NCBI RefSeq assembly: GCF_017357105.1 | Contig: NZ_CP071596.1 | Location: 1,736,001-1,800,000 of the forward strand | Source of the DNA: Natronosalvus caseinilyticus | GTDB lineage: Archaea > Halobacteriota > Halobacteria > Halobacteriales > Natrialbaceae | Reading direction: 5' to 3' | DNA: 64,000 nucleotides | In this document: positions 1 to 64,000 of the stretch, one piece after another | How positions within the stretch are numbered: the stretch's first letter is position 1 | How the letters are laid out: each line of letters opens with the position of its first letter | Program-made: the position numbers and the translations under genes | Notes under the pieces: generated by a model | What the model was told of the DNA's origin: nothing | The model's database searches: none | What the model saw: the letters and a program-made list of their open reading frames with translations, nothing else

Positions 1-1
1 G

Positions 2-136
2 GTCGACGAGGATGCTCCCGAGGCCGAGGTGACGATCACGGCGAGGAAGCCGTACGGCGATGGTGACGTGGCCGGAGACGCGGACGGGGAGGGAGACGGA
101 GACGACGAGAACGACAGCCCGTTCCGAATCAACTGA
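2..136 (+). CDS. C-terminal fragment of an acidic protein (cut by window edge)
   Basis: The window opens inside a gene. The frame starting at base 2 is open to a TGA at 134-136 and gives the last 44 residues. The tail is rich in Asp, Glu and Gly (GDADGEGDGDDEND) and ends SPFRIN. It converges on rtcB with a gap of 30 bp. Too little is present to assign a family. The frame is preferred over the others because its composition is typical of haloarchaeal protein tails. Confidence 0.55.
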   Translation, partial: VDEDAPEAEVTITARKPYGDGDVAGDADGEGDGDDENDSPFRIN

Positions 137-166
137 CGAAACTGAGACCGCCGGATCTGACGACGA

Positions 167-1630
167 TTACCCCTTGATGTTACACACCGGGAACGTCCGA
201 GCGACCTTGTTGCCGATCCCGAGTTCGTCCGAGACGCGCACGACCTCGTCGACGTCCTTGTAGACGCCCGGGGCCTCTTCGGCCACCGTCGCCCCCGACT
301 GGGCCTTCACGTAGATCCCCTGGCCCGACTCGAGGTCCTCGCGGACGTCCTCGCCCCAGTACTCGTTTTTGGCCTGCGTGCGACTCATCAGTCGGCCGGC
401 GCCGTGGGCCGTCGAGCCGAACGTGAGGTCGAGGGAGTGTTCACCGCCTCGCAGGACGTAACTACCGGCGCCCATGCTCCCGGGGATGATCACTGGCTGG
501 CCGACGTCGCGATAGGCCGCGGGCACGTCGGGATGGCCCGCCGGGAACGCCCGTGTCGCGCCCTTGCGGTGGACGAATAGCTCCCGATTCTCGCCGTCGA
601 CCGCGTGGACCTCCTTCTTCGCGATGTTGTGGGCCACGTCGTAGAGGAGGTCCATCTCCATCGACTCCCAGGGGCGGTCGAACACGTCCGCGAACACCTC
701 TCGGGTCCGGTGCATGATCAGCTGGCGATTGACCCAGGCGTAGTTGATCGCGGCGTTCATCGCCGCGTAGTACTCTTCGGCCAGTTGCGAGCCGGCGGGG
801 GCGGCGGCGAGTTCCTTGTCGGGGAGTTGATTGAGGAGGCCGCCGTGCTGGCGCTCGATCTTCCGCAGGTAGTCGTTGCAGGTCTGGTGGCCCAGCCCCC
901 TGGAACCGCAGTGGATGAGCACGACGATCTGGTCGCGCTCGAGGCCGAACGCCTCCGCCACAGCGTCGTCGTACACGTCGGTCACCCGCTGGACCTCGAG
1001 GAAGTGATTTCCGGATCCCAGGGAGCCGACCTGGTTCTTCCCGCGATCCTTCGCCTTCTGGCTCACCATCGACGCGTCGGCGCCCGCCCGGACGCCCTCG
1101 TCCTCGCAGTGAAGGAGGTCGTCCTCGACCGCGTAGCCGGCCTCGAGCGCCCAGTCGACGCCGCGCTCGAGGATCTGCTCGACGGTGTCGACGTCGGTCT
1201 CGACGACACCGCCGCCGCCGAGGCCGGAGGGAATCGCCTCGAACAGGGCGTCCACGAGTTCGCGCTCGCGCCCGGCAACGTCCTCGTAGGTCAGGTTGGT
1301 CTTCATCATCCGGACGCCGCAATTGATGTCGTAGCCGACCGCCCCGGGGGAGATACAGCCGTCTTCGGCGTCCATCGCGCCTACCCCGCCGACCGGGAAG
1401 CCGTATCCCTGGTGGCCGTCGGGCATGCAGATCGCGTAGTTCGTGATCCCCGGCAAGTGCGTCGCGTTGCACAGCTGCTCGAGCGTCTTGTCCTCACTGA
1501 TCTCCTCGAGCAGCGACTCGCTGGCGAGCACCCGGGCGGGGACGCGCATCCCGTCTTCCTGTGGCAGCTCCCAGACGTGCTCGCGAACCTGCTCGAGCAC
1601 GATGCCGTCGGCGTCGAACGTGGTGGTCAT
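167..1630 (-). CDS. rtcB: RNA-splicing ligase RtcB
   Basis: 487 residues, full family length. RtcB joins 2',3'-cyclic phosphate and 5'-OH RNA ends using GTP and Mn2+, the step that seals tRNA exons in archaea. Visible family motifs: MPDGHQGYGFPVGGVGAMD, YDINCGVR with the metal-binding Cys, GSGNHFLEVQ, and HCGSRGLGHQ with metal and guanylate-site residues. The ATG start is followed directly by an ordinary N-terminus. Its activator archease is encoded about 1.3 kb away on the same strand (2896-3429) with a DoxX-like gene between, so the two may be co-regulated. No intein or truncation is seen. Confidence 0.97.
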   Translation of the reverse strand: MTTTFDADGIVLEQVREHVWELPQEDGMRVPARVLASESLLEEISEDKTLEQLCNATHLPGITNYAICMPDGHQGYGFPVGGVGAMDAEDGCISPGAVGYDINCGVRMMKTNLTYEDVAGRERELVDALFEAIPSGLGGGGVVETDVDTVEQILERGVDWALEAGYAVEDDLLHCEDEGVRAGADASMVSQKAKDRGKNQVGSLGSGNHFLEVQRVTDVYDDAVAEAFGLERDQIVVLIHCGSRGLGHQTCNDYLRKIERQHGGLLNQLPDKELAAAPAGSQLAEEYYAAMNAAINYAWVNRQLIMHRTREVFADVFDRPWESMEMDLLYDVAHNIAKKEVHAVDGENRELFVHRKGATRAFPAGHPDVPAAYRDVGQPVIIPGSMGAGSYVLRGGEHSLDLTFGSTAHGAGRLMSRTQAKNEYWGEDVREDLESGQGIYVKAQSGATVAEEAPGVYKDVDEVVRVSDELGIGNKVARTFPVCNIKG

Positions 1631-1666
1631 ACTCGAGAGTGGGTCGCCCTCGCTGAAAGACCTTTG

Positions 1667-2791
1667 TTACCGCGCCTGCCGAGACTCGCCGGCGTCCGGT
1701 CGATCGGCTGGTGACGAGACCGTTTCTTCGACCCTCGTCTCGACGGCTTCGAGCCGGTTGTCGACGGCGTAGGGACCCGCGCCGGTGATGAGCAACACCG
1801 AGGCCATCCCGAACAGCGAGACGTGCGCCAGCACGGGGTCGTCGGGCAAGGCGAATAGCGTCAGCGAGAACATGGCGATGGCGACGGCGGCGCTTGCGCG
1901 GGTGAACAACCCGACGACGAGCGCGAGACCGAGGGCCGCCTCGGTGAACCCGGCCCCGAGCACCCACAGTTCGGCCGGCACGGGCACGACGCTCGTCAGG
2001 TCGTACCGGTCGACCACCGCGAGGGCGATGCCGGGGCGAAGGAGTTTCTGGCCGACGCCGAGGGTGATGAACGTCAACCCGAGGCCGACGCGGGCGATCG
2101 TCGGAGCGTACACCTCGTAGGGCTCGATTCGCGACTGGAACGCCTGGGCCACGTCGTGAACCCGATCGATTCGGCCGTACTCGGTCCCCGGGCCGCCGGC
2201 GACGCGCTGGAGGACGTGGTCCGCGCTCGGCCGGCCGCTCCCGACGAGGGTGATGGCCAGCAGCCCACCGACGAACTCGAGTTGCAACAGGAGCGTCGGC
2301 CAGACGAGCAGTCCGAGGAGGTACGCAGTCAGGGTCACGATAGCGACGAGGCGGGTAGCGAGGCCGAACAGGAGCAGAAAGCCCAGAGCCACCTGGAGCA
2401 GACGGGCGTCGAGCGTGACTGCGGGGCTGATGAAGTAGCCGGCGAAGCCCGCCCCGACCAGCGGGATGCCGAACGAGATCCGGAGCAACCAGGGGACGAA
2501 CTCGGTGTACTCTCGCATGGCCGTTCGGAAGGCGGCGACGTCGTTCGGAACGGGACGAATCCGCAGGTAGAGCACCATGGCGAGACCGACGCCGATGAGG
2601 CCAGCGAACAGCGGGCCGAGGACGGCAGGATCGCCGAGTCCGTCCGCGAGGAACTCGAGGGCCGACGCCTCTCGCTCTTCGTCGACGACGTACTCCTCGT
2701 GGGCGGTCGCGGACGTCGAAAGCCAGATCAGACCTACTCCAGCGATCCACGAGGCGGCTATTCGGTTGCGAAGTCGTCGACCGTCGAGCAT
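1667..2791 (-). CDS. DoxX-like multi-pass membrane protein
   Basis: 374 residues from the ATG at 2791 (an upstream TTG at 2818 would add nine). Several hydrophobic helices alternate with short loops, e.g. IGVGLAMVLYLRI, ALGFLLLFGLATRLVAIVTL and LGLALVVGLFTRA, with Gly-rich turns. The pattern LGVGQKLLRPG followed later by GAGFTEAALGLALVVGLFTR resembles the DoxX/TQO-small-subunit fold. The substrate is unknown. An N-terminal helix (WIAGVGLIWLSTSATAHE) may be a signal or anchor. It lies between rtcB and archease on the same strand, which does not by itself indicate a role in RNA repair. Confidence 0.75.
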   Translation of the reverse strand: MLDGRRLRNRIAASWIAGVGLIWLSTSATAHEEYVVDEEREASALEFLADGLGDPAVLGPLFAGLIGVGLAMVLYLRIRPVPNDVAAFRTAMREYTEFVPWLLRISFGIPLVGAGFAGYFISPAVTLDARLLQVALGFLLLFGLATRLVAIVTLTAYLLGLLVWPTLLLQLEFVGGLLAITLVGSGRPSADHVLQRVAGGPGTEYGRIDRVHDVAQAFQSRIEPYEVYAPTIARVGLGLTFITLGVGQKLLRPGIALAVVDRYDLTSVVPVPAELWVLGAGFTEAALGLALVVGLFTRASAAVAIAMFSLTLFALPDDPVLAHVSLFGMASVLLITGAGPYAVDNRLEAVETRVEETVSSPADRPDAGESRQAR

Positions 2792-2895
2792 GGTCGTGTC
2801 TATCCGGTCGATCGACAAAAGGACTCGAGTTGCAGCGGGCGAGACGGGGCCGGGGTTACGGCCACGAGTGACTCCCTGTGGTCGCTCGATCCTGG

Positions 2896-3429
2896 TCAGA
2901 CGTCGAAGACGACGTATGCCTCCCAGCCGCCGTCGACGTCCTCGAGGCGCATCTCGGAGTAGGTGACGGCTTTGACCTCTCTGGCGTCAATCGTCGACAG
3001 CGGAATCCCGTGAGCGTCGGCTGCGAGTCGCCAGCGGTCGGCGTGTCCGTCCCCGCTGACTGGTACCTCGAGTGCACCCTCGTCGTCCGTGCCCTCACTC
3101 TGGCTCTCGTCTCCTGCATTCTCGTCCCCCGCATCCTCCTCGATTCGCTCGAGCGTCTGAACGCGGTTGTCGACCGGCAACTCGAGGCGGACGTCCCGGA
3201 GGTAGATGAGTTCGTCCAGGTACTCGAAGAGGAGGGCCTCGCGGCTCTCGGCGCGCACCTCGAGTGTGAAGCGGTCGTCGCTCTCGCCAGCACCCGCGCC
3301 GGTGCCGGGAATCTCGTCGCACGAGGCCGCCGCCAGCCCGTCGGCAACGGCGGCGACGGTCGCCTCGAGGGTGTCGCCGCTCGCGGCGACGGCGACGTCC
3401 GCGGTGTGCGCGCGAAGCTCGTAGCTCAT
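2896..3429 (-). CDS. Archease, RtcB-activating protein
   Basis: 177 residues from the ATG at 3427-3429 (MSYELRAHTADVAV). Family features: the N-terminal HTADVA motif with the metal-binding Asp, LFEYLDELIYLRD in the middle, and C-terminal VKAVTYSEMRLED, the usual YHxM/L-type segment. Archease speeds guanylylation and turnover of RtcB. A longer acidic insert (about residues 95-125, EDAGDENAGDESQSEGTDDE) is a halophilic elaboration. The first 30 residues of the longer open frame (from 3519) lack family similarity and were left out. Confidence 0.93.
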   Translation of the reverse strand: MSYELRAHTADVAVAASGDTLEATVAAVADGLAAASCDEIPGTGAGAGESDDRFTLEVRAESREALLFEYLDELIYLRDVRLELPVDNRVQTLERIEEDAGDENAGDESQSEGTDDEGALEVPVSGDGHADRWRLAADAHGIPLSTIDAREVKAVTYSEMRLEDVDGGWEAYVVFDV

Positions 3430-3558
3430 GGGGAGTCGTTCCGTCGCCAGCGTGCTATGTGCATCGGTTCCGCGAGGCTCGAGTGGTATCGTTTTGTGGC
3501 CGCCAACGACGTCGTTCACTCCGTTCCGCGAGGAACGCCGATCCGGCCGCCGGTGGAA

Positions 3559-3564
3559 TTATAT
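3559..3564 (+). promoter_or_regulatory. TATA box of the GNAT gene
   Basis: TTATAT lies 25-30 bp before the GTG at 3589. This is the usual archaeal TATA-to-start distance, so transcription should begin at or next to the GTG (leaderless mRNA). It decides the GTG start inside a much longer open frame. A small hairpin with a GCGA tetraloop (3522-3537) sits just upstream. Confidence 0.65.
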
Positions 3565-3588
3565 TGGCGACGGTGGTACGGTTGGTTA

Positions 3589-4068
3589 GTGAGCGTCAAC
3601 ATCGACAGTCGCGTCGTCGAACCCGGTAGCGACGAGTTCGTCGACTCGGCCTGGGAGCTCAAGGAGACGATCAGCCAGGCTGAGGGGGTGCTCAAACAGC
3701 GACGCAACTTCTTCGTCGACGCCTACCGGCGCTCGACGGTCCACTGCTACGTCCGAAACGGGACGGAACTCGTCGGGTTCGCCGCGGTTCGACGCGACGG
3801 CTACATCCTCTTTCTGGCCGTCTCGCCCGACTGTCGGGGCGAGGGCATCGGCAAACGCCTCGTCGCCCAGGTCGCCGAGGACCACCGCTCGATCACCTGC
3901 CACGCCCGTACGACCAACGAGAACGCCCTCCAGTTCTACGAACATCTCGGCTTCGAGATCAAGCGCCGCATCGACAACTACTACGAGGACGGTGGCGATG
4001 CCTACTACCTCAAACTCGGCTCGAGCGCCGGGCTCTCGGATCGAATTTCGGAATTGATTCGTCGCTGA
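3589..4068 (+). CDS. GNAT family N-acetyltransferase
   Basis: 159 residues from GTG 3589, chosen by the TATA box at 3559. The acetyl-CoA site motif is seen as LAVSPDCRGEGIGKRLV (R/Q-x-x-G-x-G/A), followed by ARTTNENALQFYEHLGFE, the Asn and Tyr of the GNAT core. The acceptor substrate cannot be predicted. The family is of RimI/YpeA type and covers protein N-termini and small molecules. Divergent from archease, with 159 bp between them. Confidence 0.88.
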   Translation: MSVNIDSRVVEPGSDEFVDSAWELKETISQAEGVLKQRRNFFVDAYRRSTVHCYVRNGTELVGFAAVRRDGYILFLAVSPDCRGEGIGKRLVAQVAEDHRSITCHARTTNENALQFYEHLGFEIKRRIDNYYEDGGDAYYLKLGSSAGLSDRISELIRR

Positions 4069-4155
4069 TTCTCGTTCTGCACGCGGACCTGACCGTCTCG
4101 AGCGACGGCCATTCGGAAACGCCTATATGCCAGTGCCGCCGACTACCGGGGACGC

Positions 4156-5331
4156 ATGGAGGAGCGCACGCGGGCCTATCTTCGGGGGCGATTTCGGGAC
4201 CACTACCGACGGACGGAGATCACTCTGCCCCCGGAGGCGAACGAACGCGAGTGGGGGTACATCCCCTGGACGGAAGGCCCCAAGACCACGATGGTTCGCC
4301 ACCGCTCGCTCCTCGAACTCGGCTCGCTCGAGGACTTCCTCGAGCGCGAGCGCCCCCAGCACGTCTACTTCTCGGTCGGGCGCTACCGCGACCCCGGCGC
4401 GAACTCGATGAGCGCCAAGGACTGGCGCTCCTCGGATCTGGTCTTCGACCTCGACGCCGATCACCTGCCGAGCGTGACCCTCGGGGAGGACTCCTACGCC
4501 GAAATGCTCGAGAAGTGCAAGGACGCCCTGTTTCGCCTGCTCGACTTCCTCGAGGACGACTTCGCCTTCGAGGACCTCGAGGTCGTCTTCTCGGGCGGGC
4601 GGGGCTACCACGTTCACGTCCGCGACGAGTGCGTTCAACAGTTAGAGAGCGACCACCGGCGCGAGATCGTCGACTACGTTCGCGGGATCGGCCTCGAGTA
4701 CGACGCGCTGATTGAGACCGAGACCGTCGCCGGACTGGGGCGCAAGACGCCCACGCAGCGCCGACACCTCTCGATCGACGGCGGCTGGGGCCGACGCACC
4801 CACCGGCGGTTCATGAACTACGTCGACGACCTGCTCGACCTCGAGGAAGACGCCGCCCTCGAGAGACTGCAGTCGTTCGACGGCATCGGCGAGGGGAAAG
4901 CTCAGGCGACGCTCAACGCCGCCCGGAACAACCGCGCTGAACTCGAGGCGGGGAACGTGACGGTCCACACGGCGGTCTCCCAGCTCGCCGAGCGCTTCGC
5001 CGGGCGGGCCGTCGAGGCCGACAACGCGCCGATCGACGAACCGGTCACGACCGACACGAACCGACTCATTCGGCTCCCGAGGAGCCTCCACGGTGGCAGC
5101 GCGCTCGAGACGCGACGAATCGACAGGGACGACCTGACGGATTTCGACCCGCTGGTCGACGCCGTCCCCGAGACGTTCCGGGGCCACGAGATCGCCGTCG
5201 ACGTGAACCGCGGCGGCGAGGTCGAACTGGGGGGCGATATCTTTACAGTCCAGGAGGGTGACCAGTCACTACCGGAGTACGTCGCCATGTTTCTCATGGC
5301 GCGTGGCCGCGCTGAAAAGGAGAAAGAATGA
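4156..5331 (+). CDS. priS: DNA primase small (catalytic) subunit
   Basis: 391 residues. PriS makes RNA/DNA primers with PriL during replication. The catalytic Asp motif is seen as FDLDAD at residues 97-102 and the nucleotide-binding SGGRGYHVHV about 50 residues later, followed by ETVAGLGRKTP and the late TDTNRLIRLPRSLHGGS motif, all typical of AEP-type primases. A TATA-like TATAT at 4124-4128 is about 30 bp before the ATG. The GINS gene begins 7 bp after the stop, a replication pairing known in archaea. C-terminal MARGRAEKEKE is an ordinary short tail. Confidence 0.96.
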   Translation: MEERTRAYLRGRFRDHYRRTEITLPPEANEREWGYIPWTEGPKTTMVRHRSLLELGSLEDFLERERPQHVYFSVGRYRDPGANSMSAKDWRSSDLVFDLDADHLPSVTLGEDSYAEMLEKCKDALFRLLDFLEDDFAFEDLEVVFSGGRGYHVHVRDECVQQLESDHRREIVDYVRGIGLEYDALIETETVAGLGRKTPTQRRHLSIDGGWGRRTHRRFMNYVDDLLDLEEDAALERLQSFDGIGEGKAQATLNAARNNRAELEAGNVTVHTAVSQLAERFAGRAVEADNAPIDEPVTTDTNRLIRLPRSLHGGSALETRRIDRDDLTDFDPLVDAVPETFRGHEIAVDVNRGGEVELGGDIFTVQEGDQSLPEYVAMFLMARGRAEKEKE

Positions 5332-5338
5332 CCCAATA

Positions 5339-6241
5339 ATGAATCTCGACGAGTTACGTACGGTGCAGAGCAAGGAGCGCCAGAAGGACAGCCTCCAGCA
5401 CCTGCGTCCGTCGTTTTACAAAGAAGTCGGCGAGTACATCGCGAACCTCGAAGCCGAGCGCGAGCGCGTCGCCGAGGCCGCCGACGACCCCTTCTCCTCG
5501 CCCGAAGTCGGGCGCCTGACGGACGAAATCGAGACGGCGAAGGACGTCGTCGAGGCCATCTACGAGCGCCGGATGGGCAAACTCGTCAAGCAGGCGAGCC
5601 TCGCTGCGGCCGGGATGCCCGCCGACGACGAGGGACTGACTGCGGAGGAATCGGACCTGTTCACCGACCTCGTCGATCGCATCCAGAGCAACAAACAGCG
5701 CGTGCTCGACGTGCTCGACGGGAACGAGGACGCGGTCGCGGAGGCGACGGCCGCGAGCGAGTCGGCCGTGCCCGATCCGCCGGCCGATCCAGGCGACGCA
5801 CTGGCCGACGTCGCCGGTTCCGCGGGCGACGAGCCGACCGCCGACCCGTCGCCGGAGGGCTCGGTCAGCGTCGCCGACGCCATGGGCGGAGACCTGCCCT
5901 CGAGCGACGACGCGGATGCCGTCGATGCCGCCGAGACAGGGGCCGCGACTGGAACGGGAGACGCCGGCGACGACGTCCGGCCACCGCCACCAGAGGAACC
6001 GCCGGCGGACCGAGAGGACGCTGGCGACGCCGAACCCGGTGTCGAGACGACGGGAGGCGAGGACTCGAGCGGTTCTGCACCCGACGTCGACCGCGTCACC
6101 GTCCGCATCACCCGCGACGTCGGCTCGATCCTCGGGATCGACGACCGCGAGTACACGCTCGCGGCCGACGACGTCGTCACGCTGCCCGAGCAAAATGCGA
6201 CGCCACTGGTCGAGCGCGAGGCGGCAGAACCGCTGGAGTGA
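5339..6241 (+). CDS. GINS complex protein (Gins51-like)
   Basis: 300 residues from ATG 5339, which follows priS by 7 bp. Residues about 1-120 form the helical GINS A domain (MNLDELRTVQSKERQKDSLQ... YIANLEAERERV). A long Ala/Asp/Gly/Pro-rich acidic linker follows (about 140-240). The small beta B domain is at the C-terminus (TVRITRDVGSILGIDDREYTL). A-then-B order is that of the Gins51/Sld5-Psf1 group. GINS joins MCM and GAN/Cdc45 in the replicative helicase; coupling to priS fits a replisome operon. The linker is much longer than in non-halophiles. Confidence 0.9.
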   Translation: MNLDELRTVQSKERQKDSLQHLRPSFYKEVGEYIANLEAERERVAEAADDPFSSPEVGRLTDEIETAKDVVEAIYERRMGKLVKQASLAAAGMPADDEGLTAEESDLFTDLVDRIQSNKQRVLDVLDGNEDAVAEATAASESAVPDPPADPGDALADVAGSAGDEPTADPSPEGSVSVADAMGGDLPSSDDADAVDAAETGAATGTGDAGDDVRPPPPEEPPADREDAGDAEPGVETTGGEDSSGSAPDVDRVTVRITRDVGSILGIDDREYTLAADDVVTLPEQNATPLVEREAAEPLE

Positions 6242-6273
6242 CTCCCGAGTAACTCCCGAGTAACTCCCGAGTG
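6241..6273 (+). repeat. Three 11-bp tandem repeats after GINS
   Basis: ACTCCCGAGTA is present twice and ACTCCCGAGTG once, head to tail, starting on the last base of the GINS stop codon. The unit contains a small dyad (ACTC...GAGT), so the array can fold on itself. It sits between GINS and the peroxiredoxin gene. It could be a processing or termination site or replication slippage; nothing distinguishes these. Confidence 0.8.
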
Positions 6274-6322
6274 ATGCCCCGGGGACCGACAACACTACAA
6301 CCCGCGAGACGAATCACCGGAC

Positions 6323-6778
6323 ATGCTCGAGGCTGGCGACGACGCACCCGACTTTGCACTGCCGAACCAGCACGGCGAGACGGTTCGCCTGGACGACTTC
6401 GAGGGCCAGCACCTGATCGTCTACTTCTACCCCCGGGCGAACACCGAGGGCTGTACGGTCGAGGCCTGTGAGTTCCGCGACGCGCGCCCCGCTCTCGAGA
6501 CCGAGAACGCGGCCGTCGTCGGGATCAGCGACGACCCCGTCTCGGATCTCGCGGACTTCGCAGACGACTACGACCTCGAGTTCGACCTCCTCTCCGACGA
6601 GGACGGCTCCGTGTCGGCCGCGTACGACTCCTACGGCGAGAAGCAGATGTTCGGGAACACGTTCGACGGCGTCTTCCGGAACACCTTCGTCGTCGGTCCG
6701 GACGGCACCATCGAGGCGGTGTTCGAGGGCGTCACCCCCGAGGGACACGCCGACGAAGTGCTGAACGTTCTCGAGTGA
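6323..6778 (+). CDS. bcp: Thioredoxin-dependent peroxiredoxin, BCP/PrxQ type
   Basis: 151 residues, usual length. Reduces peroxides with a peroxidatic Cys in the motif YPRANTEGCTVEACEF. The second Cys five residues on (GCTVEAC) is the atypical 2-Cys resolving position of the PrxQ group. The start MLEAGDDAPDFALPNQHGE matches the family N-terminus. Cytosolic, with no signal. It follows GINS by about 80 bp including the tandem repeat and may have its own weak promoter. Confidence 0.95.
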   Translation: MLEAGDDAPDFALPNQHGETVRLDDFEGQHLIVYFYPRANTEGCTVEACEFRDARPALETENAAVVGISDDPVSDLADFADDYDLEFDLLSDEDGSVSAAYDSYGEKQMFGNTFDGVFRNTFVVGPDGTIEAVFEGVTPEGHADEVLNVLE

Positions 6779-7252
6779 GCGTCCGGACGGTTCAGTTTCG
6801 ATTCCGGTTCTCGATGCGATAGCGACGGTCCAGACGCGCGTTCTCTTCGAAACGAGTAGTATCGCGACTGAGTGGTTCCCTCGAGACTGCTCGGAGCAGC
6901 ACTCGAGGCGCTGTGGCGATACAGTCGACGACGGCGCTCGCTCGGGCCGACGGTGGTGCTCACCCCGGTGAACGACAAGGGCGGTGATGCTCATCCGGCC
7001 GGACGACGATGTCACCCAGGTGGACGAACGACCAACTCCCAGCGCGCGCGACCGGCCACATCGTTACGTCCTCAAGAAATCGGGTGGAATTTACAGTGCC
7101 ACGTCGTACCGTGTCCGGAACTGGCATAGTATCATTGGGTGGCGTATAAGGTCTACCCGTTCGATATAGGCCGTTTACGTCGTGCGGTTTTCCGAATCCA
7201 CACGATCGTATAGCAGCGCGCAAAAACTGCCAGCGTCTGTTTCAGCGCCAGG
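6779..7252. other. Intergenic region without a confident gene
   Basis: About 470 bp between bcp and leuA. No frame shows family-like sequence. A 55-codon minus-strand frame (6960-7127, ATG at 7127) has no recognisable content and is noted only as a possibility. The right end carries the leuA promoter. Confidence 0.5.
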
Positions 7253-7260
7253 TTTATATA
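7253..7260 (+). promoter_or_regulatory. TATA box of leuA
   Basis: TTTATATA lies 27-34 bp upstream of the ATG at 7287, giving a leaderless start there. This matters because leuA needs a +1 frame correction after that ATG: the promoter position supports 7287 as the original start rather than the next in-frame ATG at 7477. Confidence 0.75.
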
Positions 7261-7286
7261 CTGCCTCGGGCCTGGGGTTGGATACA

Positions 7287-8526
7287 ATGTCGACACCAAA
7301 CGACACCGGCTCTGAGACCCCTCAGGGCGGTCGAGTTCTTCCAGGGCACGTTAGATTCTACTGACGAAATCGCAACCGCACGCGTTTTCGACACGACCCT
7401 GCGCGATGGCGAACAGTCCCCAGGCACCTCGTTCTCGTACGATGACAAGCGCGAGATTGCGCGAATCCTGGACGAAATGGAAACCCACGTCATCGAAGCA
7501 GGCTTCCCCGTCAACTCCGAGGCCGAGTTTGAAGCCGTCAGTGACATCGCGTCCTCGACGCGGACGACGACCTGCGGACTGGCCCGCGTCGTCGACAAAG
7601 ACGTCGAGGCGGCGCTGGATTCCGGCGTCGAGATGGTCCACGTCTTCGTCTCCACGAGTGACGTCCAGATCGAGGACTCGATGCACTCGAGTCGCGAGGC
7701 CGTCGTCGAGCGCGCCATCGACGCCGTCGAGCGCGTCACCGAGGCGGGCGCGATCTGCATGTTCTCGCCGATGGACGCCACCCGGACCGACGAGCCGTTC
7801 CTGCTCGAGGTCATCGAGGCCGTCACCGAGGCGGGAACCGACTGGATCAACGTCCCCGACACGTGCGGGGTCGCGACCCCGCGACGGTTCTACGACCTGA
7901 TCGAGACGGTCACCGATCACACCGACGCGCGCATCGACGTCCACACCCACGACGACTTCGGATTGGCGACGGCGAACGCGCTGGCGGGGATCGAGGCCGG
8001 CGCCGACCAGGCGCAGGTATCGGTCAACTCGATCGGCGAGCGCGCCGGCAACGCCGCCTACGAGGAGTTCGTGATGGCCGTCGAGTCGGTCTATCAGGCC
8101 GACACGGGCATCGACACGACGCGGATCACCGAACTCTCCCAGGTCGTCGCCGATCGAAGCGGCGTCCCGGTCCCCTCGAACAAGCCGGTCGTGGGCGCGA
8201 ACGCCTTCTCCCACGAGAGCGGTATCCACGCCGCCGGCGTCATCGAGAACGCCGACACCTTCGAACCCGGCGTCATGACCCCGGAGATGGTCGGCGCCCG
8301 GCGCCGACTCGTCCTGGGGAAACACACGGGAACCCACTCGGTCCGCGAACGACTGGTCGAGACGGGCTTCGACCCGACTGAGACTGAGGTACGTGCCGTG
8401 ACCCGCCGTGTCAAGGACTACGGCGCCGAGAAGCGTCGCGTCACCGTTTCGGATCTCGAGCGATTCGCCGAAGCGGAAGGCGTCGCTCGGCTCCCCGAGC
8501 GGGAGCGAGAGGAGGTGCAGGCGTAA
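7287..8526 (+). CDS. leuA: 2-isopropylmalate synthase family, frameshifted near its 5' end
   Basis: Condenses acetyl-CoA with 2-oxoisovalerate in the first leucine-specific step (the related citramalate synthase activity is possible). The body reads from FFQGTLDSTDEIATARVFDTTLRDGEQSPGTSF through HTHDDFGLATANALAG and SVNSIGERAGNAA to GKHTGTHSVRERL, an LeuA/HOMT core with about the first part of the C-terminal domain. That frame has no start codon upstream of ATG 7477, which would remove the catalytic DTTLRDGEQ loop. ATG 7287 (MSTPNDTGSETPQG) is in another frame, and removing one G near 7329-7330 joins the two as ...TPQGVEFFQGTL. Either an extra base in this sequence or a real frameshift. At about 412 residues it is shorter than full regulated LeuA. 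Confidence 0.88.
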
Positions 8527-8698
8527 CGATGCACCCTTCGGTTGCTTCGGCCGGCCAGCGTCGGCTGTCGCGGATCGACGTTCGATCGGATGGATCAGTC
8601 AGTCGCTCGAGCGCCGCCCGTGCCGACGTCGCCTCGAGTGGCAGCCGGCCCCCGTTCACGGACTCGAGCCCGAGCAACGTTTGCCAGCCGGGAAACGG

Positions 8699-8705
8699 TT
8701 ATATG
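8699..8705 (+). promoter_or_regulatory. TATA box of the ilvB leader
   Basis: TTATATG is centred about 29 bp before the ATG at 8731, preceded by a purine-rich GGGAAACGG that could serve as BRE. The spacing puts the transcript start at or beside ATG 8731, so the small leader ORF would be translated from the very 5' end of the ilv mRNA, about 220 nt before ilvB. Confidence 0.7.
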
Positions 8706-8730
8706 CCTCGAGGCGTCTACCAGTGTAGTA

Positions 8731-8811
8731 ATGACGACCCGCGCTTCCAGCTCGGCTCGCGGTGCCGACAGCGGCGCGGTCGCGACGCTCATTATTGTAG
8801 GGGCCGCCTAG
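8731..8811 (+). CDS. Putative ilvB leader peptide (26 aa) with Leu-Ile-Ile-Val control codons
   Basis: A 26-codon ORF, ATG 8731 to TAG 8809-8811, reading MTTRASSSARG...AVATLIIVGAA. It starts at the predicted transcript 5' end and lies upstream of ilvB. Codons 20-23 (8788-8799) are CTC ATT ATT GTA, i.e. Leu-Ile-Ile-Val, the end products of the downstream pathway; ATT and GTA are minor codons in this GC-rich genome. The Val codon abuts a perfect 6-bp hairpin. In bacteria, ivbL and ilvL leader peptides work this way; in this archaeon the role is an inference. No family match can be claimed for the peptide itself. Confidence 0.6.
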   Translation: MTTRASSSARGADSGAVATLIIVGAA

Positions 8812-8949
8812 CCCCTCACTTCACCCTCCCTGTCCCGACGTTGCACCGATTTCATAGCGACCAGCGACGCAGCACCCACAGTCCCCAGCGACCCCGAACG
8901 ATGACACGACAGCACACACGAAATTGCCGCCATCCGGCGGCAGGAGGGT
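8799..8949 (+). promoter_or_regulatory. Candidate attenuator/SD-sequestering structure of ilvB
   Basis: Seen directly: hairpin AGGGGC (8799-8804)/GCCCCT (8811-8816) starting at the last leader control codon; an alternative 5-bp pairing GCGGC (8771-8775)/GCCGC (8803-8807) that excludes it; ACCCTCC (8823-8829), exactly complementary to GGAGGGT (8943-8949), which is the ribosome-binding site of ilvB; and hairpin TGCCGCC (8925-8931)/GGCGGCA (8936-8942) ending next to that site. There is no T-run after a hairpin, so control of translation seems more likely than intrinsic termination. Function is inferred. Confidence 0.5.
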
Positions 8950-8953
8950 ATCG

Positions 8954-10780
8954 ATGAGTGAACGCGCGACACCGGTGACACCGCGGACGGAAGCGGATGC
9001 GACGGAAACCGAGCGCGAGCGAGAACACGACCCCGAAGCCACCGCCGACGCCTCGACCGAACCAGATTCGAACACCGACGCCTCGACGAAACCGGTCACG
9101 ACGGGCGCCGAATCCGTCATCCGCGCGCTCGAAACCGCGGGCGCCGAGTACGTCTTCGGCGTCCAGGGCGGGGCGATCATGCCCGTCTACGACGCGCTCT
9201 ACGATTCCGAGATTCGACACGTCACGATGGCCCACGAGCAGGGCGCTTCCCACGCCGCCGACGCCTACGGCATCGTCTCGGGCGACCCGGGCGTCTGCTT
9301 CGCGACCTCCGGACCCGGCGCGACGAACCTGGTGACGGGCATCGCCGACGCCGACATGGACTCGGACCCGATGATCGCGCTGACGGGCCAGGTGCCGACC
9401 GCGATGGTCGGCAACGACGCCTTCCAGGAGACAGACACCACGGGCGTCACGAAGCCCATCACGAAGGCCAACACGTTCTCGAGCGACCCCGACCGCGTCG
9501 GCGACGACGTCGGCGAGGCGTTCGCGCTCGCGGGCGCGGGTCGACCCGGCCCGACGCTGGTCGACCTGCCGAAGGACGTGACCCTGGGCGAAACCTCGAG
9601 CGAGCCGGGCCAGCCGCGGACGCCGGACACCTACGAGGTGCAAGAGCACGCCGACCCCGAGACGGTTCGACTGGCCGCCCGTCGCATCGAGCAGTCCTCG
9701 AAGCCGGTCTTGCTGCTGGGCGGTGGCGTCATCAAGGGCGACGCCACCGAGGCCGTCCGGGCGTTCGCGATCGAACACGAGATTCCGGTCGTGACGACGA
9801 TGCCCGGGCTCGGCGCGTTTCCCGAGGATCACGACCTCGCGATGGAAATGGCCGGGATGCACGGGACGGGGTTCGCCAACATGGCGATCACCCACTGCGA
9901 CACCTTGATCGGCGTCGGCACCCGGTTCGACGACCGGTTGACTGGTGGCATCGAGCACTTCGCGCCCGACGCGGAGGTCATCCACGTCGACATCGATCCA
10001 GCCGAGATCAGCAAGAACATCCACGCAGAGTATCCGCTCGTCGGCGACGCGGAAACGGTGATCGAGCAGTTGGCCGACGAGGTGACGGAATCCCCGCGAG
10101 CCACCAAGTGGCGCGCCCAGTGCCAGCAGTGGAAGTCCGAGTACTCGATGGCCTACCGGACGCCCGAGGACGAACCCGTCCAGCCGCCGTTCGTCGTCGA
10201 AGCGCTCGACGAGGCCACGAGCGACCGGGCGATCGTGACCACGGGCGTCGGCCAACACCAGATGTGGGCCTGCCAGTACTGGACGTTCACCGAACCCCGG
10301 ACCTGGGTCTCGAGCCACGGGCTGGGGACGATGGGCTACGGCCTGCCCGCCGCCGTCGGCGCGCGACTCGCCGCCGAAGACGACCAGGAGGTCGTCTGCT
10401 TCGAGGGCGACGGCTCGTTCCTGATGACGATTCAGGAGCTCGCCGTGGCCGTTCGCGAGAACATGGACATCACCGTCGTCGTGCTCAACAACGAGTACAT
10501 CGGCATGGTTCGCCAGTGGCAGGACGCCTTCTTCGAGGGCCGACACGCCGCCTCGGAGTACAACTGGTGTCCCGAGTTCGATACCCTCGCCGAGGCCTTT
10601 GGCGCGAAGGGATTCCGCATCGACGACTACGACGAGGTCGCCGACACGGTCGAGGCCGCGCTGGCCTACGACGGCCCCTCGGTGATCGACGCCCACGTCG
10701 ACCCGCGGGCGAACGTCTACCCGATGGTGCCGAGCGGCGGCGACAACGGACGGTTCGCGCTGTCGGAGGACCAGCTATGA
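8954..10780 (+). CDS. ilvB: Acetolactate (acetohydroxyacid) synthase large subunit
   Basis: 608 residues from ATG 8954 with GGAGGG five bases upstream; a TTG at 8924 in frame lies within the leader hairpin and is less likely. Makes 2-acetolactate and 2-aceto-2-hydroxybutyrate from pyruvate (and 2-oxobutyrate) with ThDP, Mg and FAD. Motifs: catalytic Glu in HEQGASHAADAYG, ThDP/Mg motif GDGSFLMTIQELAVAV...NN, and FDDRLTGG in the FAD domain. The first ~50 residues are an acidic, Thr-rich extension not needed by the family. The stop overlaps the next small ORF (ATGA). Confidence 0.96.
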   Translation: MSERATPVTPRTEADATETEREREHDPEATADASTEPDSNTDASTKPVTTGAESVIRALETAGAEYVFGVQGGAIMPVYDALYDSEIRHVTMAHEQGASHAADAYGIVSGDPGVCFATSGPGATNLVTGIADADMDSDPMIALTGQVPTAMVGNDAFQETDTTGVTKPITKANTFSSDPDRVGDDVGEAFALAGAGRPGPTLVDLPKDVTLGETSSEPGQPRTPDTYEVQEHADPETVRLAARRIEQSSKPVLLLGGGVIKGDATEAVRAFAIEHEIPVVTTMPGLGAFPEDHDLAMEMAGMHGTGFANMAITHCDTLIGVGTRFDDRLTGGIEHFAPDAEVIHVDIDPAEISKNIHAEYPLVGDAETVIEQLADEVTESPRATKWRAQCQQWKSEYSMAYRTPEDEPVQPPFVVEALDEATSDRAIVTTGVGQHQMWACQYWTFTEPRTWVSSHGLGTMGYGLPAAVGARLAAEDDQEVVCFEGDGSFLMTIQELAVAVRENMDITVVVLNNEYIGMVRQWQDAFFEGRHAASEYNWCPEFDTLAEAFGAKGFRIDDYDEVADTVEAALAYDGPSVIDAHVDPRANVYPMVPSGGDNGRFALSEDQL

Positions 10781-10851
10781 CCGCCGAACGGACACCAGTC
10801 GCCCGTGCGCGACCCGCGAGGTCGGGTCCGAACTCGAGGTGGTCCGCGTGA
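10777..10851 (+). CDS. 24-codon bridging mini-ORF between ilvB and ilvN
   Basis: Starts in the ATGA overlap with the ilvB stop (10777-10780) and ends in a GTGA overlap with the ilvN start (10848-10851). It reads MTAERTPVARARPARS... and resembles no family. The double overlap would let terminating ribosomes pass from ilvB to ilvN by reinitiation, keeping the two enzyme subunits in step. Translation is inferred only; it might be the remnant of an older ilvN N-terminus in a shifted frame. Confidence 0.35.
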   Translation: MTAERTPVARARPARSGPNSRWSA

Positions 10852-11504
10852 CTGACCGACGTGGACTCGAGGGCCCTGCTCCCGACGAACGGCCGGCCCC
10901 GGCGGGCAAGCGCAACGAACTCGGCATCCGGGTCGATCCGGAAGTCGAGGCCGCCCGCCCACCGCGACGGACCGTCATCTCGGCGCTCGTCGAGCACGAA
11001 CCCGGCGTGCTCTCGGACGTCTCGGGGCTGTTCTCGAGGCGGCAGTTCAACATCGAGAGCCTCACCGTTGGGCCCACGGAGGACGAGGCCCACGCGCGCA
11101 TGACGATTGTCGTCGAGGAGCCCGATCCCGGCATCGAACAGGCGAAAAAACAGCTCCGGAAGCTGATCCCGGTGATCGCGGTCCGCGAACTCGAGCCGGA
11201 CGCGATGCGCCGGGAACTGGCGCTCGTGAAGGTGAACGCGACCCGGCCCGACCAGGTCGCCGCCGTCGCGGAGATGTACGGCGGAAAGACCGTCGACGCC
11301 AGCCCGGAGACGGCGACGATCGAGATCACGGGATCGCGGCAGAAAATCGACGCGGCGATCGACTCGTTCGGGCAGTTTGGCATCCGTGAAATCTCCCGAA
11401 CGGGAACGACCGCGATGGCCCGCGGGACTGACGACACGGCCGCCGAGCAGACGCAAGCACAGCCAGCCGACCACCGACACACCGTTCCAGCAGACGATGA
11501 CTGA
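10848..11504 (+). CDS. ilvN: Acetolactate synthase regulatory small subunit
   Basis: 218 residues from GTG 10848 (GTG 10839 would add three). ACT domain: [32 protein letters not shown], followed by [11 protein letters not shown] and the second ACT-like half ([10 protein letters not shown]...). Binds the IlvB large subunit and mediates valine feedback. An N-terminal Arg/Glu/Pro-rich stretch of about 40 residues and an acidic/Gln-rich tail are haloarchaeal features. ilvC starts 8 bp before its stop. Confidence 0.94.
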
Positions 11505-12582
11505 CGACACCCACACCCACACTGACACCGATACCGACGCAGACGACACGTTTACGACGAACATCTACTACGGCGAGGACGCCGACTCAAGCTACCTCGA
11601 GGACAAGACGGTAGCCGTCCTCGGCTACGGCAGCCAGGGTCACGCCCACGCGCTGAACCTCCACGACAGCGGGTTCGACGTCGTGGTCGGCCTGCGCGAG
11701 GACTCGAGTTCCTGGAGCCAGGCCGAGGACGACGGCCTGCGGGTGACGACGCCCGACGACGCCACCGCGGAAGCCGACGTGATCATGTTCCTCGTCCCCG
11801 ACACCATCCAGCCCGCGGTCTTCGAAGCCGTCGAGAACGGTCTCGAGGAGGGGAACACGGTCATGTTCGCCCACGGGTTCAACATTCACTACAATCAGAT
11901 TCAGCCACCCGAATACGTGGACGTCACGATGGCCGCTCCGAAGGGCCCGGGTCACATCGTGCGCCGCGACTACGAGAACGGCGGCGGCACCCCGGCCCTG
12001 ATCGCGGTCTACCAGGACTACACGGGCGACGCCAAGGAGGAGGCGCTGGCCTACGCCCAGGGCATCGGCGGCACCCGCGCGGGCGTCGTCGAGACGACGT
12101 TCCGCGAGGAGGTCGAGTCGGACCTCTTCGGCGAGCAGGCCGTCCTCTGTGGCGGCGTCACCTCGCTGGTCAAACACGGCTTCGAGACGCTGGTCGACGC
12201 GGGTTACGCCCCCGAAATGGCCTACTTCGAGTGCCTGAACGAACTCAAACTGATCGTCGACCTGATGTACGAGGACGGGATCGGCGGCATGTGGTACTCC
12301 GTGAGCGACACGGCGGAGTACGGCGGCCTGACCCGCGGCGACCGCATCGTCGACGACTCCGTGCGCGAGAACATGGAGGAAGTACTCGAGGAGGTCCAGA
12401 GCGGCGCGTTCGCCCGCGAGTGGATCAACGAGAACCAGGCCGGACGGCCGTCGTACACCCAGCTGAAGCGCCACGACGAGGAACACGAGATCGAGGCGAT
12501 CGGCGCGCCCCTGCGCGACCTCTTCGAGTGGGAGGACGACTCGAGCGAGAACGAACCGGCGGAAGTGCCGGCGGACGACTGA
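11497..12582 (+). CDS. ilvC: Ketol-acid reductoisomerase
   Basis: 361 residues from ATG 11497, overlapping the ilvN end by 8 bp. Class I KARI: converts acetolactate to dihydroxyisovalerate with NAD(P)H and Mg. Rossmann motif [15 protein letters not shown] at about residue 41, cofactor loop [11 protein letters not shown], then [18 protein letters not shown] and the metal site [12 protein letters not shown]. The start carries a Thr/Asp/His repeat ([13 protein letters not shown]) before the enzyme proper. C-terminal acidic tail. No ilvD (dihydroxyacid dehydratase) is present in the window, so that step is encoded elsewhere. Confidence 0.97.
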
Positions 12583-12597
12583 GACGAGGAGAGAACC

Positions 12598-12951
12598 ATG
12601 ACACGAACTACCGACACCACGACCGCAGCGAAATCGAACGACGCGAAACGGAACCGAGCCCGAAATCGAGACCGACGAACGATGGGCGACGTCAGCCACA
12701 CCAACCCCTACACGGGCGAATCGACCGGCCACCTGTTCAGCCGCGGGCCGATCGTGGCCGCCGACGGCGGGAAGGCGAACGCGGTTCCCGAAGACCGGAC
12801 GGACGAACGGGACGAACGAGCCTCGAGCGACCCCACGGACGGGGACGGGGACGACCGCATGAAAGACGTGAGCCACACGCCGCCGCGTGACGCCGCCGAC
12901 GCGAACGCGGTATTCGAGCGCGGCGGGAGCGAGGTCGGAGCCGACGAATGA
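12598..12951 (+). CDS. Unknown protein between ilvC and leuC, with a duplicated DVSHT motif
   Basis: 117 residues, basic at the start ([11 protein letters not shown]), acidic later. The motif [20 protein letters not shown] (about residues 31-50) is echoed near the C-terminus as [20 protein letters not shown], so the protein consists of two related short motifs joined by a disordered Asp/Glu/Arg linker. No enzyme fold is evident. It follows ilvC by 15 bp and overlaps the leuC start by 4 bp (ATGA), so it is made with the pathway. A second ATG at 12682 (MGDVSHT) could be the true start. Confidence 0.7.
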
Positions 12952-14369
12952 GCGAGGGAACGCTCTACGACAAGGTCTGGGACCGCCACGCGGTCACCCG
13001 CCTGCCCACCGGCCAGGACCAGCTGTTCGTCGGCCTCCACCTCATTCACGAGGTGACGAGCCCCCAAGCGTTCGGGATGCTCCGCGAGCGCGACCTCGAG
13101 GTCGCCTACCCGGACCTGACCCACGCGACGGTCGATCACATCGTGCCGACCTCGAGCAAGGAACGGCCCTACGCCGATACGGCGGCCGAGGAGATGATGG
13201 CCGAACTCGAGGAGAACGTCCGCGAGTCCGGCATCGAGTTCTCCCACCCCGACACGGGCGAACAGGGCATCGTCCACGTCATCGGCCCGGAGCAGGGGCT
13301 GACCCAGCCCGGGACGACCATCGTCTGCGGCGACAGCCACACCTCGACCCACGGCGCCTTCGGCACGCTTGCGTTCGGGATCGGCACGAGTCAGATCCGG
13401 GACGTCCTCGCCACGGGCACCGTCGCGATGGAGAAACAAAAGGTTCGCAAGATCGAGGTCACCGGCGAACTGGGCGACGGCGTCGAAGCCAAGGACGTCA
13501 TCCTCGAGATCATCCGGCGACTCGGCACCGAGGGCGGCGTCGGCTACGTCTACGAGTACGCCGGCGAGGCCATCGAGAGCCTCGACATGGAGGGCCGGAT
13601 GAGCATCTGCAACATGTCCATCGAGGGCGGCGCCCGCGCGGGCTACGTCAATCCCGACGAGACCACCTACGCGTGGCTCGAGGGTCGCGAGCGCGTCCCC
13701 GAGGGCGAGGCATTCGAGCAGCGCAAGGAGTACTGGGAGTCGATCCGATCGGACGACGACGCGACGTACGACGACGTCGTCACGATCGACGGCGGCGACC
13801 TCGAGCCGGTCGTCACCTGGGGCACGACACCGGGGCAGGGCGTCGGCATCACCGAGCCGATTCCCGAGCCCGAGAACCTCCCCGTGGACAAGGTCGAGAC
13901 GGCTCGCCGCGCCCAGGAGCACATGGGGGTCGAACCCGGCGAGACGATGGAGGGCTACCCCATCGACGTGGCCTTCCTGGGTTCGTGTACCAACGCGCGC
14001 CTGCCGGACCTCCGGCGGGCCGCTCGGCTCGTAAAGGGCCGGACAGTCGACCCCAACGTCCGTGCGATGGTCGTCCCCGGTAGCCAGCAGGTCAAGCAGG
14101 CCGCCGAGGAGGAGGGCCTGGACGAAATCTTCACCGAGGCCGGCTTCGACTGGCGCGGCGCCGGCTGCTCGATGTGTCTCGGCATGAACGAAGACCAGCT
14201 CGAGGGCGACGAGGCCTGTGCCTCCTCCTCGAACCGGAACTTCGTTGGCCGCCAGGGGAGCAAGGACGGCCGCACGGTACTGATGAACCCCCGGATGGTC
14301 GTCGCGGCGGCGATCAACGGGGAAGTGACTGACGTGCGGGCGATGAAGGAGGTGACGGTGAATGAGTAA
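12948..14369 (+). CDS. leuC: 3-isopropylmalate dehydratase large subunit
   Basis: 473 residues. Isomerises 2- to 3-isopropylmalate with LeuD using a [4Fe-4S] cluster. Cluster Cys are visible in [20 protein letters not shown] and [15 protein letters not shown]; substrate motifs [19 protein letters not shown] and [11 protein letters not shown] are present. The ATG overlaps the stop of the preceding gene, and leuD starts 8 bp before its end. No truncation. Confidence 0.97.
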
Positions 14370-14988
14370 CGAACTCGAGATCCCGAGCGTCGATTCGGTG
14401 TCGGGAACGGGCGTCGCGGTTCGCGGCAACGACATCGACACCGACCAGATCATCCCGGCCCGGTTCATGAAGGTCGTCACCTTCGACGGCCTGGGAGAGT
14501 TCGCCTTTTTCGATCAACGATTCGACGACGACGACAACGAGAAGGACCACCCGCTGAACGAGCCCGAGCACCGCGATGCTTCGGTGATGGTCGTCAACGC
14601 CAACTTCGGCTGTGGCTCCTCGCGCGAGCACGCCCCCCAGGCGCTCATGCGCTGGGGTATCGACGCCTTCATCGGCGAGAGCTTCGCCGAAATCTTCGCG
14701 GGGAACTGTCTCGCACTCGGGATGCCCACGCTCGAGGCCGATACCGAGGTCGTCGAGGAGCTGCAGGAGTGGGTCGAAGCGAATCCCGACGGCGAGCTCG
14801 ACGTCGACGTGGCCGACGAGACCGTCACCTACGGCGGGAAGACGGTCGACGTCCGCGTCGACGACGCCCAGCGAAAGGCACTCGTCGAGGGCGTCTGGGA
14901 CACCACGGCGCTGATGAAGGCGAACGCCGAAGCCGTCGACGAGACCGCCGAGGCACTCCCGTACGTCGAAGACGGGAAACGAGTGTAG
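14362..14988 (+). CDS. leuD: 3-isopropylmalate dehydratase small subunit
   Basis: 208 residues, swivel domain partner of LeuC. Motifs: [16 protein letters not shown] and [15 protein letters not shown], the latter binding substrate carboxylates. C-terminal part ends with an Ala/Glu-rich helix. Overlaps leuC by 8 bp and closes this transcription unit; the next genes lie on the opposite strand. leuB, needed for the next step, is 6 kb further on. Confidence 0.96.
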
Positions 14989-15131
14989 GTTCGTTTTTCG
15001 TCCATCGACCTGGACGAGACGATTCTGCTGAGGCGATACCGGTGAACGCGGTTTTCCACTCCGTTGAATCCGCCTCGAGCGGCAGGTTCGATCCCGTTCT
15101 GGGTACACACAGGTGGTGCGGTTCTCGATCG

Positions 15132-16019
15132 TTATCCTTCGATGGACAACCAGTCGTCGAGCACCCCGTACAGTGCTTCCAGGAACGCTTCGGGCTGTTC
15201 GAGTTTGGGATCGTCACCGGCGTCGTCGATTACGCGCAATGGCCATCCGTAGCGGGCGCTCGCGTCGCTGGCAATTTCGAGTCGTACGGCGCGGTCGTTT
15301 CGACCCCAGATCAGCGCCGTCGGAACCGTGATTCGCTCCAGATCCGCTGTCGGTACCGTGGGCACCCCGACCTCCTTCATCATGGTCCGCATAGCGGCCT
15401 TCACGTCCGACGCCCGTGAACGCTCGAGGTTGTACACCAGGAACGGCTCCCAGTCGTCGCCCATCCGCTCGATCAGACCGTCTCGATCGACCAGACACTG
15501 GTCGAGGAACCGGTGGTACGCACGGTCCGACGGTCGCACGAGGAACCGGACCAAACCGAACGCGAACATCGGGGACGGTCGGAACGGACTGAGGCCGAAC
15601 GTGTCCACGAGGATCAGTCCTCGAAGTCGGTCACTGTGATCGCTCGCGAACCGGGCCGCGATCGCGCCCCCGAGCAGGTGCCCGACCAGCGTCGGCGGCG
15701 TCGGACAGGTCCGCTCGATCAGTTCGCCGAGCCACGCTTTCACGGCGTCAGCGTCCAGCGCGTTGTTCGTTACGCTGGAGGCGCCGTGGCCGGGCAGGTC
15801 GGGAACGATTACGCGATGGGTCGTTACCAGGTCCGGGATGGTCCGCATCCACCAGAGCGCGGATTCGCCGGGGCCGTGCAGCAGGACGATTGGCGGTCCG
15901 GTACCGCCCTCCAGAATGGCGGTCGAAACCCCAGCCAACTGCAGCCGTCGCTCCGTCACAGGGAGGTCGTCGAGCAGGCGCTCTCGAGCACCCTCTGATC
16001 GTCGTTTCTGTGTGATCAT
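15132..16019 (-). CDS. Alpha/beta-hydrolase-fold protein lacking the catalytic Ser and His
   Basis: 295 residues. Fold markers: oxyanion strand GPPIVLLHGPGESALWW, then VIVPDLPGHGASSV, and IWGRNDRAV with the acid-site Asp. The nucleophile elbow, normally G-H-S-x-G-G, reads VGHLLGGAIA with Leu (CTG) for Ser. The C-terminal segment usually carrying the catalytic His (AGH...LEQPEAF) reads DDAGDDPKLEQPEAF with Asp. Two of three triad residues are therefore gone while the rest is conserved. It may be a non-catalytic partner or have a different chemistry. Follows the methyltransferase by 7 bp. Confidence 0.85.
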   Translation of the reverse strand: MITQKRRSEGARERLLDDLPVTERRLQLAGVSTAILEGGTGPPIVLLHGPGESALWWMRTIPDLVTTHRVIVPDLPGHGASSVTNNALDADAVKAWLGELIERTCPTPPTLVGHLLGGAIAARFASDHSDRLRGLILVDTFGLSPFRPSPMFAFGLVRFLVRPSDRAYHRFLDQCLVDRDGLIERMGDDWEPFLVYNLERSRASDVKAAMRTMMKEVGVPTVPTADLERITVPTALIWGRNDRAVRLEIASDASARYGWPLRVIDDAGDDPKLEQPEAFLEALYGVLDDWLSIEG

Positions 16020-16026
16020 GATTTCC

Positions 16027-16857
16027 TCACCTCGACTTCGTTCCGATACCGACGTTGACGGTGTTGTTCAACACGGCCGGACCGCTCCCGTCGGAACGCT
16101 CGCTCAGTTTGTCGTCCAGCATCGTCTGGACCACGTCTCGCTGCTCCGCCGTCAGATCGGCGACTAACCCCGCCCCGATCGGATTGCTGGCGGTCACCCA
16201 GTCCCACAGCTGTGCGCCGGAGTGGAACGCCAGCCGATGATTCGTCGTCTCCACGCGAATCTCCGTGAGACCGGCCTCGGCCAGTTTCTCGTGCAACGTC
16301 TCGGGATCCGCTACCTGAAACGGTAACGGCGGCGGGTCCGACGGGAGGCCCGTGAAACCGGGGACGGCAGCTTTCACGGCACCGAGGAAGAACCCCAGGA
16401 ACTCGATTTCGGCGGGCGGTCCCATCGTGACCAGGAGGACGCGGCCACCTGGTTTGGTAACGCGCGTCAATTCGTCCAGTCCCCGTGGGAGGTCGGGGAA
16501 CAACATGACGCCGAACTGTGAACCGGCGACGTCGAAGGTGTCGTCCTCGAGCTCGAGTGCGTGCCCGTCCATGACGCGGACCTCCAGGCTGGTGAGCCCC
16601 TCGCCACGCGCACGCGCCTCGAGGTGCTCGACCATGGCGGGAGAGATGTCCGTCGCCAGCACCTGTGCCCCCGCGCGAGCCGCGGGGATGCTCAACGCGC
16701 CACTGCCGGCCGCGACGTCCAGCATTCGCATTCCCGGCTGGAGCCCCGCCCGCTCGAGGGCCTGTTCTGCTATGGCCACGTTCGACGGAGTTACGTACTC
16801 GTCGTACTCCGGCGCGATTTTAGTCCATTCGTGCTGGATTTCTGCTCGTTCGGGCAT
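16027..16857 (-). CDS. Class I SAM-dependent methyltransferase (UbiE/MenG-like)
   Basis: 276 residues. SAM-binding motif I MLDVAAGSGALSIPAA at about residue 45, motif II ATDISPAMVEHL, then DGHALELEDDTFDVAGSQFGVMLFPD and VTKPGGRVLLVTMG. Similar to the quinone C-methyltransferase group, but the substrate cannot be told. It is first of a two-gene unit with the hydrolase-fold protein downstream, so the two may act on one metabolite. Confidence 0.9.
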   Translation of the reverse strand: MPERAEIQHEWTKIAPEYDEYVTPSNVAIAEQALERAGLQPGMRMLDVAAGSGALSIPAARAGAQVLATDISPAMVEHLEARARGEGLTSLEVRVMDGHALELEDDTFDVAGSQFGVMLFPDLPRGLDELTRVTKPGGRVLLVTMGPPAEIEFLGFFLGAVKAAVPGFTGLPSDPPPLPFQVADPETLHEKLAEAGLTEIRVETTNHRLAFHSGAQLWDWVTASNPIGAGLVADLTAEQRDVVQTMLDDKLSERSDGSGPAVLNNTVNVGIGTKSR

Positions 16858-17041
16858 GATTCCTCGAATTCCAGTACGCTCGCTGGATACATCTACATAT
16901 CTGGTGAAATATTTCGCCCCGTGAAGAAACAGTTGGAACTACGACAGTTAATCTCTGCACGGTGGACCGGCGTGGTCGTCAGAGGCGGTGGTTCCTGACG
17001 TATCGTTAGTCGTTGCAGTTTCTTCGACTCCCAGACGCGTT

Positions 17042-17866
17042 CTACGGGTGGAGGTCCGACGAGACGACCGTCTCGAACGCCTGCGACTCGACTGGCCTCG
17101 CCTCGTTGCGGACGCGTTCGAAGGTGGCGATGGCCCACGCTCGAGCTGCCGGTGCATCCGTATCGATTACGGCCGTCAGCGCTCCGGTTTCGGGGTCGTG
17201 ACAGCAGATGCCGGCACGGTCGTCGACGATGCCGAGCCCGCACCGGGACCGGTCGGGGAGGTCGTCGTGGACGAGGACGGTGCAGTGGTCACACGATGCG
17301 GCTTCCATCACCCGTTCTGGATTCCAGGCGAGGGTCTGCTCGAGCGCTGTCGGCGAGTACACGTACTCTAGCTCCATCCCGTCGAGGACGGCCTGGCACA
17401 CCGCCTCGTTGTTGATCGACTTGAACACGATACTGTCGAACCCCCGCATTCGAGTGGTCCCCTCGATGAGGCGGGTGAGACGCTCGATCGGCTCGTACGG
17501 GTAGCCTGGTCCGGGGTACGAGACAACCGCATCGGTGAAGAGGTCGACGGAGAACTCCTCCATCTCCTGGGGGAGCCACTGCCAGACGCCGCGGAGTTTT
17601 CGTTCGAGTTCCATCGCCTCGCGGAGCTCGAGGAACCGCTCTGCGACGAACTCGCCGAGTGACGTCAAGTGATACGTTGGCCCGTCCCGAGCGATCCACC
17701 GACGGTCTTCGAAGTCGGCGAGAATCCGACTCATGGTCGGTGTAGAGGCGCCCGTGGCGGTGCGGAGCTCGTGCCGTTCGCGGGCGCCATCGGTCAGACC
17801 CTCCAGGACACCAACTCGGTGGGTCGATCTGGCGAGAAAGTCGATCTCGTCGAGGGCAGTATCCAT
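17042..17866 (-). CDS. Winged-helix transcriptional regulator (FilR1-like architecture)
   Basis: 274 residues from ATG 17866 (MDTALDEIDFLARSTHRV); an ATG five codons upstream (17881) lies in the promoter dyad and is less likely. N-terminal wHTH: ELRTATGASTPTMSRILADFEDRRWIAR, then a linker and an effector-like region of about 170 residues with YSPTALEQTLAWNPERVMEA. Five Cys in the C-terminal half (e.g. ASCDHCTVLV, GICCHD) suggest possible metal or redox sensing, an inference only. Paralogue of the regulator at 19464-20312. TATA-like ACTATAC lies 20-30 bp upstream. Confidence 0.85.
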   Translation of the reverse strand: MDTALDEIDFLARSTHRVGVLEGLTDGARERHELRTATGASTPTMSRILADFEDRRWIARDGPTYHLTSLGEFVAERFLELREAMELERKLRGVWQWLPQEMEEFSVDLFTDAVVSYPGPGYPYEPIERLTRLIEGTTRMRGFDSIVFKSINNEAVCQAVLDGMELEYVYSPTALEQTLAWNPERVMEAASCDHCTVLVHDDLPDRSRCGLGIVDDRAGICCHDPETGALTAVIDTDAPAARAWAIATFERVRNEARPVESQAFETVVSSDLHP

Positions 17867-17886
17867 GGTATGTTTACACATGCCAT
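17865..17886. promoter_or_regulatory. Inverted repeat over the start of the winged-helix regulator
   Basis: ATGGTATGT (17865-17873) and ACATGCCAT (17878-17886) form a dyad with one mismatch and a TTAC centre. It covers the predicted start codon and reaches the TATA region of the gene read leftward from 17866. The place fits an autoregulatory operator; no binding data exist. Confidence 0.45.
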
Positions 17887-18062
17887 AGTATAGTACGTAT
17901 CGGTGTTCGTCTCCCTCGAGACGGAATGCGCGCCGTCTACTCAGTATCGCCTGAGCGTGCTGTTCGATACTCGAGCTCGGTTATGCTCCAGGGCTCGAGC
18001 GGTTCGGAACAGACAGCATTTCAATTCGCCTGTATCGGCTCCTACCGATCGCTCGTCCCGTA

Positions 18063-19121
18063 CTACGGCTTGGCTTCGAACACGAGATTCAGGGGCGTCT
18101 CGGCCGCACGGCGGAACCGGGTGAAACCGCCGTCGGTCACGGCTTCCCGAATACCGGTCTCGCCAGCCTGTGCGCCCAGCACGCGCTCGGCCTCCTGATC
18201 GAGTGCACACGGCGTGCAGATTAGCGTCGAGATCGAGTAGGCTGCCCGCCCCATCGGATTGAGGTTGTCTGCCACACGGTCGTTGGCGAACAGCTCGACG
18301 ATCATCCACGTGCCGTCGTCGGTGAGCGTGTTACGGACGTGCGCCGCCGCACCCACCGGATCTCCCATGTCGTGGAGGGCGTCGAACGTGGCTACGAAGT
18401 CGTACCTCGCGCCGTTGTACGACTTGGCCGTCGCCACCTCGAAGCTGACACGGTCGGCGACGCCGGCTTCCGCTGCTCGCTCGCGGGCTGCCGCGATCGA
18501 GGGTTCGTGGGGGTCGATGCCGACGAACGTCGACTCCGGGTACGCCTCGGCCATCAGGATGGTCGAGGCGCCGTGGCCACAGCCCACGTCGGCGACGCGC
18601 CCACCGTCCTGGAGCGTCGCGTCCACCCCCTCGAGCGCGGGAATCCAGTTGTCGACCAGATTGGCCGCGTACTGAGGCCGCCAGGAGTGCTCGATTGCGT
18701 GGAAGAGGTCCGCGTCGTGTTCGTGCCACCCCACGCCCTCGCCCGTGCGGAACGCCTCGACGAGCTGTGATTCGATCCTGGCCGCCGACAGGGCGACCTG
18801 GAAGTTTCCGACCATGAACGCCGGGCTGGTCTCGTCGGCGAGCACCGCGGCCTGCTCGGGGGTGAGGGTGTAGCGGTCCATCTCCGCATCGTAGGTGACG
18901 TACCCCCCGGCGGCCTGTGCGGGGAGCCACTCGCGGACGTACCGTTCCGCAGTATCCGTTTTCTCGGCCAGTTCGGCCGACGTGAGCGGCCCCACATCAG
19001 CGAGCGTCTCGTACAGGCCGAGTTCGTCGCCGATGACGACGAGTGGTGCGTGCGCTGTCGCTCCGAAGTCGGTTATCGCCGTCTGTACGTGCTGGTTCAA
19101 TCGTTCTTCGTCGAGTGTCAT
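18063..19121 (-). CDS. SAM-dependent methyltransferase with N-terminal winged-helix/dimer domain
   Basis: 352 residues from ATG 19121 (MTLDEERLNQHVQTAITDFG). The first ~100 residues are a helical winged-helix-like domain (GLYETLADVGPLTSAELAEKTDTAERYVREWL) as in O-methyltransferases of the Rv2258c type. Then SAM motif VADVGCGHGASTILMAEAYP, VGIDPHEPSIAAA, DFVATFDALHDMGDP and TDDGTWMIVELFANDR. Substrate unknown. It sits between two paralogous regulators, either of which may control it. Confidence 0.88.
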   Translation of the reverse strand: MTLDEERLNQHVQTAITDFGATAHAPLVVIGDELGLYETLADVGPLTSAELAEKTDTAERYVREWLPAQAAGGYVTYDAEMDRYTLTPEQAAVLADETSPAFMVGNFQVALSAARIESQLVEAFRTGEGVGWHEHDADLFHAIEHSWRPQYAANLVDNWIPALEGVDATLQDGGRVADVGCGHGASTILMAEAYPESTFVGIDPHEPSIAAARERAAEAGVADRVSFEVATAKSYNGARYDFVATFDALHDMGDPVGAAAHVRNTLTDDGTWMIVELFANDRVADNLNPMGRAAYSISTLICTPCALDQEAERVLGAQAGETGIREAVTDGGFTRFRRAAETPLNLVFEAKP

Positions 19122-19463
19122 GAGTGGTCGTCGTAGGTGTCGTCGGCTGGATTGCTGAGTGCGTTCGGTCGCCCGATTCTCACGTCCCACCCTCGAGGCG
19201 GCTCGACGGCGCCTTCGTGTGGGTACAGTCTCACTCGTCGATTCGCGTCAGCATGATGTTGCGGTGTTTACATCGATCACGGTGTCTTCGCTGACCACGG
19301 TGTGAACGATGAGCGATGGTGAGATGACGACCTCGTCAGCTGTGGATCAAGTCGCTGTGGCCAGGCCGGACGATCTCGAAACACTCGACCAACGATCAGC
19401 AGACCATTGGACACGGGCGTCTTACCCCATAGGTTAATATCATGTTATGAGTTACCAATAAAC
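19122..19463. other. Intergenic region between divergent methyltransferase and regulator
   Basis: About 340 bp. No gene is seen. The right end has GGTTAATAT (19432-19440), a TATA box about 27 bp before the ATG at 19464, again giving a leaderless start. The left end should hold the promoter of the methyltransferase, but no clear box was found. Confidence 0.5.
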
Positions 19464-20312
19464 ATGGAAACTGCACTCGAGGACGTCGCGTTTCTCGCGA
19501 ACTCGGAGAACCGCGTGGCAGTCTTGGAGTTCCTCGTCGAGGCACCGCACAGTCACGACGAGATCCGTGATCGGATCGGTGCATCGCGGGTGACGACCGC
19601 GCGCATTCTCCGAGAGTTCGAAGCGCGCAACTGGATCGCACGCTCGGGACAGGAGTGTACGGTGACACCGACCGGTGAATGGGTGTGTGACGAGCTCACG
19701 CGTTTGGTGGGCGAAATGGAGGCCGAACGTCGTCTGCGTGAACCGCTGCAGTGGCTGCCGTCCGACCTTCTGACGTTCGACGTCCGGCGCCTTCGCGACG
19801 CCGAACTCGTCGTTCTCGAGGAGAGTGACGCGACCGCCATCGTTCGACGAATACTCGAATTTCGCCGCTCTGGCGACCGGATTCGGGGCGTTACACGCAC
19901 GGTCGCCCCGGAGTTCATCGAAAACGACTGGAAATCGACCGTCCACGGGGACACGCACCTCGAAATGGTGATCACACCGGACGTCCTCGACGCCATCCGA
20001 ACCCATTCGACCTCCGCGAAGCAGTTGCGTGAGATGCTCGAGGAAACGGACGTCCACGTTTCCGTCTTCGACGACGTCCCGATCTCAGTCGGGATCGTCG
20101 ACGGCGCGGTTGGAATCGACCTCACCGACGAGCAGGGCGTCGTCAAAGGAGGGTTCGTCACCGAAGACGAGGCCGTCTATGAGTGGGCAGTCGACCTCTT
20201 CGAAGCGTGCCGTGACGAAGCGAACCCCGTGGATCCTGACGAGGTCGCGGCTGACCACTCGGTTGGCGCCAATCCTGCTCAGTCTCGAGAGCGAGACGGG
20301 CCCGCGTCGTAG
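19464..20312 (+). CDS. Winged-helix transcriptional regulator, paralogue of the 17042-17866 gene
   Basis: 282 residues from ATG 19464 (METALEDVAFLANSENRVAV), set by the TATA box 27 bp upstream. wHTH residues EIRDRIGASRVTTARILREFEARNWIAR align with the neighbouring regulator, including the N-terminus (METALEDVAFLA versus MDTALDEIDFLA) and LQWLPSDL versus WQWLPQEM. The C-terminal part (VFDDVPISVGIVDGAVGIDL) is the likely ligand domain but lacks the Cys cluster of its paralogue. Probably a local regulator of the methyltransferase block. Confidence 0.85.
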   Translation: METALEDVAFLANSENRVAVLEFLVEAPHSHDEIRDRIGASRVTTARILREFEARNWIARSGQECTVTPTGEWVCDELTRLVGEMEAERRLREPLQWLPSDLLTFDVRRLRDAELVVLEESDATAIVRRILEFRRSGDRIRGVTRTVAPEFIENDWKSTVHGDTHLEMVITPDVLDAIRTHSTSAKQLREMLEETDVHVSVFDDVPISVGIVDGAVGIDLTDEQGVVKGGFVTEDEAVYEWAVDLFEACRDEANPVDPDEVAADHSVGANPAQSRERDGPAS

Positions 20313-20635
20313 TCCGTCTCGCCGGGGTCGTCCACGGATCTCGCCGTCTTGCCGTGGGGGCCTCGCCCCATTCGCGCGTGTCGGAACCGCTCGAGCCCCT
20401 TCGAAAACGTTCGACCCAGCGCTGGCGTTGGGTGGCTCACCAGCTACCTGTAGACTCGACGAACCCCGTGACTGTGTCGCTTCTCCGACGTCGTGGAACT
20501 CGTCGAGGGCGAACGCTCGATGCGTCTCAGCCGTCAACTTCCGCGATCTGGTCAATGGGTGTTCCGAGGGGCCTGCGGTACCAGGTTACTGGGGGGTGAC
20601 GGTTCGACGGTACCGCGAGGTCCCGTTCGGTTCCG
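20313..20635. other. Intergenic region, nothing recognised
   Basis: About 320 bp of GC-rich DNA between a regulator gene and the end of a small minus-strand membrane-protein gene. Frames through it give Arg/Ser-rich, low-complexity products without family features. It may be degenerate sequence left by rearrangement. Confidence 0.4.
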
Positions 20636-20815
20636 TCACAGGGTTCGTGCGTGGAGCAAGAATCCGAGGGTGAACAGCACCGGAACGACGACGAGCAATC
20701 CGAAGAGGTACAGGAAGAGTACGTTCAGAAGCACCAACCCACTGTACGAAATTTCTCGCTTCCCGAGTGTATTCAGTGTACTGTACGCGATCTGGGTCCG
20801 TCCGAGCACCACCAT
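20636..20815 (-). CDS. Small membrane protein (59 aa)
   Basis: ATG at 20815, TGA at 20638-20636. The product starts MVVLGRTQIAYSTLNTLGKR and continues into a strongly hydrophobic stretch, LVLLNVLFLYLFGLLVVV and VLFTLGFLLHAR, i.e. one long or two short membrane helices. A TATA-like TTATCA lies about 30 bp upstream of the ATG. The other strand in this region gives only an acidic Gln/Glu-rich reading, as expected for the antisense of a Leu/Val-rich helix. No family recognised. Divergent from leuB. Confidence 0.6.
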   Translation of the reverse strand: MVVLGRTQIAYSTLNTLGKREISYSGLVLLNVLFLYLFGLLVVVPVLFTLGFLLHARTL

Positions 20816-20970
20816 GACGCAGATACTCGAATGCGAGTATGATAACCTTTCTGGCTATTCGTGTTTCCGGGAGTGTGCGATATATTGATATATGACCGCT
20901 CGTCGAGGACTAGGACTGGCAAATATACCGCTTTCGATACCCTCTTTGAGCTTCCACGACGAGCGCGAGC

Positions 20971-21951
20971 ATGACCCACGACATCGCCGTCGTCCCAGGC
21001 GACGGAATCGGCCAGGAAGTGACGCCGGCGGCGCTCGAGGTGCTCGAGTCACTGGACATCGATTTCTCGTTTCACGAGGCGGCGGCGGGCGACGCCGTGA
21101 AGGCCGAAACCGGCGAGGCACTTCCCCAGGAGACCTACGATCTCGTCGCCTCGAGCGACGCGACGCTCTTCGGTGCCGCGGGCGAAACCGCTGCGGACGT
21201 GATCCTTCCGTTGCGCGAGGCCGTCGACTCGTTCGTCAACGTGCGGCCCGCCAGGGCCTACCCCGGCGTCGACGCGGTTCGGCCGGAGACGGACCTCGTC
21301 TTCCTCCGTGAGAACACCGAGGGAGTTTACTCGGGCCACGAAACCCGGCTGAGCGACGACCTCTCGACGCTGACGCGCGTGGTGACCGACTCGGCCTCGC
21401 GGCGACTCGCCGCGTTCGCCTGCGAGTTCGTCGACGATCGCGGCCTCGACGAATTCACGGTCGTCCACAAGGCGAACGTCATGCGCGAAACCGACGGTCG
21501 GTTTCGCGACGCGGTCGTCGACGTAGCCGACGCCCGTGGCGTCGAAACCAGGGAGGTGCTCATGGACGCCTTCGCCACCCACGTCTGTCTCGACCCGACG
21601 CAGTTCGACGTGGTCGTCTGTCCGAACCTCGCGGGCGACGTGCTCTCGGACCTCGCGGCCGGGCTCGTCGGCGGTCTCGGCTTACTCCCGAGCGCGAACA
21701 TCGGTCCCGACCGAGCGCTCTTCGAGCCGGTCCACGGCACTGCGCCCGACATCGCCGGCCAGGGCATCGCTAACCCCGCCGCCGCCATCCTCTCGGCGGC
21801 GATGTTGCTCGAGTACCTCGGCCACGAGGACGAGGGCGCGGCCGTCCGGGAGGCCGTCGAGGATGTGCTCGAGAACGGCCCACGGACGGGTGACCTCGGC
21901 GGCGACGCCTCGACAGACGAGGTGACGGCGGCAGTTATCGATCGACTGTAG
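20971..21951 (+). CDS. leuB: 3-isopropylmalate dehydrogenase
   Basis: 326 residues. Oxidative decarboxylation of 3-isopropylmalate with NAD+. Motifs: [23 protein letters not shown] at the start, substrate Arg cluster in [17 protein letters not shown], catalytic Lys in [14 protein letters not shown], metal-site Asp in [18 protein letters not shown], and GSAP-type adenine loop [24 protein letters not shown]-like AAATATA at 20922-20928 precedes a short leader. In many haloarchaea the gene is close to leuCD; here the accessory block separates them. Confidence 0.96.
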
Positions 21952-21999
21952 GCAGTTTTGACTCCTTTTGATTGAATGTGATTGATTCAGGGAAAGATA

Positions 22000-22008
22000 T
22001 TTATATTA
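22000..22008 (+). promoter_or_regulatory. TATA box of the first ABC importer, with upstream dyad
   Basis: TTTATATTA is 27-35 bp before ATG 22035, preceded by purine-rich GGGAAAGA (BRE-like). Ten bases further up is the dyad TGAAT (21973-21977)/ATTCA (21985-21989), whose position just upstream of BRE/TATA would suit an activator such as a sugar-responsive regulator. The regulator is unknown. Confidence 0.65.
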
Positions 22009-22034
22009 CTATTCCGAATGTGTGATCGGAACGC

Positions 22035-23630
22035 ATGGATAACAATCGCAACCAATCACAATCCGATGGAAACAATCATTCTCACTCTCGGCGTCGAGTT
22101 CTTGAGATGACCGGTGCCGTCGGCGCTGCTGGTATAACCAGCCTTGCAGGGTGTCTCAGTAATATCACTGGCGGCAACGGCGGTGGTTCCGTCTCGGAAG
22201 ACGATGAATTCCAGAGCGAACTCGAGAAGTTGAACCTCGCGGAAAATTGGCGCGAGCGGCGGCTGACCAGCTTCGACGAGTGGCCGGAGGACGTTCGCTC
22301 TCAGTTCCCCGATCCGGATCAGGGCGGCGTCGTTGATGCGTGGGCCTCGAGTGAAGCAGTGCAGCAAGGCCCGTGGTCGCCACCGGACAACTGGGAGGAT
22401 ACCATTGCGAGCGACGTCGATCAACTCGAGATCATCAACTTCGGTGGTCTCGGTGGTGATCCGGCGACGGCAGCCACTTATGCTGCCTTCGAGCGTGAGA
22501 CTGGAATCGAGATCGTTCCACAGGAGATCGCTGCGACACAGGCACTCACCAAACAGCAGACGTTCCTCTCTCAGGGGAGTAACGAACCGGCAATCTTCCA
22601 GGTGACAACGCCCACGTCGTACTCGACGTTCATTCAGGCCGGCTACCTGGAACCGATCGACGAACTCATGCCTGAAGATGAGATGTGGGAGCCCTACCCG
22701 GACTACATCCAGGAGGCATTCACCAGCGACATCGGGCCCGACGAAGGCGACCACCTCTACGGTGCGCCGGGTATTCGCTGGAATACGTTCATGCATATCC
22801 GAAAAGACTTGCTCGAGGAACAGGGGATCGACCCCCAGCGAGTTCAGGGTGAATACACGTGGGAAGACGTCGATATGGTCGCCCAGGAGTTTCAGGACAC
22901 CGATATCGAGGGATACGCCTACTGGGGTAATCAGTGGAACTACGTGATCAAGAACCACAAGGAGATGATCTACCAGCAGGGCGCAAACCTCGTTCAGGAC
23001 GACGGGACTGTCCGCGTGGACACCGACGAATCCGCTCGAGCCCTCGAGCGGATGGTCCACCTGAAAGAGGAAGGACTCGTCTCGGACGCCGTCACCAGTT
23101 ACAACGAGGGGACCCTCAACGACCTGCTCGTCAACGGCGACCTCGCGATGCACTCCTCGATGGGGTCGCAGGTCAGCCGCGTCATCAACGCCGGTCTCGA
23201 ACCGGGCGAGGAGTACATCGTCGCGCTTCACCCGAAAGCGAGCGAGGGCCCCGATCCGCAGCAGAACGGGCTGGGCCACCTGAACAACGTCAGCATCAAC
23301 CGGTACGCGGATCCGGCCAAGAAGGTAGCTGCTGCTCTGTACATGGACTGCCGGTTTAGCTACGAGAGCCAGTGGTGGGAGTACACCTACGAGGCGAACG
23401 ATTCCTACATGAATCCGGTCTACGAGGACGCCGCCGAACTAGGATCAGTGCCGTTCAACGACATTCGTATGGAGGCCGCGAACAACATCGACAACGACTA
23501 CTTCCCGGCTTCGAAGGAGATTCTCGAGGCACACGCGGACGAACTTAAAGCCGCGATCGGGGGCGATAAAAGCGTTGACGATGCGCTGTCCGCCTCTCAA
23601 GAGAATATCGATATCATCCTGGACCAGTAG
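22035..23630 (+). CDS. ABC importer, sugar-type solute-binding lipoprotein
   Basis: 531 residues. N-terminus has a twin-arginine signal with lipobox (SRRRVLEMTGAVGAAGITSLAGC), so it should be exported folded and anchored by the lipidated Cys. The following family-1 binding-protein body shows FERETGIEIVPQEIAATQAL and YLEPIDELMPEDEMW, and is longer than the usual ~420 residues. First gene of an SBP-permease-permease-ATPase set. The substrate is not deducible; neighbouring fructose genes suggest a carbohydrate. Confidence 0.93.
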   Translation: MDNNRNQSQSDGNNHSHSRRRVLEMTGAVGAAGITSLAGCLSNITGGNGGGSVSEDDEFQSELEKLNLAENWRERRLTSFDEWPEDVRSQFPDPDQGGVVDAWASSEAVQQGPWSPPDNWEDTIASDVDQLEIINFGGLGGDPATAATYAAFERETGIEIVPQEIAATQALTKQQTFLSQGSNEPAIFQVTTPTSYSTFIQAGYLEPIDELMPEDEMWEPYPDYIQEAFTSDIGPDEGDHLYGAPGIRWNTFMHIRKDLLEEQGIDPQRVQGEYTWEDVDMVAQEFQDTDIEGYAYWGNQWNYVIKNHKEMIYQQGANLVQDDGTVRVDTDESARALERMVHLKEEGLVSDAVTSYNEGTLNDLLVNGDLAMHSSMGSQVSRVINAGLEPGEEYIVALHPKASEGPDPQQNGLGHLNNVSINRYADPAKKVAAALYMDCRFSYESQWWEYTYEANDSYMNPVYEDAAELGSVPFNDIRMEAANNIDNDYFPASKEILEAHADELKAAIGGDKSVDDALSASQENIDIILDQ

Positions 23631-23662
23631 CACTGCCGTCGATTCCCACGCCATTTTCAATT

Positions 23663-24592
23663 ATGTCAACAAACAAATTCGGACGTGAATCGGGTATACG
23701 AAACACGATCGCCGAGTTCGTCAATCGCTACTTTACGGCGATCATGCTCGGCCCCGCCCTCGTCGCCATCTTCGTGGTCTTCATCTACCCGGTATTGTAC
23801 CTCATCTGGCAATCGCTATTCAGGACGACCCTGGCTACCGGCGGGTACGTACAGGAGTTTGTCTTCCTCGACAACTTCAGGTACGTCCTCACAAGAGGTC
23901 GCTTCGTCGATAACCTGAAGAATTCCCTCTACTACTCGTTCGGGTCGCTAACGATATCGGTCTGTGGCGGACTACTCCTCGCACTCGCTGTCAATCACGT
24001 GAAGCGGGAGTGGCTTCGGACGTCGTACTCGACGTTACTGCTGATCTCGTGGGCGTCACCGCTCGTCGTCAGTGCACTAATCTGGCGCTGGATGTTCAAC
24101 GCGGATCTCGGCCTGATCAACATGATCCTCACCGATCTGGGCTTTTCGGAGATCTTGTGGCTCGCCGATCCGACCTGGGCGATGATCTCGGTGACGTTCG
24201 TCGATGGCTGGGTGCGGACACCGTTCGCGATGATCGTGTTCCTGGCCGGTCTGCAGGCAATTCCTCAGCACATGTACGACGCGGCGAAGATGGACGGGGC
24301 GACTTCGTTTCAGGCGTTTCGAAACGTCACGATCCCGTACCTGCTTCCATCGTTCGCAATCGTGATCCTGATCAACTGGATGTTCTCGTTTCGCGCGTTC
24401 GGCGTCATCTGGGGACTCACTCAGGGCGGTCCGGGGAACTCGACGCACGTACTCGCGACGTGGATCTATCGGGATGGCATCGTCAACTTCAATCTCGGCA
24501 CCGGATCAGCGACCTCCGTCATCCTCGTACTGATCACGCTCGCGGTCGCTGCGTTCGTCGTGACGAAGATCATGGTCAACGTGGAGGAATAA
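23663..24592 (+). CDS. ABC importer permease, MalF type
   Basis: 309 residues, six predicted membrane helices (first: FTAIMLGPALVAIFVVFIYPVLYLI). The cytoplasmic EAA loop that contacts the ATPase is DAAKMDGATSFQAFRNVTIP. Starts 32 bp after the binding-protein gene and is followed 4 bp later by the second permease. Works as heterodimer with 24597-25478. Confidence 0.94.
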   Translation: MSTNKFGRESGIRNTIAEFVNRYFTAIMLGPALVAIFVVFIYPVLYLIWQSLFRTTLATGGYVQEFVFLDNFRYVLTRGRFVDNLKNSLYYSFGSLTISVCGGLLLALAVNHVKREWLRTSYSTLLLISWASPLVVSALIWRWMFNADLGLINMILTDLGFSEILWLADPTWAMISVTFVDGWVRTPFAMIVFLAGLQAIPQHMYDAAKMDGATSFQAFRNVTIPYLLPSFAIVILINWMFSFRAFGVIWGLTQGGPGNSTHVLATWIYRDGIVNFNLGTGSATSVILVLITLAVAAFVVTKIMVNVEE

Positions 24593-24596
24593 CGCT

Positions 24597-25478
24597 ATGG
24601 CATCGAAACAAATCGAAGGCAATCGGCTGTTGGATTACTCGACTCGAAAACGCATCTGGGAGGTCCTCGAGGGACCTGCGGTAGTCCACCTCGTCGTCGC
24701 GATGGGGCTCGTGATGGTTCTCACGCCCATCGTCTGGACGGTTCTCACGTCGATTCAGACCGATCACGGGGCGCGACAGGTGGCGTACCTCCCCCAGGAG
24801 GTGACCTTCACCACGCTGTACAACGTCCTGGTCACCGAGCAGTTCTACCTGGCGATATACAACACGCTCATCATCGCGTCGGTGACGACAATTATCACCG
24901 TCGGACTCGGAACCCCGGCGGGCTACGTGTTCAGCCGGTACCGGTTTCCGTTCGACACGTACGTGTTCATCGCGGTGATCGCCGCTCGGCTATTCCCGCC
25001 GATTGGGTTGTTGATCCCGTACTTCCAGATCATCGACTCGATGGGGCTGCTCAACACGAAAATGGGGATCATCTTCGCGAACGTCTATCTGTGGCTCCCG
25101 CTGGTCATCTACATGATGCGGAACTTCTTCATGTCGATCCCGAAGGCGATCGACGAGTCCGCACGAGTGGACGGCTGCACCAAGTTCCAGTCGTTTCGAA
25201 AGGTGATCTTTCCGCTTGCGCTACCGGGATTCGCCGCGAGTGCTATTCTCACCTTCCTGTTTTCCTGGCGGGAGTTCCTCTTCGCGTTCATGGTCAGCGC
25301 GGATCGCAGTTCGATGCCGGTCTCGGTCGGGGCGTACCGGTTCATCGGGGACCAGACGACGCTCTGGGCTTCCCTGTCGGCCGCCAGCGTCCTCGCGATG
25401 CTCCCGACCGTACTCATCATCATCTTCTTCCACCGGTACATCGTGAGCGGCCTCACTTCGGGGGCGGTGAAGGGATGA
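24597..25478 (+). CDS. ABC importer permease, MalG type
   Basis: 293 residues with six membrane helices (VVHLVVAMGLVMVLTPIVWTV first) and the EAA loop DESARVDGCTKFQSFRKVIF. C-terminus YIVSGLTSGAVKG is the usual MalG ending. The stop overlaps an ATG (ATGA) that opens a 40-codon frame (25475-25597) of no family likeness, before the ATPase gene. Confidence 0.94.
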   Translation: MASKQIEGNRLLDYSTRKRIWEVLEGPAVVHLVVAMGLVMVLTPIVWTVLTSIQTDHGARQVAYLPQEVTFTTLYNVLVTEQFYLAIYNTLIIASVTTIITVGLGTPAGYVFSRYRFPFDTYVFIAVIAARLFPPIGLLIPYFQIIDSMGLLNTKMGIIFANVYLWLPLVIYMMRNFFMSIPKAIDESARVDGCTKFQSFRKVIFPLALPGFAASAILTFLFSWREFLFAFMVSADRSSMPVSVGAYRFIGDQTTLWASLSAASVLAMLPTVLIIIFFHRYIVSGLTSGAVKG

Positions 25479-25619
25479 TGCGACTCGTCTCCACTCATCG
25501 TCGACTCGCTCGCGACCGGCTGGCGGGTGCGATTGTACGCTCGTCTGGCAACTCGCGGAACGCCGGATCGATACGATTCGAACGCACGAAACCGTAACCA
25601 AAAACGACTTTCAACACAC

Positions 25620-26795
25620 ATGGCACAAACAACGCACTCTCGATCGGAAACGGAACGAAACACTCACGTCGAAATCGACGACCTGCTCAAGATTTACCAG
25701 GACGACGACGACCCGGTAACCGCAGTCGAAAACCTCTCGCTCGAGATCAAGGAAGAGGAGTTCCTCGTCCTCGTCGGTCCGTCTGGCTGCGGGAAGACGA
25801 CGACGCTTCGGTGCGTCGCCGGACTCGAGACGACGACGGAGGGAAAGATTGTCATCGACGGCGAGGACGTCACCGGACTGGATCCCCGCCAACGGGACGT
25901 GGCGATGGTGTTCCAGAACTACGCGCTGTATCCGCACAAGACCGTCCGGGAGAACCTCGCGTTCCCGCTTCAGATTCGCAACGTCGCAAACGATGAGGTC
26001 GAGGAACGCGTCGCCGAAACCGCGGAGATTCTCAGCATCACGGAACTGCTCGACCGCAAACCGAAGGACCTCTCTGGCGGCCAGCAACAGCGGGTCGCGC
26101 TCGGGCGAGCGATCATCCGGAACGCATCGGTGTTCCTTTTCGACGAACCGTTGTCGAACCTGGACGCCAAACTCAGAGCGCAGATGCGGACGGAACTGAA
26201 TAAGCTGCACAAGAAAATCGGGAAGACGACGATATACGTAACTCACGATCAAGCGGAGGCGATGATGCTCGGCGATCGCATCGCTGTCCTCAATCTCGGC
26301 GAACTTCAGCAGGTCGGCACGCCAGAGGAGATTTACGACGAACCAGCGAACCGGTTCGTCGCCGGATTCATCGGTGAACCAGCGATGAATTTCCTCCCGA
26401 TCGACGTCCGGAAAGCTGGCGATCGGTGGGTCGTCGACTCCGACCTGTTCGAACTGGACGTCCCCGAATCGTTTGCGAACAGGTATCCTCTCTCTGAGTG
26501 GGCGGAGTTGGACCTGACTCTCGGCGTCAGGCCGGAGAGCTTTCACGATGCGGCACTTGCCACCGGCGAACACACCGAAAGCGACACGTTCACCACCTAC
26601 GTCAAAGTGATCGAACCGGTGGGCGCGGACAAGTACGTCACGTTCACCGACGTCGACAGGGAGAGCGATGCCGAATTTACGGCTCGGATCGACTCGGAAT
26701 CAGAGGCAACCGAGGAGCGATCACTCGAAATAGTCGCCGATCTCGAGGATATGCACGTGTTCAACGATCGGACCGGAAAAAACTTGACACGATAG
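25620..26795 (+). CDS. ABC importer ATPase, MalK/UgpC type
   Basis: 391 residues from ATG 25620. Walker A GPSGCGKTTTLRCVAG, Q-loop MVFQNYALYPHKTVREN, signature LSGGQQQRVALGRAI, Walker B VFLFDEPLSNLDAKLR, H-loop YVTHDQAEAM, followed by the C-terminal TOBE/OB region (FIGEPAMNFLPIDVR). N-terminal 25 residues are an added polar stretch. Energises the two permeases upstream. Confidence 0.95.
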   Translation: MAQTTHSRSETERNTHVEIDDLLKIYQDDDDPVTAVENLSLEIKEEEFLVLVGPSGCGKTTTLRCVAGLETTTEGKIVIDGEDVTGLDPRQRDVAMVFQNYALYPHKTVRENLAFPLQIRNVANDEVEERVAETAEILSITELLDRKPKDLSGGQQQRVALGRAIIRNASVFLFDEPLSNLDAKLRAQMRTELNKLHKKIGKTTIYVTHDQAEAMMLGDRIAVLNLGELQQVGTPEEIYDEPANRFVAGFIGEPAMNFLPIDVRKAGDRWVVDSDLFELDVPESFANRYPLSEWAELDLTLGVRPESFHDAALATGEHTESDTFTTYVKVIEPVGADKYVTFTDVDRESDAEFTARIDSESEATEERSLEIVADLEDMHVFNDRTGKNLTR

Positions 26796-26987
26796 GTGAT
26801 CGACAATACAAACGGCTAAGTTCAATCGCTACAAACGTCACCGGAACCGACCGGCTTCGATGAGACCGGCCGAAGTGAATCCTGGTCTCGTGCGCACCGG
26901 ATCCCACGAAATCGAGACTGGAGGAAGAGCCGAACCGTTTACCGATCGCGCGTGACCCGTTTGCACCGCCGGAAGGGACCGCCCGAC

Positions 26988-28268
26988 ATGGATACCAATG
27001 CCACCGCTACCGGTAGAGCCGACACCCGGCGAGGATTCGTCACCAGTAGCGGCGTCGCTGCGACCGGGATAGCCGGACTATCTGGCTGTCTCGGCATCGG
27101 ATTCGGCCGTCGGAGCGATGAGGCGGAAGACGAAATCGTGTTCTACAATGCCGGTTCGCTAGAGTACGATCCAGGCACGGCGGCAAACATCGACCGGTTC
27201 GAATCGGAAACTGGCATCTCCGTCGACGTGAATGAGGTTCCCTGGAACAACCTCAAAACGAGTCTGACGACGATCTGGCGCAACGAAGACGGGACCGTCG
27301 ACGTCTGGAACGGTCCGTCGTGGTGGTTAGACGACTTCGTCCGCTCGGGCTGGCTCGAGCCACTCGACCTTCCGAACGAGCACGTCGAGAAGTTCCCTGA
27401 CGACCTGGTTTCGTTGATGACGTTCGACGGCGAGGTCTACATGGCTCCCCAGTTCGGTAAGTGGGGAACGTATCTCTATGACAAACACTCCGTAAGTGCG
27501 CCGCCCGAGACCTGGGACGATGTCCTAGAACTCGAGGTGCCCGATCAGAGCGAGTTCGGGTTCACGTGGGCGGACAAAGACGTGTTCATGTTCAAACAAT
27601 TTCTCTATCAGGCTGGCGGACGAATGTTCAACGAGGACGATGAACCGAGATTCCACGGCCGGGCTGGCCGCGATGTCATGGAGTTCATCGTTGCGCTTCG
27701 GGAGCGCGGCAAGATACCTGTTGGCATGGCCAGTATGAGCGAAGGGAATCTCAATGACGCGTTTCTGGCCGGGCAATTCGCGACTGTCAACGCGTGGACC
27801 CCACTGGGCGCGAACGCGCTCGAGTACGATCGCTGGGGAGAATCTCGACTCGGCAGCGCTCGTCTGCCAGAGGGCCCCGGAGGTTCGCGGGCGACGTTTC
27901 AGGACACGAATGGGTTGAGCATTTCGGCGTACTCTGAGCGGAAGCCTGCTGCAATGCGATTCGTCGAGTTTATGACCAGTCGAGAGTCGTGCAAACACGA
28001 CATGCTCGTCGAAGGGAATCCGTGCGTCGTGCCCGATGTCTACGACGACGACGACGTCCACGATGCCTATCCGTCTCATCTCCTCGAGACGATGCAGTAC
28101 AATCTCGAGCACGCGATGGGTGAAACTTACATCGCACAGGCCCAGGTCGACGACTACCTTTCCACCCAGATTACTGACGTACTCGTCAACGATAAGGATC
28201 CCCAGCGAGCGCTCGAGCAGGCTCACGACGACGTCGAAGCACTCTATCAGGAGATCGGCATACTGTAA
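26988..28268 (+). CDS. Second ABC importer, solute-binding lipoprotein
   Basis: 426 residues from ATG 26988 (a start at 26952 would add 12). Twin-arginine-type signal and lipobox: TRRGFVTSSGVAATGIAGLSGC. Body of a family-1 sugar-binding protein: FESETGISVDVNEVPWNNLKTSL, and SGWLEPLDLPNEHVEKF. Not a recent duplicate of 22035-23630, as only general family features are shared. First gene of a second complete importer. Confidence 0.92.
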   Translation: MDTNATATGRADTRRGFVTSSGVAATGIAGLSGCLGIGFGRRSDEAEDEIVFYNAGSLEYDPGTAANIDRFESETGISVDVNEVPWNNLKTSLTTIWRNEDGTVDVWNGPSWWLDDFVRSGWLEPLDLPNEHVEKFPDDLVSLMTFDGEVYMAPQFGKWGTYLYDKHSVSAPPETWDDVLELEVPDQSEFGFTWADKDVFMFKQFLYQAGGRMFNEDDEPRFHGRAGRDVMEFIVALRERGKIPVGMASMSEGNLNDAFLAGQFATVNAWTPLGANALEYDRWGESRLGSARLPEGPGGSRATFQDTNGLSISAYSERKPAAMRFVEFMTSRESCKHDMLVEGNPCVVPDVYDDDDVHDAYPSHLLETMQYNLEHAMGETYIAQAQVDDYLSTQITDVLVNDKDPQRALEQAHDDVEALYQEIGIL

Positions 28269-28285
28269 CGAACCCCTATCTATTC

Positions 28286-29221
28286 ATGGAACGCTCGAAT
28301 AAATCGTTGCGGCGGTTGCTCGACCGGCTGTTCGTTCCGATGACCGTCGGACCGACGTTGATCCTCATCGTCACGATAATTGCGTATCCGGTGTATCGCC
28401 TGTTCGTTACCAGCCTCTACCGGACCCATCCGATCACGGGGGAGTGGCAGTTCGTCGGCCTCGAGAACTTTCGACGGCTGTTGTTCGCCGACGGTGCCGA
28501 CGGCTGGCTGACCGTTTTCGACCCGTCGTTCGTGGCGTTCACGCGAAATACGATCGTCTATGTCGGGTCAAGCGTCACGATATCTTTCCTGCTTGGCCTA
28601 GGAGTGGCCATGCTACTCGATAGGGATCTGAAGGGACGAAGCTGGATCCGGACGGCGGTCATCGTTCCATGGATCCTCCCGTACGTGTTCAGCGGGCTGA
28701 TGTGGCGGTGGATGTTTCAGGCGCAGTACGGCGCTATCAACGGCTTTCTCCTCAGGCTGGGGGTGATCGAAGAGAGTGTCGCCTTCCTCTCGAATGGCAC
28801 GTTAGCGATGGTCGCGCTGATCGTCGCCGACGTCTGGGTGTTCACGCCGTTCGTCATCGTAATCCTGCTTGCCGGCCTCCAGAACGTGCCCGAACAGCTC
28901 TACGACGCAGCCGAGGTCGACGGCGCGAGTCGATGGTCCCGGTTCTGGAACGTCACCTACCCGTTCCTGAAACCGTCGATCCTCGTCGCCCTGACGATTC
29001 GAATTATCTTCGACCTTCGTGCCCTCGACATCGTCTGGGTCATGACCGAGGGCGGCCCCAGCAAGGAAACGGAAGTCTGGGCGTCTTTTCTCTACCGAAC
29101 GTCCATGGAGTTCCAGAACGCTGGCGAAGGGGCCGCAATGGGGGTGTTGATGCTGGCGGTGACCTTCGGTATCGTGACGGTTCTGTACACGTTCTTCTCC
29201 GGAAGTCCCTACGAACAATGA
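28286..29221 (+). CDS. Second ABC importer, MalF-type permease
   Basis: 311 residues; six hydrophobic helices, the first MTVGPTLILIVTIIAYPVYRL. EAA loop: DAAEVDGASRWSRFWNVTYP. Begins 17 bp after the binding-protein gene. The stop overlaps the start of the next permease (ATGA), so the two are translationally coupled. Confidence 0.93.
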   Translation: MERSNKSLRRLLDRLFVPMTVGPTLILIVTIIAYPVYRLFVTSLYRTHPITGEWQFVGLENFRRLLFADGADGWLTVFDPSFVAFTRNTIVYVGSSVTISFLLGLGVAMLLDRDLKGRSWIRTAVIVPWILPYVFSGLMWRWMFQAQYGAINGFLLRLGVIEESVAFLSNGTLAMVALIVADVWVFTPFVIVILLAGLQNVPEQLYDAAEVDGASRWSRFWNVTYPFLKPSILVALTIRIIFDLRALDIVWVMTEGGPSKETEVWASFLYRTSMEFQNAGEGAAMGVLMLAVTFGIVTVLYTFFSGSPYEQ

Positions 29222-30132
29222 GCACGAAACCCTCGACGAAACTCGCGCGTTTGCTCGGCATAGAAACCGGGGACGAGTGGCCGGACGTCGTCAGAGAGCG
29301 GTGGATCGCCTACGGTCTGCTCAGCCTCTACGTGATCGTCCTGTGGTTCCCCGTCTACTTCATCTTCATCACGAGCATCAAGCCGCCAGGCGAGGCCGTT
29401 TCGATCCCCGCGTCGTTTCTCCCCACGGAGCCGACGGCGGCGAATTACGTCGACATCTTCACCCAGCGCCCGTTCGAACTGTACACGTTCAACAGTTTGG
29501 TCGTCGCCACGACAACGACGGTGATCTGCGTCACGCTCGGTACTCTCACCGGGTATACGTTCTCCCGGTACGACTTCATCGGGAACAGGGCGCTGCTGTT
29601 GACCATCGTCGGGGCGCGAATGTTCCCGCCGATCGCCCTGATCGTGCCGTTCTTCGCGATCATGTCCGACCCACCGCTGATCGGCGGGCTAACCGGGAGC
29701 CTCTACGACACTCGGGTCGCGCTCATCCTCACGTACATCTTCTTCAACCTCCCGTTTAGCGTCTGGATTATGAAAAACTACTTCGACGGCATTCCGGTTT
29801 CGCTCGACGAACAGGCACAGATCGACGGCTGTTCCGCCTGGGAAGGATTCTTCAAGATCGTCCTTCCGATGGCCAAACCCGGTATCGCCGCGACGGCCAT
29901 CCTGGCGTTTATATTCTCGTGGAACGAGTTCGTCTTCGCCCTCGTGCTCACCTCGACGGAGTCGTCCCAGACGCTGCCGATCGCCGTATCGCTGTTCGTC
30001 GCCGACGACTTCATCGACTGGGCGCGCCTCGCAGCCGGTGGCATGATCGCCGCCTTTCCCGGCATTCTGTTCGGACTGTTCTTCCAGCGACACATCGTCA
30101 GCGGCATCACCCGGGGGGCGGTGAAAGAATGA
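29218..30132 (+). CDS. Second ABC importer, MalG-type permease
   Basis: 304 residues from ATG 29218, in the ATGA overlap with the previous gene; the same frame is open far upstream but antisense-like there. Helices such as YGLLSLYVIVLWFPVYFIFITS; EAA loop DEQAQIDGCSAWEGFFKIVLP; ending HIVSGITRGAVKE. Its stop also overlaps an ATG opening an 18-codon frame (30129-30185) that runs into the ATPase start. Confidence 0.94.
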   Translation: MSTKPSTKLARLLGIETGDEWPDVVRERWIAYGLLSLYVIVLWFPVYFIFITSIKPPGEAVSIPASFLPTEPTAANYVDIFTQRPFELYTFNSLVVATTTTVICVTLGTLTGYTFSRYDFIGNRALLLTIVGARMFPPIALIVPFFAIMSDPPLIGGLTGSLYDTRVALILTYIFFNLPFSVWIMKNYFDGIPVSLDEQAQIDGCSAWEGFFKIVLPMAKPGIAATAILAFIFSWNEFVFALVLTSTESSQTLPIAVSLFVADDFIDWARLAAGGMIAAFPGILFGLFFQRHIVSGITRGAVKE

Positions 30133-30177
30133 CGCGGATAGGAACGTTCACGCCCGACCCGACCGATGGTGAGTGCA

Positions 30178-31305
30178 ATGGCTGAAGTACGACTCGACGA
30201 TCTCGTCAAGCGGTTCGGCGACATCGTCGCCGTCGACGGCGTTTCACTCGAGATTCCCGACGAGAGTTTCACCGTTCTCGTCGGCCCGTCGGGCTGTGGC
30301 AAGACCACGACCCTTCGGCTCATCGCCGGTCTCGAGCGGGCCAGCGACGGGACTATTCAGATTGGTGACCAGGTCGTCAACGACCGACGCGCCTACGAGC
30401 GCGACATCGCGATGGTGTTTCAGAACTACGCGCTCTACCCGCATAAGACCGTTCGAGAGAATATGCGGTTCGGCCTCGAACAACACGGCGTCGACGAGGC
30501 CATCATTGAAGAGCGTGTCGCCGACGCTGCAGCCCTACTCCAGATCGATGACTTCCTCGAGCGCAAACCCGGTGAACTCTCTGGCGGGCAACAACAACGC
30601 GTCGCCCTCGGTCGCGCGATCGTCCGCAAACCGAACGTGTTCCTGATGGACGAACCGCTCAGTAACCTCGATGCGAAGCTTCGCGTCCAGATGCGCGCCG
30701 AACTCAACAAGCTCCACGATACGCTCTCGACGACGATGGTGTACGTTACCCACGATCAGGTCGAGGCGATGACGCTTGGCGATCAGATTGCTGTCATGGA
30801 TAACGGGCAGATCCAGCAGGTCGGCCCGCCGACGTACGTCTACTCCAACCCGCGGAACCTGTTCGTAGCCGACTTCCTCGGCTCGCCGAGTATGAACTTC
30901 CTCGAGGGGGCGGTTCGCCGGGAGGTGGACAACCTCGTAATCGACCTCGGGCCGTTCCAGCACGACGTTCCCGACGAGTATCAGTGGGCGCTCGAGGATT
31001 CGATCGGTGACGAAGTCGTTCTCGGGGTCCGTTCGGAGGACGTGACCCTGCGACCCGACGGATTGCCGGCGACGGTCAACGTTGTCGAACCCCAGGGTGA
31101 AAAGACCGTCCTCGAACTCGGCCTGGGAGACGGCAAAACCGTGAAGGCATCGGTCGAACCGGGCGGCCCGATCGAGGTCGACGACCGGGTGAGCGTCGAG
31201 TTCGACCGCCGCTCGCTCCACTACTTCGATTCCGAATCCGGCGAGTCGCTCACGTTCGATTCCGAGACCAGGCCCACGACGGAAGGTGGAGAGCAACTCG
31301 CGTGA
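30178..31305 (+). CDS. Second ABC importer, MalK/UgpC-type ATPase
   Basis: 375 residues from ATG 30178 (MAEVRLDDLVKRFGDIVAVD); ATG 30166 would add four. Walker A GPSGCGKTTTLRLIAG, signature LSGGQQQRVALGRAI, Walker B VFLMDEPLSNLDAKLR, H-loop YVTHDQVEAMTLGD, then TOBE region. Close in sequence to the first importer's ATPase. The stop overlaps a GTG of a small membrane protein gene. Confidence 0.95.
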   Translation: MAEVRLDDLVKRFGDIVAVDGVSLEIPDESFTVLVGPSGCGKTTTLRLIAGLERASDGTIQIGDQVVNDRRAYERDIAMVFQNYALYPHKTVRENMRFGLEQHGVDEAIIEERVADAAALLQIDDFLERKPGELSGGQQQRVALGRAIVRKPNVFLMDEPLSNLDAKLRVQMRAELNKLHDTLSTTMVYVTHDQVEAMTLGDQIAVMDNGQIQQVGPPTYVYSNPRNLFVADFLGSPSMNFLEGAVRREVDNLVIDLGPFQHDVPDEYQWALEDSIGDEVVLGVRSEDVTLRPDGLPATVNVVEPQGEKTVLELGLGDGKTVKASVEPGGPIEVDDRVSVEFDRRSLHYFDSESGESLTFDSETRPTTEGGEQLA

Positions 31306-31478
31306 CGTCGATTGACACGGCTTCGGTGGCGGAATTCGTCCCATTGGCGCTCGGTGTCGCGCTCGTCCTGATCGCGGCGTACAACTATCTGCAGGGGATC
31401 TACGGCGGTGCGATCGTATCGAGCGTCGGCGCGATCGTCACGTTCGTCCTCACTATTCTCTCGAGCCGTCAAAGATGA
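31302..31478 (+). CDS. Small two-helix membrane protein (58 aa) coupled to the importer
   Basis: GTG 31302 lies in a GTGA overlap with the ATPase stop; TGA at 31476-31478. Two hydrophobic segments, FVPLALGVALVLIAAYNYL and AIVSSVGAIVTFVLTIL, joined by a Gly-rich turn, and a basic C-terminus (SSRQR). No family recognised. The overlap and haloarchaeal codon use argue it is real and made with the importer; it might be a small accessory subunit or unrelated. Confidence 0.65.
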   Translation: MTSIDTASVAEFVPLALGVALVLIAAYNYLQGIYGGAIVSSVGAIVTFVLTILSSRQR

Positions 31479-31554
31479 GCAGAAACGAGCGAAAACACAT
31501 AAGGTCCGGGCCGGTGAATCAACAACTAACGAGCACCACCATCCCTCTCGAGCT

Positions 31555-32316
31555 ATGTTGCCTAAACAACGGAAACGTGAAATCGTCGACGTCGTCTCGG
31601 AAGAGAACGGACAGACCGTTACCGACCTCGCGGATGAACTCGGCGTCTCCGAGGCGACGGTTCGTCGCGACCTACAGGACCTCGAGTCCGACGGGCTGAT
31701 CGAACGCTCTCACGGGGGCGCGCTTCCGGTCACCAGCGTCGCCGAGGAACGATCGTACAGCCAGAAACAGGTGCAGAACCTGGAGGCAAAACGCGCCATC
31801 GGGCGGCGTGCGGCCGAGGAGGTCCTCGAGGGACAGGTCGTCTTCTTCGATTCCGGTACGACGACGATGGAAGTCGCGAAAGCCACGCCCGACGTCGCGT
31901 TCATCGCCGCGACGAACTCGCCGCTCATCGCGATGGAACTGGGCGAACACGGTGACGTGAAGCTGACCGGCGGCACGCTTCGTGAACAGACCTGGGCGCT
32001 CGTCGGGCCCACCGGCGAGGAATTCCTCGAGCGGACGAACTTCGACGTCGTCTTCCTCGGAACGAACGCGATCCACCCCGAGTCGGGGCTGACGACGCCG
32101 AACGAGGACGAAGCGCGGATGAAGTCGTTGATGGTCGAGAAGGCCCAGCGGGTCGTCCTCGTCTCCGACGGGTCGAAACTCGGTCGGCGGAGTTTCGTCC
32201 ACTTCGCCGACTACGCCTCGATCGACACGTTCGTGACCGATGCGGTCCTCACCGACGCCCAGCGCGAGCCGTTCGAGGCCGCGGGCGTCGACGTCGTCGA
32301 CGGGGTGGTCGAGTGA
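31555..32316 (+). CDS. glpR: DeoR/GlpR-family transcriptional regulator
   Basis: 253 residues from ATG 31555. DeoR helix-turn-helix at the N-terminus: QTVTDLADELGVSEATVRRDLQDLE, followed by the HGGA motif and a sugar-phosphate isomerase-like effector domain (FFDSGTTTMEVA, SPLIAMELG, FVTDAVL). In Haloferax, GlpR represses fructose and glucose catabolic genes and lies beside pfkB; the same arrangement is seen here (4-bp overlap with the kinase gene), so control of this PTS cluster is likely. The symbol is by context. Confidence 0.88.
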   Translation: MLPKQRKREIVDVVSEENGQTVTDLADELGVSEATVRRDLQDLESDGLIERSHGGALPVTSVAEERSYSQKQVQNLEAKRAIGRRAAEEVLEGQVVFFDSGTTTMEVAKATPDVAFIAATNSPLIAMELGEHGDVKLTGGTLREQTWALVGPTGEEFLERTNFDVVFLGTNAIHPESGLTTPNEDEARMKSLMVEKAQRVVLVSDGSKLGRRSFVHFADYASIDTFVTDAVLTDAQREPFEAAGVDVVDGVVE

Positions 32317-33221
32317 TCCTCACCGTGACTCTCAATCCGGCCGTGGATCACACCATCACTGTCGAGGGAAAACTCGATTCCGACGCCGTCAAGCGCGCGA
32401 GTATGTCTCAGTACGATCCCGGCGGGAAGGGGATCAACGTCTCGAAGTACCTCTACGGACTCGGCATCGAGACGCTGGCGACCGGACTCACGGGCGGCTT
32501 TCTGGGGACGTACATCGAGGAGCAACTCGTCCGACAGAAAGTGCCGAACGATTTCGTCGAGATGGGGGGCTGTACCCGTCTCAACACGACAATTCTTACG
32601 GACGACGAGGAGTACAAGATCAACCAATCGGGACACAACGTCAAGAAAGAAACCGTCCGCGAGGTCGTCGCGAAGGTCCGCGAGCACGACCCCGAGATGG
32701 TCGTCGTCGCGGGGAGCCTTCCGCCGAACCTGGGCCCGGCGACGATCGATCGGATCGCTCGAGCGGGGCCGTGGCAGACAATCGTGGACGTCCAGGGAGA
32801 CCTGCTGAGGGGACTTCGAAGCGAGTACTTCGTCTGTAAACCCAATCGTCGCGAACTCGGCACGGCGACAGGAATGCCCGTCCACACCGTCGAGGAGTGC
32901 GTGGAAGCGGCACAGGCGCTCCGCGACGAGGGCTTCGAACACGTCGTCGCATCGCTGGGCGACGACGGCGCACTGCTGGCCTCGCCAGAGGGAATCTATC
33001 GGGCGGAATCCCAGGATGCCGACGTCGTCGACACCGTGGGCGCGGGCGACGCGCTACTGGCGGGCGTTCTCTCGACGTTCGTCCGTGGGCAGTCCGGCAC
33101 CGCCGCCCTCCGCATGGGCGTGACCGTCGCCGCGGAGGTCGTTTCGGTCCCGGGGACGACCGTCCCCGAGATGTCCGGTCTACGCTCGGACTCGACCGAC
33201 GTCCCGCTCTTTACAAGGTGA
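32313..33221 (+). CDS. pfkB: 1-phosphofructokinase (PfkB family)
   Basis: 302 residues from GTG 32313 in a GTGA overlap with glpR. Substrate motif TLNPAVDHTITVEG, PGGKGINVSKYLYGLG, and ATP/anion-hole motif DTVGAGDALLAGVLS with the catalytic Asp. The N-terminal pattern and the PTS context point to fructose 1-phosphate as substrate, giving fructose 1,6-bisphosphate. It precedes the IIC gene by 24 bp. Confidence 0.93.
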   Translation: MILTVTLNPAVDHTITVEGKLDSDAVKRASMSQYDPGGKGINVSKYLYGLGIETLATGLTGGFLGTYIEEQLVRQKVPNDFVEMGGCTRLNTTILTDDEEYKINQSGHNVKKETVREVVAKVREHDPEMVVVAGSLPPNLGPATIDRIARAGPWQTIVDVQGDLLRGLRSEYFVCKPNRRELGTATGMPVHTVEECVEAAQALRDEGFEHVVASLGDDGALLASPEGIYRAESQDADVVDTVGAGDALLAGVLSTFVRGQSGTAALRMGVTVAAEVVSVPGTTVPEMSGLRSDSTDVPLFTR

Positions 33222-33245
33222 TCCGCGCCAGAGGCGCACACGAAC

Positions 33246-34367
33246 ATGACCGTCACGACCGCCCTCTCAGCCCACCTCGCGTCGGTTCGACGGGACGTCA
33301 TGACCGGCGTGAGCTTCATGATCCCGTTCGTCACCATCGGCGGCGTCTTCTTCGCGGCGGCCCACATCGCTGGGGGAGCGGGGGCACTCGAGCGACCGGG
33401 CACGCTCGCGTGGTTTCTCGCCGAGATCGGTCGTGCGGGGCTCGCGTTCGCGGTGCCGGCGTTCGGCGCGTACATCGCCTATGGAATCGCCGATCGACCC
33501 GCGCTCGCGCCAGGATTCGTCCTGGCCGCGCTCGTCCAGCAGGGCGCGGTCGTCGAGCAGGCGGGCCGGATCGTCGGGATCGAGACGGGCCAGGCGGGAG
33601 CGGGGTATCTGGGGGCGCTCGGGGTCGGACTCCTCGTCGGCGTCGTCGTCGCCGCCCTCGCTCGAATCGACGTCCCGACGGCCATCGAACCGCTCGTCCC
33701 GGTTCTTCTCCTTCCCGTCTTGGTAACCTGTGTACTCGCGCCGGTCGTGCTCTTCGTGCTCGCGCCACCGCTCGCGCTCGCGATGGAGCGACTGACGGCT
33801 CTGGTTCGCGACCCGTCCGGTCTCGAGGCGATCGCACTGGGGGCCGTACTGGGGGCGATGATGGCGGTCGACGGCGGCGGCCCTGTCAACAAGATCGCGT
33901 ACGTATTCGGCGTGACACTGATTCCCGAACAGATTTACGCGCCGATGGCGGCGGTGATGATCGCCGGTATGGTGCCGCCGCTCGGACTCGCGCTGTCCAA
34001 CGTCGTCGCCCCGCAGAAGTACCCGTGGGGGCGCTACGAACGCGCCAGACCCGCGCTGGCGATGGGACTGTCGTTCGTCACCGAGGGGGTGATCCCCTAC
34101 GCGACCGCCGACCCCGCTCGGGTCGTCCCTAGCACCGTGCTCGGAAGCGCGACCGCGGCCGCGACGGCGGTGTGGCTCGGCGTGACGATGCCCGCGCCCC
34201 ACGGCGGGATCCTCGTCGTGCTTTTGGCCAATAACTGGATCCAGTTCCTGGCGTGTCTCGCCGTCGGAACCGTCGTGACGGCCGCGGTCGTCACGGCCCT
34301 CAAACCCGACTACGAGGCCGTTTCGAGCGGGGCGAGATCGAAAGACAGGGGAAGAGTGACTGATTAA
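33246..34367 (+). CDS. PTS fructose-specific IIC permease
   Basis: 373 residues, about nine membrane helices. Family features: MTGVSFMIPFVTIGGVFFAAA near the start, GGGPVNKIAYVFGV in the centre, and EGVIPYATADP, the conserved substrate-site Glu region of EIIC-Fru, then PHGGILVVL. IIA and IIB are separate genes here (34392 and 36866), as in Haloferax. Translocates fructose with phosphorylation at C1. Confidence 0.93.
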   Translation: MTVTTALSAHLASVRRDVMTGVSFMIPFVTIGGVFFAAAHIAGGAGALERPGTLAWFLAEIGRAGLAFAVPAFGAYIAYGIADRPALAPGFVLAALVQQGAVVEQAGRIVGIETGQAGAGYLGALGVGLLVGVVVAALARIDVPTAIEPLVPVLLLPVLVTCVLAPVVLFVLAPPLALAMERLTALVRDPSGLEAIALGAVLGAMMAVDGGGPVNKIAYVFGVTLIPEQIYAPMAAVMIAGMVPPLGLALSNVVAPQKYPWGRYERARPALAMGLSFVTEGVIPYATADPARVVPSTVLGSATAAATAVWLGVTMPAPHGGILVVLLANNWIQFLACLAVGTVVTAAVVTALKPDYEAVSSGARSKDRGRVTD

Positions 34368-34391
34368 ACCCCTCCCGAGTATACTCCACGC

Positions 34392-34856
34392 ATGGACGAC
34401 ATCGACGCCGTACTCACACCGGAGCTCATCGCGCTCCAGGAGCCACCCCCGGACGCGTACGCCTGCATCGAGTACCTGCTCGACTGCGCCGTCGAGGCCG
34501 GTCGCGTGACGGACCGCGACGTCGCACTCGAGGCCGTCCTCGCCCGCGAGGCCGAGACGAGCCCTGCAGTGGGGAAGGGTGTCGGCCTGTTCCACGCCAG
34601 GACCGAGGCCGTCAGGCGGGCGACGGTCGCGTTCACCCGCTCGAGCGAGGGGGTCCCTCTCGGCGACGCGGACGCCGAACCGGCGACGCTCCTGTTCATG
34701 CTGCTCGTTCCCGCCGACGAGAATGGGGCCGACGACCACCTCGAGACGCTCAGTTCGCTCTCGCGTGCGCTCGTACACGACGAGGTGCGCGAGCGGCTTC
34801 ACGACGCCGAGTCCCCCGCGGAGGTCCGAACCGCGCTCGCGGAGGCGATCTCTTGA
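34392..34856 (+). CDS. PTS fructose IIA component
   Basis: 154 residues. Phosphoryl-accepting His is in GVGLFHARTEAV, matching the PHART-type EIIA-Fru motif (here Phe replaces Pro). N-terminal VLTPELIALQEPPPDAYACIEYLL is the usual IIA start. Takes phosphate from HPr, encoded directly after it with a TGATG overlap. Confidence 0.92.
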   Translation: MDDIDAVLTPELIALQEPPPDAYACIEYLLDCAVEAGRVTDRDVALEAVLAREAETSPAVGKGVGLFHARTEAVRRATVAFTRSSEGVPLGDADAEPATLLFMLLVPADENGADDHLETLSSLSRALVHDEVRERLHDAESPAEVRTALAEAIS

Positions 34857-35128
34857 TGGAACGGATCGTCACCGTAGCGCCCGAGGACGGACTCCACGTC
34901 CGCCCAGCCACGGCGTTCGTCCGGACTGCGAACGGGTTCGACGCCAACGTACGGGTCGGGCCGGCGGACGGCGACCTCGTCGAGGCGGAGAGCGTCCTCG
35001 CGGTGACGAGCCTCGGCGTTCCGAGCGGCCGGGCGGTTCGAATCGTCGCGAAGGGGGCCGACGCCGAGGCTGCCCTTGACGCCCTCGAGGCGGTGCTCTC
35101 GACGCCCGAAGCGAAGCGTTCGACCTGA
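34856..35128 (+). CDS. ptsH: PTS phosphocarrier protein HPr
   Basis: 90 residues from ATG 34856, sharing one base with the IIA stop. Active-site His14 in the motif DGLHVRPATAF. The regulatory-Ser region reads VTSLGVPSGRAV, so the residue corresponding to Ser46 in firmicutes is not in the usual context and HprK-type control is unlikely. Carries phosphate from EI to IIA. Confidence 0.94.
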   Translation: MERIVTVAPEDGLHVRPATAFVRTANGFDANVRVGPADGDLVEAESVLAVTSLGVPSGRAVRIVAKGADAEAALDALEAVLSTPEAKRST

Positions 35129-35152
35129 AACGTGAAACCTGAAACCCCAACC

Positions 35153-36862
35153 ATGCCCGAAGACGACCACCGCCGAACGATCGACGGGACGGGCGCTGCC
35201 CCTCTCGTCGGCGTCGGGACCGCGGTGTGGGCCCGTTCCGGTTCCGCCGCCGACCTCGAGGCACCGCCGGAGCCGGCGACGGTCGACCCGGCGGTGGAAC
35301 GAGGCCGGTTCGACGACGCCAAAGCGCGCGCTCGCGAGGAACTCGAGCGCGAACGCGAGCGGACGGCCGAACGGATCGGCGAGGCGGAAGCGGCGGTCTT
35401 CGACGCCCACCGACAGTTCCTCGACGATCCGCAGATCACGGACGCCGTCGCGGACGCCATCGCGGATCGACTGCCCGCCGAACACGCGGTCCGTCGAGCG
35501 TTCGAGGGTCCGATCGACCAGTTCCAGGAGACGGACGGCACGGTGGCCGAGCGGGCCGACGACCTCCGGGACGTTCGCGATCGACTGCTTCGGATACTCG
35601 CCGGCGACGATGGCGTCGATCTCGGTACGGTGCCAGACGGGACGGTGGTGCTCGTCCGACGGCTCACGCCCAGCGACGCCGCACGACTGGACCCCGATCG
35701 GGTGGCTGGATTCGCGACCGTCGAAGGCGGACGAACCGCTCACGCGGCGATCTTCGCCCGGTCGATTGGCGTACCAGCCGTCGTCGACGCGGGGGAGGAA
35801 CTGCGGTCGATCGAAGCCGGTGCGACCGTCCTCGTCGACGGCGACGCCGGGTCGGTGATCGTCGATCCGACGACCGAACAGCGAAAGCGCGTCGAGGTGG
35901 GGGGCGACGTCGAGATTCGCGCGGCGCCGGTATCGACGGCCGACGGGAATCCGATCGCTGTCGACGCAAACGTCTGCACGCTCTCGGACCTCGAGGCGGC
36001 GATCCACCACGGTGCGGATGGAATCGGACTCTTTCGAACCGAGTTCCTCTTTCTGGACCGACCGACCCCGCCGAACGAGGACGAACAGGTCGAGACCTAC
36101 GCGGAGGTGCTCGACGCGTTTCCCGAGGGTCGCGTCGTCGTCCGGACCCTCGACGTCGGAGGCGACAAACCGATTTCGCCCCCCGGCCGCCCCGGGGCGG
36201 AGCACTCGTTCCTCGGCGAGCGCGGGATTCGTCGGTCACTCGGCCCGGACGCCGACCGATTCGAAACGCAGCTGCGGGCCTTGCTCCGGGCGGAGGCCGT
36301 CGGCGAGGGTTCGCTGTCAGTGCCGTTCCCGATGGTGTCGACGGTCGGGGAACTCGAGGCGGCGATCGCGGCGGTCGAATCGGCGGCCGGGGCGCTCGCC
36401 GAGGAGGGCGTCGACTACGCGATGCCCGAACTGGGCGCGATGATCGAGACGCCGAGTGCAGCGTTGCTCGCCGAGGCGTTCGCCGAACGCGTCGACTTTC
36501 TCAGCATCGGGACGAACGACCTCACCCAGTACGTTATGGCCGCCGCTCGGGAGGACGATCGGGTCGCCCACCTCCACGACCCCTGCGAACCGGCGGTGCT
36601 TCGGATCGTCGAGCGTGCGGTTCGGGCGGGTCACTCCGGTGGTGCTCGAATCGGAATGTGCGGCGAGATGGCCGCCGATTCGGAACTGACCGAACTCCTG
36701 ATCGGACTCGGCCTCGACGAACTCAGCGTCACTCCCCACTCGATTCCCGAGGTGAAGGCGAGCGTCACCGGCGTCGACACGGACGAGGCCAGGTCGTTCG
36801 CCGAGCGCGCGCTCGAGGCGACCACGAAGCCTACGGTTCGCGACTACGTAGCGGACCGCTAG
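35153..36862 (+). CDS. ptsI: PTS enzyme I (PEP-protein phosphotransferase)
   Basis: 569 residues from ATG 35153 (GTG 35132 would add seven). Phospho-His197 in GGRTAHAAIFARS; PEP-site features GLFRTEFLFLDRPTPPNEDEQ, TLDVGGDKP, GERGIRRSL, and active-site Cys region ARIGMCGEMAADSELTELLIGLG. Autophosphorylates with PEP and phosphorylates HPr. Followed after 3 bp by IIB. PTS is rare in archaea and known mainly from haloarchaea, acquired from bacteria. Confidence 0.95.
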   Translation: MPEDDHRRTIDGTGAAPLVGVGTAVWARSGSAADLEAPPEPATVDPAVERGRFDDAKARAREELERERERTAERIGEAEAAVFDAHRQFLDDPQITDAVADAIADRLPAEHAVRRAFEGPIDQFQETDGTVAERADDLRDVRDRLLRILAGDDGVDLGTVPDGTVVLVRRLTPSDAARLDPDRVAGFATVEGGRTAHAAIFARSIGVPAVVDAGEELRSIEAGATVLVDGDAGSVIVDPTTEQRKRVEVGGDVEIRAAPVSTADGNPIAVDANVCTLSDLEAAIHHGADGIGLFRTEFLFLDRPTPPNEDEQVETYAEVLDAFPEGRVVVRTLDVGGDKPISPPGRPGAEHSFLGERGIRRSLGPDADRFETQLRALLRAEAVGEGSLSVPFPMVSTVGELEAAIAAVESAAGALAEEGVDYAMPELGAMIETPSAALLAEAFAERVDFLSIGTNDLTQYVMAAAREDDRVAHLHDPCEPAVLRIVERAVRAGHSGGARIGMCGEMAADSELTELLIGLGLDELSVTPHSIPEVKASVTGVDTDEARSFAERALEATTKPTVRDYVADR

Positions 36863-36865
36863 CCC

Positions 36866-37312
36866 ATGAAGTTCGTCGCAGTCACCGCGTGCCCGACGGG
36901 GATCGCACACAGTCAGATGGCCGCCGAGAACCTCGAGCGGGTCGCCGAGGCGACCGGCCACGAAATCGACGTCGAGATCCAGGGAGCCATGGGTACGGAG
37001 AACGAACTCTCGGGCGAGTCGATCGAGGCCGCCGACGCCGTCATCATCGCCGCCGCGACGTCGGTCGAACGCGACCGGTTCGACGGGAAACCGCTCGTGG
37101 CCGTGCCGGTGCAAGACGCGGTCAATGGCGGCGAAGGCCTTCTCGACCGGGCGGTCGAGGTGGCGAAGAACGACGGAGCCGCAGGGGCCGACGACGGGCG
37201 CTCGGAACCGCCTCGTCCCGACCAGGGACCCCTCGAGAGGGGCGTTTCCGAGGGTCGAGCCGACGAACGAGCGAACGGGTTGCTCGCCCGACTGAGGCGG
37301 TTCTTCTCGTAG
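36866..37312 (+). CDS. PTS fructose IIB component
   Basis: 148 residues. Phosphocysteine in FVAVTACPTGIAHSQMAAE, the signature of EIIB-Fru; then VEIQGAMGTENELSGE and DAVIIAAATSVERDRF. The last ~45 residues form an Arg/Glu/Pro-rich tail absent from minimal IIB domains. Last gene of the PTS unit, converging on the grpB remnant. Confidence 0.92.
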   Translation: MKFVAVTACPTGIAHSQMAAENLERVAEATGHEIDVEIQGAMGTENELSGESIEAADAVIIAAATSVERDRFDGKPLVAVPVQDAVNGGEGLLDRAVEVAKNDGAAGADDGRSEPPRPDQGPLERGVSEGRADERANGLLARLRRFFS

Positions 37313-37327
37313 TGCCGATCAGTCCGA

Positions 37328-37935
37328 CTAGGGCCATTCCTCGAGTCCAAACCCCGCCGAGGCGGCCCGCTCGAGGATGTCTTCGACGAACGGTTCCTTT
37401 CGGTCGGTGTACGCTGCCCGTTCATCCGAATGACCTTCCGCGAGCCGTCGCTTGAGCGTCTCGTACGCCTCGGCCGCCGATGGATTCGCCTGCAGGAAGT
37501 CGCGGAAGACCACCTGCTCGCGGTGACAGTCGCTTCCCCACGGTGCGACCGACAGGTAGTGCGTTCGGTCGGTCTCCGGCCCCTTCGCGAAGAAGACGCG
37601 GTCAGGAACATCGCCGTTCGGTCGCCGTTCGTATTGGAGGCGCTCGAGCGCCGGTTGCAGACTGATGACAGCCTCGAGGTCCGCGACGAGGACCAGCAGA
37701 TCCAGAATCGGCTTCGCGGCGAGTCCGGGGACGGCCGTCGAACCGACGTGCTCGTATCCGAGGACGCGGCCGTCGTCCCCGTCGCGCTCGAACGCCGCCT
37801 CGAGGCGCTCGAGTTCGGTTGCAGCCGCGTCGAGCCACTCAGGGTGGTGTGACGCGAGGGCGACGGTCCCTCGCTCGAGGCCGAGCGGTGGACCGTCGTT
37901 CGGTGGACCTGCGTCTGGGGGCTTGCGTCCGGCAT
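37328..37935 (-). pseudogene. GrpB/UPF0157 family protein, frameshifted near the start
   Basis: The frame from about 37920 down to TAG 37330-37328 reads GPPLGLERGTVALASHHPEW, then YEHVGSTAVPGLAAKPILDLLV and DRTHYLSVAPWGSDCHREQV, clear GrpB-family nucleotidyltransferase-like sequence (GSTAVPGLxAKPIxD). That frame has no ATG, GTG or TTG before the GTG at 37513, which would discard two thirds of the protein. ATG 37935, 10 bp after diphthine synthase, is in another frame; one added base near 37922-37926 (AAGCCCCC) joins them. Sequencing error or a young pseudogene. Function of the family is not established. Confidence 0.75.
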
Positions 37936-37944
37936 TCGCACGAA

Positions 37945-38718
37945 TCAGGCAATCTCGAGGTCGTCCCGATCCGCCCCCGCCAGTTCGCAGAGGGCATCGG
38001 CCTCGAGCAGGTGCAGTTCGCCGGGGATTACGAGCAGGTGGAGCGGGTCGCCGAACTCCCGCTCGGCGAGGTCGGTCATCGTCCCCGCCTCGATCAGGGG
38101 GTCGGGACTGCCGGCTCGAGCGACGACGACGCCCACCAGGTCGGGGTACGCGTCGGCGAGCAACTCGGCGGCGACGTCGGCGGTCATGTACTCGCCGCGC
38201 TCGGCCTTGATGTCCAGGTAGACGACCGTGTGCAGGTTCGCCTCGCGGTTCGCCTCGATGGTCTCGGTGACGCTCGCGGGCAACCCGTCGGCGCCGTGGG
38301 CGTAGGGGAATGGGAGGGTCGTCGCCTTCCCGAACCGGTAGTTCTGCAGTCCGGTAAGCGAACTGGTCGCCGTCTGGGCGGTGATGCCGTGGATCACGCG
38401 GGTCTCGATTCCGCGTTCGTGGGTCCGCAGCCGGAGGTCGACGTGCGTGGTCGAGATCATGGTGTCGCCGGCGGTGAGGAAGACGACGTCCTCGGTTTCG
38501 GCGGCCGCGAGGATGTCGTCCGGATACTGTTCGACCCCCGCCCGGTCGCGGACCTCGACGTCGACATCGTGGTACTCCTCGAGTGATTCGACGGTGGTCC
38601 CGACGAGCTGGCTGGTGTAGAACTCGGCGTAAGCGCGGTCGGCGGTCCGGAGGGCCTCCTGGCCCTCGACGGTGATCGACCGCTCGTCGTAGAGGCCGAG
38701 TCCGACGAACGTGAGCAT
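37945..38718 (-). CDS. dphB: Diphthine synthase
   Basis: 257 residues from ATG 38718 (MLTFVGLGLYDERSITVEG). SAM-dependent trimethylation step of diphthamide formation on translation factor aEF2. Tetrapyrrole-methylase fold motifs: VFLTAGDTMISTTHVDLRL, VIHGITAQTATSSLTGLQNYRFG, and YLDIKAERGEYMTADVAAELL. Ends with DDLEIA. Divergent from the acidic membrane protein gene. Confidence 0.95.
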   Translation of the reverse strand: MLTFVGLGLYDERSITVEGQEALRTADRAYAEFYTSQLVGTTVESLEEYHDVDVEVRDRAGVEQYPDDILAAAETEDVVFLTAGDTMISTTHVDLRLRTHERGIETRVIHGITAQTATSSLTGLQNYRFGKATTLPFPYAHGADGLPASVTETIEANREANLHTVVYLDIKAERGEYMTADVAAELLADAYPDLVGVVVARAGSPDPLIEAGTMTDLAEREFGDPLHLLVIPGELHLLEADALCELAGADRDDLEIA

Positions 38719-38866
38719 ACCGGGTCTTTCGGCGGCGCGTGGAATACGCTTTCGAGTCACGCCTGCTCTCGAGCGCTACAGCCGTACGTATCGAGTAGTG
38801 AGTCGACCGCTGAAACGGTCCGAACTACTAAGGTACGACCAGGAGATTTCGAATGTAGTTACTAGT

Positions 38867-40627
38867 ATGGTCGAGATGGACGTGCAATTTCTGGGCGGTG
38901 TCGCTGTAACGGTCTTTCTGGCGCTATTGTTTTTCGCGGTCGTCGTCCTCTGGGACCTCTCGCTCGCCCTCCGTAGCGTCGGTGACAAAGTCGATAAACT
39001 CGAGGACACGCTGGACGACGGGTTGACCGACGTCGGGCACAACCTCGAGGGATTTTCCCACGGTTCTGGCGGTGGGACCCAGCTGCATCTGAGTAGCGGG
39101 ACGATCAGTTCGGGGCCGACGCAGGGTCCGGTCCAGCAGGGACAGCAGCCTCACCGCCCTCAACAGGGACAGCAGCCCCAGCAAGGACAGCAATCGCCAC
39201 ACCATACACCGGCGGGCCAGGCGCACACACAGCCACAGCCAGCACACGAGGACCAGGCCGAACAGGCGGAGCCGGCGTCCGAGGCCGAACAGGCTCGAGC
39301 GGACGACAATGCGGCGGACAACTCTGCGGCGGTCGACGAATCGGCTACGCGGTCGACCGACCCGGAGGGTGACGACGGTGCCGAGTCCGACGATGACAGT
39401 ACCGAGTCGGCCGAAGTGGAGCACGAGGGTGACGATCAGGAGGAGACCGCGATCGACGGCGAGGCCGAGCTCGACCACGCCGAGGACGAGGAATCGGCAC
39501 CAGACGACGCGCTGGTCGCTCGCAACCGCGGGAGATTCATCACGTCCCCGGATCGAACGGCATGGTACGCGACCCCGCTCGACCGGGATGCAATCGCCGA
39601 CGCCAGGTACCCCCAGATCGCCGGCGAACTCGAGAGCGCCCCAGAACCGGATGCCGAGGACTCGAGTTCGGATGACGGTGGTGAGGGCTCGAGTTCAGAC
39701 AGCGAGGATGACGGCGACGAGCAGAGGTCAACGGACGAAGGAGATGACGACGCGGAGACAGCGAACGCCGACGAATCCACCGTCTACGCCGCCCCGCCAG
39801 CGAATAGTCCCGACTCTCCCGAAGCCGTCCGAAAGCCGACGACGGACGGCTCAGGCGGGGCCGGACTCGAGGCGTCCTCCGCTGCAAATGGCGACGGCGA
39901 CGTCGAACCCGATCACCTCGACACGGTGCCCGCCAGCGATTCAGATCCGGATCCAGGGACCGACGCCGATAGAGACGAATTCACCTTCTCGGAAGGGGTC
40001 GCTGCAGATGCCGACGCCGTGGCCGAGACTGAACGAGACTCGTCCCTCGAGGCGCCCGCTCCTCGAGAATCGAGCGATCTGGACGAAGCGAGCGACGACG
40101 GGAGTGTCGAGGTTGTGGATGACGGACCAGAGGAACTGGACGAATTGGACGGCACGGGCGAACCTGGCGAAACAGGCGATTCGGACGCACCGGACGAGGC
40201 GGCCGTCGCATTCGACCCGTTCGACCCTATCGATCACCTCGACTCCGTCGAGGACGACGCTGAAGACGAAATCGAGGAAATTCCGGTCGACCGTGCACTC
40301 GAGACGCTCAACGAGGAGAAACCGGACCTCTCGCTAAGCAGTCACGGCTTCGAGGTGTCCGCCGAGGAAGACGAGGACGGGGCCGTGTTGACCTACACGT
40401 TCGACCCCGAAACGGTGTCCATCACGGGGTCGACGAAGCGCTTACTCACCTATCAGCTCCAGAGCTTCGCGGACCAGGAGTCGACGCCGGACGGCGACGT
40501 GACGATCGACGGCCAGCAGATCGTCATCGACGTGCCGGACGCCGACGGCGCAGCAATCCAGCGCTGGGGACAGGGGGCCGTCAGCATCATCGATCGAACG
40601 CTCTACCTGTCGGACAACGGCAACTGA
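38867..40627 (+). CDS. Membrane-anchored, highly acidic protein of unknown function
   Basis: 586 residues from ATG 38867 (or ATG 38876). One N-terminal helix, FLGGVAVTVFLALLFFAVVVLW, then a short coiled segment (SVGDKVDKLEDTLDDGLTDV), a Gln/Pro/His-rich stretch (about 75-130), about 300 residues rich in Asp, Glu and Ser with little order, and a compact C-terminal domain (VDRALETLNEEKPDLSL ... KRLLTYQLQSF ... VSIIDRTLYLSDNGN). The region around FITSPDRTAWYATPLDRD is a second conserved-looking island. No family assigned. Large cytoplasmic domain tethered to the membrane is the simplest reading. Confidence 0.85.
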   Translation: MVEMDVQFLGGVAVTVFLALLFFAVVVLWDLSLALRSVGDKVDKLEDTLDDGLTDVGHNLEGFSHGSGGGTQLHLSSGTISSGPTQGPVQQGQQPHRPQQGQQPQQGQQSPHHTPAGQAHTQPQPAHEDQAEQAEPASEAEQARADDNAADNSAAVDESATRSTDPEGDDGAESDDDSTESAEVEHEGDDQEETAIDGEAELDHAEDEESAPDDALVARNRGRFITSPDRTAWYATPLDRDAIADARYPQIAGELESAPEPDAEDSSSDDGGEGSSSDSEDDGDEQRSTDEGDDDAETANADESTVYAAPPANSPDSPEAVRKPTTDGSGGAGLEASSAANGDGDVEPDHLDTVPASDSDPDPGTDADRDEFTFSEGVAADADAVAETERDSSLEAPAPRESSDLDEASDDGSVEVVDDGPEELDELDGTGEPGETGDSDAPDEAAVAFDPFDPIDHLDSVEDDAEDEIEEIPVDRALETLNEEKPDLSLSSHGFEVSAEEDEDGAVLTYTFDPETVSITGSTKRLLTYQLQSFADQESTPDGDVTIDGQQIVIDVPDADGAAIQRWGQGAVSIIDRTLYLSDNGN

Positions 40628-40666
40628 GCGCTCTCTCTTTATCGCTGCTCTCTTCCACTCCCTTTA

Positions 40667-41635
40667 TCACCCTCGAGTCGCGCCCTCGGCCGCCGCCCGC
40701 GAGACGAGAACTCGTCCCTCGACACCCGTCCCCTCGAGTGCGTCTCTCGCCGCGACGACGGCCTCGTCGGCGTGTCGGTCGTCGGTGACGCCGTAGACGG
40801 TCGGCCCCCAGGACGATTGCCCGACGCCGGTGAGGACTGGACTCGAGGCCAGCGCGTCGACGAGTTCGCCTGCAGGCGGGCGAAAGACGCCGCCCTGGAC
40901 GTCGGCGTACCAGGCTCCATTTTTGTGGCCGATGGTCGAAACCGCCTCGCCGAAGGCCTCGAGTCGCCCTTCCGTGGCCGCGGGGAGCAGTTTTCGCGTG
41001 AGGACGCCGGCGATGTCGTCGGCGATTCCCGGGTCGGCGTGTTCGATGACCGAGCGGAGACTGGCGTCCTCGTCCTCACCACAACGGCCGGGTTCGACGT
41101 CCGGGACGACGACCAGAAACCGCCAGGAGTCGGGGAGGTCGTGTCGGGCGACGACGGGCGGAACCGTCCAGTCGCCCTCGGCCGGCGGTTCGGTGGTGAA
41201 CCGGCCCGTCGGATGGCCCGCGTCGACGACGAACCCGCCGTCCTCGAACGTTGCGACGCCAATCCCGCTCCGGCCGGCCCGCCCGAGCGCCGGCGCCAGG
41301 TCACGAATCGACGGCTCGAGGTCGTACGCTCCCGCCGTCGCCGCCAGGACGGCGAGGGCGAGTTGCGTCCCGCTCCCAAACCCGACGTGTCGCGGGAGCC
41401 GTTCCTCGAGGGCGAGAGAGACGCCGGGAACGTCGAGACGCCCGACCGCCCGCCGGGCGTACTCCTCGGCGAGTGGGTCCTCGACGCGGACGGCGTCCGC
41501 GGGTTCGGCGGCGACCGTCACGCGGGGCTCCTCGAGGCCGACCCCGATGCCGCCGTAGAGGCGCTCTCGGGCCAACGATAGGTTCTGGAAGCCGAAGTGC
41601 AGGCGGGCGCCCGCGCTGACGGTTACGCTCGGCAT
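40667..41635 (-). CDS. Beta-ribofuranosylaminobenzene 5'-phosphate synthase-like GHMP protein
   Basis: 322 residues from ATG 41635 (MPSVTVSAGARLHFGFQNL). The RLHFGF start and GHMP ATP-binding-like motif RHVGFGSGTQLALAVLAAT are those of the RFA-P synthase family, which makes the first intermediate of methanopterin by condensing p-hydroxybenzoate (or p-aminobenzoate) with PRPP. Late motif GVGQSSWGPTVYGV also fits. Haloarchaea do not make methanopterin as methanogens do, so the actual product, possibly another pterin, is uncertain. Confidence 0.85.
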   Translation of the reverse strand: MPSVTVSAGARLHFGFQNLSLARERLYGGIGVGLEEPRVTVAAEPADAVRVEDPLAEEYARRAVGRLDVPGVSLALEERLPRHVGFGSGTQLALAVLAATAGAYDLEPSIRDLAPALGRAGRSGIGVATFEDGGFVVDAGHPTGRFTTEPPAEGDWTVPPVVARHDLPDSWRFLVVVPDVEPGRCGEDEDASLRSVIEHADPGIADDIAGVLTRKLLPAATEGRLEAFGEAVSTIGHKNGAWYADVQGGVFRPPAGELVDALASSPVLTGVGQSSWGPTVYGVTDDRHADEAVVAARDALEGTGVEGRVLVSRAAAEGATRG

Positions 41636-41780
41636 ACTCGACAAAACGAAACGTGTGGAAAAGGGGGTTGCGACGGTGGCAACGGTCGCCGATGGTCTGC
41701 CTCCGTCGTTTCGAACCGGTAACTGCCGCCCCGAGGGACGAATCACCCCGATTTTTGTCCTCGAGACGACAGTCCGGTAC

Positions 41781-42530
41781 ATGGTCAGCGCCTCGGTCGT
41801 CGTACCGGCGAGAGACGAAGGAGCCCGACTCGAGGCGACGCTCGACTCGCTGTCGGCTCAGCGTTTCGACGGCGACCTCGACCTTGAGGTAATCGTCGTC
41901 GCGAGCGGGACGGAGACGATTGCCGCCGCTCGCGAGCACGCCGTCGTCGACCGCGTACTTTGCGACGAGTCCGGGAGTCGATCCGACGAGTTCGGAGATG
42001 GACCCGAAAAGACGGCCCTAGGGCCGGCCCGGGCGCGAAACCGCGGCGCGAAGCAGGCATCCGGCGACGTGCTCTGTTTCACCGACGCCGACACCGTCGT
42101 TCCGCCGACGTGGGTGCGGGACCACTGCCGTCACTACCGGAACGCCACCGTAGTGGGTGTCGGCGGCCCGCTCGAGCCGCTCGAGCCCGGTCTTCGCCAC
42201 CGCGTCTGCTTTCGCCTCCTCTCGGACTGGTGGTACCGACTCAGCTGGCCGCTGGGGTTCGTCCAGCAGCCTGGTCCCAACTGTAGCGTGCGCCGGACGG
42301 CCTTCGAACGGGTGGGCGGCTTCGACGAGTCGCTCCCGTTTCTCGAGGACACGGATCTCTCTCTGCGCCTCCGTCGAGAGGGCGAGGGCATCTACGACCG
42401 GGAGTGTGCGGTCAGGACGTCCGTCCGCCGACAGGAGCGGGAGGGGTACGGGCGTCTCTTCCTGACCTATGCTCGCGGCTATCTGGCGTATCTGCTGCCC
42501 GGTCGGTCACCGCCGGCGACGTACTTCTAG
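41781..42530 (+). CDS. Family 2 glycosyltransferase
   Basis: 249 residues from ATG 41781. GT-A motifs: ASVVVPARDEGARLEATLDSL at the start, VLCFTDADTVVPPTW with the DxD metal site, VGVGGPLEPLEPG, and a late ED motif in GFDESLPFLEDTDLSLRLR. No membrane helix is required by the sequence, though LSDWWYRLSWPLGFV is moderately hydrophobic. Acceptor and donor sugars are unknown. Divergent from the GHMP gene. Confidence 0.9.
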   Translation: MVSASVVVPARDEGARLEATLDSLSAQRFDGDLDLEVIVVASGTETIAAAREHAVVDRVLCDESGSRSDEFGDGPEKTALGPARARNRGAKQASGDVLCFTDADTVVPPTWVRDHCRHYRNATVVGVGGPLEPLEPGLRHRVCFRLLSDWWYRLSWPLGFVQQPGPNCSVRRTAFERVGGFDESLPFLEDTDLSLRLRREGEGIYDRECAVRTSVRRQEREGYGRLFLTYARGYLAYLLPGRSPPATYF

Positions 42531-42684
42531 CGCGTGGCTCGCACTCTCGAGAGCGCGGAATGCTGGCGTCCGCCGGCCTGGCCATCAGGTCGAGAAACGA
42601 AGGTCGGAATCCGTACCGTCACTAGCGGATCCTCGCAGTGGTTCGAACTCTTCCCCTACCGACCACCACTCCCGTCAGTCCTCG

Positions 42685-43155
42685 TTACTGCCCGTCACTC
42701 TCGTCGAAGGTACAAAACAGGTCGGACGAGCGATCGATCGAGTCGCACGGTTCGACCCTGAAGCGCAGGTCCGGCTCGAACGGGTGGCCGAATTCGAGAC
42801 CGACGACGGCGCAGTTTTCGTCGACTTCGTCCGCTACGACGACGGACTGCCACTCGCCTTCCGTTCGTGCGTCGACGGTGAACGACTTCGCCTCGCCTGA
42901 CCATCGACACTCGACGCTCTCGTGACTGGCGAGCACGTATCCATCTCCTCGTTCGGCCGCGTCGAGTTCCATCTCGGTTGTCAGAATCTCTGCATTCCCA
43001 TCCAGGACGCGGGCCTCGAGCTGTTTCGGTTCCTCGGCGTGATTTATGCCGACGACCCCGGCCAGTTCGACGGTGTCGTCGAAAACGGAAAGACAGCCGC
43101 TGAAGCCTGCTACCGTACCCGCTGCGGTCGCCGAGAGATATCGCCGACGTTTCAT
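42685..43155 (-). CDS. Putative lipoprotein, haloarchaeal
   Basis: 156 residues from ATG 43155 (MKRRRYLSATAAGTVAGFSGC). Arg-rich n-region, hydrophobic segment and a Cys at about residue 20 form a twin-arginine/lipobox signal. The mature part is acidic, with an Ig-like, strand-rich pattern (VLASHESVECRWSGEAKSF). Upstream AT-rich TAATATATT (minus strand) probably holds the promoter. No known function. Confidence 0.8.
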   Translation of the reverse strand: MKRRRYLSATAAGTVAGFSGCLSVFDDTVELAGVVGINHAEEPKQLEARVLDGNAEILTTEMELDAAERGDGYVLASHESVECRWSGEAKSFTVDARTEGEWQSVVVADEVDENCAVVGLEFGHPFEPDLRFRVEPCDSIDRSSDLFCTFDESDGQ

Positions 43156-43279
43156 ACGCCAATATATTATTAGAATAGTAAAATAATATCGAAACATCGC
43201 GGACGACGCGATCGACAGTACCGGGATCGATTCGTTCTATCCGCAGCGAGTGCCGCGAGTGGCGTTCGACGGCGCCGAC

Positions 43280-45223
43280 TCAGAGGAACCGGAACGTCTC
43301 GAGGTTCTTCGGCGCGAACGTCCGCATGTTGAACTCGTGGTAGAGCGCCGAGGAGAGGTCCTGGACGGAGCGTTCGTCGCCGTGGACGCAGAGGACCTTC
43401 TCGGGTCGGGGGTTCATCGTCCGGACGAAGTTCTCGAGGCCGGCGCGGTCGGCGTGGCCGGAGAAGCCGTCGACGGTGTCGACGTCCATGTTGAGCGTGA
43501 GCGTGCCGCGACCGTTCCCGTTACCGTTTCGGCTCATGCTCCCCACTTCGCTCGTCGGAATCTCGTCCCAGCCGTTCTGAATCCGACGGCCGAGCGTTCC
43601 CTGGGCCTGGTAGCCGACGAAGACGAGCGTCGAGTCCGGATCCGGACCGATGTGTGAGAGCCAGGACATGATTGGGCCGCCGGTGACCATCCCGGACGTC
43701 GAGAGGATGATGCAGGGACCGCCGTCAGCGACGTCCTGGCGTTCGTCCTCGCCGCCGTCGATGTGGTTGAACTCGTCGGCGAGGAACGGGTTCTCGTCCT
43801 CGTGGAAGATCCGATCCCGGAGGTCGTCGCGCAGGTACTCCGGATAGGTGGTGTGGATCGCCGTCGCCTCCCAGATCATCCCGTCCAGGTGGACCGGCAT
43901 CGAAGGAATCTCGCCCTCGCGCATGGCCTCCTCGATGACGAGCATAATCTCCTGGGAGCGGCCGACGGCGAACGCCGGGATGAGCACCTTGCCGCCGCGC
44001 TCGGCCGTCTCCCTGATCACCTTCTTGAGTTTCTCCTCGGAATCGGCCTGATCGGTCTGGTAGTCGTTTCGCCCGCCGTAGGTCGACTCGAGGACGAGCG
44101 TCTCCACGCGCGGGAAGTCGTTGGTCGCGCCGTTGAACAGGCGTGTGTCCGTGTAGTGGATGTCACCGGAGAACGCGACGTTGTAGAGGCCGTCACCGAT
44201 GTGGAAGTGCGAGACGGCGGAACCGAGAATGTGGCCCGCGTTGTGGAACGTGAGTTTGACGTCCGGCGCGATGTCGGTGACGTCGCCGTACTCGAGCGGG
44301 ATCGTGTGTTTGATCGCCTCGCGGACCTGTTCGGACTCGTACGGTGGGGTTCGCCCCTCCTTGGCGGCGACGTCGAGGTAATCGAGTTGCAGGAGGCCCA
44401 TGAGGTCGCGGCTCGGCTCGGTGCAGTAGATCGGACCGTCGTAGCCGTACTTGAACAGCAGCGGGAGCAGCGCGGAGTGGTCGAGGTGAGCGTGGGTGAG
44501 CACCACGGCGTCGATCGTCTGGGCGCCCGCGCCGAGCGCTTCGGGGACGTGGAGGTACGGCACCTCGCCTTCGGCACCGGGTTTGTCACCGCAGTCGATC
44601 AGAATCCGCGTTTCGGGCGTCGAGAGGATGAACGAGGCGCGGCCGACCTCTCGACAGCACCCGAGTGTCGTAATGCGGACCCACTCGTCGTCGGACATCT
44701 CCTCGCGGTGGATCTGTCGACCGACGCGCTCTAAGATGTCCCGGCGGTCGCTTCGCTCCTGTTTGAGGAAGTTGCGAACGTTCGAGACGGTCGAGGATTC
44801 GATCGGTGGGGTGCGGACGACCTCGGGCGTCCAGCCGACCTGTTTCGTGATCTCGCGAAGCGTCGAGCCGTGGCGACCGATCACCATGCCGGGCTTTGCG
44901 GCCTCGATAACCACTTCGCCCGTGTCGGCGTGGAAGTCCAGGTCCGTCACGCCCGCCTCCTCCGGAATCACGTCCATGATCTCCGCTCGAGCGGTGTCGG
45001 GCGGGGAAAGGACGTCCGGGTCGGGTCGGATCGTGATGCGCTTGCGAAGTTTGCTCGCGAGTTTTCGCACGAGGTCGCCCTGGCGGGCGAATTTCTTCGG
45101 ATCGCGCGTGTAGACCACCAGTTCGGGGCCTTCGTATTTCACCGAGGAGACCGAGATGTCGTTCGGTAACTCGCTCGTGATCTCTGCTTTCAAATCGTCG
45201 AGTTGCTGCTCTACAGTACTCAT
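43280..45223 (-). CDS. aCPSF1/FttA, archaeal transcription termination ribonuclease
   Basis: 647 residues from ATG 45223 (MSTVEQQLDDLKAEITSEL). Two N-terminal KH domains (to about residue 150; PGMVIGRHGSTLREI is a GXXG loop), then a metallo-beta-lactamase domain with LTHAHLDHSALLPLLF, GHILGSAVSHF and GDIHYTDTRLF, inserted beta-CASP domain, and final FSGHADR, CVHGDE motifs. Cleaves nascent RNA 3' ends at U-rich sites and triggers termination. Full length. The long intergenic stretch upstream carries its promoter. Confidence 0.97.
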   Translation of the reverse strand: MSTVEQQLDDLKAEITSELPNDISVSSVKYEGPELVVYTRDPKKFARQGDLVRKLASKLRKRITIRPDPDVLSPPDTARAEIMDVIPEEAGVTDLDFHADTGEVVIEAAKPGMVIGRHGSTLREITKQVGWTPEVVRTPPIESSTVSNVRNFLKQERSDRRDILERVGRQIHREEMSDDEWVRITTLGCCREVGRASFILSTPETRILIDCGDKPGAEGEVPYLHVPEALGAGAQTIDAVVLTHAHLDHSALLPLLFKYGYDGPIYCTEPSRDLMGLLQLDYLDVAAKEGRTPPYESEQVREAIKHTIPLEYGDVTDIAPDVKLTFHNAGHILGSAVSHFHIGDGLYNVAFSGDIHYTDTRLFNGATNDFPRVETLVLESTYGGRNDYQTDQADSEEKLKKVIRETAERGGKVLIPAFAVGRSQEIMLVIEEAMREGEIPSMPVHLDGMIWEATAIHTTYPEYLRDDLRDRIFHEDENPFLADEFNHIDGGEDERQDVADGGPCIILSTSGMVTGGPIMSWLSHIGPDPDSTLVFVGYQAQGTLGRRIQNGWDEIPTSEVGSMSRNGNGNGRGTLTLNMDVDTVDGFSGHADRAGLENFVRTMNPRPEKVLCVHGDERSVQDLSSALYHEFNMRTFAPKNLETFRFL

Positions 45224-45624
45224 AGTCGCCAGAGGTGGCTTGCGTGAACTCGTCGCCGGGCAGGTGCCGTCACGGCGAGGACACGGAACCAGATGCGGGT
45301 GACCGGTCGATCGCTGTCTACCCACACGAATCGACGAAGCCGGTTCGAAGCCGTCGAACGAACTGACCACGCCGATTCCGGTTCGGGTTCGGGTTCGGGT
45401 ACGAATGGTCCACCGTATCGGATCATCGTCTCGAGTGTCCGGTGTCGTGCTGTGACGAGCACGCTCCCAGGTCGGTTAGCCTGGTTCGTGCGGGAAGATT
45501 CCAGGAAGAACCCGCTTATCGGAGCCTATCCGGTGCGTAGTATAAAAGTCTTCGCAACCCGAGTAGTTGATACGTCGACCCGACCCGCCCGAACGCACAC
45601 GACGCTCGAGTCCGTAGGGCCGGT
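45224..45624. other. Intergenic region between aCPSF1 and a divergent gene
   Basis: 400 bp with no gene. Contains four in-register copies of GGTTCG-like hexamers at about 45378-45400 (CGGTTCGGGTTCGGGTTCGG) and a TATA-like GTATAAAAG at 45538-45546, about 80 bp before ATG 45625, which implies a 5' leader of some 55 nt on that mRNA. Confidence 0.5.
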
Positions 45625-46113
45625 ATGGACACGCTGACGCTGACGCCGGAGCGCGTCGTCGCCGAGCGCGACTGGGTACGAGATCGCGCGGAGACCGTCG
45701 TCTCGCTCATCAACGCCGTTCGAGACGAGTTTAGCGACCTCTTCGATACCGACGTCGAACCGGTCACCGAGGCGCAGTACCTCGAGGCGGTCGACGACGT
45801 CTTCGCCGACGGCGACCTCGCGGTCAACGTCGCCGGCATGATCGCCGTCCTCAGAGAACTCGACGTCGAGGGCGACTATCCGGGGTTCGTCGTCGACGAA
45901 ATCGTCGGCCGAGAGCTCGCGGGCGCGATCGCCGGAACACAACCGCTCCGGACACTCGGGGAGGCCACGTTCCACTACGCGGACGTCCACCACCATGGTG
46001 GCGACGAAAATGCGGGTGTCGACGACCTCGAGGCGGCGCTCGCGGCCGGCTTTCAGGAGCGGCTACCGGGCTGGCCGTGGGTGGAGCGTGAGAGCCCCTT
46101 TAGCGTGCGATAG
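45625..46113 (+). CDS. Conserved-type haloarchaeal protein of unknown function
   Basis: 162 residues, acidic, mostly helical (WVRDRAETVVSLINAVRDEF). The stretch FHYADVHHHGGDENAGVDDL is His/Asp-rich and could bind metal. ATG start lies downstream of a TATA-like box with a short leader. No signal or membrane helix. I do not recognise the family. Confidence 0.75.
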   Translation: MDTLTLTPERVVAERDWVRDRAETVVSLINAVRDEFSDLFDTDVEPVTEAQYLEAVDDVFADGDLAVNVAGMIAVLRELDVEGDYPGFVVDEIVGRELAGAIAGTQPLRTLGEATFHYADVHHHGGDENAGVDDLEAALAAGFQERLPGWPWVERESPFSVR

Positions 46114-46163
46114 ACGCGTGTCGCTACGCTCAGTCTCCGACGATAAACGCGTTCAGAACGCTA

Positions 46164-46760
46164 TCAGGACGAGTTTTCGGACGAGTTCTCTTGTTGGTCT
46201 TGCTGATCTTGCTCGCCTTGCTGCCCTTGCTGTGCCTGCTGGCTCTGCACCTCCGCGAACCGACCGCCAGGCAAGAGCGCGCTGACGGCGTCGTCCTCGA
46301 GCGTGGCGACGAGCGGGCCGTCGTCGCCCTCGAGCAGGAGCAGCCCGTACTCACCGATGCTGCCGGCGACGGAGAGCCCCTCGGCGTCTTCGGCGTACGA
46401 TTCGAACTCGGTGACGGCTTCGATCGTGAGTTCAACCTGCCGTTGTTGCAACTGGGCCTGGGCTTCCTGCTGGCTGATCTCGTCGTCTTGTATCTTCGTC
46501 CCGAGTTCCTGCCGGAGGGCGGCGAGTTCGGCCTGCCCCTCCTCGCTCGGCTCGACGACCGCGGCGATGCCGTCTTCGGGGTCGATCGTCGGCTCCTTGT
46601 TCGAGTACTCGGTGTCGTTCGAGCCGCCGGTGTCTTCCGTCTCGTTGCCGTCCGCCGGCGAGTCGTCCTGGGAGCGAAGCTGACTGCAACCAGCCAGCGA
46701 GGCGAGACCGGCTACGCCGGTCGCCTGGAGGACCCGTCGTCGATTGGGGGCAGCATCCAT
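46164..46760 (-). CDS. Twin-arginine lipoprotein with Gln-rich tail
   Basis: 198 residues. Signal NRRRVLQATGVAGLASLAGC is a TAT lipobox. Mature part: acidic Asn/Asp/Ser linker, a coiled-coil-like segment (EEGQAELAALRQELGTKIQ and QQEAQAQLQQRQVEL), a small domain (VAGSIGEYGLLLLEGD) and a C-terminal QQAQQGQQGEQDQQ tract with near-repeats. Exported and membrane-anchored by inference; function unknown. Promoterward neighbour nucS is divergent. Confidence 0.82.
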   Translation of the reverse strand: MDAAPNRRRVLQATGVAGLASLAGCSQLRSQDDSPADGNETEDTGGSNDTEYSNKEPTIDPEDGIAAVVEPSEEGQAELAALRQELGTKIQDDEISQQEAQAQLQQRQVELTIEAVTEFESYAEDAEGLSVAGSIGEYGLLLLEGDDGPLVATLEDDAVSALLPGGRFAEVQSQQAQQGQQGEQDQQDQQENSSENSS

Positions 46761-46908
46761 CGTGCCTTAGCGTCGAGGCCCGGCCGCCAATAAGCCTTGG
46801 CTATCGCAAGACGGAGCCTCGTTCCGGGCGGTTTTTACTCGCTCGAGTCCTGTCTCGACACGTGCGCCCTCTCCGCCGAAAGCACCTGTCCGAGCCACCA
46901 ACCTCTCC

Positions 46909-47670
46909 ATGACGACCGACGGCGACCCCCACTCCGTGACGCGACGATCACCCGTCACCAGTCTCGAGACACCCTCCCTCGCGACCGCTCGAGACGCCGT
47001 CCAGCGCGGCCTCGAGGACGACGCGCTCGTGACCGTCTTCGGGCGCTGTACGGTCGACTACGAGGGACGGGCGGCCAGCCGACTCGAGGCTGGCGACCGT
47101 CACGTCATGCTGAAGCCCGACGGCGCCGCACTCGTTCATACCGCGGAGGGTCAGCAGCCGGTCAACTGGCAGCCGCCGGGGTGTGAACACGCCGTCCGGG
47201 TCACAGATGGGGCGCTCGTCCTCCACAGCACGCGCTCGACCCCCGCGGAGGAACTCGTCGTCACCGTCGAGGACGTCCTCCAGGTGTCGACGTTCGCGAT
47301 GTCCGACCCCGACTCGGTCGCCGTCGTTGGCACCGAGGCCGACCTCCGGGATCGCATCCTCGAGGATCCTGCCCTGCTCGAGCCCGGATTCACGCCGCTG
47401 GCGACCGAGCGCGAGACGCCCGCCGGGGCCGTGGACATCTACGGCGAGGACGACGCGGGACGCACGGTGGTCGTCGAACTCAAGCGACGGCGCGTCGGTC
47501 CGGACGCCGTCGGCCAACTCCGCCGGTACGTTGACGCCCTCGCTCGCGACCTCCACACCGAGGTCGAGTTGCGGGGTATTCTCGTCGCGCCCTCGGTAAC
47601 CGATCGGGCGGGGCGGCTCCTCGACGAACACGGCCTCGAGTTCGTCGCGCTCGAGCCGACAGCTGATTGA
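46909..47670 (+). CDS. nucS: Endonuclease NucS (EndoMS)
   Basis: 253 residues. Mismatch or branched-DNA endonuclease of archaea and actinobacteria. N-terminal beta domain (LVTVFGRCTVDYEGRAASRLEAGDRHVMLKPDGA) and C-terminal RecB-like nuclease core: GAVDIYGEDDAGRTVVVELKRRRVG with the catalytic Asp, Glu and Lys (D-x(n)-E-x-K), then QLRRYVDAL and RGILVAPSVT. The PIP-like C-terminus is short. First residues are polar and may be skipped. Confidence 0.95.
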   Translation: MTTDGDPHSVTRRSPVTSLETPSLATARDAVQRGLEDDALVTVFGRCTVDYEGRAASRLEAGDRHVMLKPDGAALVHTAEGQQPVNWQPPGCEHAVRVTDGALVLHSTRSTPAEELVVTVEDVLQVSTFAMSDPDSVAVVGTEADLRDRILEDPALLEPGFTPLATERETPAGAVDIYGEDDAGRTVVVELKRRRVGPDAVGQLRRYVDALARDLHTEVELRGILVAPSVTDRAGRLLDEHGLEFVALEPTAD

Positions 47671-47819
47671 TTCTGGTGCTCGAGAGTTTCGCTCGGGTGG
47701 TCGTCGCGATCTTCTCTAGCTCGTCCCTCGACTTACTATGAAAAATATAGTACTGGACGTAGTTTGTCGCGATCTTTTCGACGGAAGCATTACGATGCTA
47801 TAAAGTGACGTATGATACC

Positions 47820-48401
47820 ATGAATCAGCCACCGTCATACTGCCCCTACTGTGGAGCGTCGGTAGAGGGCGTCGATTCCCCGATGCACTCGAGGGTCGAG
47901 ACGCTGATGGTCTACCGCTGCGAGTCGTGCGACGACTACGTCTTCTACAACCCCACGCCAGGCGGGAGTGCCGTCGTCGTCAACGGCGACGCCCTGCTTC
48001 TCGTGGAGGACTTTCGCGCCTCCGGGGAGTGGAAACTGCCGTCCGGTCGAATCGAACTCGGCGAGTCGATGCGGGAGGGCGTCGCCCGCGAACTCGAGGA
48101 GGAAACCGGGCTCGTCGTCGATCCCGACGATCTGGTTTACGTCCACGACGAAGCGGGAGAGCCGGTTCCGGACCAGCATATGGTCAATGTCGAGTACGCT
48201 GTCCCCCGGTCGAAGACGAGCGGGACGCTCGAGGCCGGGTCTGACGCGACGGACGCCCGTTTTTTCACCCCCGACGAGTTCGAGTCCTCGTCGTTCATTC
48301 TCCGGGAGTCACACGTAGATCGGTTCGGTGACGAGAGTCTGCCGTGGCTCATGGAGGAGGCCAGGTCGGCACTCGAGCTGCAGTCGAACGCCTCACGCTG
48401 A
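47820..48401 (+). CDS. Nudix hydrolase with N-terminal zinc ribbon
   Basis: 193 residues from ATG 47820 (GTG 47805 would add five but lies next to a TATA-like TATAAAG). Zinc ribbon: CPYCGASVEG and CESCDDYVFYNP, as in NADH pyrophosphatase-like proteins. The Nudix box is GRIELGESMREGVARELEEETGL, complete. Cleaves an NDP-X substrate that cannot be specified here. Confidence 0.92.
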   Translation: MNQPPSYCPYCGASVEGVDSPMHSRVETLMVYRCESCDDYVFYNPTPGGSAVVVNGDALLLVEDFRASGEWKLPSGRIELGESMREGVARELEEETGLVVDPDDLVYVHDEAGEPVPDQHMVNVEYAVPRSKTSGTLEAGSDATDARFFTPDEFESSSFILRESHVDRFGDESLPWLMEEARSALELQSNASR

Positions 48402-48440
48402 CGGATCGAGATACGGTCGAACGCCTCGAGTTAATTAAGT

Positions 48441-48635
48441 TCAGATGATGTCGGCGATGCGCCGCGGTTCGCCCTGGAGATTCGGCTGTTCGGCCACCAT
48501 TTGCAACACCTCGTGGTCGGTCACGTCGGGGTAGGGTTTCCCGACGGCTTCCTCGATGAGGGCGCGCTCGAGGCGAAACTCGGTTCCTTCGTAGACGACG
48601 TCGACGCCAGCATCGTCGAACGCGAGCGTGGTCAT
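48441..48635 (-). CDS. Small haloarchaeal protein, DUF5800-like
   Basis: 64 residues from ATG 48635: MTTLAFDDAGVDVVYEGTEF, then a helix (LERALIEEAVGKPYP) and a short C-terminus ending GEPRRIADII. Resembles a short acidic family found across haloarchaea; the DUF number is from memory. Function unknown. The frame stays open further upstream but is antisense to the next gene there. Divergent from the bactofilin-like gene. Confidence 0.75.
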   Translation of the reverse strand: MTTLAFDDAGVDVVYEGTEFRLERALIEEAVGKPYPDVTDHEVLQMVAEQPNLQGEPRRIADII

Positions 48636-48788
48636 ACCGCCATCGAAGCGACGCGCGAGCAAAAAAGATGCGAACTGCGGGGCGTCCGTCCCCGCGACGT
48701 CGTCAGCGTTCGGCGCTCGAGGCCCCGTCTGCCGCCCGTCAGACGTTCGCGCGGGGTTTATTACCCGGGGGTCACATTGGCTCAGAGT

Positions 48789-49643
48789 GTGGCGTTCAGT
48801 AGCGATCCGCTCGACGAACTCGTCGTGCCGACGGGGACGGAAGCCGAGGAGCACGACCTCGTAACCGGCGGCGACGTGCTGGTCGGCGGTCGGTCGACGG
48901 TCGAGTTCGGCGTTCGCGGGCGAAACGTTCTCGCCGGCGAAGGCGCCAAGTTCGGCGGATCGATCGAGGCCGAGGGGGACTGTCGGCTCGACATGTGGTG
49001 TGAAGTGGCCGACAACGTCCTCGTCGGTGAGGACGCCTACCTCGGCGAGCGCGTTCACGTCGGCGGCGAACTCAAGGTCGCGGGCGACCTCGACATCGGC
49101 GACGACGTCGACATCGAGGAGGGGTTCGAGGCCAACGGCTGGATCGTCATCCGCAACCCGATGCCGACGATCATCTTCCTGTTCATGTACCTCAAACACC
49201 TCCTCCTGATCGGCGAGGAGGACGCCGCTCAGCAACTCATCTCCGAGGTCGTCGACGACGACACCGAACCCGAGACGGAACCGCTCGTCGTCCCGCGGAA
49301 CGCGACCGTCAGCGACGACGCCTGGCGGGTCTCGACGCCGGCCCGAATCGGCGACGACTGCCGCCTCCACGGGAACGTCCGCGCGGAGTCGATTTCAGTC
49401 GGGACCAATGGCAACGTCTTCGGCAGCCTCCGGGCTCGAGGCGACATAGCGGTCGGCGAGGGAACCCGTATTCACGGCGACGTGACGACGCGCGACGGCG
49501 CCGTCGCGCTCGGACCCGACGTTCGCGTGCTAGGCGACGTCTCCTGTTCGGACCTCGAACTCGGCCCCGGCGCGGAGGTCGACGGCTCGATTCGAGCCAG
49601 CGGCGAAATCACGATGAATACGACGGAACGCGACCTCGAGTAG
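48789..49643 (+). CDS. Bactofilin-like polymer-forming protein
   Basis: 284 residues from GTG 48789, about 30 bp after the TATA box GTTTATTA (48756-48763). Repeating beta-helix turns rich in Gly and Asp: VTGGDVLVGGRSTVEFG, RARGDIAVGEGTRIHGDV, LGPGAEVDGSIRASGE. Between the two beta-helix halves is a hydrophobic segment, NPMPTIIFLFMYLKHLLLI, that may bind the membrane. Bactofilin homologues (halofilins) shape Haloferax cells; a similar structural role is inferred. Confidence 0.82.
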   Translation: MAFSSDPLDELVVPTGTEAEEHDLVTGGDVLVGGRSTVEFGVRGRNVLAGEGAKFGGSIEAEGDCRLDMWCEVADNVLVGEDAYLGERVHVGGELKVAGDLDIGDDVDIEEGFEANGWIVIRNPMPTIIFLFMYLKHLLLIGEEDAAQQLISEVVDDDTEPETEPLVVPRNATVSDDAWRVSTPARIGDDCRLHGNVRAESISVGTNGNVFGSLRARGDIAVGEGTRIHGDVTTRDGAVALGPDVRVLGDVSCSDLELGPGAEVDGSIRASGEITMNTTERDLE

Positions 49644-49668
49644 CGCACTCGAGTGGCGTCGGCGGCTC

Positions 49669-49699
49669 GCCGGTATACCGGCCTACCGACTTCGGTAGG
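49669..49699. terminator. Palindrome and hairpin after the bactofilin-like gene
   Basis: GCCGGTATACCGGC (49669-49682) is a perfect 14-bp palindrome, followed at once by CCTACCG (49682-49688)/CGGTAGG (49693-49699), a 7-bp stem with ACTT loop. They lie 26-56 bp after the stop. The sequence could stop or stabilise the transcript, or bind a dimeric protein. No T-run follows closely, so an intrinsic terminator is not proven. Confidence 0.4.
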
Positions 49700-49885
49700 G
49701 CGTTCTGACGACCGCGGTGTGACGCCTCGAGCGCGTGCTACCATCGCGTCCATCGGAAAAACCGGTTCGTGGGTCGAAAAAAACCGCCACGGCAGCGGAT
49801 TTCACCACCATTCTTAATAACACCTGTTGTGATGGAACGTACTAGGCATGATACGAACAACCATACCACGTGAGTGGAGGCGAGT

Positions 49886-50749
49886 ATGCGATCGGTAGTG
49901 CTGACGAAGGGCGTCCCGGACTTCTCGGAGGGGGCCGTCTCGTTCGACGAGGACGGCCACCTCGAGCGAGGGAAGACGCCGACGGTGATGAACCCGAACG
50001 ACTACTTCGCGCTCCAGGCCGCCCTGCAGACGAAAGTTCGTCACGGCGGCCACGTCACCGGGATGAGTATGGGGCCGCCGAGTTACACGAGCGTTCTCGA
50101 GGAGGCGATGGGGTCGGTGTACGCCGACGACAGCATCCTGCTCTCGGATCGCGAACTCGCGGCGTCGGACACGTGGGCGACCGCGATCACGCTCTCGGCG
50201 GGGATCGAGAAGTACCAGGAGGAGATTGCGGACGTCGACCTGGTGTTCGCGGGCTTCAAGACGGCCGACGGGGAGACGGGTCACACCGGCCCGCAGACGA
50301 CCTGGTGTCTCGACTGGCCGATCGTCACCCACGTCCTGGCGCTGGACATCGACCCCGACGAGCGGACGCTGCGAGCGAAACGCCTCGTCGAGGGCGACGT
50401 CGACGAGATCGAGACGGTCGAGGCGCCCCTGCCGTGTGTCGTCATCGCCGACCCTGAGTTCGAGCCGACTTACCGGAAGGCGGCTCACCGCCTCGAGCAC
50501 AAGCGCCTGCGCGCGGAAACCGAGGAGCGCGTCGAGAATCACGACGACCACCTGACGACCTGGAACCACCAGGATCTCAACCTCGACCCGGACTACATCG
50601 GGCTGGACGGCTCGCCCACCATCGTCTCCTCGGTCGACCCGATTCCGAAGGCCCCCTCGGAACGGGAGGCCACGATGGTCGATCCGGGTGACGACGACGG
50701 AATGGGACAGGTCCTCGAAGAACTGCAGCCGTTTGCGACGGGTGACTGA
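49886..50749 (+). CDS. etfB: Electron transfer flavoprotein beta subunit
   Basis: 287 residues from ATG 49886 (MRSVVLTKGVPDFSEGAVSFD). With EtfA it carries electrons from acyl-CoA or other flavin dehydrogenases. ETF signatures: MNPNDYFALQAAL, VTGMSMGPPSYTSVLEEAM, DLVFAGFKTADGETGHTGPQ. C-terminal part is longer and more acidic than usual. Leading gene of etfB-etfA-fixCX; etfA starts 2 bp after the stop. Confidence 0.94.
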   Translation: MRSVVLTKGVPDFSEGAVSFDEDGHLERGKTPTVMNPNDYFALQAALQTKVRHGGHVTGMSMGPPSYTSVLEEAMGSVYADDSILLSDRELAASDTWATAITLSAGIEKYQEEIADVDLVFAGFKTADGETGHTGPQTTWCLDWPIVTHVLALDIDPDERTLRAKRLVEGDVDEIETVEAPLPCVVIADPEFEPTYRKAAHRLEHKRLRAETEERVENHDDHLTTWNHQDLNLDPDYIGLDGSPTIVSSVDPIPKAPSEREATMVDPGDDDGMGQVLEELQPFATGD

Positions 50750-50751
50750 TC

Positions 50752-52338
50752 ATGACACTGGATCCGGACGAGTACACGGTAGACGAACTACGCGACGAAC
50801 TGGACGCGGTCGACGACCTCGAGACGGTCCAGTCGGTCCTCGAGGCCGAACAGACCGGGCAGAACCGGAAGACGGCCCGTGAGGTAATCGAGCGACGCCT
50901 CGAGGTACTCGGCGAAGACGCCGGGACCGAAACCGACGACGAGACCGAGGGCGAGTACGAGGAGACGCGGGAGGACGTCGGCGAGGATGCCGAAGGAGAG
51001 GAAGTAGCGACGGAGTCGGAGTCTGACGAGACGACTGAGGCCGTGGACGAAACGGCGGATGAGGACGAAGCGGAAGAACCGGAAGACGAGGAGGAAGAAG
51101 ACGACGGACTCTCCCACCCAACTCGAGACAAAAAGCACGTCCGCGCGCTCCAGGGTGGCACCTACCGTGACATGTGGGTGTTCTGTGAGACCCAGCAGGG
51201 CGAACTGCTCGACGTCTCGAAGGAGATGCTCGGGAAGGCCCGAGAGCTGATGGACGACTACGCCGAGGAGTACGAGGAAGAGAACGTCGTCGCCTTTCTC
51301 ATGGGCGACGACTGTCGGAACCTGGCCGAGGAGGCCATCGCCTACGGGGCCGACGTCGCCGTCTACCACGAGGACGACCGTCTGGAGCGCTTCCTGCACA
51401 CGCCGTTCACCCGGATCACGGCGCACATGGCCCGCGGGCAGGGGACGGACGACAGTACGGACTGGCGCGACTACGACGAACCGCGCTACGCCCTCTACCC
51501 GGCGACGAACAACGGCCGAGACCTCTCGGCGCTCGTCCAGGGCGAACTCGACTCGGGACTGGCCTCCGACTGCTCGGACCTCTTCATCGAACCCGAGGAG
51601 ATTTCGAACCCGGTCAAGACCGGCGAGCCCGGCGTCAAGAAGACGTTCGAGCGTGTCCTCCACATGAAGCGCCCGGACTTCTCGGGCTTCGAGTACTCGA
51701 CCATCCTCTGTCTGGACAACCCCGACCGGGACTTCCACCCGCAGGGTGCCTCCGTGATTCCGGGGACCTTCGACGTCCCCGAACCCGACTACGACCGCGA
51801 CGGGCTCGTCGTCGAACACGAGATGGAGCTCGAGGACGAGTGGTTCAGCGTCGAAATCACCGAATACGACACGCTCGAGGGCGGTGTCGACCTCACGGGC
51901 CACGAGGTCGTCGTCTGTCTCGGACGCGGAATTGGGGACGACCCAACCCGCGGGATGGAACTCGGGCTCGAACTGGCCGACGCTTTCGAGGACGCCGCCC
52001 TGGGAATCACCCGAGGAATCGTCACCTCCTCCTACCAGTTCGAGGGTCACGTCGAGCAGTACTCGAAAGAAGAGCGTCAGATCGGCGAGACGGGGCAGGT
52101 CGTCGCGCCGCCGCTGTACATCGCCGCCGGCGTCTCCGGTGCGGTCCAGCACAAGGTCGGCATGGACGAGTCGGACACCATCGTCGCCATCAACACCGAT
52201 CCGGAGGCGACGATCAGGGACTTCAGTGACTACTTCATCGAGGGCGACCTCTTCGAGGTGCTGCCGCGGCTCACCGAGGCAGTGAAGTCCGGAGAGTTAC
52301 CGATGGAGGCCGCGACCGACGGAGGTGAGGCGGAATGA
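50752..52338 (+). CDS. etfA: Electron transfer flavoprotein alpha subunit with acidic N-terminal extension
   Basis: 528 residues, much longer than the usual ~320. Residues 1-45 resemble a small helical domain (YTVDELRDELDAVDDLETVQS), 50-120 are an Asp/Glu/Thr-rich linker, and the ETF alpha core starts near HPTRDKKHVRALQGGTYRDM. FAD site near the C-terminus: GQVVAPPLYIAAGVSGAVQH and SDTIVAINTDPEATI. The N-terminal segment recalls the short helix pairs of SAP-like or docking domains, but this is uncertain. Overlaps fixCX by 4 bp. Confidence 0.93.
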   Translation: MTLDPDEYTVDELRDELDAVDDLETVQSVLEAEQTGQNRKTAREVIERRLEVLGEDAGTETDDETEGEYEETREDVGEDAEGEEVATESESDETTEAVDETADEDEAEEPEDEEEEDDGLSHPTRDKKHVRALQGGTYRDMWVFCETQQGELLDVSKEMLGKARELMDDYAEEYEEENVVAFLMGDDCRNLAEEAIAYGADVAVYHEDDRLERFLHTPFTRITAHMARGQGTDDSTDWRDYDEPRYALYPATNNGRDLSALVQGELDSGLASDCSDLFIEPEEISNPVKTGEPGVKKTFERVLHMKRPDFSGFEYSTILCLDNPDRDFHPQGASVIPGTFDVPEPDYDRDGLVVEHEMELEDEWFSVEITEYDTLEGGVDLTGHEVVVCLGRGIGDDPTRGMELGLELADAFEDAALGITRGIVTSSYQFEGHVEQYSKEERQIGETGQVVAPPLYIAAGVSGAVQHKVGMDESDTIVAINTDPEATIRDFSDYFIEGDLFEVLPRLTEAVKSGELPMEAATDGGEAE

Positions 52339-54020
52339 GCGCCAGCGAAGGCGGCGAGTACGAACACTACGAAGCCATCGTCGTCGGCTGTGGCCCCGGC
52401 GGGGCGGCCGCGGCGGCGCGACTGGCTCAACACGGCATCGAGACGCTCGTCTTAGAGCGCGGCGTCGAGGCCGGCTCGAAGAACGTCTCCGGCGGCCTCA
52501 TCTACGCCGAGGAGTCCGCGCCGTACACGATCGACGACTTCTTCCCGAACTTCCGGGAGGAAGCGGCCGAACGGCCGATCACCGACTACGAGATCCACAA
52601 CATCGCCGGTCGGAAGGTCAAGTCCTACGACCTGACCGACCTCCACGAGCACGACACCGAGTGGTGTGACGCCGTCCTCCGACGTCGGATGGACGGCTGG
52701 CTCGAGGACCGGGTCCACGAACTGACGAGCGAAACCGGCGGCGGGCTGTTGACCGACGTACGCGTCAACGGCCTGCTGCGGGAGAACGGCGAGATCGTGG
52801 GCGTCACCTGCGACGAACTCGATCCCATCACGGCCGACTTCATCGTCGCCGCCGACGGCGCCAACTCCGAACTCGCGCGCGACGCAGGGCTGATGGACTG
52901 GGAGGAGCCCGACGAGTGGTTCCAGGGCGTCAAGGCCGTTGTCGAGATGGATCCCGAGGTCATCAACGACCGCTTCGACATCGAGGAGGGCGAGGGCGTC
53001 GCCCACCTCTTCTCGGGCGACCTCTTCGAGGACGTCCGCGGCGGCGGCTTCCTCTACACCAACGAGGACACCCTCTCGATCGGGACCGTCTTCCACCTGG
53101 ACAGCCTCGTCGCCGAGCAGGCCGAGCCACACGAACTGCTCGACGCCCTGCTCACTCACCCGCTGCTCGCCCAGTGGCTCGACGAGGAGTACGTCGAACT
53201 CGAGTACGGCGCGAAACTCGTTCCCGACTCGAAGAAGGTCGCCCACCGCGAGCCCTACAGCGACCGGCTCGTGCTCGTCGGCGACGCCGGCGGCCAGATG
53301 CAGGCCCAGGGGCCGATCATCAAGGGAATGAACCACGCGGTCACCGCGGGCGCGCTCGCGGCTGACGCCCACGCGGTCACCCGCGGAAACGCCGACGCCG
53401 AGTCGGCCGGGCGACGGTACACCACGATGCTCGAGCAGTCGGGTACGATGGGCAAACTCCGCCCGCGGCGCTACGAGATGACGAGTCCCGTCGGCGAACA
53501 CGGCCTCGTGACGCGGGCGATCGAGGGCATCCTGGGCTCGTCGGTCGGCTCTGCCGCTATCGGGAATCGCCTCTCGAACCGGCTGCTCGAGAAGGCCTAC
53601 AACTCCCCGACGCTCGTCGGGATGCTCCCCGACACGGAGACGGGCTACACCACCTTACCGTCGATCATCGGGGAAAAGCAGGGGCGGACGATCCACTGGG
53701 ACAACGAGGTCGAACCGCCGACGCTGGAAGAGCGCATCGGCGATCTGACCTACGACACGGACGTCGGCAATCCGCACATCCGCTTGCGCGACAACTCAGT
53801 CGAGGCGAGCGGGGCTGCGGTCTACGCCTGCCCGGTCAGTGCCGAGGACTTCGGCGGCGGCTGTTACCGCTCGGAAACCGTCAAGACCAACGGCGGCGAG
53901 GAGACGGTCGTCAGCCTCGACACCCAGCCCTGCGTCGAGTGTGGCACGTGTGCCATCGTCGCCGACACCGAGTGGGAACACCCCCGCGGCGGGAAGGGCG
54001 TCGAGTTCCGGCAGGGGTAG
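52335..54020 (+). CDS. fixC: ETF:quinone oxidoreductase with fused ferredoxin domain (FixCX)
   Basis: 561 residues. FAD-binding GxGxxG in AIVVGCGPGGAAAAARLAQHG, then GFLYTNEDTLSIGTVFHLDS and VGDAGGQMQAQGPIIKGMNH. The last ~65 residues are a FixX-like ferredoxin domain with Cys in VYACPVSAEDF and QPCVECGTCAIV. Takes electrons from EtfAB to membrane quinone. Start overlaps the etfA stop (ATGA). Confidence 0.95.
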   Translation: MSASEGGEYEHYEAIVVGCGPGGAAAAARLAQHGIETLVLERGVEAGSKNVSGGLIYAEESAPYTIDDFFPNFREEAAERPITDYEIHNIAGRKVKSYDLTDLHEHDTEWCDAVLRRRMDGWLEDRVHELTSETGGGLLTDVRVNGLLRENGEIVGVTCDELDPITADFIVAADGANSELARDAGLMDWEEPDEWFQGVKAVVEMDPEVINDRFDIEEGEGVAHLFSGDLFEDVRGGGFLYTNEDTLSIGTVFHLDSLVAEQAEPHELLDALLTHPLLAQWLDEEYVELEYGAKLVPDSKKVAHREPYSDRLVLVGDAGGQMQAQGPIIKGMNHAVTAGALAADAHAVTRGNADAESAGRRYTTMLEQSGTMGKLRPRRYEMTSPVGEHGLVTRAIEGILGSSVGSAAIGNRLSNRLLEKAYNSPTLVGMLPDTETGYTTLPSIIGEKQGRTIHWDNEVEPPTLEERIGDLTYDTDVGNPHIRLRDNSVEASGAAVYACPVSAEDFGGGCYRSETVKTNGGEETVVSLDTQPCVECGTCAIVADTEWEHPRGGKGVEFRQG

Positions 54021-54024
54021 CTAA

Positions 54025-54381
54025 ATGAGTCGGTACGGCCCCCGGATCGCGGCCCTCGAGCGCCGGGCCGAACGCGACCGCGAGGCGTTCGACCCGGCGG
54101 CTGCCACGGTCGCAGACGGACGGCAGTACCTTCGGGATGGGGCCGGACAGGCAATCTGGCTCTACGTCGAGGCGCGAACGGGTGGCCGAATGGTCCCGTT
54201 TTCGGAACCGGAGTTGACCGCCCTGCGGACGTCGATGAACGGCTGGCTCGAGCTATACGCCCGCTGTCACGGCGTCGAACTCGAGGCCGACTTCACCGTT
54301 CGCGAAGCCGCGGAAGTGTTGCTCGAGACGCGAAACGTCTTCGACACGGCGCAGTTGTTGACGCGGGTTCCGGAGCGGTAA
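54025..54381 (+). CDS. Unknown protein at the end of the etf-fix operon
   Basis: 118 residues, starting 4 bp after fixCX. Mostly helical: RIAALERRAERDREAFDPAA, then AIWLYVEARTGGRMVPFSEPEL and a C-terminal helix pair. No membrane helix, no Cys pairs. The tight spacing argues for a role with the flavoprotein complex, e.g. assembly, but no family is recognised. Confidence 0.8.
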   Translation: MSRYGPRIAALERRAERDREAFDPAAATVADGRQYLRDGAGQAIWLYVEARTGGRMVPFSEPELTALRTSMNGWLELYARCHGVELEADFTVREAAEVLLETRNVFDTAQLLTRVPER

Positions 54382-54510
54382 GGGCGCCACCGTTGGAATC
54401 GACCGGGAAATCACTATAGCGGAATCAGGAGACCGACCCACGCTCCACTATCGGGGTCCGGGATCGTCGAAAACGGACAACTGTCAGCGAAGCGGTTCGC
54501 TCCCCGTCCG

Positions 54511-54951
54511 TTACGATGCTCGCGTGGCGACCGTCGTCGACTCAGCCGTCTCCTCGAGCACGCGGTGGGCGTAGAAGGCCACGGAGAAGTCCTGCGGGGA
54601 GGGGATCGAACACGCCAGCCAGCCGACGAGGATGGCGGCGACGGCCGGATGCGAACTTGGAAACACGGTTGCGAGAACCAGTGCTGGCACCGCGAGTACG
54701 AAGGGGATCATTGCTGCGGTCCGAAGCTGCCAGGGGGGTTCGTCCCCGGTCGGCCGGGGGTGCACGGCCGCCCAGGGACAGCTCGCCAGGGCGGCGAGGA
54801 CGCCGTCGCGTCGGTCGGGGAAGTACACGACGTCGTAGTCGATGCCGGCGAGTCGAAGCACCAGGGCGTGGGCCCACTCGTGGGCGACCAGGCCGAGCAG
54901 TACCGTTATCGGGAGGGCGATTCCAGCAACCAGTAGATCGATTCCGTTCAT
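54511..54951 (-). CDS. Site-2-protease-like (M50) membrane protein
   Basis: 146 residues from ATG 54951. First helix runs into VLLGLVAHEWAHALVLRLAG, the HExxH-type zinc motif as HEWAH. A second block of hydrophobic segments, AAMIPFVLAVPALVLATVF and AVAAILVGWLACSIPSPQDF, ends with an SPxDF motif, close to the third zinc-ligand region (NxxPxxxxDG) of M50 but changed. It is a short, minimal form; proteolytic activity is plausible, not shown. Confidence 0.75.
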   Translation of the reverse strand: MNGIDLLVAGIALPITVLLGLVAHEWAHALVLRLAGIDYDVVYFPDRRDGVLAALASCPWAAVHPRPTGDEPPWQLRTAAMIPFVLAVPALVLATVFPSSHPAVAAILVGWLACSIPSPQDFSVAFYAHRVLEETAESTTVATRAS

Positions 54952-55145
54952 TCGTCGTTTGCGCTCGTATCGGTCTCTCACGAACGGGTTATCAATCCGT
55001 CGGTCCGACCGACTCACGCACTCGAGGATTCGAGTCGGGGGAGAAACCGTTCGGGGTGGATAGTTTGCGACTTGAAGTAGGCACCACCCGACGATGCGCT
55101 CGACCGTGAACAACGGTTAAGTATACTGGTGCGTTATAGCATGGC

Positions 55146-55877
55146 ATGACGTTCGCCGAAGAGATCGAATTCGGGCACGAGGACCGCAAGCGAATCTACG
55201 AGTACGTCGAGCGCCACGGGGCGGTCCACCCCGACGACGCCCAGGAGCGCCTCCGGATCGATCCCGGCGGTTTCCGCCACCACGTCGCCATCCTCAAACG
55301 CGACGGCCGGCTCGAGGACCGCAACGGTCGCCTGCAGGTGGCGATCGACGCGGGTGCCGAAGAGGAGTATCAGAGCGACGACCTCGAGTTCCACATTCGT
55401 CCTGCTCGCCAGGACGACCTCGCGGGAATCGTCGGCGCGATTCGGCAGGTCGCCGAGGAGCGAACCTACATCGTCGCCGAGAGCGTCGCCGACGAGGTCG
55501 ACCACCAGAACGCCCTGCTCCGGCACAACGAAATCGAGTCCCGGATGTTCTTCGTCGCGACCGTCGGCGACGAGGTCGTCGGCTGGGTCCACCTCCACGC
55601 GCCCGAACTCGAGAAACTGAGCCACACGGCCGAACTCACGGTCGGGGTCATCGAGGAGTATCGCGGGAACGGAATCGGCTCGCACCTCCTCTCGCGCGGA
55701 CTCGAGTGGGCCGGCGCCAATGCCTACGAGAAAGTGTACAACAGCGTCCCCTCGAGCAACGAGGACGCCATCGCGTTCCTCGAGAGACACGGCTGGGAGG
55801 TCGAAGCGGTTCGGGAGGACCACTACAAGCTCGAGGGCGAGTACGTCGACGAAGTGATGATGGCTCTCGAGCTGTAG
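55146..55877 (+). CDS. Winged-helix plus GNAT acetyltransferase fusion
   Basis: 243 residues from ATG 55146, about 27 bp after TTAAGTATAC (55115-55124), so leaderless. Residues 1-75: wHTH (RIYEYVERHGAVHPDDAQERLRI ... HHVAILKRDGRL). Residues 85-243: GNAT domain with acetyl-CoA motif VGVIEEYRGNGIGSHLLSRGLEW and NSVPSSNEDAIAFLERHGWE. A DNA-binding domain joined to an acetyltransferase could link acetylation to gene control; the target is unknown. Confidence 0.9.
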   Translation: MTFAEEIEFGHEDRKRIYEYVERHGAVHPDDAQERLRIDPGGFRHHVAILKRDGRLEDRNGRLQVAIDAGAEEEYQSDDLEFHIRPARQDDLAGIVGAIRQVAEERTYIVAESVADEVDHQNALLRHNEIESRMFFVATVGDEVVGWVHLHAPELEKLSHTAELTVGVIEEYRGNGIGSHLLSRGLEWAGANAYEKVYNSVPSSNEDAIAFLERHGWEVEAVREDHYKLEGEYVDEVMMALEL

Positions 55878-55916
55878 CCCCCGGCCCGGACCGATTTTGC
55901 GGCGCCGTTCTCCTGA

Positions 55917-56333
55917 TTATTCCGAGTCCGGACCCGCCGTCGCCTCCGTCTCCTGCAACGCGAAGAGGTCGTCGTACTCGTCCGGTAGCTGGGACTTGAG
56001 TTCGGTCATTACGCTCCCCGTTACCGCCTCGTCGAGTACCTCCATCACGACCCGCGAGCGGTACGCGACGTCCTCGTAGTCGTCCCCGCCGAGGCTCTCT
56101 CGCTCGGCGACGCGCTCGACGAACGTTTCCAGGTCGAACCGCTCCACGTCGTCGACATTCTCGAGGTGGCGTCCCAGTTCCTCCGGGAGTTGTCCGGCGA
56201 GGTTCTCCGCCTCGCCGGGCTGGATGCGCTCGCTGAGGGTCTCGAGCGTCGCTCGCGTGGTGCTGAGGGCGGCTTCCCGGGAGTCGAGCTGTGCACGGTG
56301 TTGAACCTCGCCGATGAGTTCGTCGTACTGCAT
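55917..56333 (-). CDS. DUF2267 family protein
   Basis: 138 residues. Starts MQYDELIGEVQHRAQLDSRE with the family's helical pattern (ATLETLSERIQPGEAENLAGQLPEELGRHL) and FVERVAERESL. Two domains of four-helix type are expected. Soluble, acidic C-terminus. Widely present in haloarchaea and bacteria with unknown role. Convergent with the wHTH-GNAT gene. Confidence 0.88.
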   Translation of the reverse strand: MQYDELIGEVQHRAQLDSREAALSTTRATLETLSERIQPGEAENLAGQLPEELGRHLENVDDVERFDLETFVERVAERESLGGDDYEDVAYRSRVVMEVLDEAVTGSVMTELKSQLPDEYDDLFALQETEATAGPDSE

Positions 56334-56441
56334 AGTCGCGGGTTGGACGGTGGTTCAATTCAGCGTACACCCTTCATCTGAAGGCCAGTAACTGACTCCG
56401 CGAACCGAAAGACAGTTTTCCCGATCCCGGCAACGGACGGT

Positions 56442-57620
56442 ATGCTCTCGATCGCGCTTGCCGGGAAGCCCAACGCCGGCAAGTCCACGTTCTACACCGC
56501 GGCGACGATGGCCGACGTCGACGTCGCGAACTACCCGTTCACAACGATCGACGCCAATCGCGGGGTCAGTTACGTCCGCACCGAGTGCCCCTGTCTCGAG
56601 CGTGAGGAACGCTGCGGGAACGAGAACTGCCACGACGGCAAGCGCTACGTCCCCATCGAACTGCTCGACGTTGCGGGACTCGTTCCCGGAGCCCATGAGG
56701 GGAAGGGCCTGGGCAACCAGTTCCTCGACGAACTGACCAACGCCGACGTGATCGTCAACGTGATCGACGCCTCCGGCGGGACCAACGAGAAGGGCGAACC
56801 CGTCGACATCGGGAGCCACGACCCGCTCGAGGACATCGACTTCGTCGAGACGGAGATGGATATGTGGCTCGCCGGCATCGTCGAGCGTAACTGGGAGAGT
56901 GTCGAGCGCAAGTCCCGCTCGCCCGACTTCGACTTAGACGAGGTGCTGGGGGACATGATGTCGGGCTTCGGCGCCTCGCCCACCGACATCGCCCGGATTC
57001 TGCGCGAACTCGAGTACCCCGCTGACCCGATCCAGTGGACCGACGACGACCGCGAGGCGCTCGCGACCGAGATCCGCCAGCGGACCAAGCCGATCGTCGT
57101 CGCGGCGAACAAGATCGACGTCGCGCCCGAGGAGAACGTCGACCGTCTGCTCGACCTCGACAAACCCGTGATCCCGACGTCGGCGGAGGGCGAGCGCGCG
57201 CTCCGGAACGCGGCCGAGGGCGGGCTGATCGATTACGACCCGGGAGACGACGACTTCGAGATCACCGGCGACGTCAGCGACGCCCAGCGCGAGGCCCTCG
57301 AGGGGCTCCAGGAGACGATGGCCCGCTGGGACGGTACGGGCGTCCAGGCCGCGTTAGACTACGCGGTCTACGAGTTGCTCGAGCACCTCACCGCCTACCC
57401 GGTTCAGGACGCCACGAAGTGGTCCGATGGGAGCGGGAACGTGCTCCCCGACGCGTTCCTCCTGGCGCAGGGATCGACGCCGGTCGACCTGGCGTACGCG
57501 GTCCACTCGGACATCGGCGACGGCTACCTCCACGCGGTCGACGCCCGCAGCTCGAGAGAGATCAGCGACAGTTACGACCTCGAGGAGGGCGACGTGATCA
57601 AGATCGTCAGTACGAACTGA
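56442..57620 (+). CDS. ychF: OBG/YchF-type GTPase with TGS domain
   Basis: 392 residues. G1 GKPNAGKSTFYTAA, G2/G3 NYPFTTIDANRG and LLDVAGLVPGAHEGKGLGNQ, G4-like VVAANKIDVAP, and a C-terminal TGS domain (LAQGSTPVDLAYAVHSDIGDGYLHAVDA). Between G2 and G3 are four Cys (ECPCLEREERCGNENC), a metal- or redox-type insert seen in archaeal members. Ribosome-associated ATPase/GTPase of translation quality or stress. Confidence 0.94.
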   Translation: MLSIALAGKPNAGKSTFYTAATMADVDVANYPFTTIDANRGVSYVRTECPCLEREERCGNENCHDGKRYVPIELLDVAGLVPGAHEGKGLGNQFLDELTNADVIVNVIDASGGTNEKGEPVDIGSHDPLEDIDFVETEMDMWLAGIVERNWESVERKSRSPDFDLDEVLGDMMSGFGASPTDIARILRELEYPADPIQWTDDDREALATEIRQRTKPIVVAANKIDVAPEENVDRLLDLDKPVIPTSAEGERALRNAAEGGLIDYDPGDDDFEITGDVSDAQREALEGLQETMARWDGTGVQAALDYAVYELLEHLTAYPVQDATKWSDGSGNVLPDAFLLAQGSTPVDLAYAVHSDIGDGYLHAVDARSSREISDSYDLEEGDVIKIVSTN

Positions 57621-57640
57621 GAACGCGGGAGTCGTACGCG

Positions 57641-57781
57641 TTACTCGTTTTCGAGCGCGTCGTAGAACTCTCGATTCGCGTCCCGGTCTGCCGCTGCCAC
57701 TCGCTGGACGAGTTCTCGTCGGATGTCCTCCATCACTTCATCGAGCGGGGAACCGGACTCCGAACCTTCCTCGGTCGCCAT
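57641..57781 (-). CDS. Small acidic protein (46 aa)
   Basis: ATG 57781 to TAA/TGA region at 57641-57643, convergent with ychF by 20 bp. Product MATEEGSESGSPLDEVMEDI followed by a helix RRELVQRVAAADRDANREFY and ALENE. An AT-rich TATA-like GATTAACC lies about 30 bp upstream on this strand, within the end of doc. The helix-plus-acidic-tail shape resembles short regulatory or antitoxin-like proteins, but no family is recognised. Confidence 0.6.
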   Translation of the reverse strand: MATEEGSESGSPLDEVMEDIRRELVQRVAAADRDANREFYDALENE

Positions 57782-57806
57782 ATGTGGCGTATCGTTCCGG
57801 CTGCGG

Positions 57807-58294
57807 TTAATCGTTCGGGTTAGACGAGTCACCGGTTAGTTCGTCTATTCCATACCGGATGAGATCAGCACGCCATTGTTCAATCTCGTTTTCGAGGTTG
57901 ATCTCGTCAGTGTTCGACCGCAGGTATTCGATGGTTTTTGCTTCGTCGACGGTCGTCTGATCAGTTCCGAACCGCCTGAGAATCGTTCTAATTTCGTCGT
58001 CGTACTCGAACTGATATCCGTTGAGAAAGTAGAATACGACCGTAGTGTTGAGCGCAGTACGTTTGTTTGCGTCGACGAACGGATGATCGCTACCAGCAGT
58101 CGCAGAAGATGAAACGCCTTCTCGTGAATTGTCCTGGGTACCGTTCCGAAGTTACCGCTCTCGACGTAGTCCAGGGCAAACTCAATATCGCCACGATTGT
58201 GGACGCCAGCGTATGTGTTAGAATACTCTGACACGATGTCGTCGTGGATGGCGATAACGTCGTCGACTGACGGGTACCAGAGCGAGTCAGCCAT
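57807..58294 (-). pseudogene. Doc-type (Fic fold) toxin, frameshifted at its catalytic motif
   Basis: From ATG 58294 the product starts MADSLWYPSVDDVIAIHDDI and is Doc-like to KAFHLLRLLVA, then shifts into non-family sequence. Restoring one A at about 58086 (GCGATCATCC to GCGAATCATCC) resumes ANHPFVDANKRTALNTTVVF, the Fic/Doc motif HxFxxANKR, and continues to YGIDELTGDSSNPND and TAA 57807. The lesion removes the kinase-like active site. No intact antitoxin is seen upstream: only about 25 codons (RREFKDWLAKVDSKDY...) without start, overlapping the Doc ATG. A decayed module, unless a sequencing error. Confidence 0.8.
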
Positions 58295-58527
58295 TTAGGT
58301 CGCAGCCGGGGTAATCCTTGCTATCAACTTTGGCCAACCAATCCTTGAACTCTCTACGACCACATCGCTAATTAGACTGCGTTTATCCGTTGTGTACACT
58401 GTCTACACTCAGATGGACTAATCAAGCTCGTCTCACGGCGTCCTGATTGGTTGACGCCGTGACCCGTAGAAAACCCTGAGACGCACGTTATACGCGCTCG
58501 AGTCCTATATCGTGTGGTGAGCTAGCT
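58295..58527. other. Region upstream of doc: possible antitoxin remnant and SnoaL promoter
   Basis: On the minus strand a 25-codon open stretch (REFKDWLAKVDS...CDLNG) overlaps the Doc start but begins after a TAG and has no start codon. AT-richer than the neighbourhood. TATA-like GTTATACG near 58488 and CTATATCG near 58504 precede the SnoaL-like gene. Confidence 0.4.
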
Positions 58528-58992
58528 ATGAACACTGCGGCAGAGAACAAGGAGATCGTTCGCCGGTACTACGAGGAGGCCTTCAACGAGGGCCGAACCG
58601 ACCTGCTCGAGGAGCTAATTGCCGAGAACGTCGTCAACCACGACCCGGTCTCGGACGAGACGCTCATGCCCGAGGAGGCCAGGGGGTTCGAGGGGTTCGT
58701 CCGCCACGTCGAGGCCGCCCACGAGGCGTTCGACGGCGCGACGGTGACGATCGAGGACATGGTCGCCGAGGACGACACGGTCGCGGTACGATTCACGTTC
58801 GCGGGGACTCACGAGGGGCCATTCGCGGGATTCGAGCCCACGGGCGAGCGACTCGAGGGATCGAACATGGTCTTCATGAGATTCGAGGACGGGATGATCG
58901 TCGAGCGCTGGGAGGAGTCGGACAGCCTGGATGCCCTCCGACAACTCGGCATCGTCTCCTCGCCAGAGGATCTGGAGCCGGCGCCGGTGTGA
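58528..58992 (+). CDS. SnoaL-like/ester cyclase family protein
   Basis: 154 residues. NTF2-fold SnoaL pattern: NKEIVRRYYEEAFNEGRTDLLEELIAENVVNHDP, then EGFVRHVEAAHEAFDGATVTIEDM, FAGTHEGPFAGFEPTGERL and ERWEESDSLDALRQLG. Such proteins bind or cyclise polyketide-like and other small molecules; here the ligand is unknown. Cytosolic, full length. Confidence 0.88.
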   Translation: MNTAAENKEIVRRYYEEAFNEGRTDLLEELIAENVVNHDPVSDETLMPEEARGFEGFVRHVEAAHEAFDGATVTIEDMVAEDDTVAVRFTFAGTHEGPFAGFEPTGERLEGSNMVFMRFEDGMIVERWEESDSLDALRQLGIVSSPEDLEPAPV

Positions 58993-59065
58993 GTGTCCAA
59001 CGTTCGATTTTTGCGCGACTCGGGTCCGGTAGTGCTCGAGCGCGTACCCGAACCTCAGTTCTGCT

Positions 59066-59281
59066 TCACCAGTACGGGCTGCTGAGCCACCGATCCGACC
59101 GCGCGCCCAGGACGAACAGTGCAAAGACGAACGCGAAGGCGACGACGAGGGCGCCCGCGGTGGGGAGCAGGTACTCGGTGTACGACCTGACGACGTAGGT
59201 GTCAACGACGGTCCAGAGGGCGGCCGCGACCAGGCCGGCGGTCACGAGCGGAACCCCGAGACCGGAGACGACGCGATGCAT
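59066..59281 (-). CDS. Small two-helix membrane protein (71 aa)
   Basis: ATG 59281, TATA-like TATATAC centred 27 bp upstream, thus leaderless. Helices VPLVTAGLVAAALWTVV and AGALVVAFAFVFALFVLGA, with a short exposed loop DTYVVRSYTEYLLP, ending SDRWLSSPYW. No family known. Divergent from 59360-60145, whose promoter shares the same AT-rich patch. Confidence 0.75.
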   Translation of the reverse strand: MHRVVSGLGVPLVTAGLVAAALWTVVDTYVVRSYTEYLLPTAGALVVAFAFVFALFVLGARSDRWLSSPYW

Positions 59282-59359
59282 GGCCGACACGACGCTCGAG
59301 AGGCGTATATAGGTTGAGGCTTCGACGGCTTCAAGGCCGGGGCGGCCCCCGTTTCGGGT

Positions 59360-60145
59360 ATGATCGTCGTCGTTCCCGTCGACCCGCCCCACGAGGCGCT
59401 GGCTCCCGACTCGCTGCTCGAGCACGACTCGTTCGCGGCCGCGGACTGGCCGGCGTACTACCGGGCGATGGTCGCGGACGTCGTGAACGCCGTCGCCTCG
59501 AGCGGTGGCGACCTGCTGATCAACTACCGAGACGAGGAGACCCTGCTCGACGACGTGGCCGTCGACGACCCCGAGGCAGCCGTCCGGGCGATGGTGCTCG
59601 AGGCTCTCGGGGATCTCGAGAGCCTCGATGGGGACGCCGAAGTCGGCGAGGGCGCCGAAGCCGTCCGATTCGAGCGCCAGGTCGGCTCGACGCGAGCGGC
59701 CCGCGTCGGCAACACGGTGACGCACCTCCTCGAGCGCGAAGAAGTCCAGAGCGTCGGGGTGCTCGAGCCGACGGCACCCCTCGTCGGACGGACGGAAATC
59801 GACGGCGTGGCGATGTCGCTGCGTCGCAACGAGGTCGTCCTGGGCCCCTCCCAGGGCGGGGACGTGTACCTGGCGGCGTTCACGGAACCGATCGACTTCA
59901 CGGACGCCTTCGCGGAGCCGGCGGTGTCGACGCTGACGACTCGAGCGAACGACGCCGGCCTGGGGGTTGGGTTCGCGCCGCGGGTGCCGACGGTAACGGA
60001 TCGTCGAGGACTCGTCGGGACGGCTGCCGAGGCTCGAGCCCGGCGGGTGGCGGGTCGAGTTGTGCCGGAGCAGACGCTTTCGGTCCTCGAGGGTGACACC
60101 GACACCGACGCCGACACCGACATCGACACCGACAACGCTTTTTGA
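59360..60145 (+). CDS. DUF2064-like, glycosyltransferase-A-fold protein
   Basis: 261 residues. Start MIVVVPVDPPHEALAPDSLL and later VGVLEPTAPLVGRTEIDG and VLGPSQGGDVYLAAFTEPI match the shape of the DUF2064/TIGR04282 group of predicted nucleotide-sugar-type transferases (GPxxDGGYYLIG-like motif with Asp lost to Gln/Gly). The last residues form an Asp/Thr dipeptide repeat (TDTDADTDIDTDN), as also at the IlvC start. Function unproven. Ends 30 bp before the tRNA gene. Confidence 0.7.
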   Translation: MIVVVPVDPPHEALAPDSLLEHDSFAAADWPAYYRAMVADVVNAVASSGGDLLINYRDEETLLDDVAVDDPEAAVRAMVLEALGDLESLDGDAEVGEGAEAVRFERQVGSTRAARVGNTVTHLLEREEVQSVGVLEPTAPLVGRTEIDGVAMSLRRNEVVLGPSQGGDVYLAAFTEPIDFTDAFAEPAVSTLTTRANDAGLGVGFAPRVPTVTDRRGLVGTAAEARARRVAGRVVPEQTLSVLEGDTDTDADTDIDTDNAF

Positions 60146-60175
60146 GTCGGTCGAAAAGGACGACGTGCAGCTTGA

Positions 60176-60257
60176 GGTGAGGTGGCAGAGCGGCCCAACG
60201 CGCCTGCCTTGAAAGCAGGTGGCGCAAGCCTCATGGGTTCAAATCCCATCCTCACCG
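60176..60257 (+). tRNA. tRNA-Ser (anticodon UGA)
   Basis: 82 nt without CCA. Acceptor GGTGAGG (60176-60182) pairs with CCTCACC (60250-60256), discriminator G. Anticodon stem CCTGC/GCAGG with loop CTTGAAA, anticodon TGA reading UCA. The extra arm (GGCGCAAGCC region) is the long type II variable arm of tRNA-Ser. T-arm ATGGG-TTCAAAT-CCCAT. The 3' end marks a sharp change to AT-rich DNA, so the gene is the likely integration site of the following element. Confidence 0.95.
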
Positions 60258-61046
60258 CTTCTGTTGCGATTTTGTTGATTAGTAACATCACCATGTCACA
60301 CTCGTATCGCTCTCACCTCTACAGGATTGACCTACAGTGATAAATCCATGCCACGATGGTCCACGGCTAATCGAAGTAACATTGAACCATGTGGTAACCC
60401 TTTGACCCCATGACAGATTAGACCAATACAATGAATCAACCAAAGTGGAAAATCAGTGATCGTCACCACTCGAGATCTACGTAGTAGTCACGCCTTCTGT
60501 CTGAGAGGCAGTGATACCCCTCTAAGCAGATCCATCTAACAGTGAGTGATTAAAAACGTACTACCTGAAAAGCCCACAGCCAAAAGAGTAGCCCCAAAAG
60601 GAAAGAAAATTAGAAGAAAAGAAGTGGTGGTGACTGGTACAGATATTAGCGATCTTTGTGATACCATATTATTCGACGTGACATTCAGTATAGATAGAAT
60701 TAACGGATAGTAGATCAGTGAAATTACCTAAATTATTACTACCACACATGACTGTACCATTTTAATACAACGGGGTTATTACATTATCCATTTTGGGACA
60801 AATACGCTCAAAGGTATTTACTAAAATAATATTCAAGATAAAAACAGGTTCCCTACCCTTCTGTCTCAGGTTCTTATCCCATGGGGAGGGAGGTCGTGTA
60901 CCCCTCCACGCAAAATGCCATACACCCCTTTCCCCACCTATCTTTGATGCATAGGGTAGTGTAACAAAGTAATGGATACAAAAGATATATGTAACCTATA
61001 CCTGTACACTCCCAAAGTTACATGACTGTCCTATTCCTACGTAAAT
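60258..61046. other. AT-rich non-coding stretch after the tRNA
   Basis: About 790 bp without a credible gene; stop codons are frequent in all frames. CCTTCTGTCT occurs twice (near 60489 and 60857), each followed within 40 bases by a TACCCCTC motif, suggesting a diverged repeat. The attachment junction should be at its left edge. Confidence 0.5.
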
Positions 61047-61211
61047 ATGCTTATGACGTTCGCAGAAACAGAGAAAAAGATTAGCGTACCACGACTTGAC
61101 CCAGACCAAATCAGTACACCAAGTCAGCAAGAAGTACAAAATCAACTTGCTGACTGGAGGTTCACTGATATGCTCGAGAGTCAATCAGTAAACTTTGACC
61201 AGTACCTATGA
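61047..61211 (+). CDS. Small protein (54 aa), first of two overlapping genes
   Basis: ATG 61047 (a second ATG at 61053) to TGA 61209-61211. Sequence MLMTFAETEKKISVPRLDPD, then Gln/Ser-rich and ending SVNFDQYL. The stop overlaps the ATG of the next gene (ATGA), which is good evidence that both are translated. No family. Codon use is AT-rich like the element. Confidence 0.6.
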   Translation: MLMTFAETEKKISVPRLDPDQISTPSQQEVQNQLADWRFTDMLESQSVNFDQYL

Positions 61212-61435
61212 CGAGAGAACAATACGAGGGTACTGTCACAGTCCAATTGTGTAGCCCCTATCACCGTGCTAAGCAGCTTGTTGGTGAGACATGGACCATT
61301 CATCGTAATGTCCCTGTAACGATCACTGACGTTACTGAGGTGGATGAGAGACTCTGTAAACTCGAGTGTACTCCTCAAACAGAAGTGATCAAGACAAAGG
61401 GTGACAGGCTGATATTAGCCAAAGAAATTCAGTAA
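61208..61435 (+). CDS. Small protein (75 aa), second of two overlapping genes
   Basis: ATG 61208 in the ATGA overlap. MTREQYEGTVTVQLCSPYHR, then GETWTIHRNVPVTITDVTEVDERLCKLEC and an ending GDRLILAKEIQ. Strand-rich pattern and two Cys pairs at a distance; no HTH or membrane helix. Likely a small cytosolic protein of the mobile element; function unknown. Confidence 0.65.
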   Translation: MTREQYEGTVTVQLCSPYHRAKQLVGETWTIHRNVPVTITDVTEVDERLCKLECTPQTEVIKTKGDRLILAKEIQ

Positions 61436-61588
61436 TCACAGAGCACTTAGATAGTGGTTTTAGTTCCGTAACCTACCCTTTGAGTAGTGCAAACACCAAT
61501 CCACAAGATCCTGATTAGTACTGTAGTATAGTCACCAATTTTCGCCCAATGAGTCAGTGATATAGTGAGCCATTAGTGTGATAATAAT
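61436..61588. other. AT-rich spacer
   Basis: About 150 bp between the small genes and the first structured repeat. Rich in ATAATAATTA-type tracts that may hold the promoter of the repeat copy. No gene seen. Confidence 0.4.
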
Positions 61589-61860
61589 TATCATATTAAT
61601 ACCTATTACGATAATAATTTTCCGATAGAAAGACTTATTGTCTTCCATAACAGTGTTACCACTACGACGATTTTCTAAAGAGGAAAAGAAAAGGAGTTAG
61701 GGAGCCACCTCTTTGCTTCATGTAGTTGTCCCATAGTCATCTACGTCCGTAGTTGTCCTAAGTAATCTACATGGTTCAGCATCTTTGTGTTGACGGCTCA
61801 CACTCAGTCTCCAGTCGTTCGATGAGAAGGCCTCTCAGCACAGCCCGTCCTTCTCATGCG
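61589..61860. repeat. Structured repeat, copy 1 (candidate ncRNA)
   Basis: About 270 nt related to 63718-64000, offset 2129 bp. Shared blocks in order: TATCATATTAA, ACCTATTAC, an A/T-rich promoter-like part with CGATAG, CACCTCTTTGCT-CATGTAGTTG (61707-61729 region), AGCATCTTTGTGT, and the final hairpin ATGAGAAGG (61822-61830)/CCTTCTCAT (61849-61857) around loop CTCTCAGCACAGCCCG. The stem sequence differs from copy 2 but still pairs fully. Inside, GTAGTTGTCC is repeated twice. Probably a transcribed structured RNA; orientation is taken as left to right. Confidence 0.7.
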
Positions 61861-62853
61861 CTCCACTTCCGCTTTGAGTGGTGGAGCCTTGATCCACTAC
61901 GTAGAGATGGAGTTGGTTGGTGTTATTCCCTTTCTTGGTAATGAGGATAATTGGACATGGAGATGATCTTAAAGAGTGTATCTCCCTGATTGATCCACCC
62001 TCATTACCAGGAAAGGAGTGAATCCTTCAATACCATTCTCTCTACGTAGTGATGCAAGGCTACTCTCAAGGCGTTGAGTGTCGAGAGTCGGAAGGAGTTG
62101 CTATTCTCAAGGTGTTACCCACACTCTGAGCCATGAAGATACCATTGTAGGTCACTGACTCGAGAAAATCACTGGTAATCTAAACCTCTTTCAACTATGA
62201 GAGACAATGGCTTATCATAACCACCAAACCCACCTAAATTTCGAGTGAGGACTATGGGTATACTCAGATTTTCTTTCTAACACTTCTAACAGAGTCGTCA
62301 GACAATCTCATTTTCTTCTAAGTGGTTTTGATTGTCCAAGCATAGAAATTGATTGTAGGCTAATCTATGGCTCTTAGAAAGAAACGACTTCTACAAGTAA
62401 TTCTCATTGACGTTTCTAACCACCATTACAAACCATGATGGATGAGGAAGATGAAAGGGGGACTATAGGGGGTTAGTAAGATGGAGTGCTGTTCATTGTA
62501 TTGACTACAGCGGTAATGTATATGATTGCGGTTTCACTGTAACTGTTCCGTTCCGTTCCGTAGAACACATAGTGTTCTTACGGTACTCACTCCACAGTGT
62601 ACAGATGAAACCTTTGTAGTCACAACCCTGACTTAGAGATTGGTGGTAGAGTTGCTTTCTCTGTACTGCAAGGGATTGTAGAGGAGATGGAGATGATCTT
62701 AGGATAAACAACTTCATGTAGTCCATCCCAGCAAAGGATTAGAGAGTAGTGGTGATGATCTTCTTGACGACATGGGGTTAGTGGAGATCGACGTGAGATT
62801 AGAGAGTCCAAGTCGATAGCTGTTACTAATCCAACTGAAAGGGCTGCAATCAG
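61861..62853. other. Structured, non-coding AT-rich region
   Basis: About 1 kb with no credible gene but many inverted repeats: CTCCAC/GTGGAG (61861-61886), the 18-bp stem at 61929-62016, ACTCTC/GAGAGT (62062-62088 region), TCCTTC/GAAGGA (62022-62097 region), CATAGA/TCTATG near 62341-62369, and CCGTAGAACAC-ATAG-TGTTCTTACGG near 62558. A GTTCC unit is repeated three times near 62546. Short open frames on the minus strand are not convincing. Confidence 0.5.
61929..62016. repeat. Long inverted repeat, 18-bp stem with nested hairpin
   Basis: CCTTTCTTGGTAATGAGG (61929-61946) pairs with CCTCATTACCAGGAAAGG (61999-62016): 17 Watson-Crick pairs and one G-T. The 52-nt loop has its own stem GGAGAT/ATCTCC. 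Such a stable element in AT-rich DNA is unlikely by chance and may be RNA or a protein-binding cruciform. Confidence 0.65.
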
Positions 62854-62881
62854 ATACACGGTTAGACACCTTACCGTGTAT
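62854..62881. promoter_or_regulatory. 9-bp inverted repeat upstream of the integrase
   Basis: ATACACGGT (62854-62862) and ACCGTGTAT (62873-62881) are perfect arms around a 10-nt centre. CCGTGTATG recurs at 62987-62995, over the integrase ATG. Three sites of one motif upstream of and on the start suggest binding sites of the integrase or its regulator (autoregulation or recombination arms). Confidence 0.5.
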
Positions 62882-62992
62882 GTTATATTCTATTTCCTTC
62901 TCCCAATCCCTCTATCCGTGATATAGAAAACAGAGGGATGGTGAAAGACACTTACCAAAGCACTTTTTGCACGGCAAGTTAATTATCCGTGT

Positions 62993-63589
62993 ATGCAGAT
63001 AGATGACTCAGGCAGAGAAACGAAGTGCTGGTTAGAGTATCCCAATGAGATCGACCAACTTGCTGATGCTGCAAGAGAAGCAGGATGGAAACGACGTATC
63101 GCTATCCTGTTGATGGGCAAAGTAGGGCTGCGAGCCAGTGGTGTGCTTACTGCAAACCCCAAAGGACTGTCCTACAACGACAATGGTGAGTACTGGAGTC
63201 TCACAGTCAGAGGTAAGAACACCAAAGACACTGATGGAAAAGCCACCAGAGACGCTTACGTTCCAACTGGTGTGAAAAGAGAGTTGGAAAACTACGCCAA
63301 GGAGAGGGACATAGCACCATCAGAGCCATACGTCGATGTATCAGTTGACTCTGTTAGAAGGTGGGTCAGAGAAGCAGCAGAGGAGCTTACAGAAGAATCT
63401 GAGCGGTGGGGAGACGTATCCAGCCATGACCTTAGACGTAGTTGGGCTACCTACCACTTAGTTGAACAAGAAGTGAGTCCTCGAGTCATGATGGAGATCG
63501 GTGGATGGGACAGTTACAATGCGATTGAGCCATACCTTGCTAAACCAACTCCCTCGAAAATCGGAGATGAATTGAACAGCATAAACTGA
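62993..63589 (+). CDS. Tyrosine recombinase/integrase, minimal form
   Basis: 198 residues. Catalytic residues visible: Arg in MGKVGLRASGVL, Lys region RGKNTKDTDGKATRD, HxxR in SSHDLRRSWATYHLVEQ, the second His/Trp position in EIGGWDSYNAIE, and the nucleophile Tyr in IEPYLAKPT. Only the catalytic domain is present; the N-terminal core-binding domain (about 100 residues) is missing, and in-frame sequence upstream runs into a TGA within 50 bp. Such short integrases occur on haloarchaeal plasmids and viruses. Placed near tRNA-Ser, it likely moved this element. Confidence 0.88.
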   Translation: MQIDDSGRETKCWLEYPNEIDQLADAAREAGWKRRIAILLMGKVGLRASGVLTANPKGLSYNDNGEYWSLTVRGKNTKDTDGKATRDAYVPTGVKRELENYAKERDIAPSEPYVDVSVDSVRRWVREAAEELTEESERWGDVSSHDLRRSWATYHLVEQEVSPRVMMEIGGWDSYNAIEPYLAKPTPSKIGDELNSIN

Positions 63590-63717
63590 AAGACAGTAGT
63601 ATTTGTTAGCCAAATAATGGCTTGTATATGTCCGTCAGCGGATTCTTTAGAGAAGTAAGTAGTTTTTCATCATTATACTACTCAAGTCGATTGTAGAGAC
63701 AATTACTTGGTAATCAA
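63590..63717. other. AT-rich spacer after the integrase
   Basis: About 130 bp with no gene. Contains the run-in to the second structured repeat. Confidence 0.4.
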
Positions 63718-64000
63718 TATCATATTAACACCTATTACTCTTATAATTTTTCGATAGTAAGTTTTATTATTGTCTATACTATAGTACATCCTACGTCGCT
63801 GATTTCGAGAGAAAAAAGAAAAGAGAGTGGGAGTCACCTCTTTGCTCCATGTAGTTGTTGATGATGCATTTGATGTTACGACAGGTCAAATGCTTCTCTC
63901 ATCCATCTACTTGACTTAGCATCTTTGTGTAGCGGCGTTCACTCCGGTTTCAGTGTTCCTCAAAGAGCCACTCTCAGCACCGCCCGTGGCTCTTGTGACG
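63718..64000. repeat. Structured repeat, copy 2 (candidate ncRNA, cut by window end)
   Basis: Related to 61589-61860 with the same block order. Its own hairpins: GCATTTGA (63866-63873)/TCAAATGC (63886-63893), 8 bp, where copy 1 has a different local structure, and AAGAGCCA (63963-63970)/TGGCTCTT (63987-63994) with the conserved loop CTCTCAGCACCGCCCG. The loop differs from copy 1 at one base while four stem pairs have changed on both sides, which supports a conserved RNA structure. The copy may go on past base 64000. Confidence 0.7.

Follow-up and report, generated by a model that had tools for sequence, protein, structure and literature searches.

A conserved leader peptide with isoleucine and valine codons upstream of haloarchaeal ilvB as a likely ribosome-mediated attenuator

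Leader-peptide attenuation is a textbook mechanism of bacterial gene control. The IvbL and IlvL peptides of Escherichia coli are encoded by short leader ORFs which carry codons for the amino acids of the pathway, lie upstream of acetolactate synthase genes and adjoin an RNA hairpin. The PheM leader of the same bacterium controls the aminoacyl-tRNA synthetase operon pheST, and in tnaC and related factor-dependent leaders a ribosome stalled near the leader stop codon shields a downstream termination site; to our knowledge, archaea have no Rho. A three-hairpin attenuator is described for the ilvBNC operon of Corynebacterium glutamicum (PMC11857589), and amino-acid leader peptides control branched-chain genes in actinobacteria (PMC1262725). 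We found no report of archaeal leader-peptide attenuation, or of leaders before haloarchaeal ilvB, pheS or trpS, in the open-access literature; subscription papers and supplements lay outside this search, so the absence is unproven. Here we describe a leader peptide that precedes ilvB in haloarchaea, and we consider it likely to be part of a hairpin-gated, ribosome-mediated attenuator which senses isoleucine and valine charging and acts, most likely, on transcription.

The window analysed is a stretch of 64,000 nucleotides from Natronosalvus caseinilyticus. The preliminary description of this DNA had pointed to a short ORF with a run of branched-chain codons, placed before ilvB at the predicted start of the transcript, and the sequence agrees with it in all particulars. 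The ORF (8731-8811, forward strand) comprises 26 codons translated as MTTRASSSARGADSGAVATLIIVGAA, followed by the stop codon TAG, and codons 20-23 (8788-8799) are CTC ATT ATT GTA. The gap from the leader stop to the ATG of ilvB (8954) is 142 nt in the window, and the TATA box TTATAT (8699-8704, forward strand) lies 32 nt upstream of the leader ATG, which predicts a leaderless transcript. ATT and GTA had also been called minor codons, and indeed they make up 15.7% of the Ile codons and 7.4% of the Val codons in 634 predicted genes of this genome. NCBIfam profiles identified ilvB (8954-10780, forward strand), the gene for the large subunit of acetolactate synthase (TIGR00118, E 4e-209), as the first gene in the order ilvB-ilvN-ilvC-leuC-leuD; with all these genes confirmed, the operon serves the synthesis of Ile, Val and Leu.

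The ilvB loci used for comparison were gathered from genome contigs and whole genomes: 140 were oriented, 136 of them carry the core described below, and 116 are distinct. The core lies within an open reading frame in all 116 distinct haloarchaeal loci, and in 101 of these an ATG upstream of the core follows a TATA-like element at a distance of 31-33 nt. The search for such TATA-ATG pairs left the reading frame free, and every one of the 101 linked ATGs shares the frame of the core. The 101 loci show 14 different ATG-core distances, all of them in frame, and thus the changes of length kept the frame; the 116 loci share ancestry and are therefore not independent trials. On the ilvB tree the length class changed at least 31 times, a figure that includes loci without an assignable start. 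Judged by sequence comparison, the conservation of the leader ORF is far beyond chance, and the ORF is very likely real and translated. From the TATA spacing we infer a leaderless mRNA that would start at the leader ATG.

Conservation and probable translation would also be expected of a small functional protein that happens to be encoded upstream of ilvB. However, the body of the leader is under weak constraint, with a dN/dS of ~0.84 in frame and ~1 in shifted frames, the length upstream of the core ranges from 15 to ~50 codons, and the GTA and GGG codons of the core are invariant at their synonymous sites. The nearly free drift of the body fits a leader and not a functional small protein, and on account of it we rejected the latter explanation, to which we give practically no probability. 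Loss of the ORF with the flanking DNA kept, which the preliminary description had named as evidence against a leader, was not seen: it is the body of the ORF that drifts, and the ORF itself persists.

The conserved core reads ATT GTA GGG GCN, followed by a stop codon and then CCCC. Its Val codon is GTA and its Gly codon is GGG in 116 of 116 loci; the core was located by searching for GTAGGGG, so the invariance of those six bases is partly imposed by the search, with only 4 of the 140 loci lacking a match. The codon before GTA was left free by the search and encodes Ile in 114 of the 116 loci, Val in one and Leu in one; among 12 ilvB loci read later, two (L396 and L397) carry Val at this place. 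On the ilvB tree of 93 loci this codon changed at least 11 times, 10 of the 11 changes being synonymous and one altering Ile to Val, and GTA did not change at all. The next codon further upstream changed 17 times, and 16 of these changes altered the amino acid. Such a contrast between adjacent codons indicates that selection acts on the amino acid, or on its tRNA, at the codon before GTA. The putative sensing codons in the window are ATT ATT GTA (Ile-Ile-Val; 8791-8799, forward strand), the last ATT being the position that is so rarely anything other than Ile. The Leu-Ile codons upstream of the core Ile-GTA are lineage-specific, and most Natrialbaceae read Ile-Arg-Ile-Val. Thus the Leu-Ile-Ile-Val cluster emphasised in the preliminary description is present in the window, but its conserved part is only Ile-Val(GTA) together with the hairpin.

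Directly after GTA, GGGG pairs with CCCC, usually with one more C-G pair. In the window this hairpin, GGGGC-CGCCTA-GCCCC, occupies 8800-8815 (forward strand), with the leader stop TAG (8809-8811) at the loop and 3' arm. The 5' arm starts at the nucleotide after GTA in 116 of 116 loci, the fifth stem pair is standard in 111 of the 116, and a sixth pair forms in 16 of the 20 loci whose stop codon leaves the stem-adjacent base free. The identity of the stop codon varies (TAG, TAA, TGA), and it lies in the hairpin loop or directly 3' of the hairpin, the latter in one clade of 10 loci and in L131. In the loci of this clade (L007, L015, L016, L027, L030, L031, L032, L044, L046 and L110) the loop stop is lost, the frame runs to a TAG just 3' of the hairpin, and the stem gains a sixth pair. 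Local folding gave the hairpin in the examples tried, with a shifted pairing in L131. Folding of the alignment, which covered the region near the hairpin, strongly supports only the GGGGC/GCCCC hairpin, and no conserved alternative antiterminator/terminator fold was found in that region. The invariant GGGG/CCCC pairs show no covariation; the support comes from the varying fifth and sixth pairs, from the varying loop and from the deep relative L136, whose degenerate yet recognisable core, GTA GGT GCT TAG, has GGGGC/GCCCC replaced by GGTGC/GCGCC and still folds. A second conserved block, GTTGCACCGATTTCATAGCGAC (8840-8861, forward strand), forms a weak hairpin in Natrialbaceae. No credible match to any of 4227 Rfam families was found in 8300-9300. 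The leader element is absent in three deep relatives within the order (L138-L140), where ilvB closely follows the upstream gene, and no comparable conserved leader was found at ilvB in 20 non-haloarchaeal Halobacteriota genomes, a weak test that listed only ORFs with at least four branched-chain residues in six.

One would argue that the GTAGGGG...CCCCTAC palindrome is a DNA operator which binds a transcription regulator, the ORF being incidental, and some lineages do have long near-perfect palindromes, e.g., ATTGTAGGGGC...GCCCCTACAAT in L125. However, an operator calls for a fixed spacing of half-sites independent of frame. The spacing between GGGG and CCCC varies from 5 to 8 nt, which is unusual for a protein dimer and is what an RNA loop would allow, and the site forms the in-frame end of an ORF linked to a TATA box, with the stop codon in or beside it. 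Additionally, Ile is kept through synonymous change, and ilvB and valS are the only places in this genome that match the pattern. Because of the variable spacing and the strict frame we rejected the operator, which we regard as very improbable.

The same GTA-GGG-GCN-stop-CCCC hairpin module is carried by the leaders of valS, whose peptides end in V-x-V-G-A-x before the stop (L284/L343, the valS of this genome, and L279, L281, L283, L286 and L332-L353). By their coordinates, the matches to the module pattern in 37 whole genomes belong to ilvB or valS; three (L358, L384 and L385), for which no valS coordinate was available beforehand, turned out to be valS on reading. When a stricter pattern was run on 195 genomes of the order it matched 102 times, with no genome having more than two matches, while the reversed control pattern matched about 7 times; all 20 matches sampled from this order-wide search belong to ilvB (12) or valS (8). 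The matches examined support well that the module is restricted to ilvB and valS, and very likely the ilvB leader is one of two module copies per genome in many haloarchaea. A second valS paralogue (L280, L340, L341) has a degenerate leader, GTC/GTT GGA GCC CCG TAG, without the GTAGGGG core.

Immediately before GTA, valS leaders have a codon for Phe, Val or Arg, and a hand count gave Ile in 0 of 21, compared to 114 of 116 at ilvB. The module of valS does without Ile, therefore it is not the hairpin that forces Ile but the downstream gene, and this contrast is the strongest evidence that the codons act as sensors. The conserved ends of the two kinds of leader, I-V-G-A at ilvB and V-G-A at valS, could also be read as an arrest peptide: the C-terminal (I)VGA in the exit tunnel would sense free valine or isoleucine, in a manner similar to TnaC, and not tRNA charging. 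We find this quite improbable. The GGGGC arm of the hairpin determines the G and A, the residue at -1 is Ile at ilvB but Phe, Val or Arg at valS, and the remainder of the peptide is hardly constrained (dN/dS ~0.84). Moreover, the pheS and trpS leaders described below have only the matching of codons in common with these leaders, and no arrest motif. The main proposal of the preliminary description, an amino-acid-matched leaderless peptide before ilvB, is thus supported by the frame and promoter spacing, by the synonymous maintenance of Ile and by the valS module without Ile. At the level of sequence, translation of the leader and sensing of Ile/Val by it can be regarded as well supported.

We propose that the leaderless mRNA would begin at the leader ATG and be translated immediately. 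With Ile-tRNA and Val-tRNA charged, the ribosome would pass ATT-GTA, end at the stop codon in the hairpin loop and leave; the GGGGC/GCCCC hairpin would then fold and the expression of ilvBNC-leuCD would drop, most likely because transcription terminates prematurely in the G-poor tract 3' of the hairpin. In a shortage of Ile or Val, the ribosome would stall at ATT or GTA and cover the 5' arm, a geometry for which the size of the ribosome footprint is the basis; the stalled ribosome would prevent folding of the hairpin and the operon would stay on. Since a stalled ribosome would open the hairpin and a finished one would let it fold, the hairpin would mark amino acid sufficiency and act as the OFF signal. 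The stalling, the direction of control and the transcriptional OFF step are what we infer here from the layout of the leader.

Depending on the locus, leader and ilvB are separated by 70 to 364 nt, a range that counts against the ilvB start being masked directly and favours a position-independent, transcriptional effect. A G-free pyrimidine/A tract (8816-8831, forward strand) adjoins the 3' end of the hairpin in the window and is a candidate site for termination. Among the loci the longest G-free run after the hairpin has a median of 15 nt versus 7 in control stretches, G makes up 3-6% of the first 12 nt after the hairpin, and T-runs of at least four follow it in 44 of 116 loci versus 5 of 116 control stretches. 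After the window hairpin no T-run of four or more was found, the longest being TTT. T-stretches are the main haloarchaeal termination motif and terminate transcription in Haloferax volcanii, where a hairpin motif terminated 59% of the transcripts in a reporter (PMC7237163). Furthermore, physical coupling of transcription and translation is described in haloarchaea (PMC8576121), and FttA is proposed to police such coupling (PMC11616081). Against an attenuator stand the lack of a strong T-stretch after the window hairpin, the lack of a conserved antiterminator fold and the one clade with the stop codon past the hairpin. Also the conservation of GTA could come partly from base pairing, a ribosome on the stop codon covers the hairpin as well, so that timing matters, and one invariant Ile and one Val sensing codon are short for a sensor.

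The main rival keeps the same leader and the same sensing and makes the OFF step translational: release at the leader stop would lower re-initiation at a second ORF and at ilvB, or the pyrimidine tract would mask GGAGGG. The second upstream ORF, MTRQHTRNCRHPAAGGYR with its stop codon (8901-8957, forward strand), overlaps the ilvB start as ATGA, and 63 of 65 loci from Natrialbaceae retain it; a translational component is therefore possible in this family, and termination-reinitiation from this ORF onto ilvB is probable. The Shine-Dalgarno-like GGAGGG (8943-8948, forward strand) lies within it, upstream of the ilvB ATG, and a study of Hfx. volcanii proposed that motifs of this type inside ORFs help re-initiation there (PMC3986360). 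The same ORF contains a TGCCGCC/GGCGGCA hairpin at 8925-8942. The minimum-energy structure of the leader region in the window does pair the pyrimidine tract with the GGAGGG region, but we do not rely on this long-range pairing because the whole-leader fold is no more stable than shuffled sequences (z -0.79). The wide range of the leader-ilvB gap also counts against translational control, outside Natrialbaceae the second ORF is often absent (present in 12 of 28), and the alignment fold gave no further conserved pairing in the region near the hairpin. We therefore see a translational OFF step as a real possibility, albeit an unlikely one, and prefer transcriptional attenuation.

Leaders with matching codons are found at other genes as well. 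At pheS most of 25 loci from several families share a conserved leader in which Phe codons cluster, as GFGFF or something close to it. Its stop codon is often in or beside a GC-rich inverted repeat (L144-L166; in L156, the pheS of this genome, the leader ATG lies near G000:C1:288173 on the minus strand). One trpS paralogue has a leader with Trp codons, W-R-W or a close variant (also AWR), with a conserved GCGGAC element next in the same frame (L192, the trpS of this genome, and L189, L190, L194, L196 and L197). The thrS loci (L294-L299) share a conserved leaderless ORF of 10-13 codons, M-V-G-V-x-F-T-G-P.., whose single Thr codon is always ACA and which is probably a leader with a matching codon; in several of them the start region GGTAGGTG can pair with CACCTACC past the stop. 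In the loci compared, no conserved leader was found at trpC and ileS, and none with clustered His codons at hisS. Upstream ORFs before pheS (HVO_2948) and the tryptophan-tRNA ligase gene (HVO_A0127) of Hfx. volcanii are given in Table 2 of Babski et al. (PMC4983044), in a passage that does not propose amino acid sensing for them.

The leuA frame (7333-8526) has no in-frame ATG, GTG or TTG upstream of the catalytic DTTLRDGEQ motif. A leaderless ATG at 7287 is the sole start linked to a TATA box and opens a different frame (7287-7364), so that leuA needs either a +1 shift, at or near CGA GTT CTT C, or a non-AUG start; in a first comparison the ATG is in the same other frame in 57 of 60 loci. Ribosomal slippage and a link to leucine were suggested earlier for leuA HVO_1510 (PMC8305020). 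We incline to the view that haloarchaea possess a general, genome-wide system of leaderless leader peptides, in which ribosome stalling would read the supply for ilvB (Ile/Val), valS, pheS, trpS and thrS, together with a leucine-linked frameshift into leuA. If true, such a system would be the archaeal equivalent of the attenuation and T-box control of bacteria, and at ilvB and valS its regulatory hairpin would incorporate the stop codon.

Comparison of the loci gives strong evidence that the translating ribosome may serve as an amino acid sensor in archaea, as it does in bacteria. If this is the case, a ribosome-gated RNA switch works with the archaeal RNA polymerase, with leaderless initiation and without Rho, and archaeal transcription-translation coupling becomes directly testable in Hfx. 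volcanii by means of defined media and reporter systems. The valS module and the pheS and trpS leaders suggest a regulatory layer that annotation misses because the ORFs are so short.

The ilvB leader is best described as a putative archaeal variant of bacterial leader-peptide attenuation without a conserved alternative fold. The features of the bacterial type that are found here are a short upstream ORF, matching codons and a hairpin adjoining the sensing codons; mutually exclusive antiterminator and terminator structures are not among them, as folding of the alignment supports one hairpin. The haloarchaeal leader is similar to IvbL (ilvB) and IlvL (ilvGMEDA) of E. coli in its matching codons, its acetolactate synthase target and the adjoining hairpin. 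It differs in a leaderless initiation predicted at the 5' ATG, in having one to three sensing codons and a stop codon in the loop, and in lacking a conserved alternative antiterminator fold and, in the window, a U-rich intrinsic terminator. Leader control of branched-chain genes would be shared with ilvBNC of C. glutamicum, which has three hairpins compared to the one strongly conserved in haloarchaea. The pheS (GFGFF) and valS (V-x-VGA) leaders of haloarchaea parallel PheM in design, in another domain of life and with another RNA element, and we claim no sequence relationship. A factor-dependent route similar to that of tnaC would need, in archaea, a factor such as FttA/aCPSF1. An archaeal parallel is a neighbouring branched-chain gene, leuA HVO_1510, with its proposed leucine-dependent translational event at an out-of-frame ATG (PMC8305020): there slippage into leuA itself is proposed, whereas a separate leader peptide stands before ilvB.

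Follow-up and report, generated by a model that had tools for sequence, protein, structure and literature searches.

A clade of alpha/beta hydrolase-fold proteins without the catalytic serine and histidine, linked or fused to methyltransferases and flavoenzymes in haloarchaea and bacteria

Hydrolases of the alpha/beta fold generally keep a catalytic serine and histidine, and meta-cleavage product hydrolases and esterases such as BphD, HsaD and PlaF retain both residues. Triad-less alpha/beta hydrolases are already known as a kind. Catalytically dead representatives of large enzyme families tend to be encountered singly. PMC11878206 describes CGI-58, which lacks the Ser, as a cofactor of a lipase, and Arb2 as inactive and joined to a histone deacetylase domain; together with DUF3530 and DUF687, they have kept the fold and lost catalytic residues, being either triad-less or Ser-less. 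In PMC10873640, function or the histidine is described as lost in GID1 and the plant carboxylesterase-like cyclases. Their triad is lost or broken at His, the fold is reused for binding or for a new reaction, and the cyclase pathway includes a reticuline-oxidase-type enzyme.

The clade described here is compared with these systems by description. CGI-58, Arb2, DUF3530 and DUF687 belong to other families and have other partners, and the word 'methyltransferase' is absent from the main text of PMC11878206, the source for the comparison with CGI-58 and Arb2. GID1 and the cyclases are plant class I carboxylesterases. The gene that led to the clade was found in a 64,000-nucleotide stretch of DNA (the window) from a 4.24-Mb haloarchaeal assembly. 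In its members, spread over Bacteria and Archaea, the catalytic pair is lost, Asp is the fixed replacement of His, and fusions to modifying enzymes of different kinds recur. In the open literature, covered as titles and abstract openings with most subscription papers outside, no description was found of the clade, its His-to-Asp signature or its fusions to methyltransferases and berberine-bridge-type (BBE) enzymes. We give an even chance to the reading that these proteins act as non-hydrolytic, ligand-binding partner modules of linked small-molecule-modifying enzymes. The natural fusions provide a direct test of the role of a hydrolase fold after hydrolysis ends, and the clade may point to a small-molecule pathway new to science, carried on haloarchaeal and rhizobial plasmids and chromosomes.

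The former catalytic site

The earlier note had described an intact gene with a well-kept fold, and both points were confirmed: the open reading frame fills its interval exactly from start to stop (Table 1), and the protein reached 78.5 bits with Abhydrolase_1 and 78.7 bits with Abhydrolase_6, well over the respective Pfam gathering thresholds of 25.8 and 26.3. Its predicted model (pLDDT 65.6, pTM 0.71) matched whole solved hydrolases, the best being 4ns4 (Z 26.4, 261 residues, rmsd 3.0). BphD, HsaD, lipase 4opm and PlaF (6i8w) are like the window protein in the whole fold and cap, with Z scores of about 23-26 across some 240-277 residues, and in the kept acid, but they are 17-25% identical to it and keep Ser and His in the alignments. 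A scan for promoters and terminators gave no signal exceeding that of shuffled sequences.

Table 1. Features of the hydrolase-like gene and its upstream neighbours (positions in the window)
Feature	Position	Strand	Remarks
Triad-less alpha/beta hydrolase-fold protein, 295 aa	15132..16019	(-)	Intact ORF, ATG to stop
Catalytic-His position, codon 269 GAC (Asp)	15213..15215	(-)	Asp in 20/20 triad-less rows, His in 6/6 triad-keeping rows
Acid of former triad, codon 242 (Asp)	15294..15296	(-)	Kept in all rows
Cap region, codon 175 (Cys)	15495..15497	(-)	20/20 triad-less, 0/6 triad-keeping rows
End of strand beta6, codon 139 (Asp)	15603..15605	(-)	20/20 triad-less, 2/6 triad-keeping rows
Nucleophile elbow, codon 115 CTG (Leu)	15675..15677	(-)	Ser in triad-keeping relatives (alignment)
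Oxyanion loop HGPGE, codon 52 (Glu)	15864..15866	(-)	18/20 triad-less, 0/6 triad-keeping rows
Class I SAM methyltransferase (Methyltransf_11, UbiE-like)	16027..16857	(-)	Upstream neighbour of hydrolase-like gene
Transcription regulator (HVO_A0261_N + FilR1_middle)	17042..17881	(-)	First gene of conserved haloarchaeal trio

The elbow of the window protein reads LVGHLLGGAIA, so that Leu115 stands where a serine hydrolase would have Ser, Cys or Asp. The two replacements reported in the earlier note were both found as described. Codon 115, within the elbow GHLLGG, is CTG, which differs at two bases from the nearest Ser codon, TCG (TTG does not encode Ser), and codon 269 is GAC. The His expected after strand beta8 is thus replaced by Asp269, in the GDDP of VIDDAGDDPKLEQPEAF. 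The acid of a serine hydrolase is present as Asp242, which follows strand beta7 in the context GRNDRAV and occurs in 20 of 20 triad-less rows. The protein also lacks the D/E-H dyad, with its retained His, of Ser-independent carboxy-lyases.

Residues were counted in the 20 triad-less rows that are intact at the scored columns (L040 is frameshifted there) and in six triad-keeping rows. Across the former, the elbow residue varies (Leu in eight, Ile in six, Gly in three, Val in two and Met in one), and 42 of 295 columns are invariant. In addition to the residues of Table 1, Asp270 occurs in 18 of 20 triad-less and in none of the six triad-keeping rows. Asp139 lines up with the Glu that ends strand beta6 in an ancestral haloalkane dehalogenase, but an ordinary esterase also has Asp there; many clusters are known that carry a triad acid on this strand (PMC11878206, section 2.7). 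As judged from the alignment, the nucleophile site is drifting while the site of the former base is fixed as an acid, which would favour a pocket that is still used over a mere support. Several of the fixed residues specific to the clade are expected near the old active site, and this suggests a pocket-dependent role over that of a plain scaffold.

The window protein had five other matches in the same genome, and three of them were compared, the remaining two (L002 and L006) being probably wrong-strand reads. In L004 and L005 the elbow is of the GxSxG type and a His lies close to where it is expected. In L003 the elbow, VASS, contains Ser, and His is missing from the expected place.

Sharing and distribution of the loss

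Relatives were aligned in 30 rows, and a tree was built from 27 of these after removal of fragments or frameshifted copies (L025, L043 and L070). All 21 triad-less rows fell on one side of a single branch (support 97/94), and the six rows outside it all keep Ser and His. The triad-less rows come from haloarchaea, rhizobia, one Chloroflexota MAG and Actinomycetota. After exclusion of L044, a long row, and of the columns for the elbow, the His site and five other state-specific positions, the split still had support of 94/92. L070 (G1704), which the end of its contig truncates to 142 residues, has the elbow LVGHTAGG and no visible His region, and was counted neither as triad-less nor as triad-keeping.

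Close homologues share the loss, which is old. Since hydrolases of this fold generally keep both residues, one loss is the natural polarity of the branch. An artefact, sequencing slip or private loss was rejected because both positions are lost across 21 rows, and in the sister genome, other haloarchaea and three bacterial phyla. The rows from haloarchaea are nested together with two from actinobacteria (97/89), which points to acquisition of the haloarchaeal gene by transfer from bacteria.

The gene is rare and patchy, as indicated by the low counts of matches across taxa. Matches were found in two of eight genomes of the genus, four of 125 of the family and six of 391 of the class, the window's own genome included; two of these six are broken or a fragment. 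Among 72,556 plasmid records four matched, one of them a fragment, and five loci matched among genome contigs. On the bacterial side, 5 of 297 genomes matched in the family of the Rhizobium locus. The order of the Mesorhizobium locus (377 genomes) had no match but that genome itself; around the Chloroflexota MAG 2 of 41 (one at only 35% identity) and 1 of 331 matched, and the phylum of the Actinomycetota MAG gave 12 matches among 326. The patterns used found no relative of the hydrolase-like protein on viral contigs, and the protein matched none of the anti-phage defence families of PADLOC-DB; on these grounds a phage or defence gene was rejected.

Cassettes and fusions

In the window, seven bases separate the methyltransferase stop (16027) from the start of the hydrolase-like gene (16019) on the same strand, in agreement with the coupling that had been noted earlier. 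The methyltransferase resembles UbiE/MenG-type enzymes in its Methyltransf_11 domain and glycine-rich motif, but with the demethylmenaquinone methyltransferase model it reached 70.7 bits, below the cut-off of 327. In PADLOC-DB it matched only part of mad2 (residues 23-144). An HVO_A0261/FilR1-type regulator lies upstream in the five haloarchaeal relatives compared directly. Haloterrigena and Halorussus have an annotated transcriptional regulator of 825 bp upstream, and G024 has a 297-aa ORF in the place of the regulator, known by position alone.

Several other genes surround the trio. A second methyltransferase with an Rv2258c-like winged-helix domain (HTH_65 + Methyltransf_31) lies just upstream at 18063-19190 (-), and is followed at 19407-20312 (+) by a second regulator that by eye resembles the one of the trio; G004 has a 33% relative of the trio regulator at a similar place (L043). 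On the other side, ilvC, leuC and leuD, assigned by eye at 11377-14988 (+), converge on the hydrolase-like gene, placing an accessory trio beside a branched-chain amino acid operon.

Nine haloarchaeal loci with the methyltransferase were compared (the window, G004, G002, G024, Haloterrigena, Halorussus, Salinigranum, Natrinema sp. and Natronorubrum aibiense). Four carry an intact hydrolase-like gene of 295-300 codons, three of the four being 73-79% identical to the window copy. Broken or truncated remains were found in three others: the G004 copy has an early in-frame stop and a frameshift with Asp269 still conserved, Salinigranum keeps a 5-prime piece, and what is left in Natrinema sp. is 32 codons from the 3-prime part. 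No hydrolase-like gene could be detected in N. aibiense or G002. Because the methyltransferase is kept where the hydrolase-like gene is lost, the partner is dispensable in haloarchaea in at least some settings, and its frequent loss argues against an essential role there.

Across the clade, a methyltransferase is fused or adjoining in 15 of 21 triad-less loci. The window-type enzyme is encoded upstream in four haloarchaeal loci and by the next gene in L060, L063 and L064. In six rhizobial ORFs the hydrolase-like part is N-terminal to the window-type methyltransferase in a single reading frame. L040 has the same layout with a frameshift; this fusion from Mesorhizobium temperatum (2868-4617 (+)) is broken near the end of the hydrolase part. 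The order is opposite in L058, where the hydrolase-like part is C-terminal to a different methyltransferase (32% identical). A model of the hydrolase and methyltransferase fusion made from a two-sequence input reached pLDDT 33 and pTM 0.23, too low to be of use.

No methyltransferase was found in the stretch examined of the other six triad-less loci (L034, L037, L059, L061, L062 and L066). The hydrolase-like part is fused N-terminally to a FAD_binding_4/BBE enzyme in L062; an enzyme of the same type overlaps it by four bases in L037 and lies two genes up in L061. A flavin monooxygenase-like gene is upstream in L066 and a short-chain dehydrogenase in L059, and no modifying enzyme was present among the two ORFs scanned in L034. 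The regulator of L034 (177-2504 (+)) has an adenylate/guanylate cyclase domain preceding its LuxR domain.

Triad-keeping relatives also occur in similar cassettes, with a methyltransferase beside L039 and L067 and a flavoenzyme beside L068. The place in the cassette has thus outlived the catalytic residues, and the cassette seems to be older than the loss of the triad. Next to the triad-keeping relative in L067, an HxlR-type DNA-binding domain is fused to a FAD_binding_4/BBE oxidoreductase (4804-6930 (+)).

Possible roles of the retained fold

In the partner reading, an old alpha/beta hydrolase-fold clade lost Ser and His once, kept the fold and gained fixed residues of its own. Hydrolysis has most likely gone from the clade, and the old pocket probably binds a small molecule. 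The protein would then serve as partner of an adjoining or fused enzyme, which in the window is the SAM methyltransferase and in relatives may be another methyltransferase, a berberine-bridge-type FAD oxidoreductase or a flavin monooxygenase. The direct fusions to methyltransferases make such a role plausible, and for haloarchaea contact between the two proteins is inferred. The earlier note had proposed a non-hydrolytic role, for example as a binding partner. The shared loss, purifying selection and methyltransferase fusions favour the non-hydrolytic part, and binding to a partner would be its probable form.

The regulators suggest another role, which we consider unlikely. The dead hydrolase could be a ligand receptor in the manner of GID1, passing a signal to the linked regulator (TPR-LuxR in bacteria, HVO_A0261/FilR1-type in haloarchaea) while the modifying enzyme acts on the same compound. 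GID1 is described as a catalytically dead carboxylesterase relative in PMC10873640. Of 17 bacterial triad-less loci, 14 have a GerE (LuxR) regulator upstream, adjacent or about one gene away. None was found in L040, L059 or L064, and an ORF or gene, in some cases without a Pfam match, intervenes in L033, L035, L041, L042 and L066. These regulators are related: among 14 compared, including those of the triad-keeping L068 and L069, the 13 others matched that of L024 at 47-61%. However, every fusion observed is to an enzyme and none to a regulator. The haloarchaeal regulator also comes from another family, and stays after the hydrolase-like gene is lost.

Slightly less probable again is a new catalyst, in which the acids Asp269, Asp242, Asp139 and Glu52 would drive another reaction, for instance by cyclising, dehydrating or isomerising the compound that is methylated or oxidised by the partner. 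Clade-specific residues are fixed where the old active site is expected, and plant carboxylesterase-like cyclases that lost His have gained a new reaction alongside a reticuline-oxidase-like enzyme (PMC10873640). However, what was covered of the literature yielded no catalytic alpha/beta hydrolase without both Ser and His; Ser-less lyases retain the D/E-H dyad (PMC11878206, section 2.7), and Asp139 is present in ordinary esterases too. We place at the same low level a wider proposal, that the site was rebuilt once as a pocket lined by these four carboxylates, for new chemistry or for a cationic ligand or metal. On this view the clade would be reprogrammed and not dead. It would serve bacteria and archaea alike as a transferable unit for handling substrates, placed before or after a methyltransferase or a berberine-bridge-type oxidase, with regulators of a single kind in control.

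Gene loss in haloarchaea could also mean that the protein arrived dead from bacteria with the methyltransferase and, being useless there, is a passenger in the course of being lost. The remains in three and the absence in two of the nine loci fit this account, which selection makes improbable. By pairwise Nei-Gojobori estimates, dN/dS of the hydrolase-like gene was 0.175-0.355 for the four intact copies from haloarchaea and 0.114-0.275 for six from rhizobia, and that of the haloarchaeal methyltransferase was 0.115-0.284. Even on the branch to the broken G004 copy, in which Asp269 survives, 36 synonymous changes stand against 14 non-synonymous ones. Since divergence from G004, the window branch has acquired 19 synonymous and 20 non-synonymous changes in the hydrolase-like gene and 10 and 22 in the methyltransferase, so the hydrolase-like gene is not specially relaxed. 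The picture that the earlier note had set against its own reading, homologues with Ser and His beside a relaxed window copy, is not the one found, as the loss is shared and dN/dS lies at 0.11-0.36.

A protein that is still a hydrolase with replaced catalytic residues, or a BioC-BioH-like partner in a methyl ester cycle, is very improbable, because the usual sites hold neither nucleophile nor base and because, although the BioH and MenH models match the fold, the NCBIfam equivalog scores fall below cut-off for both proteins (BioH 62.3 against 206.95 bits and MenH 69.5 against 208.55 for the hydrolase-like protein; BioC 40.8 against 184.95 for the methyltransferase), which rules out a BioC-BioH pair.

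On the Haloterrigena plasmid, two further alpha/beta hydrolases lie divergently upstream of the trio (L022, 4230-5980 (-)).
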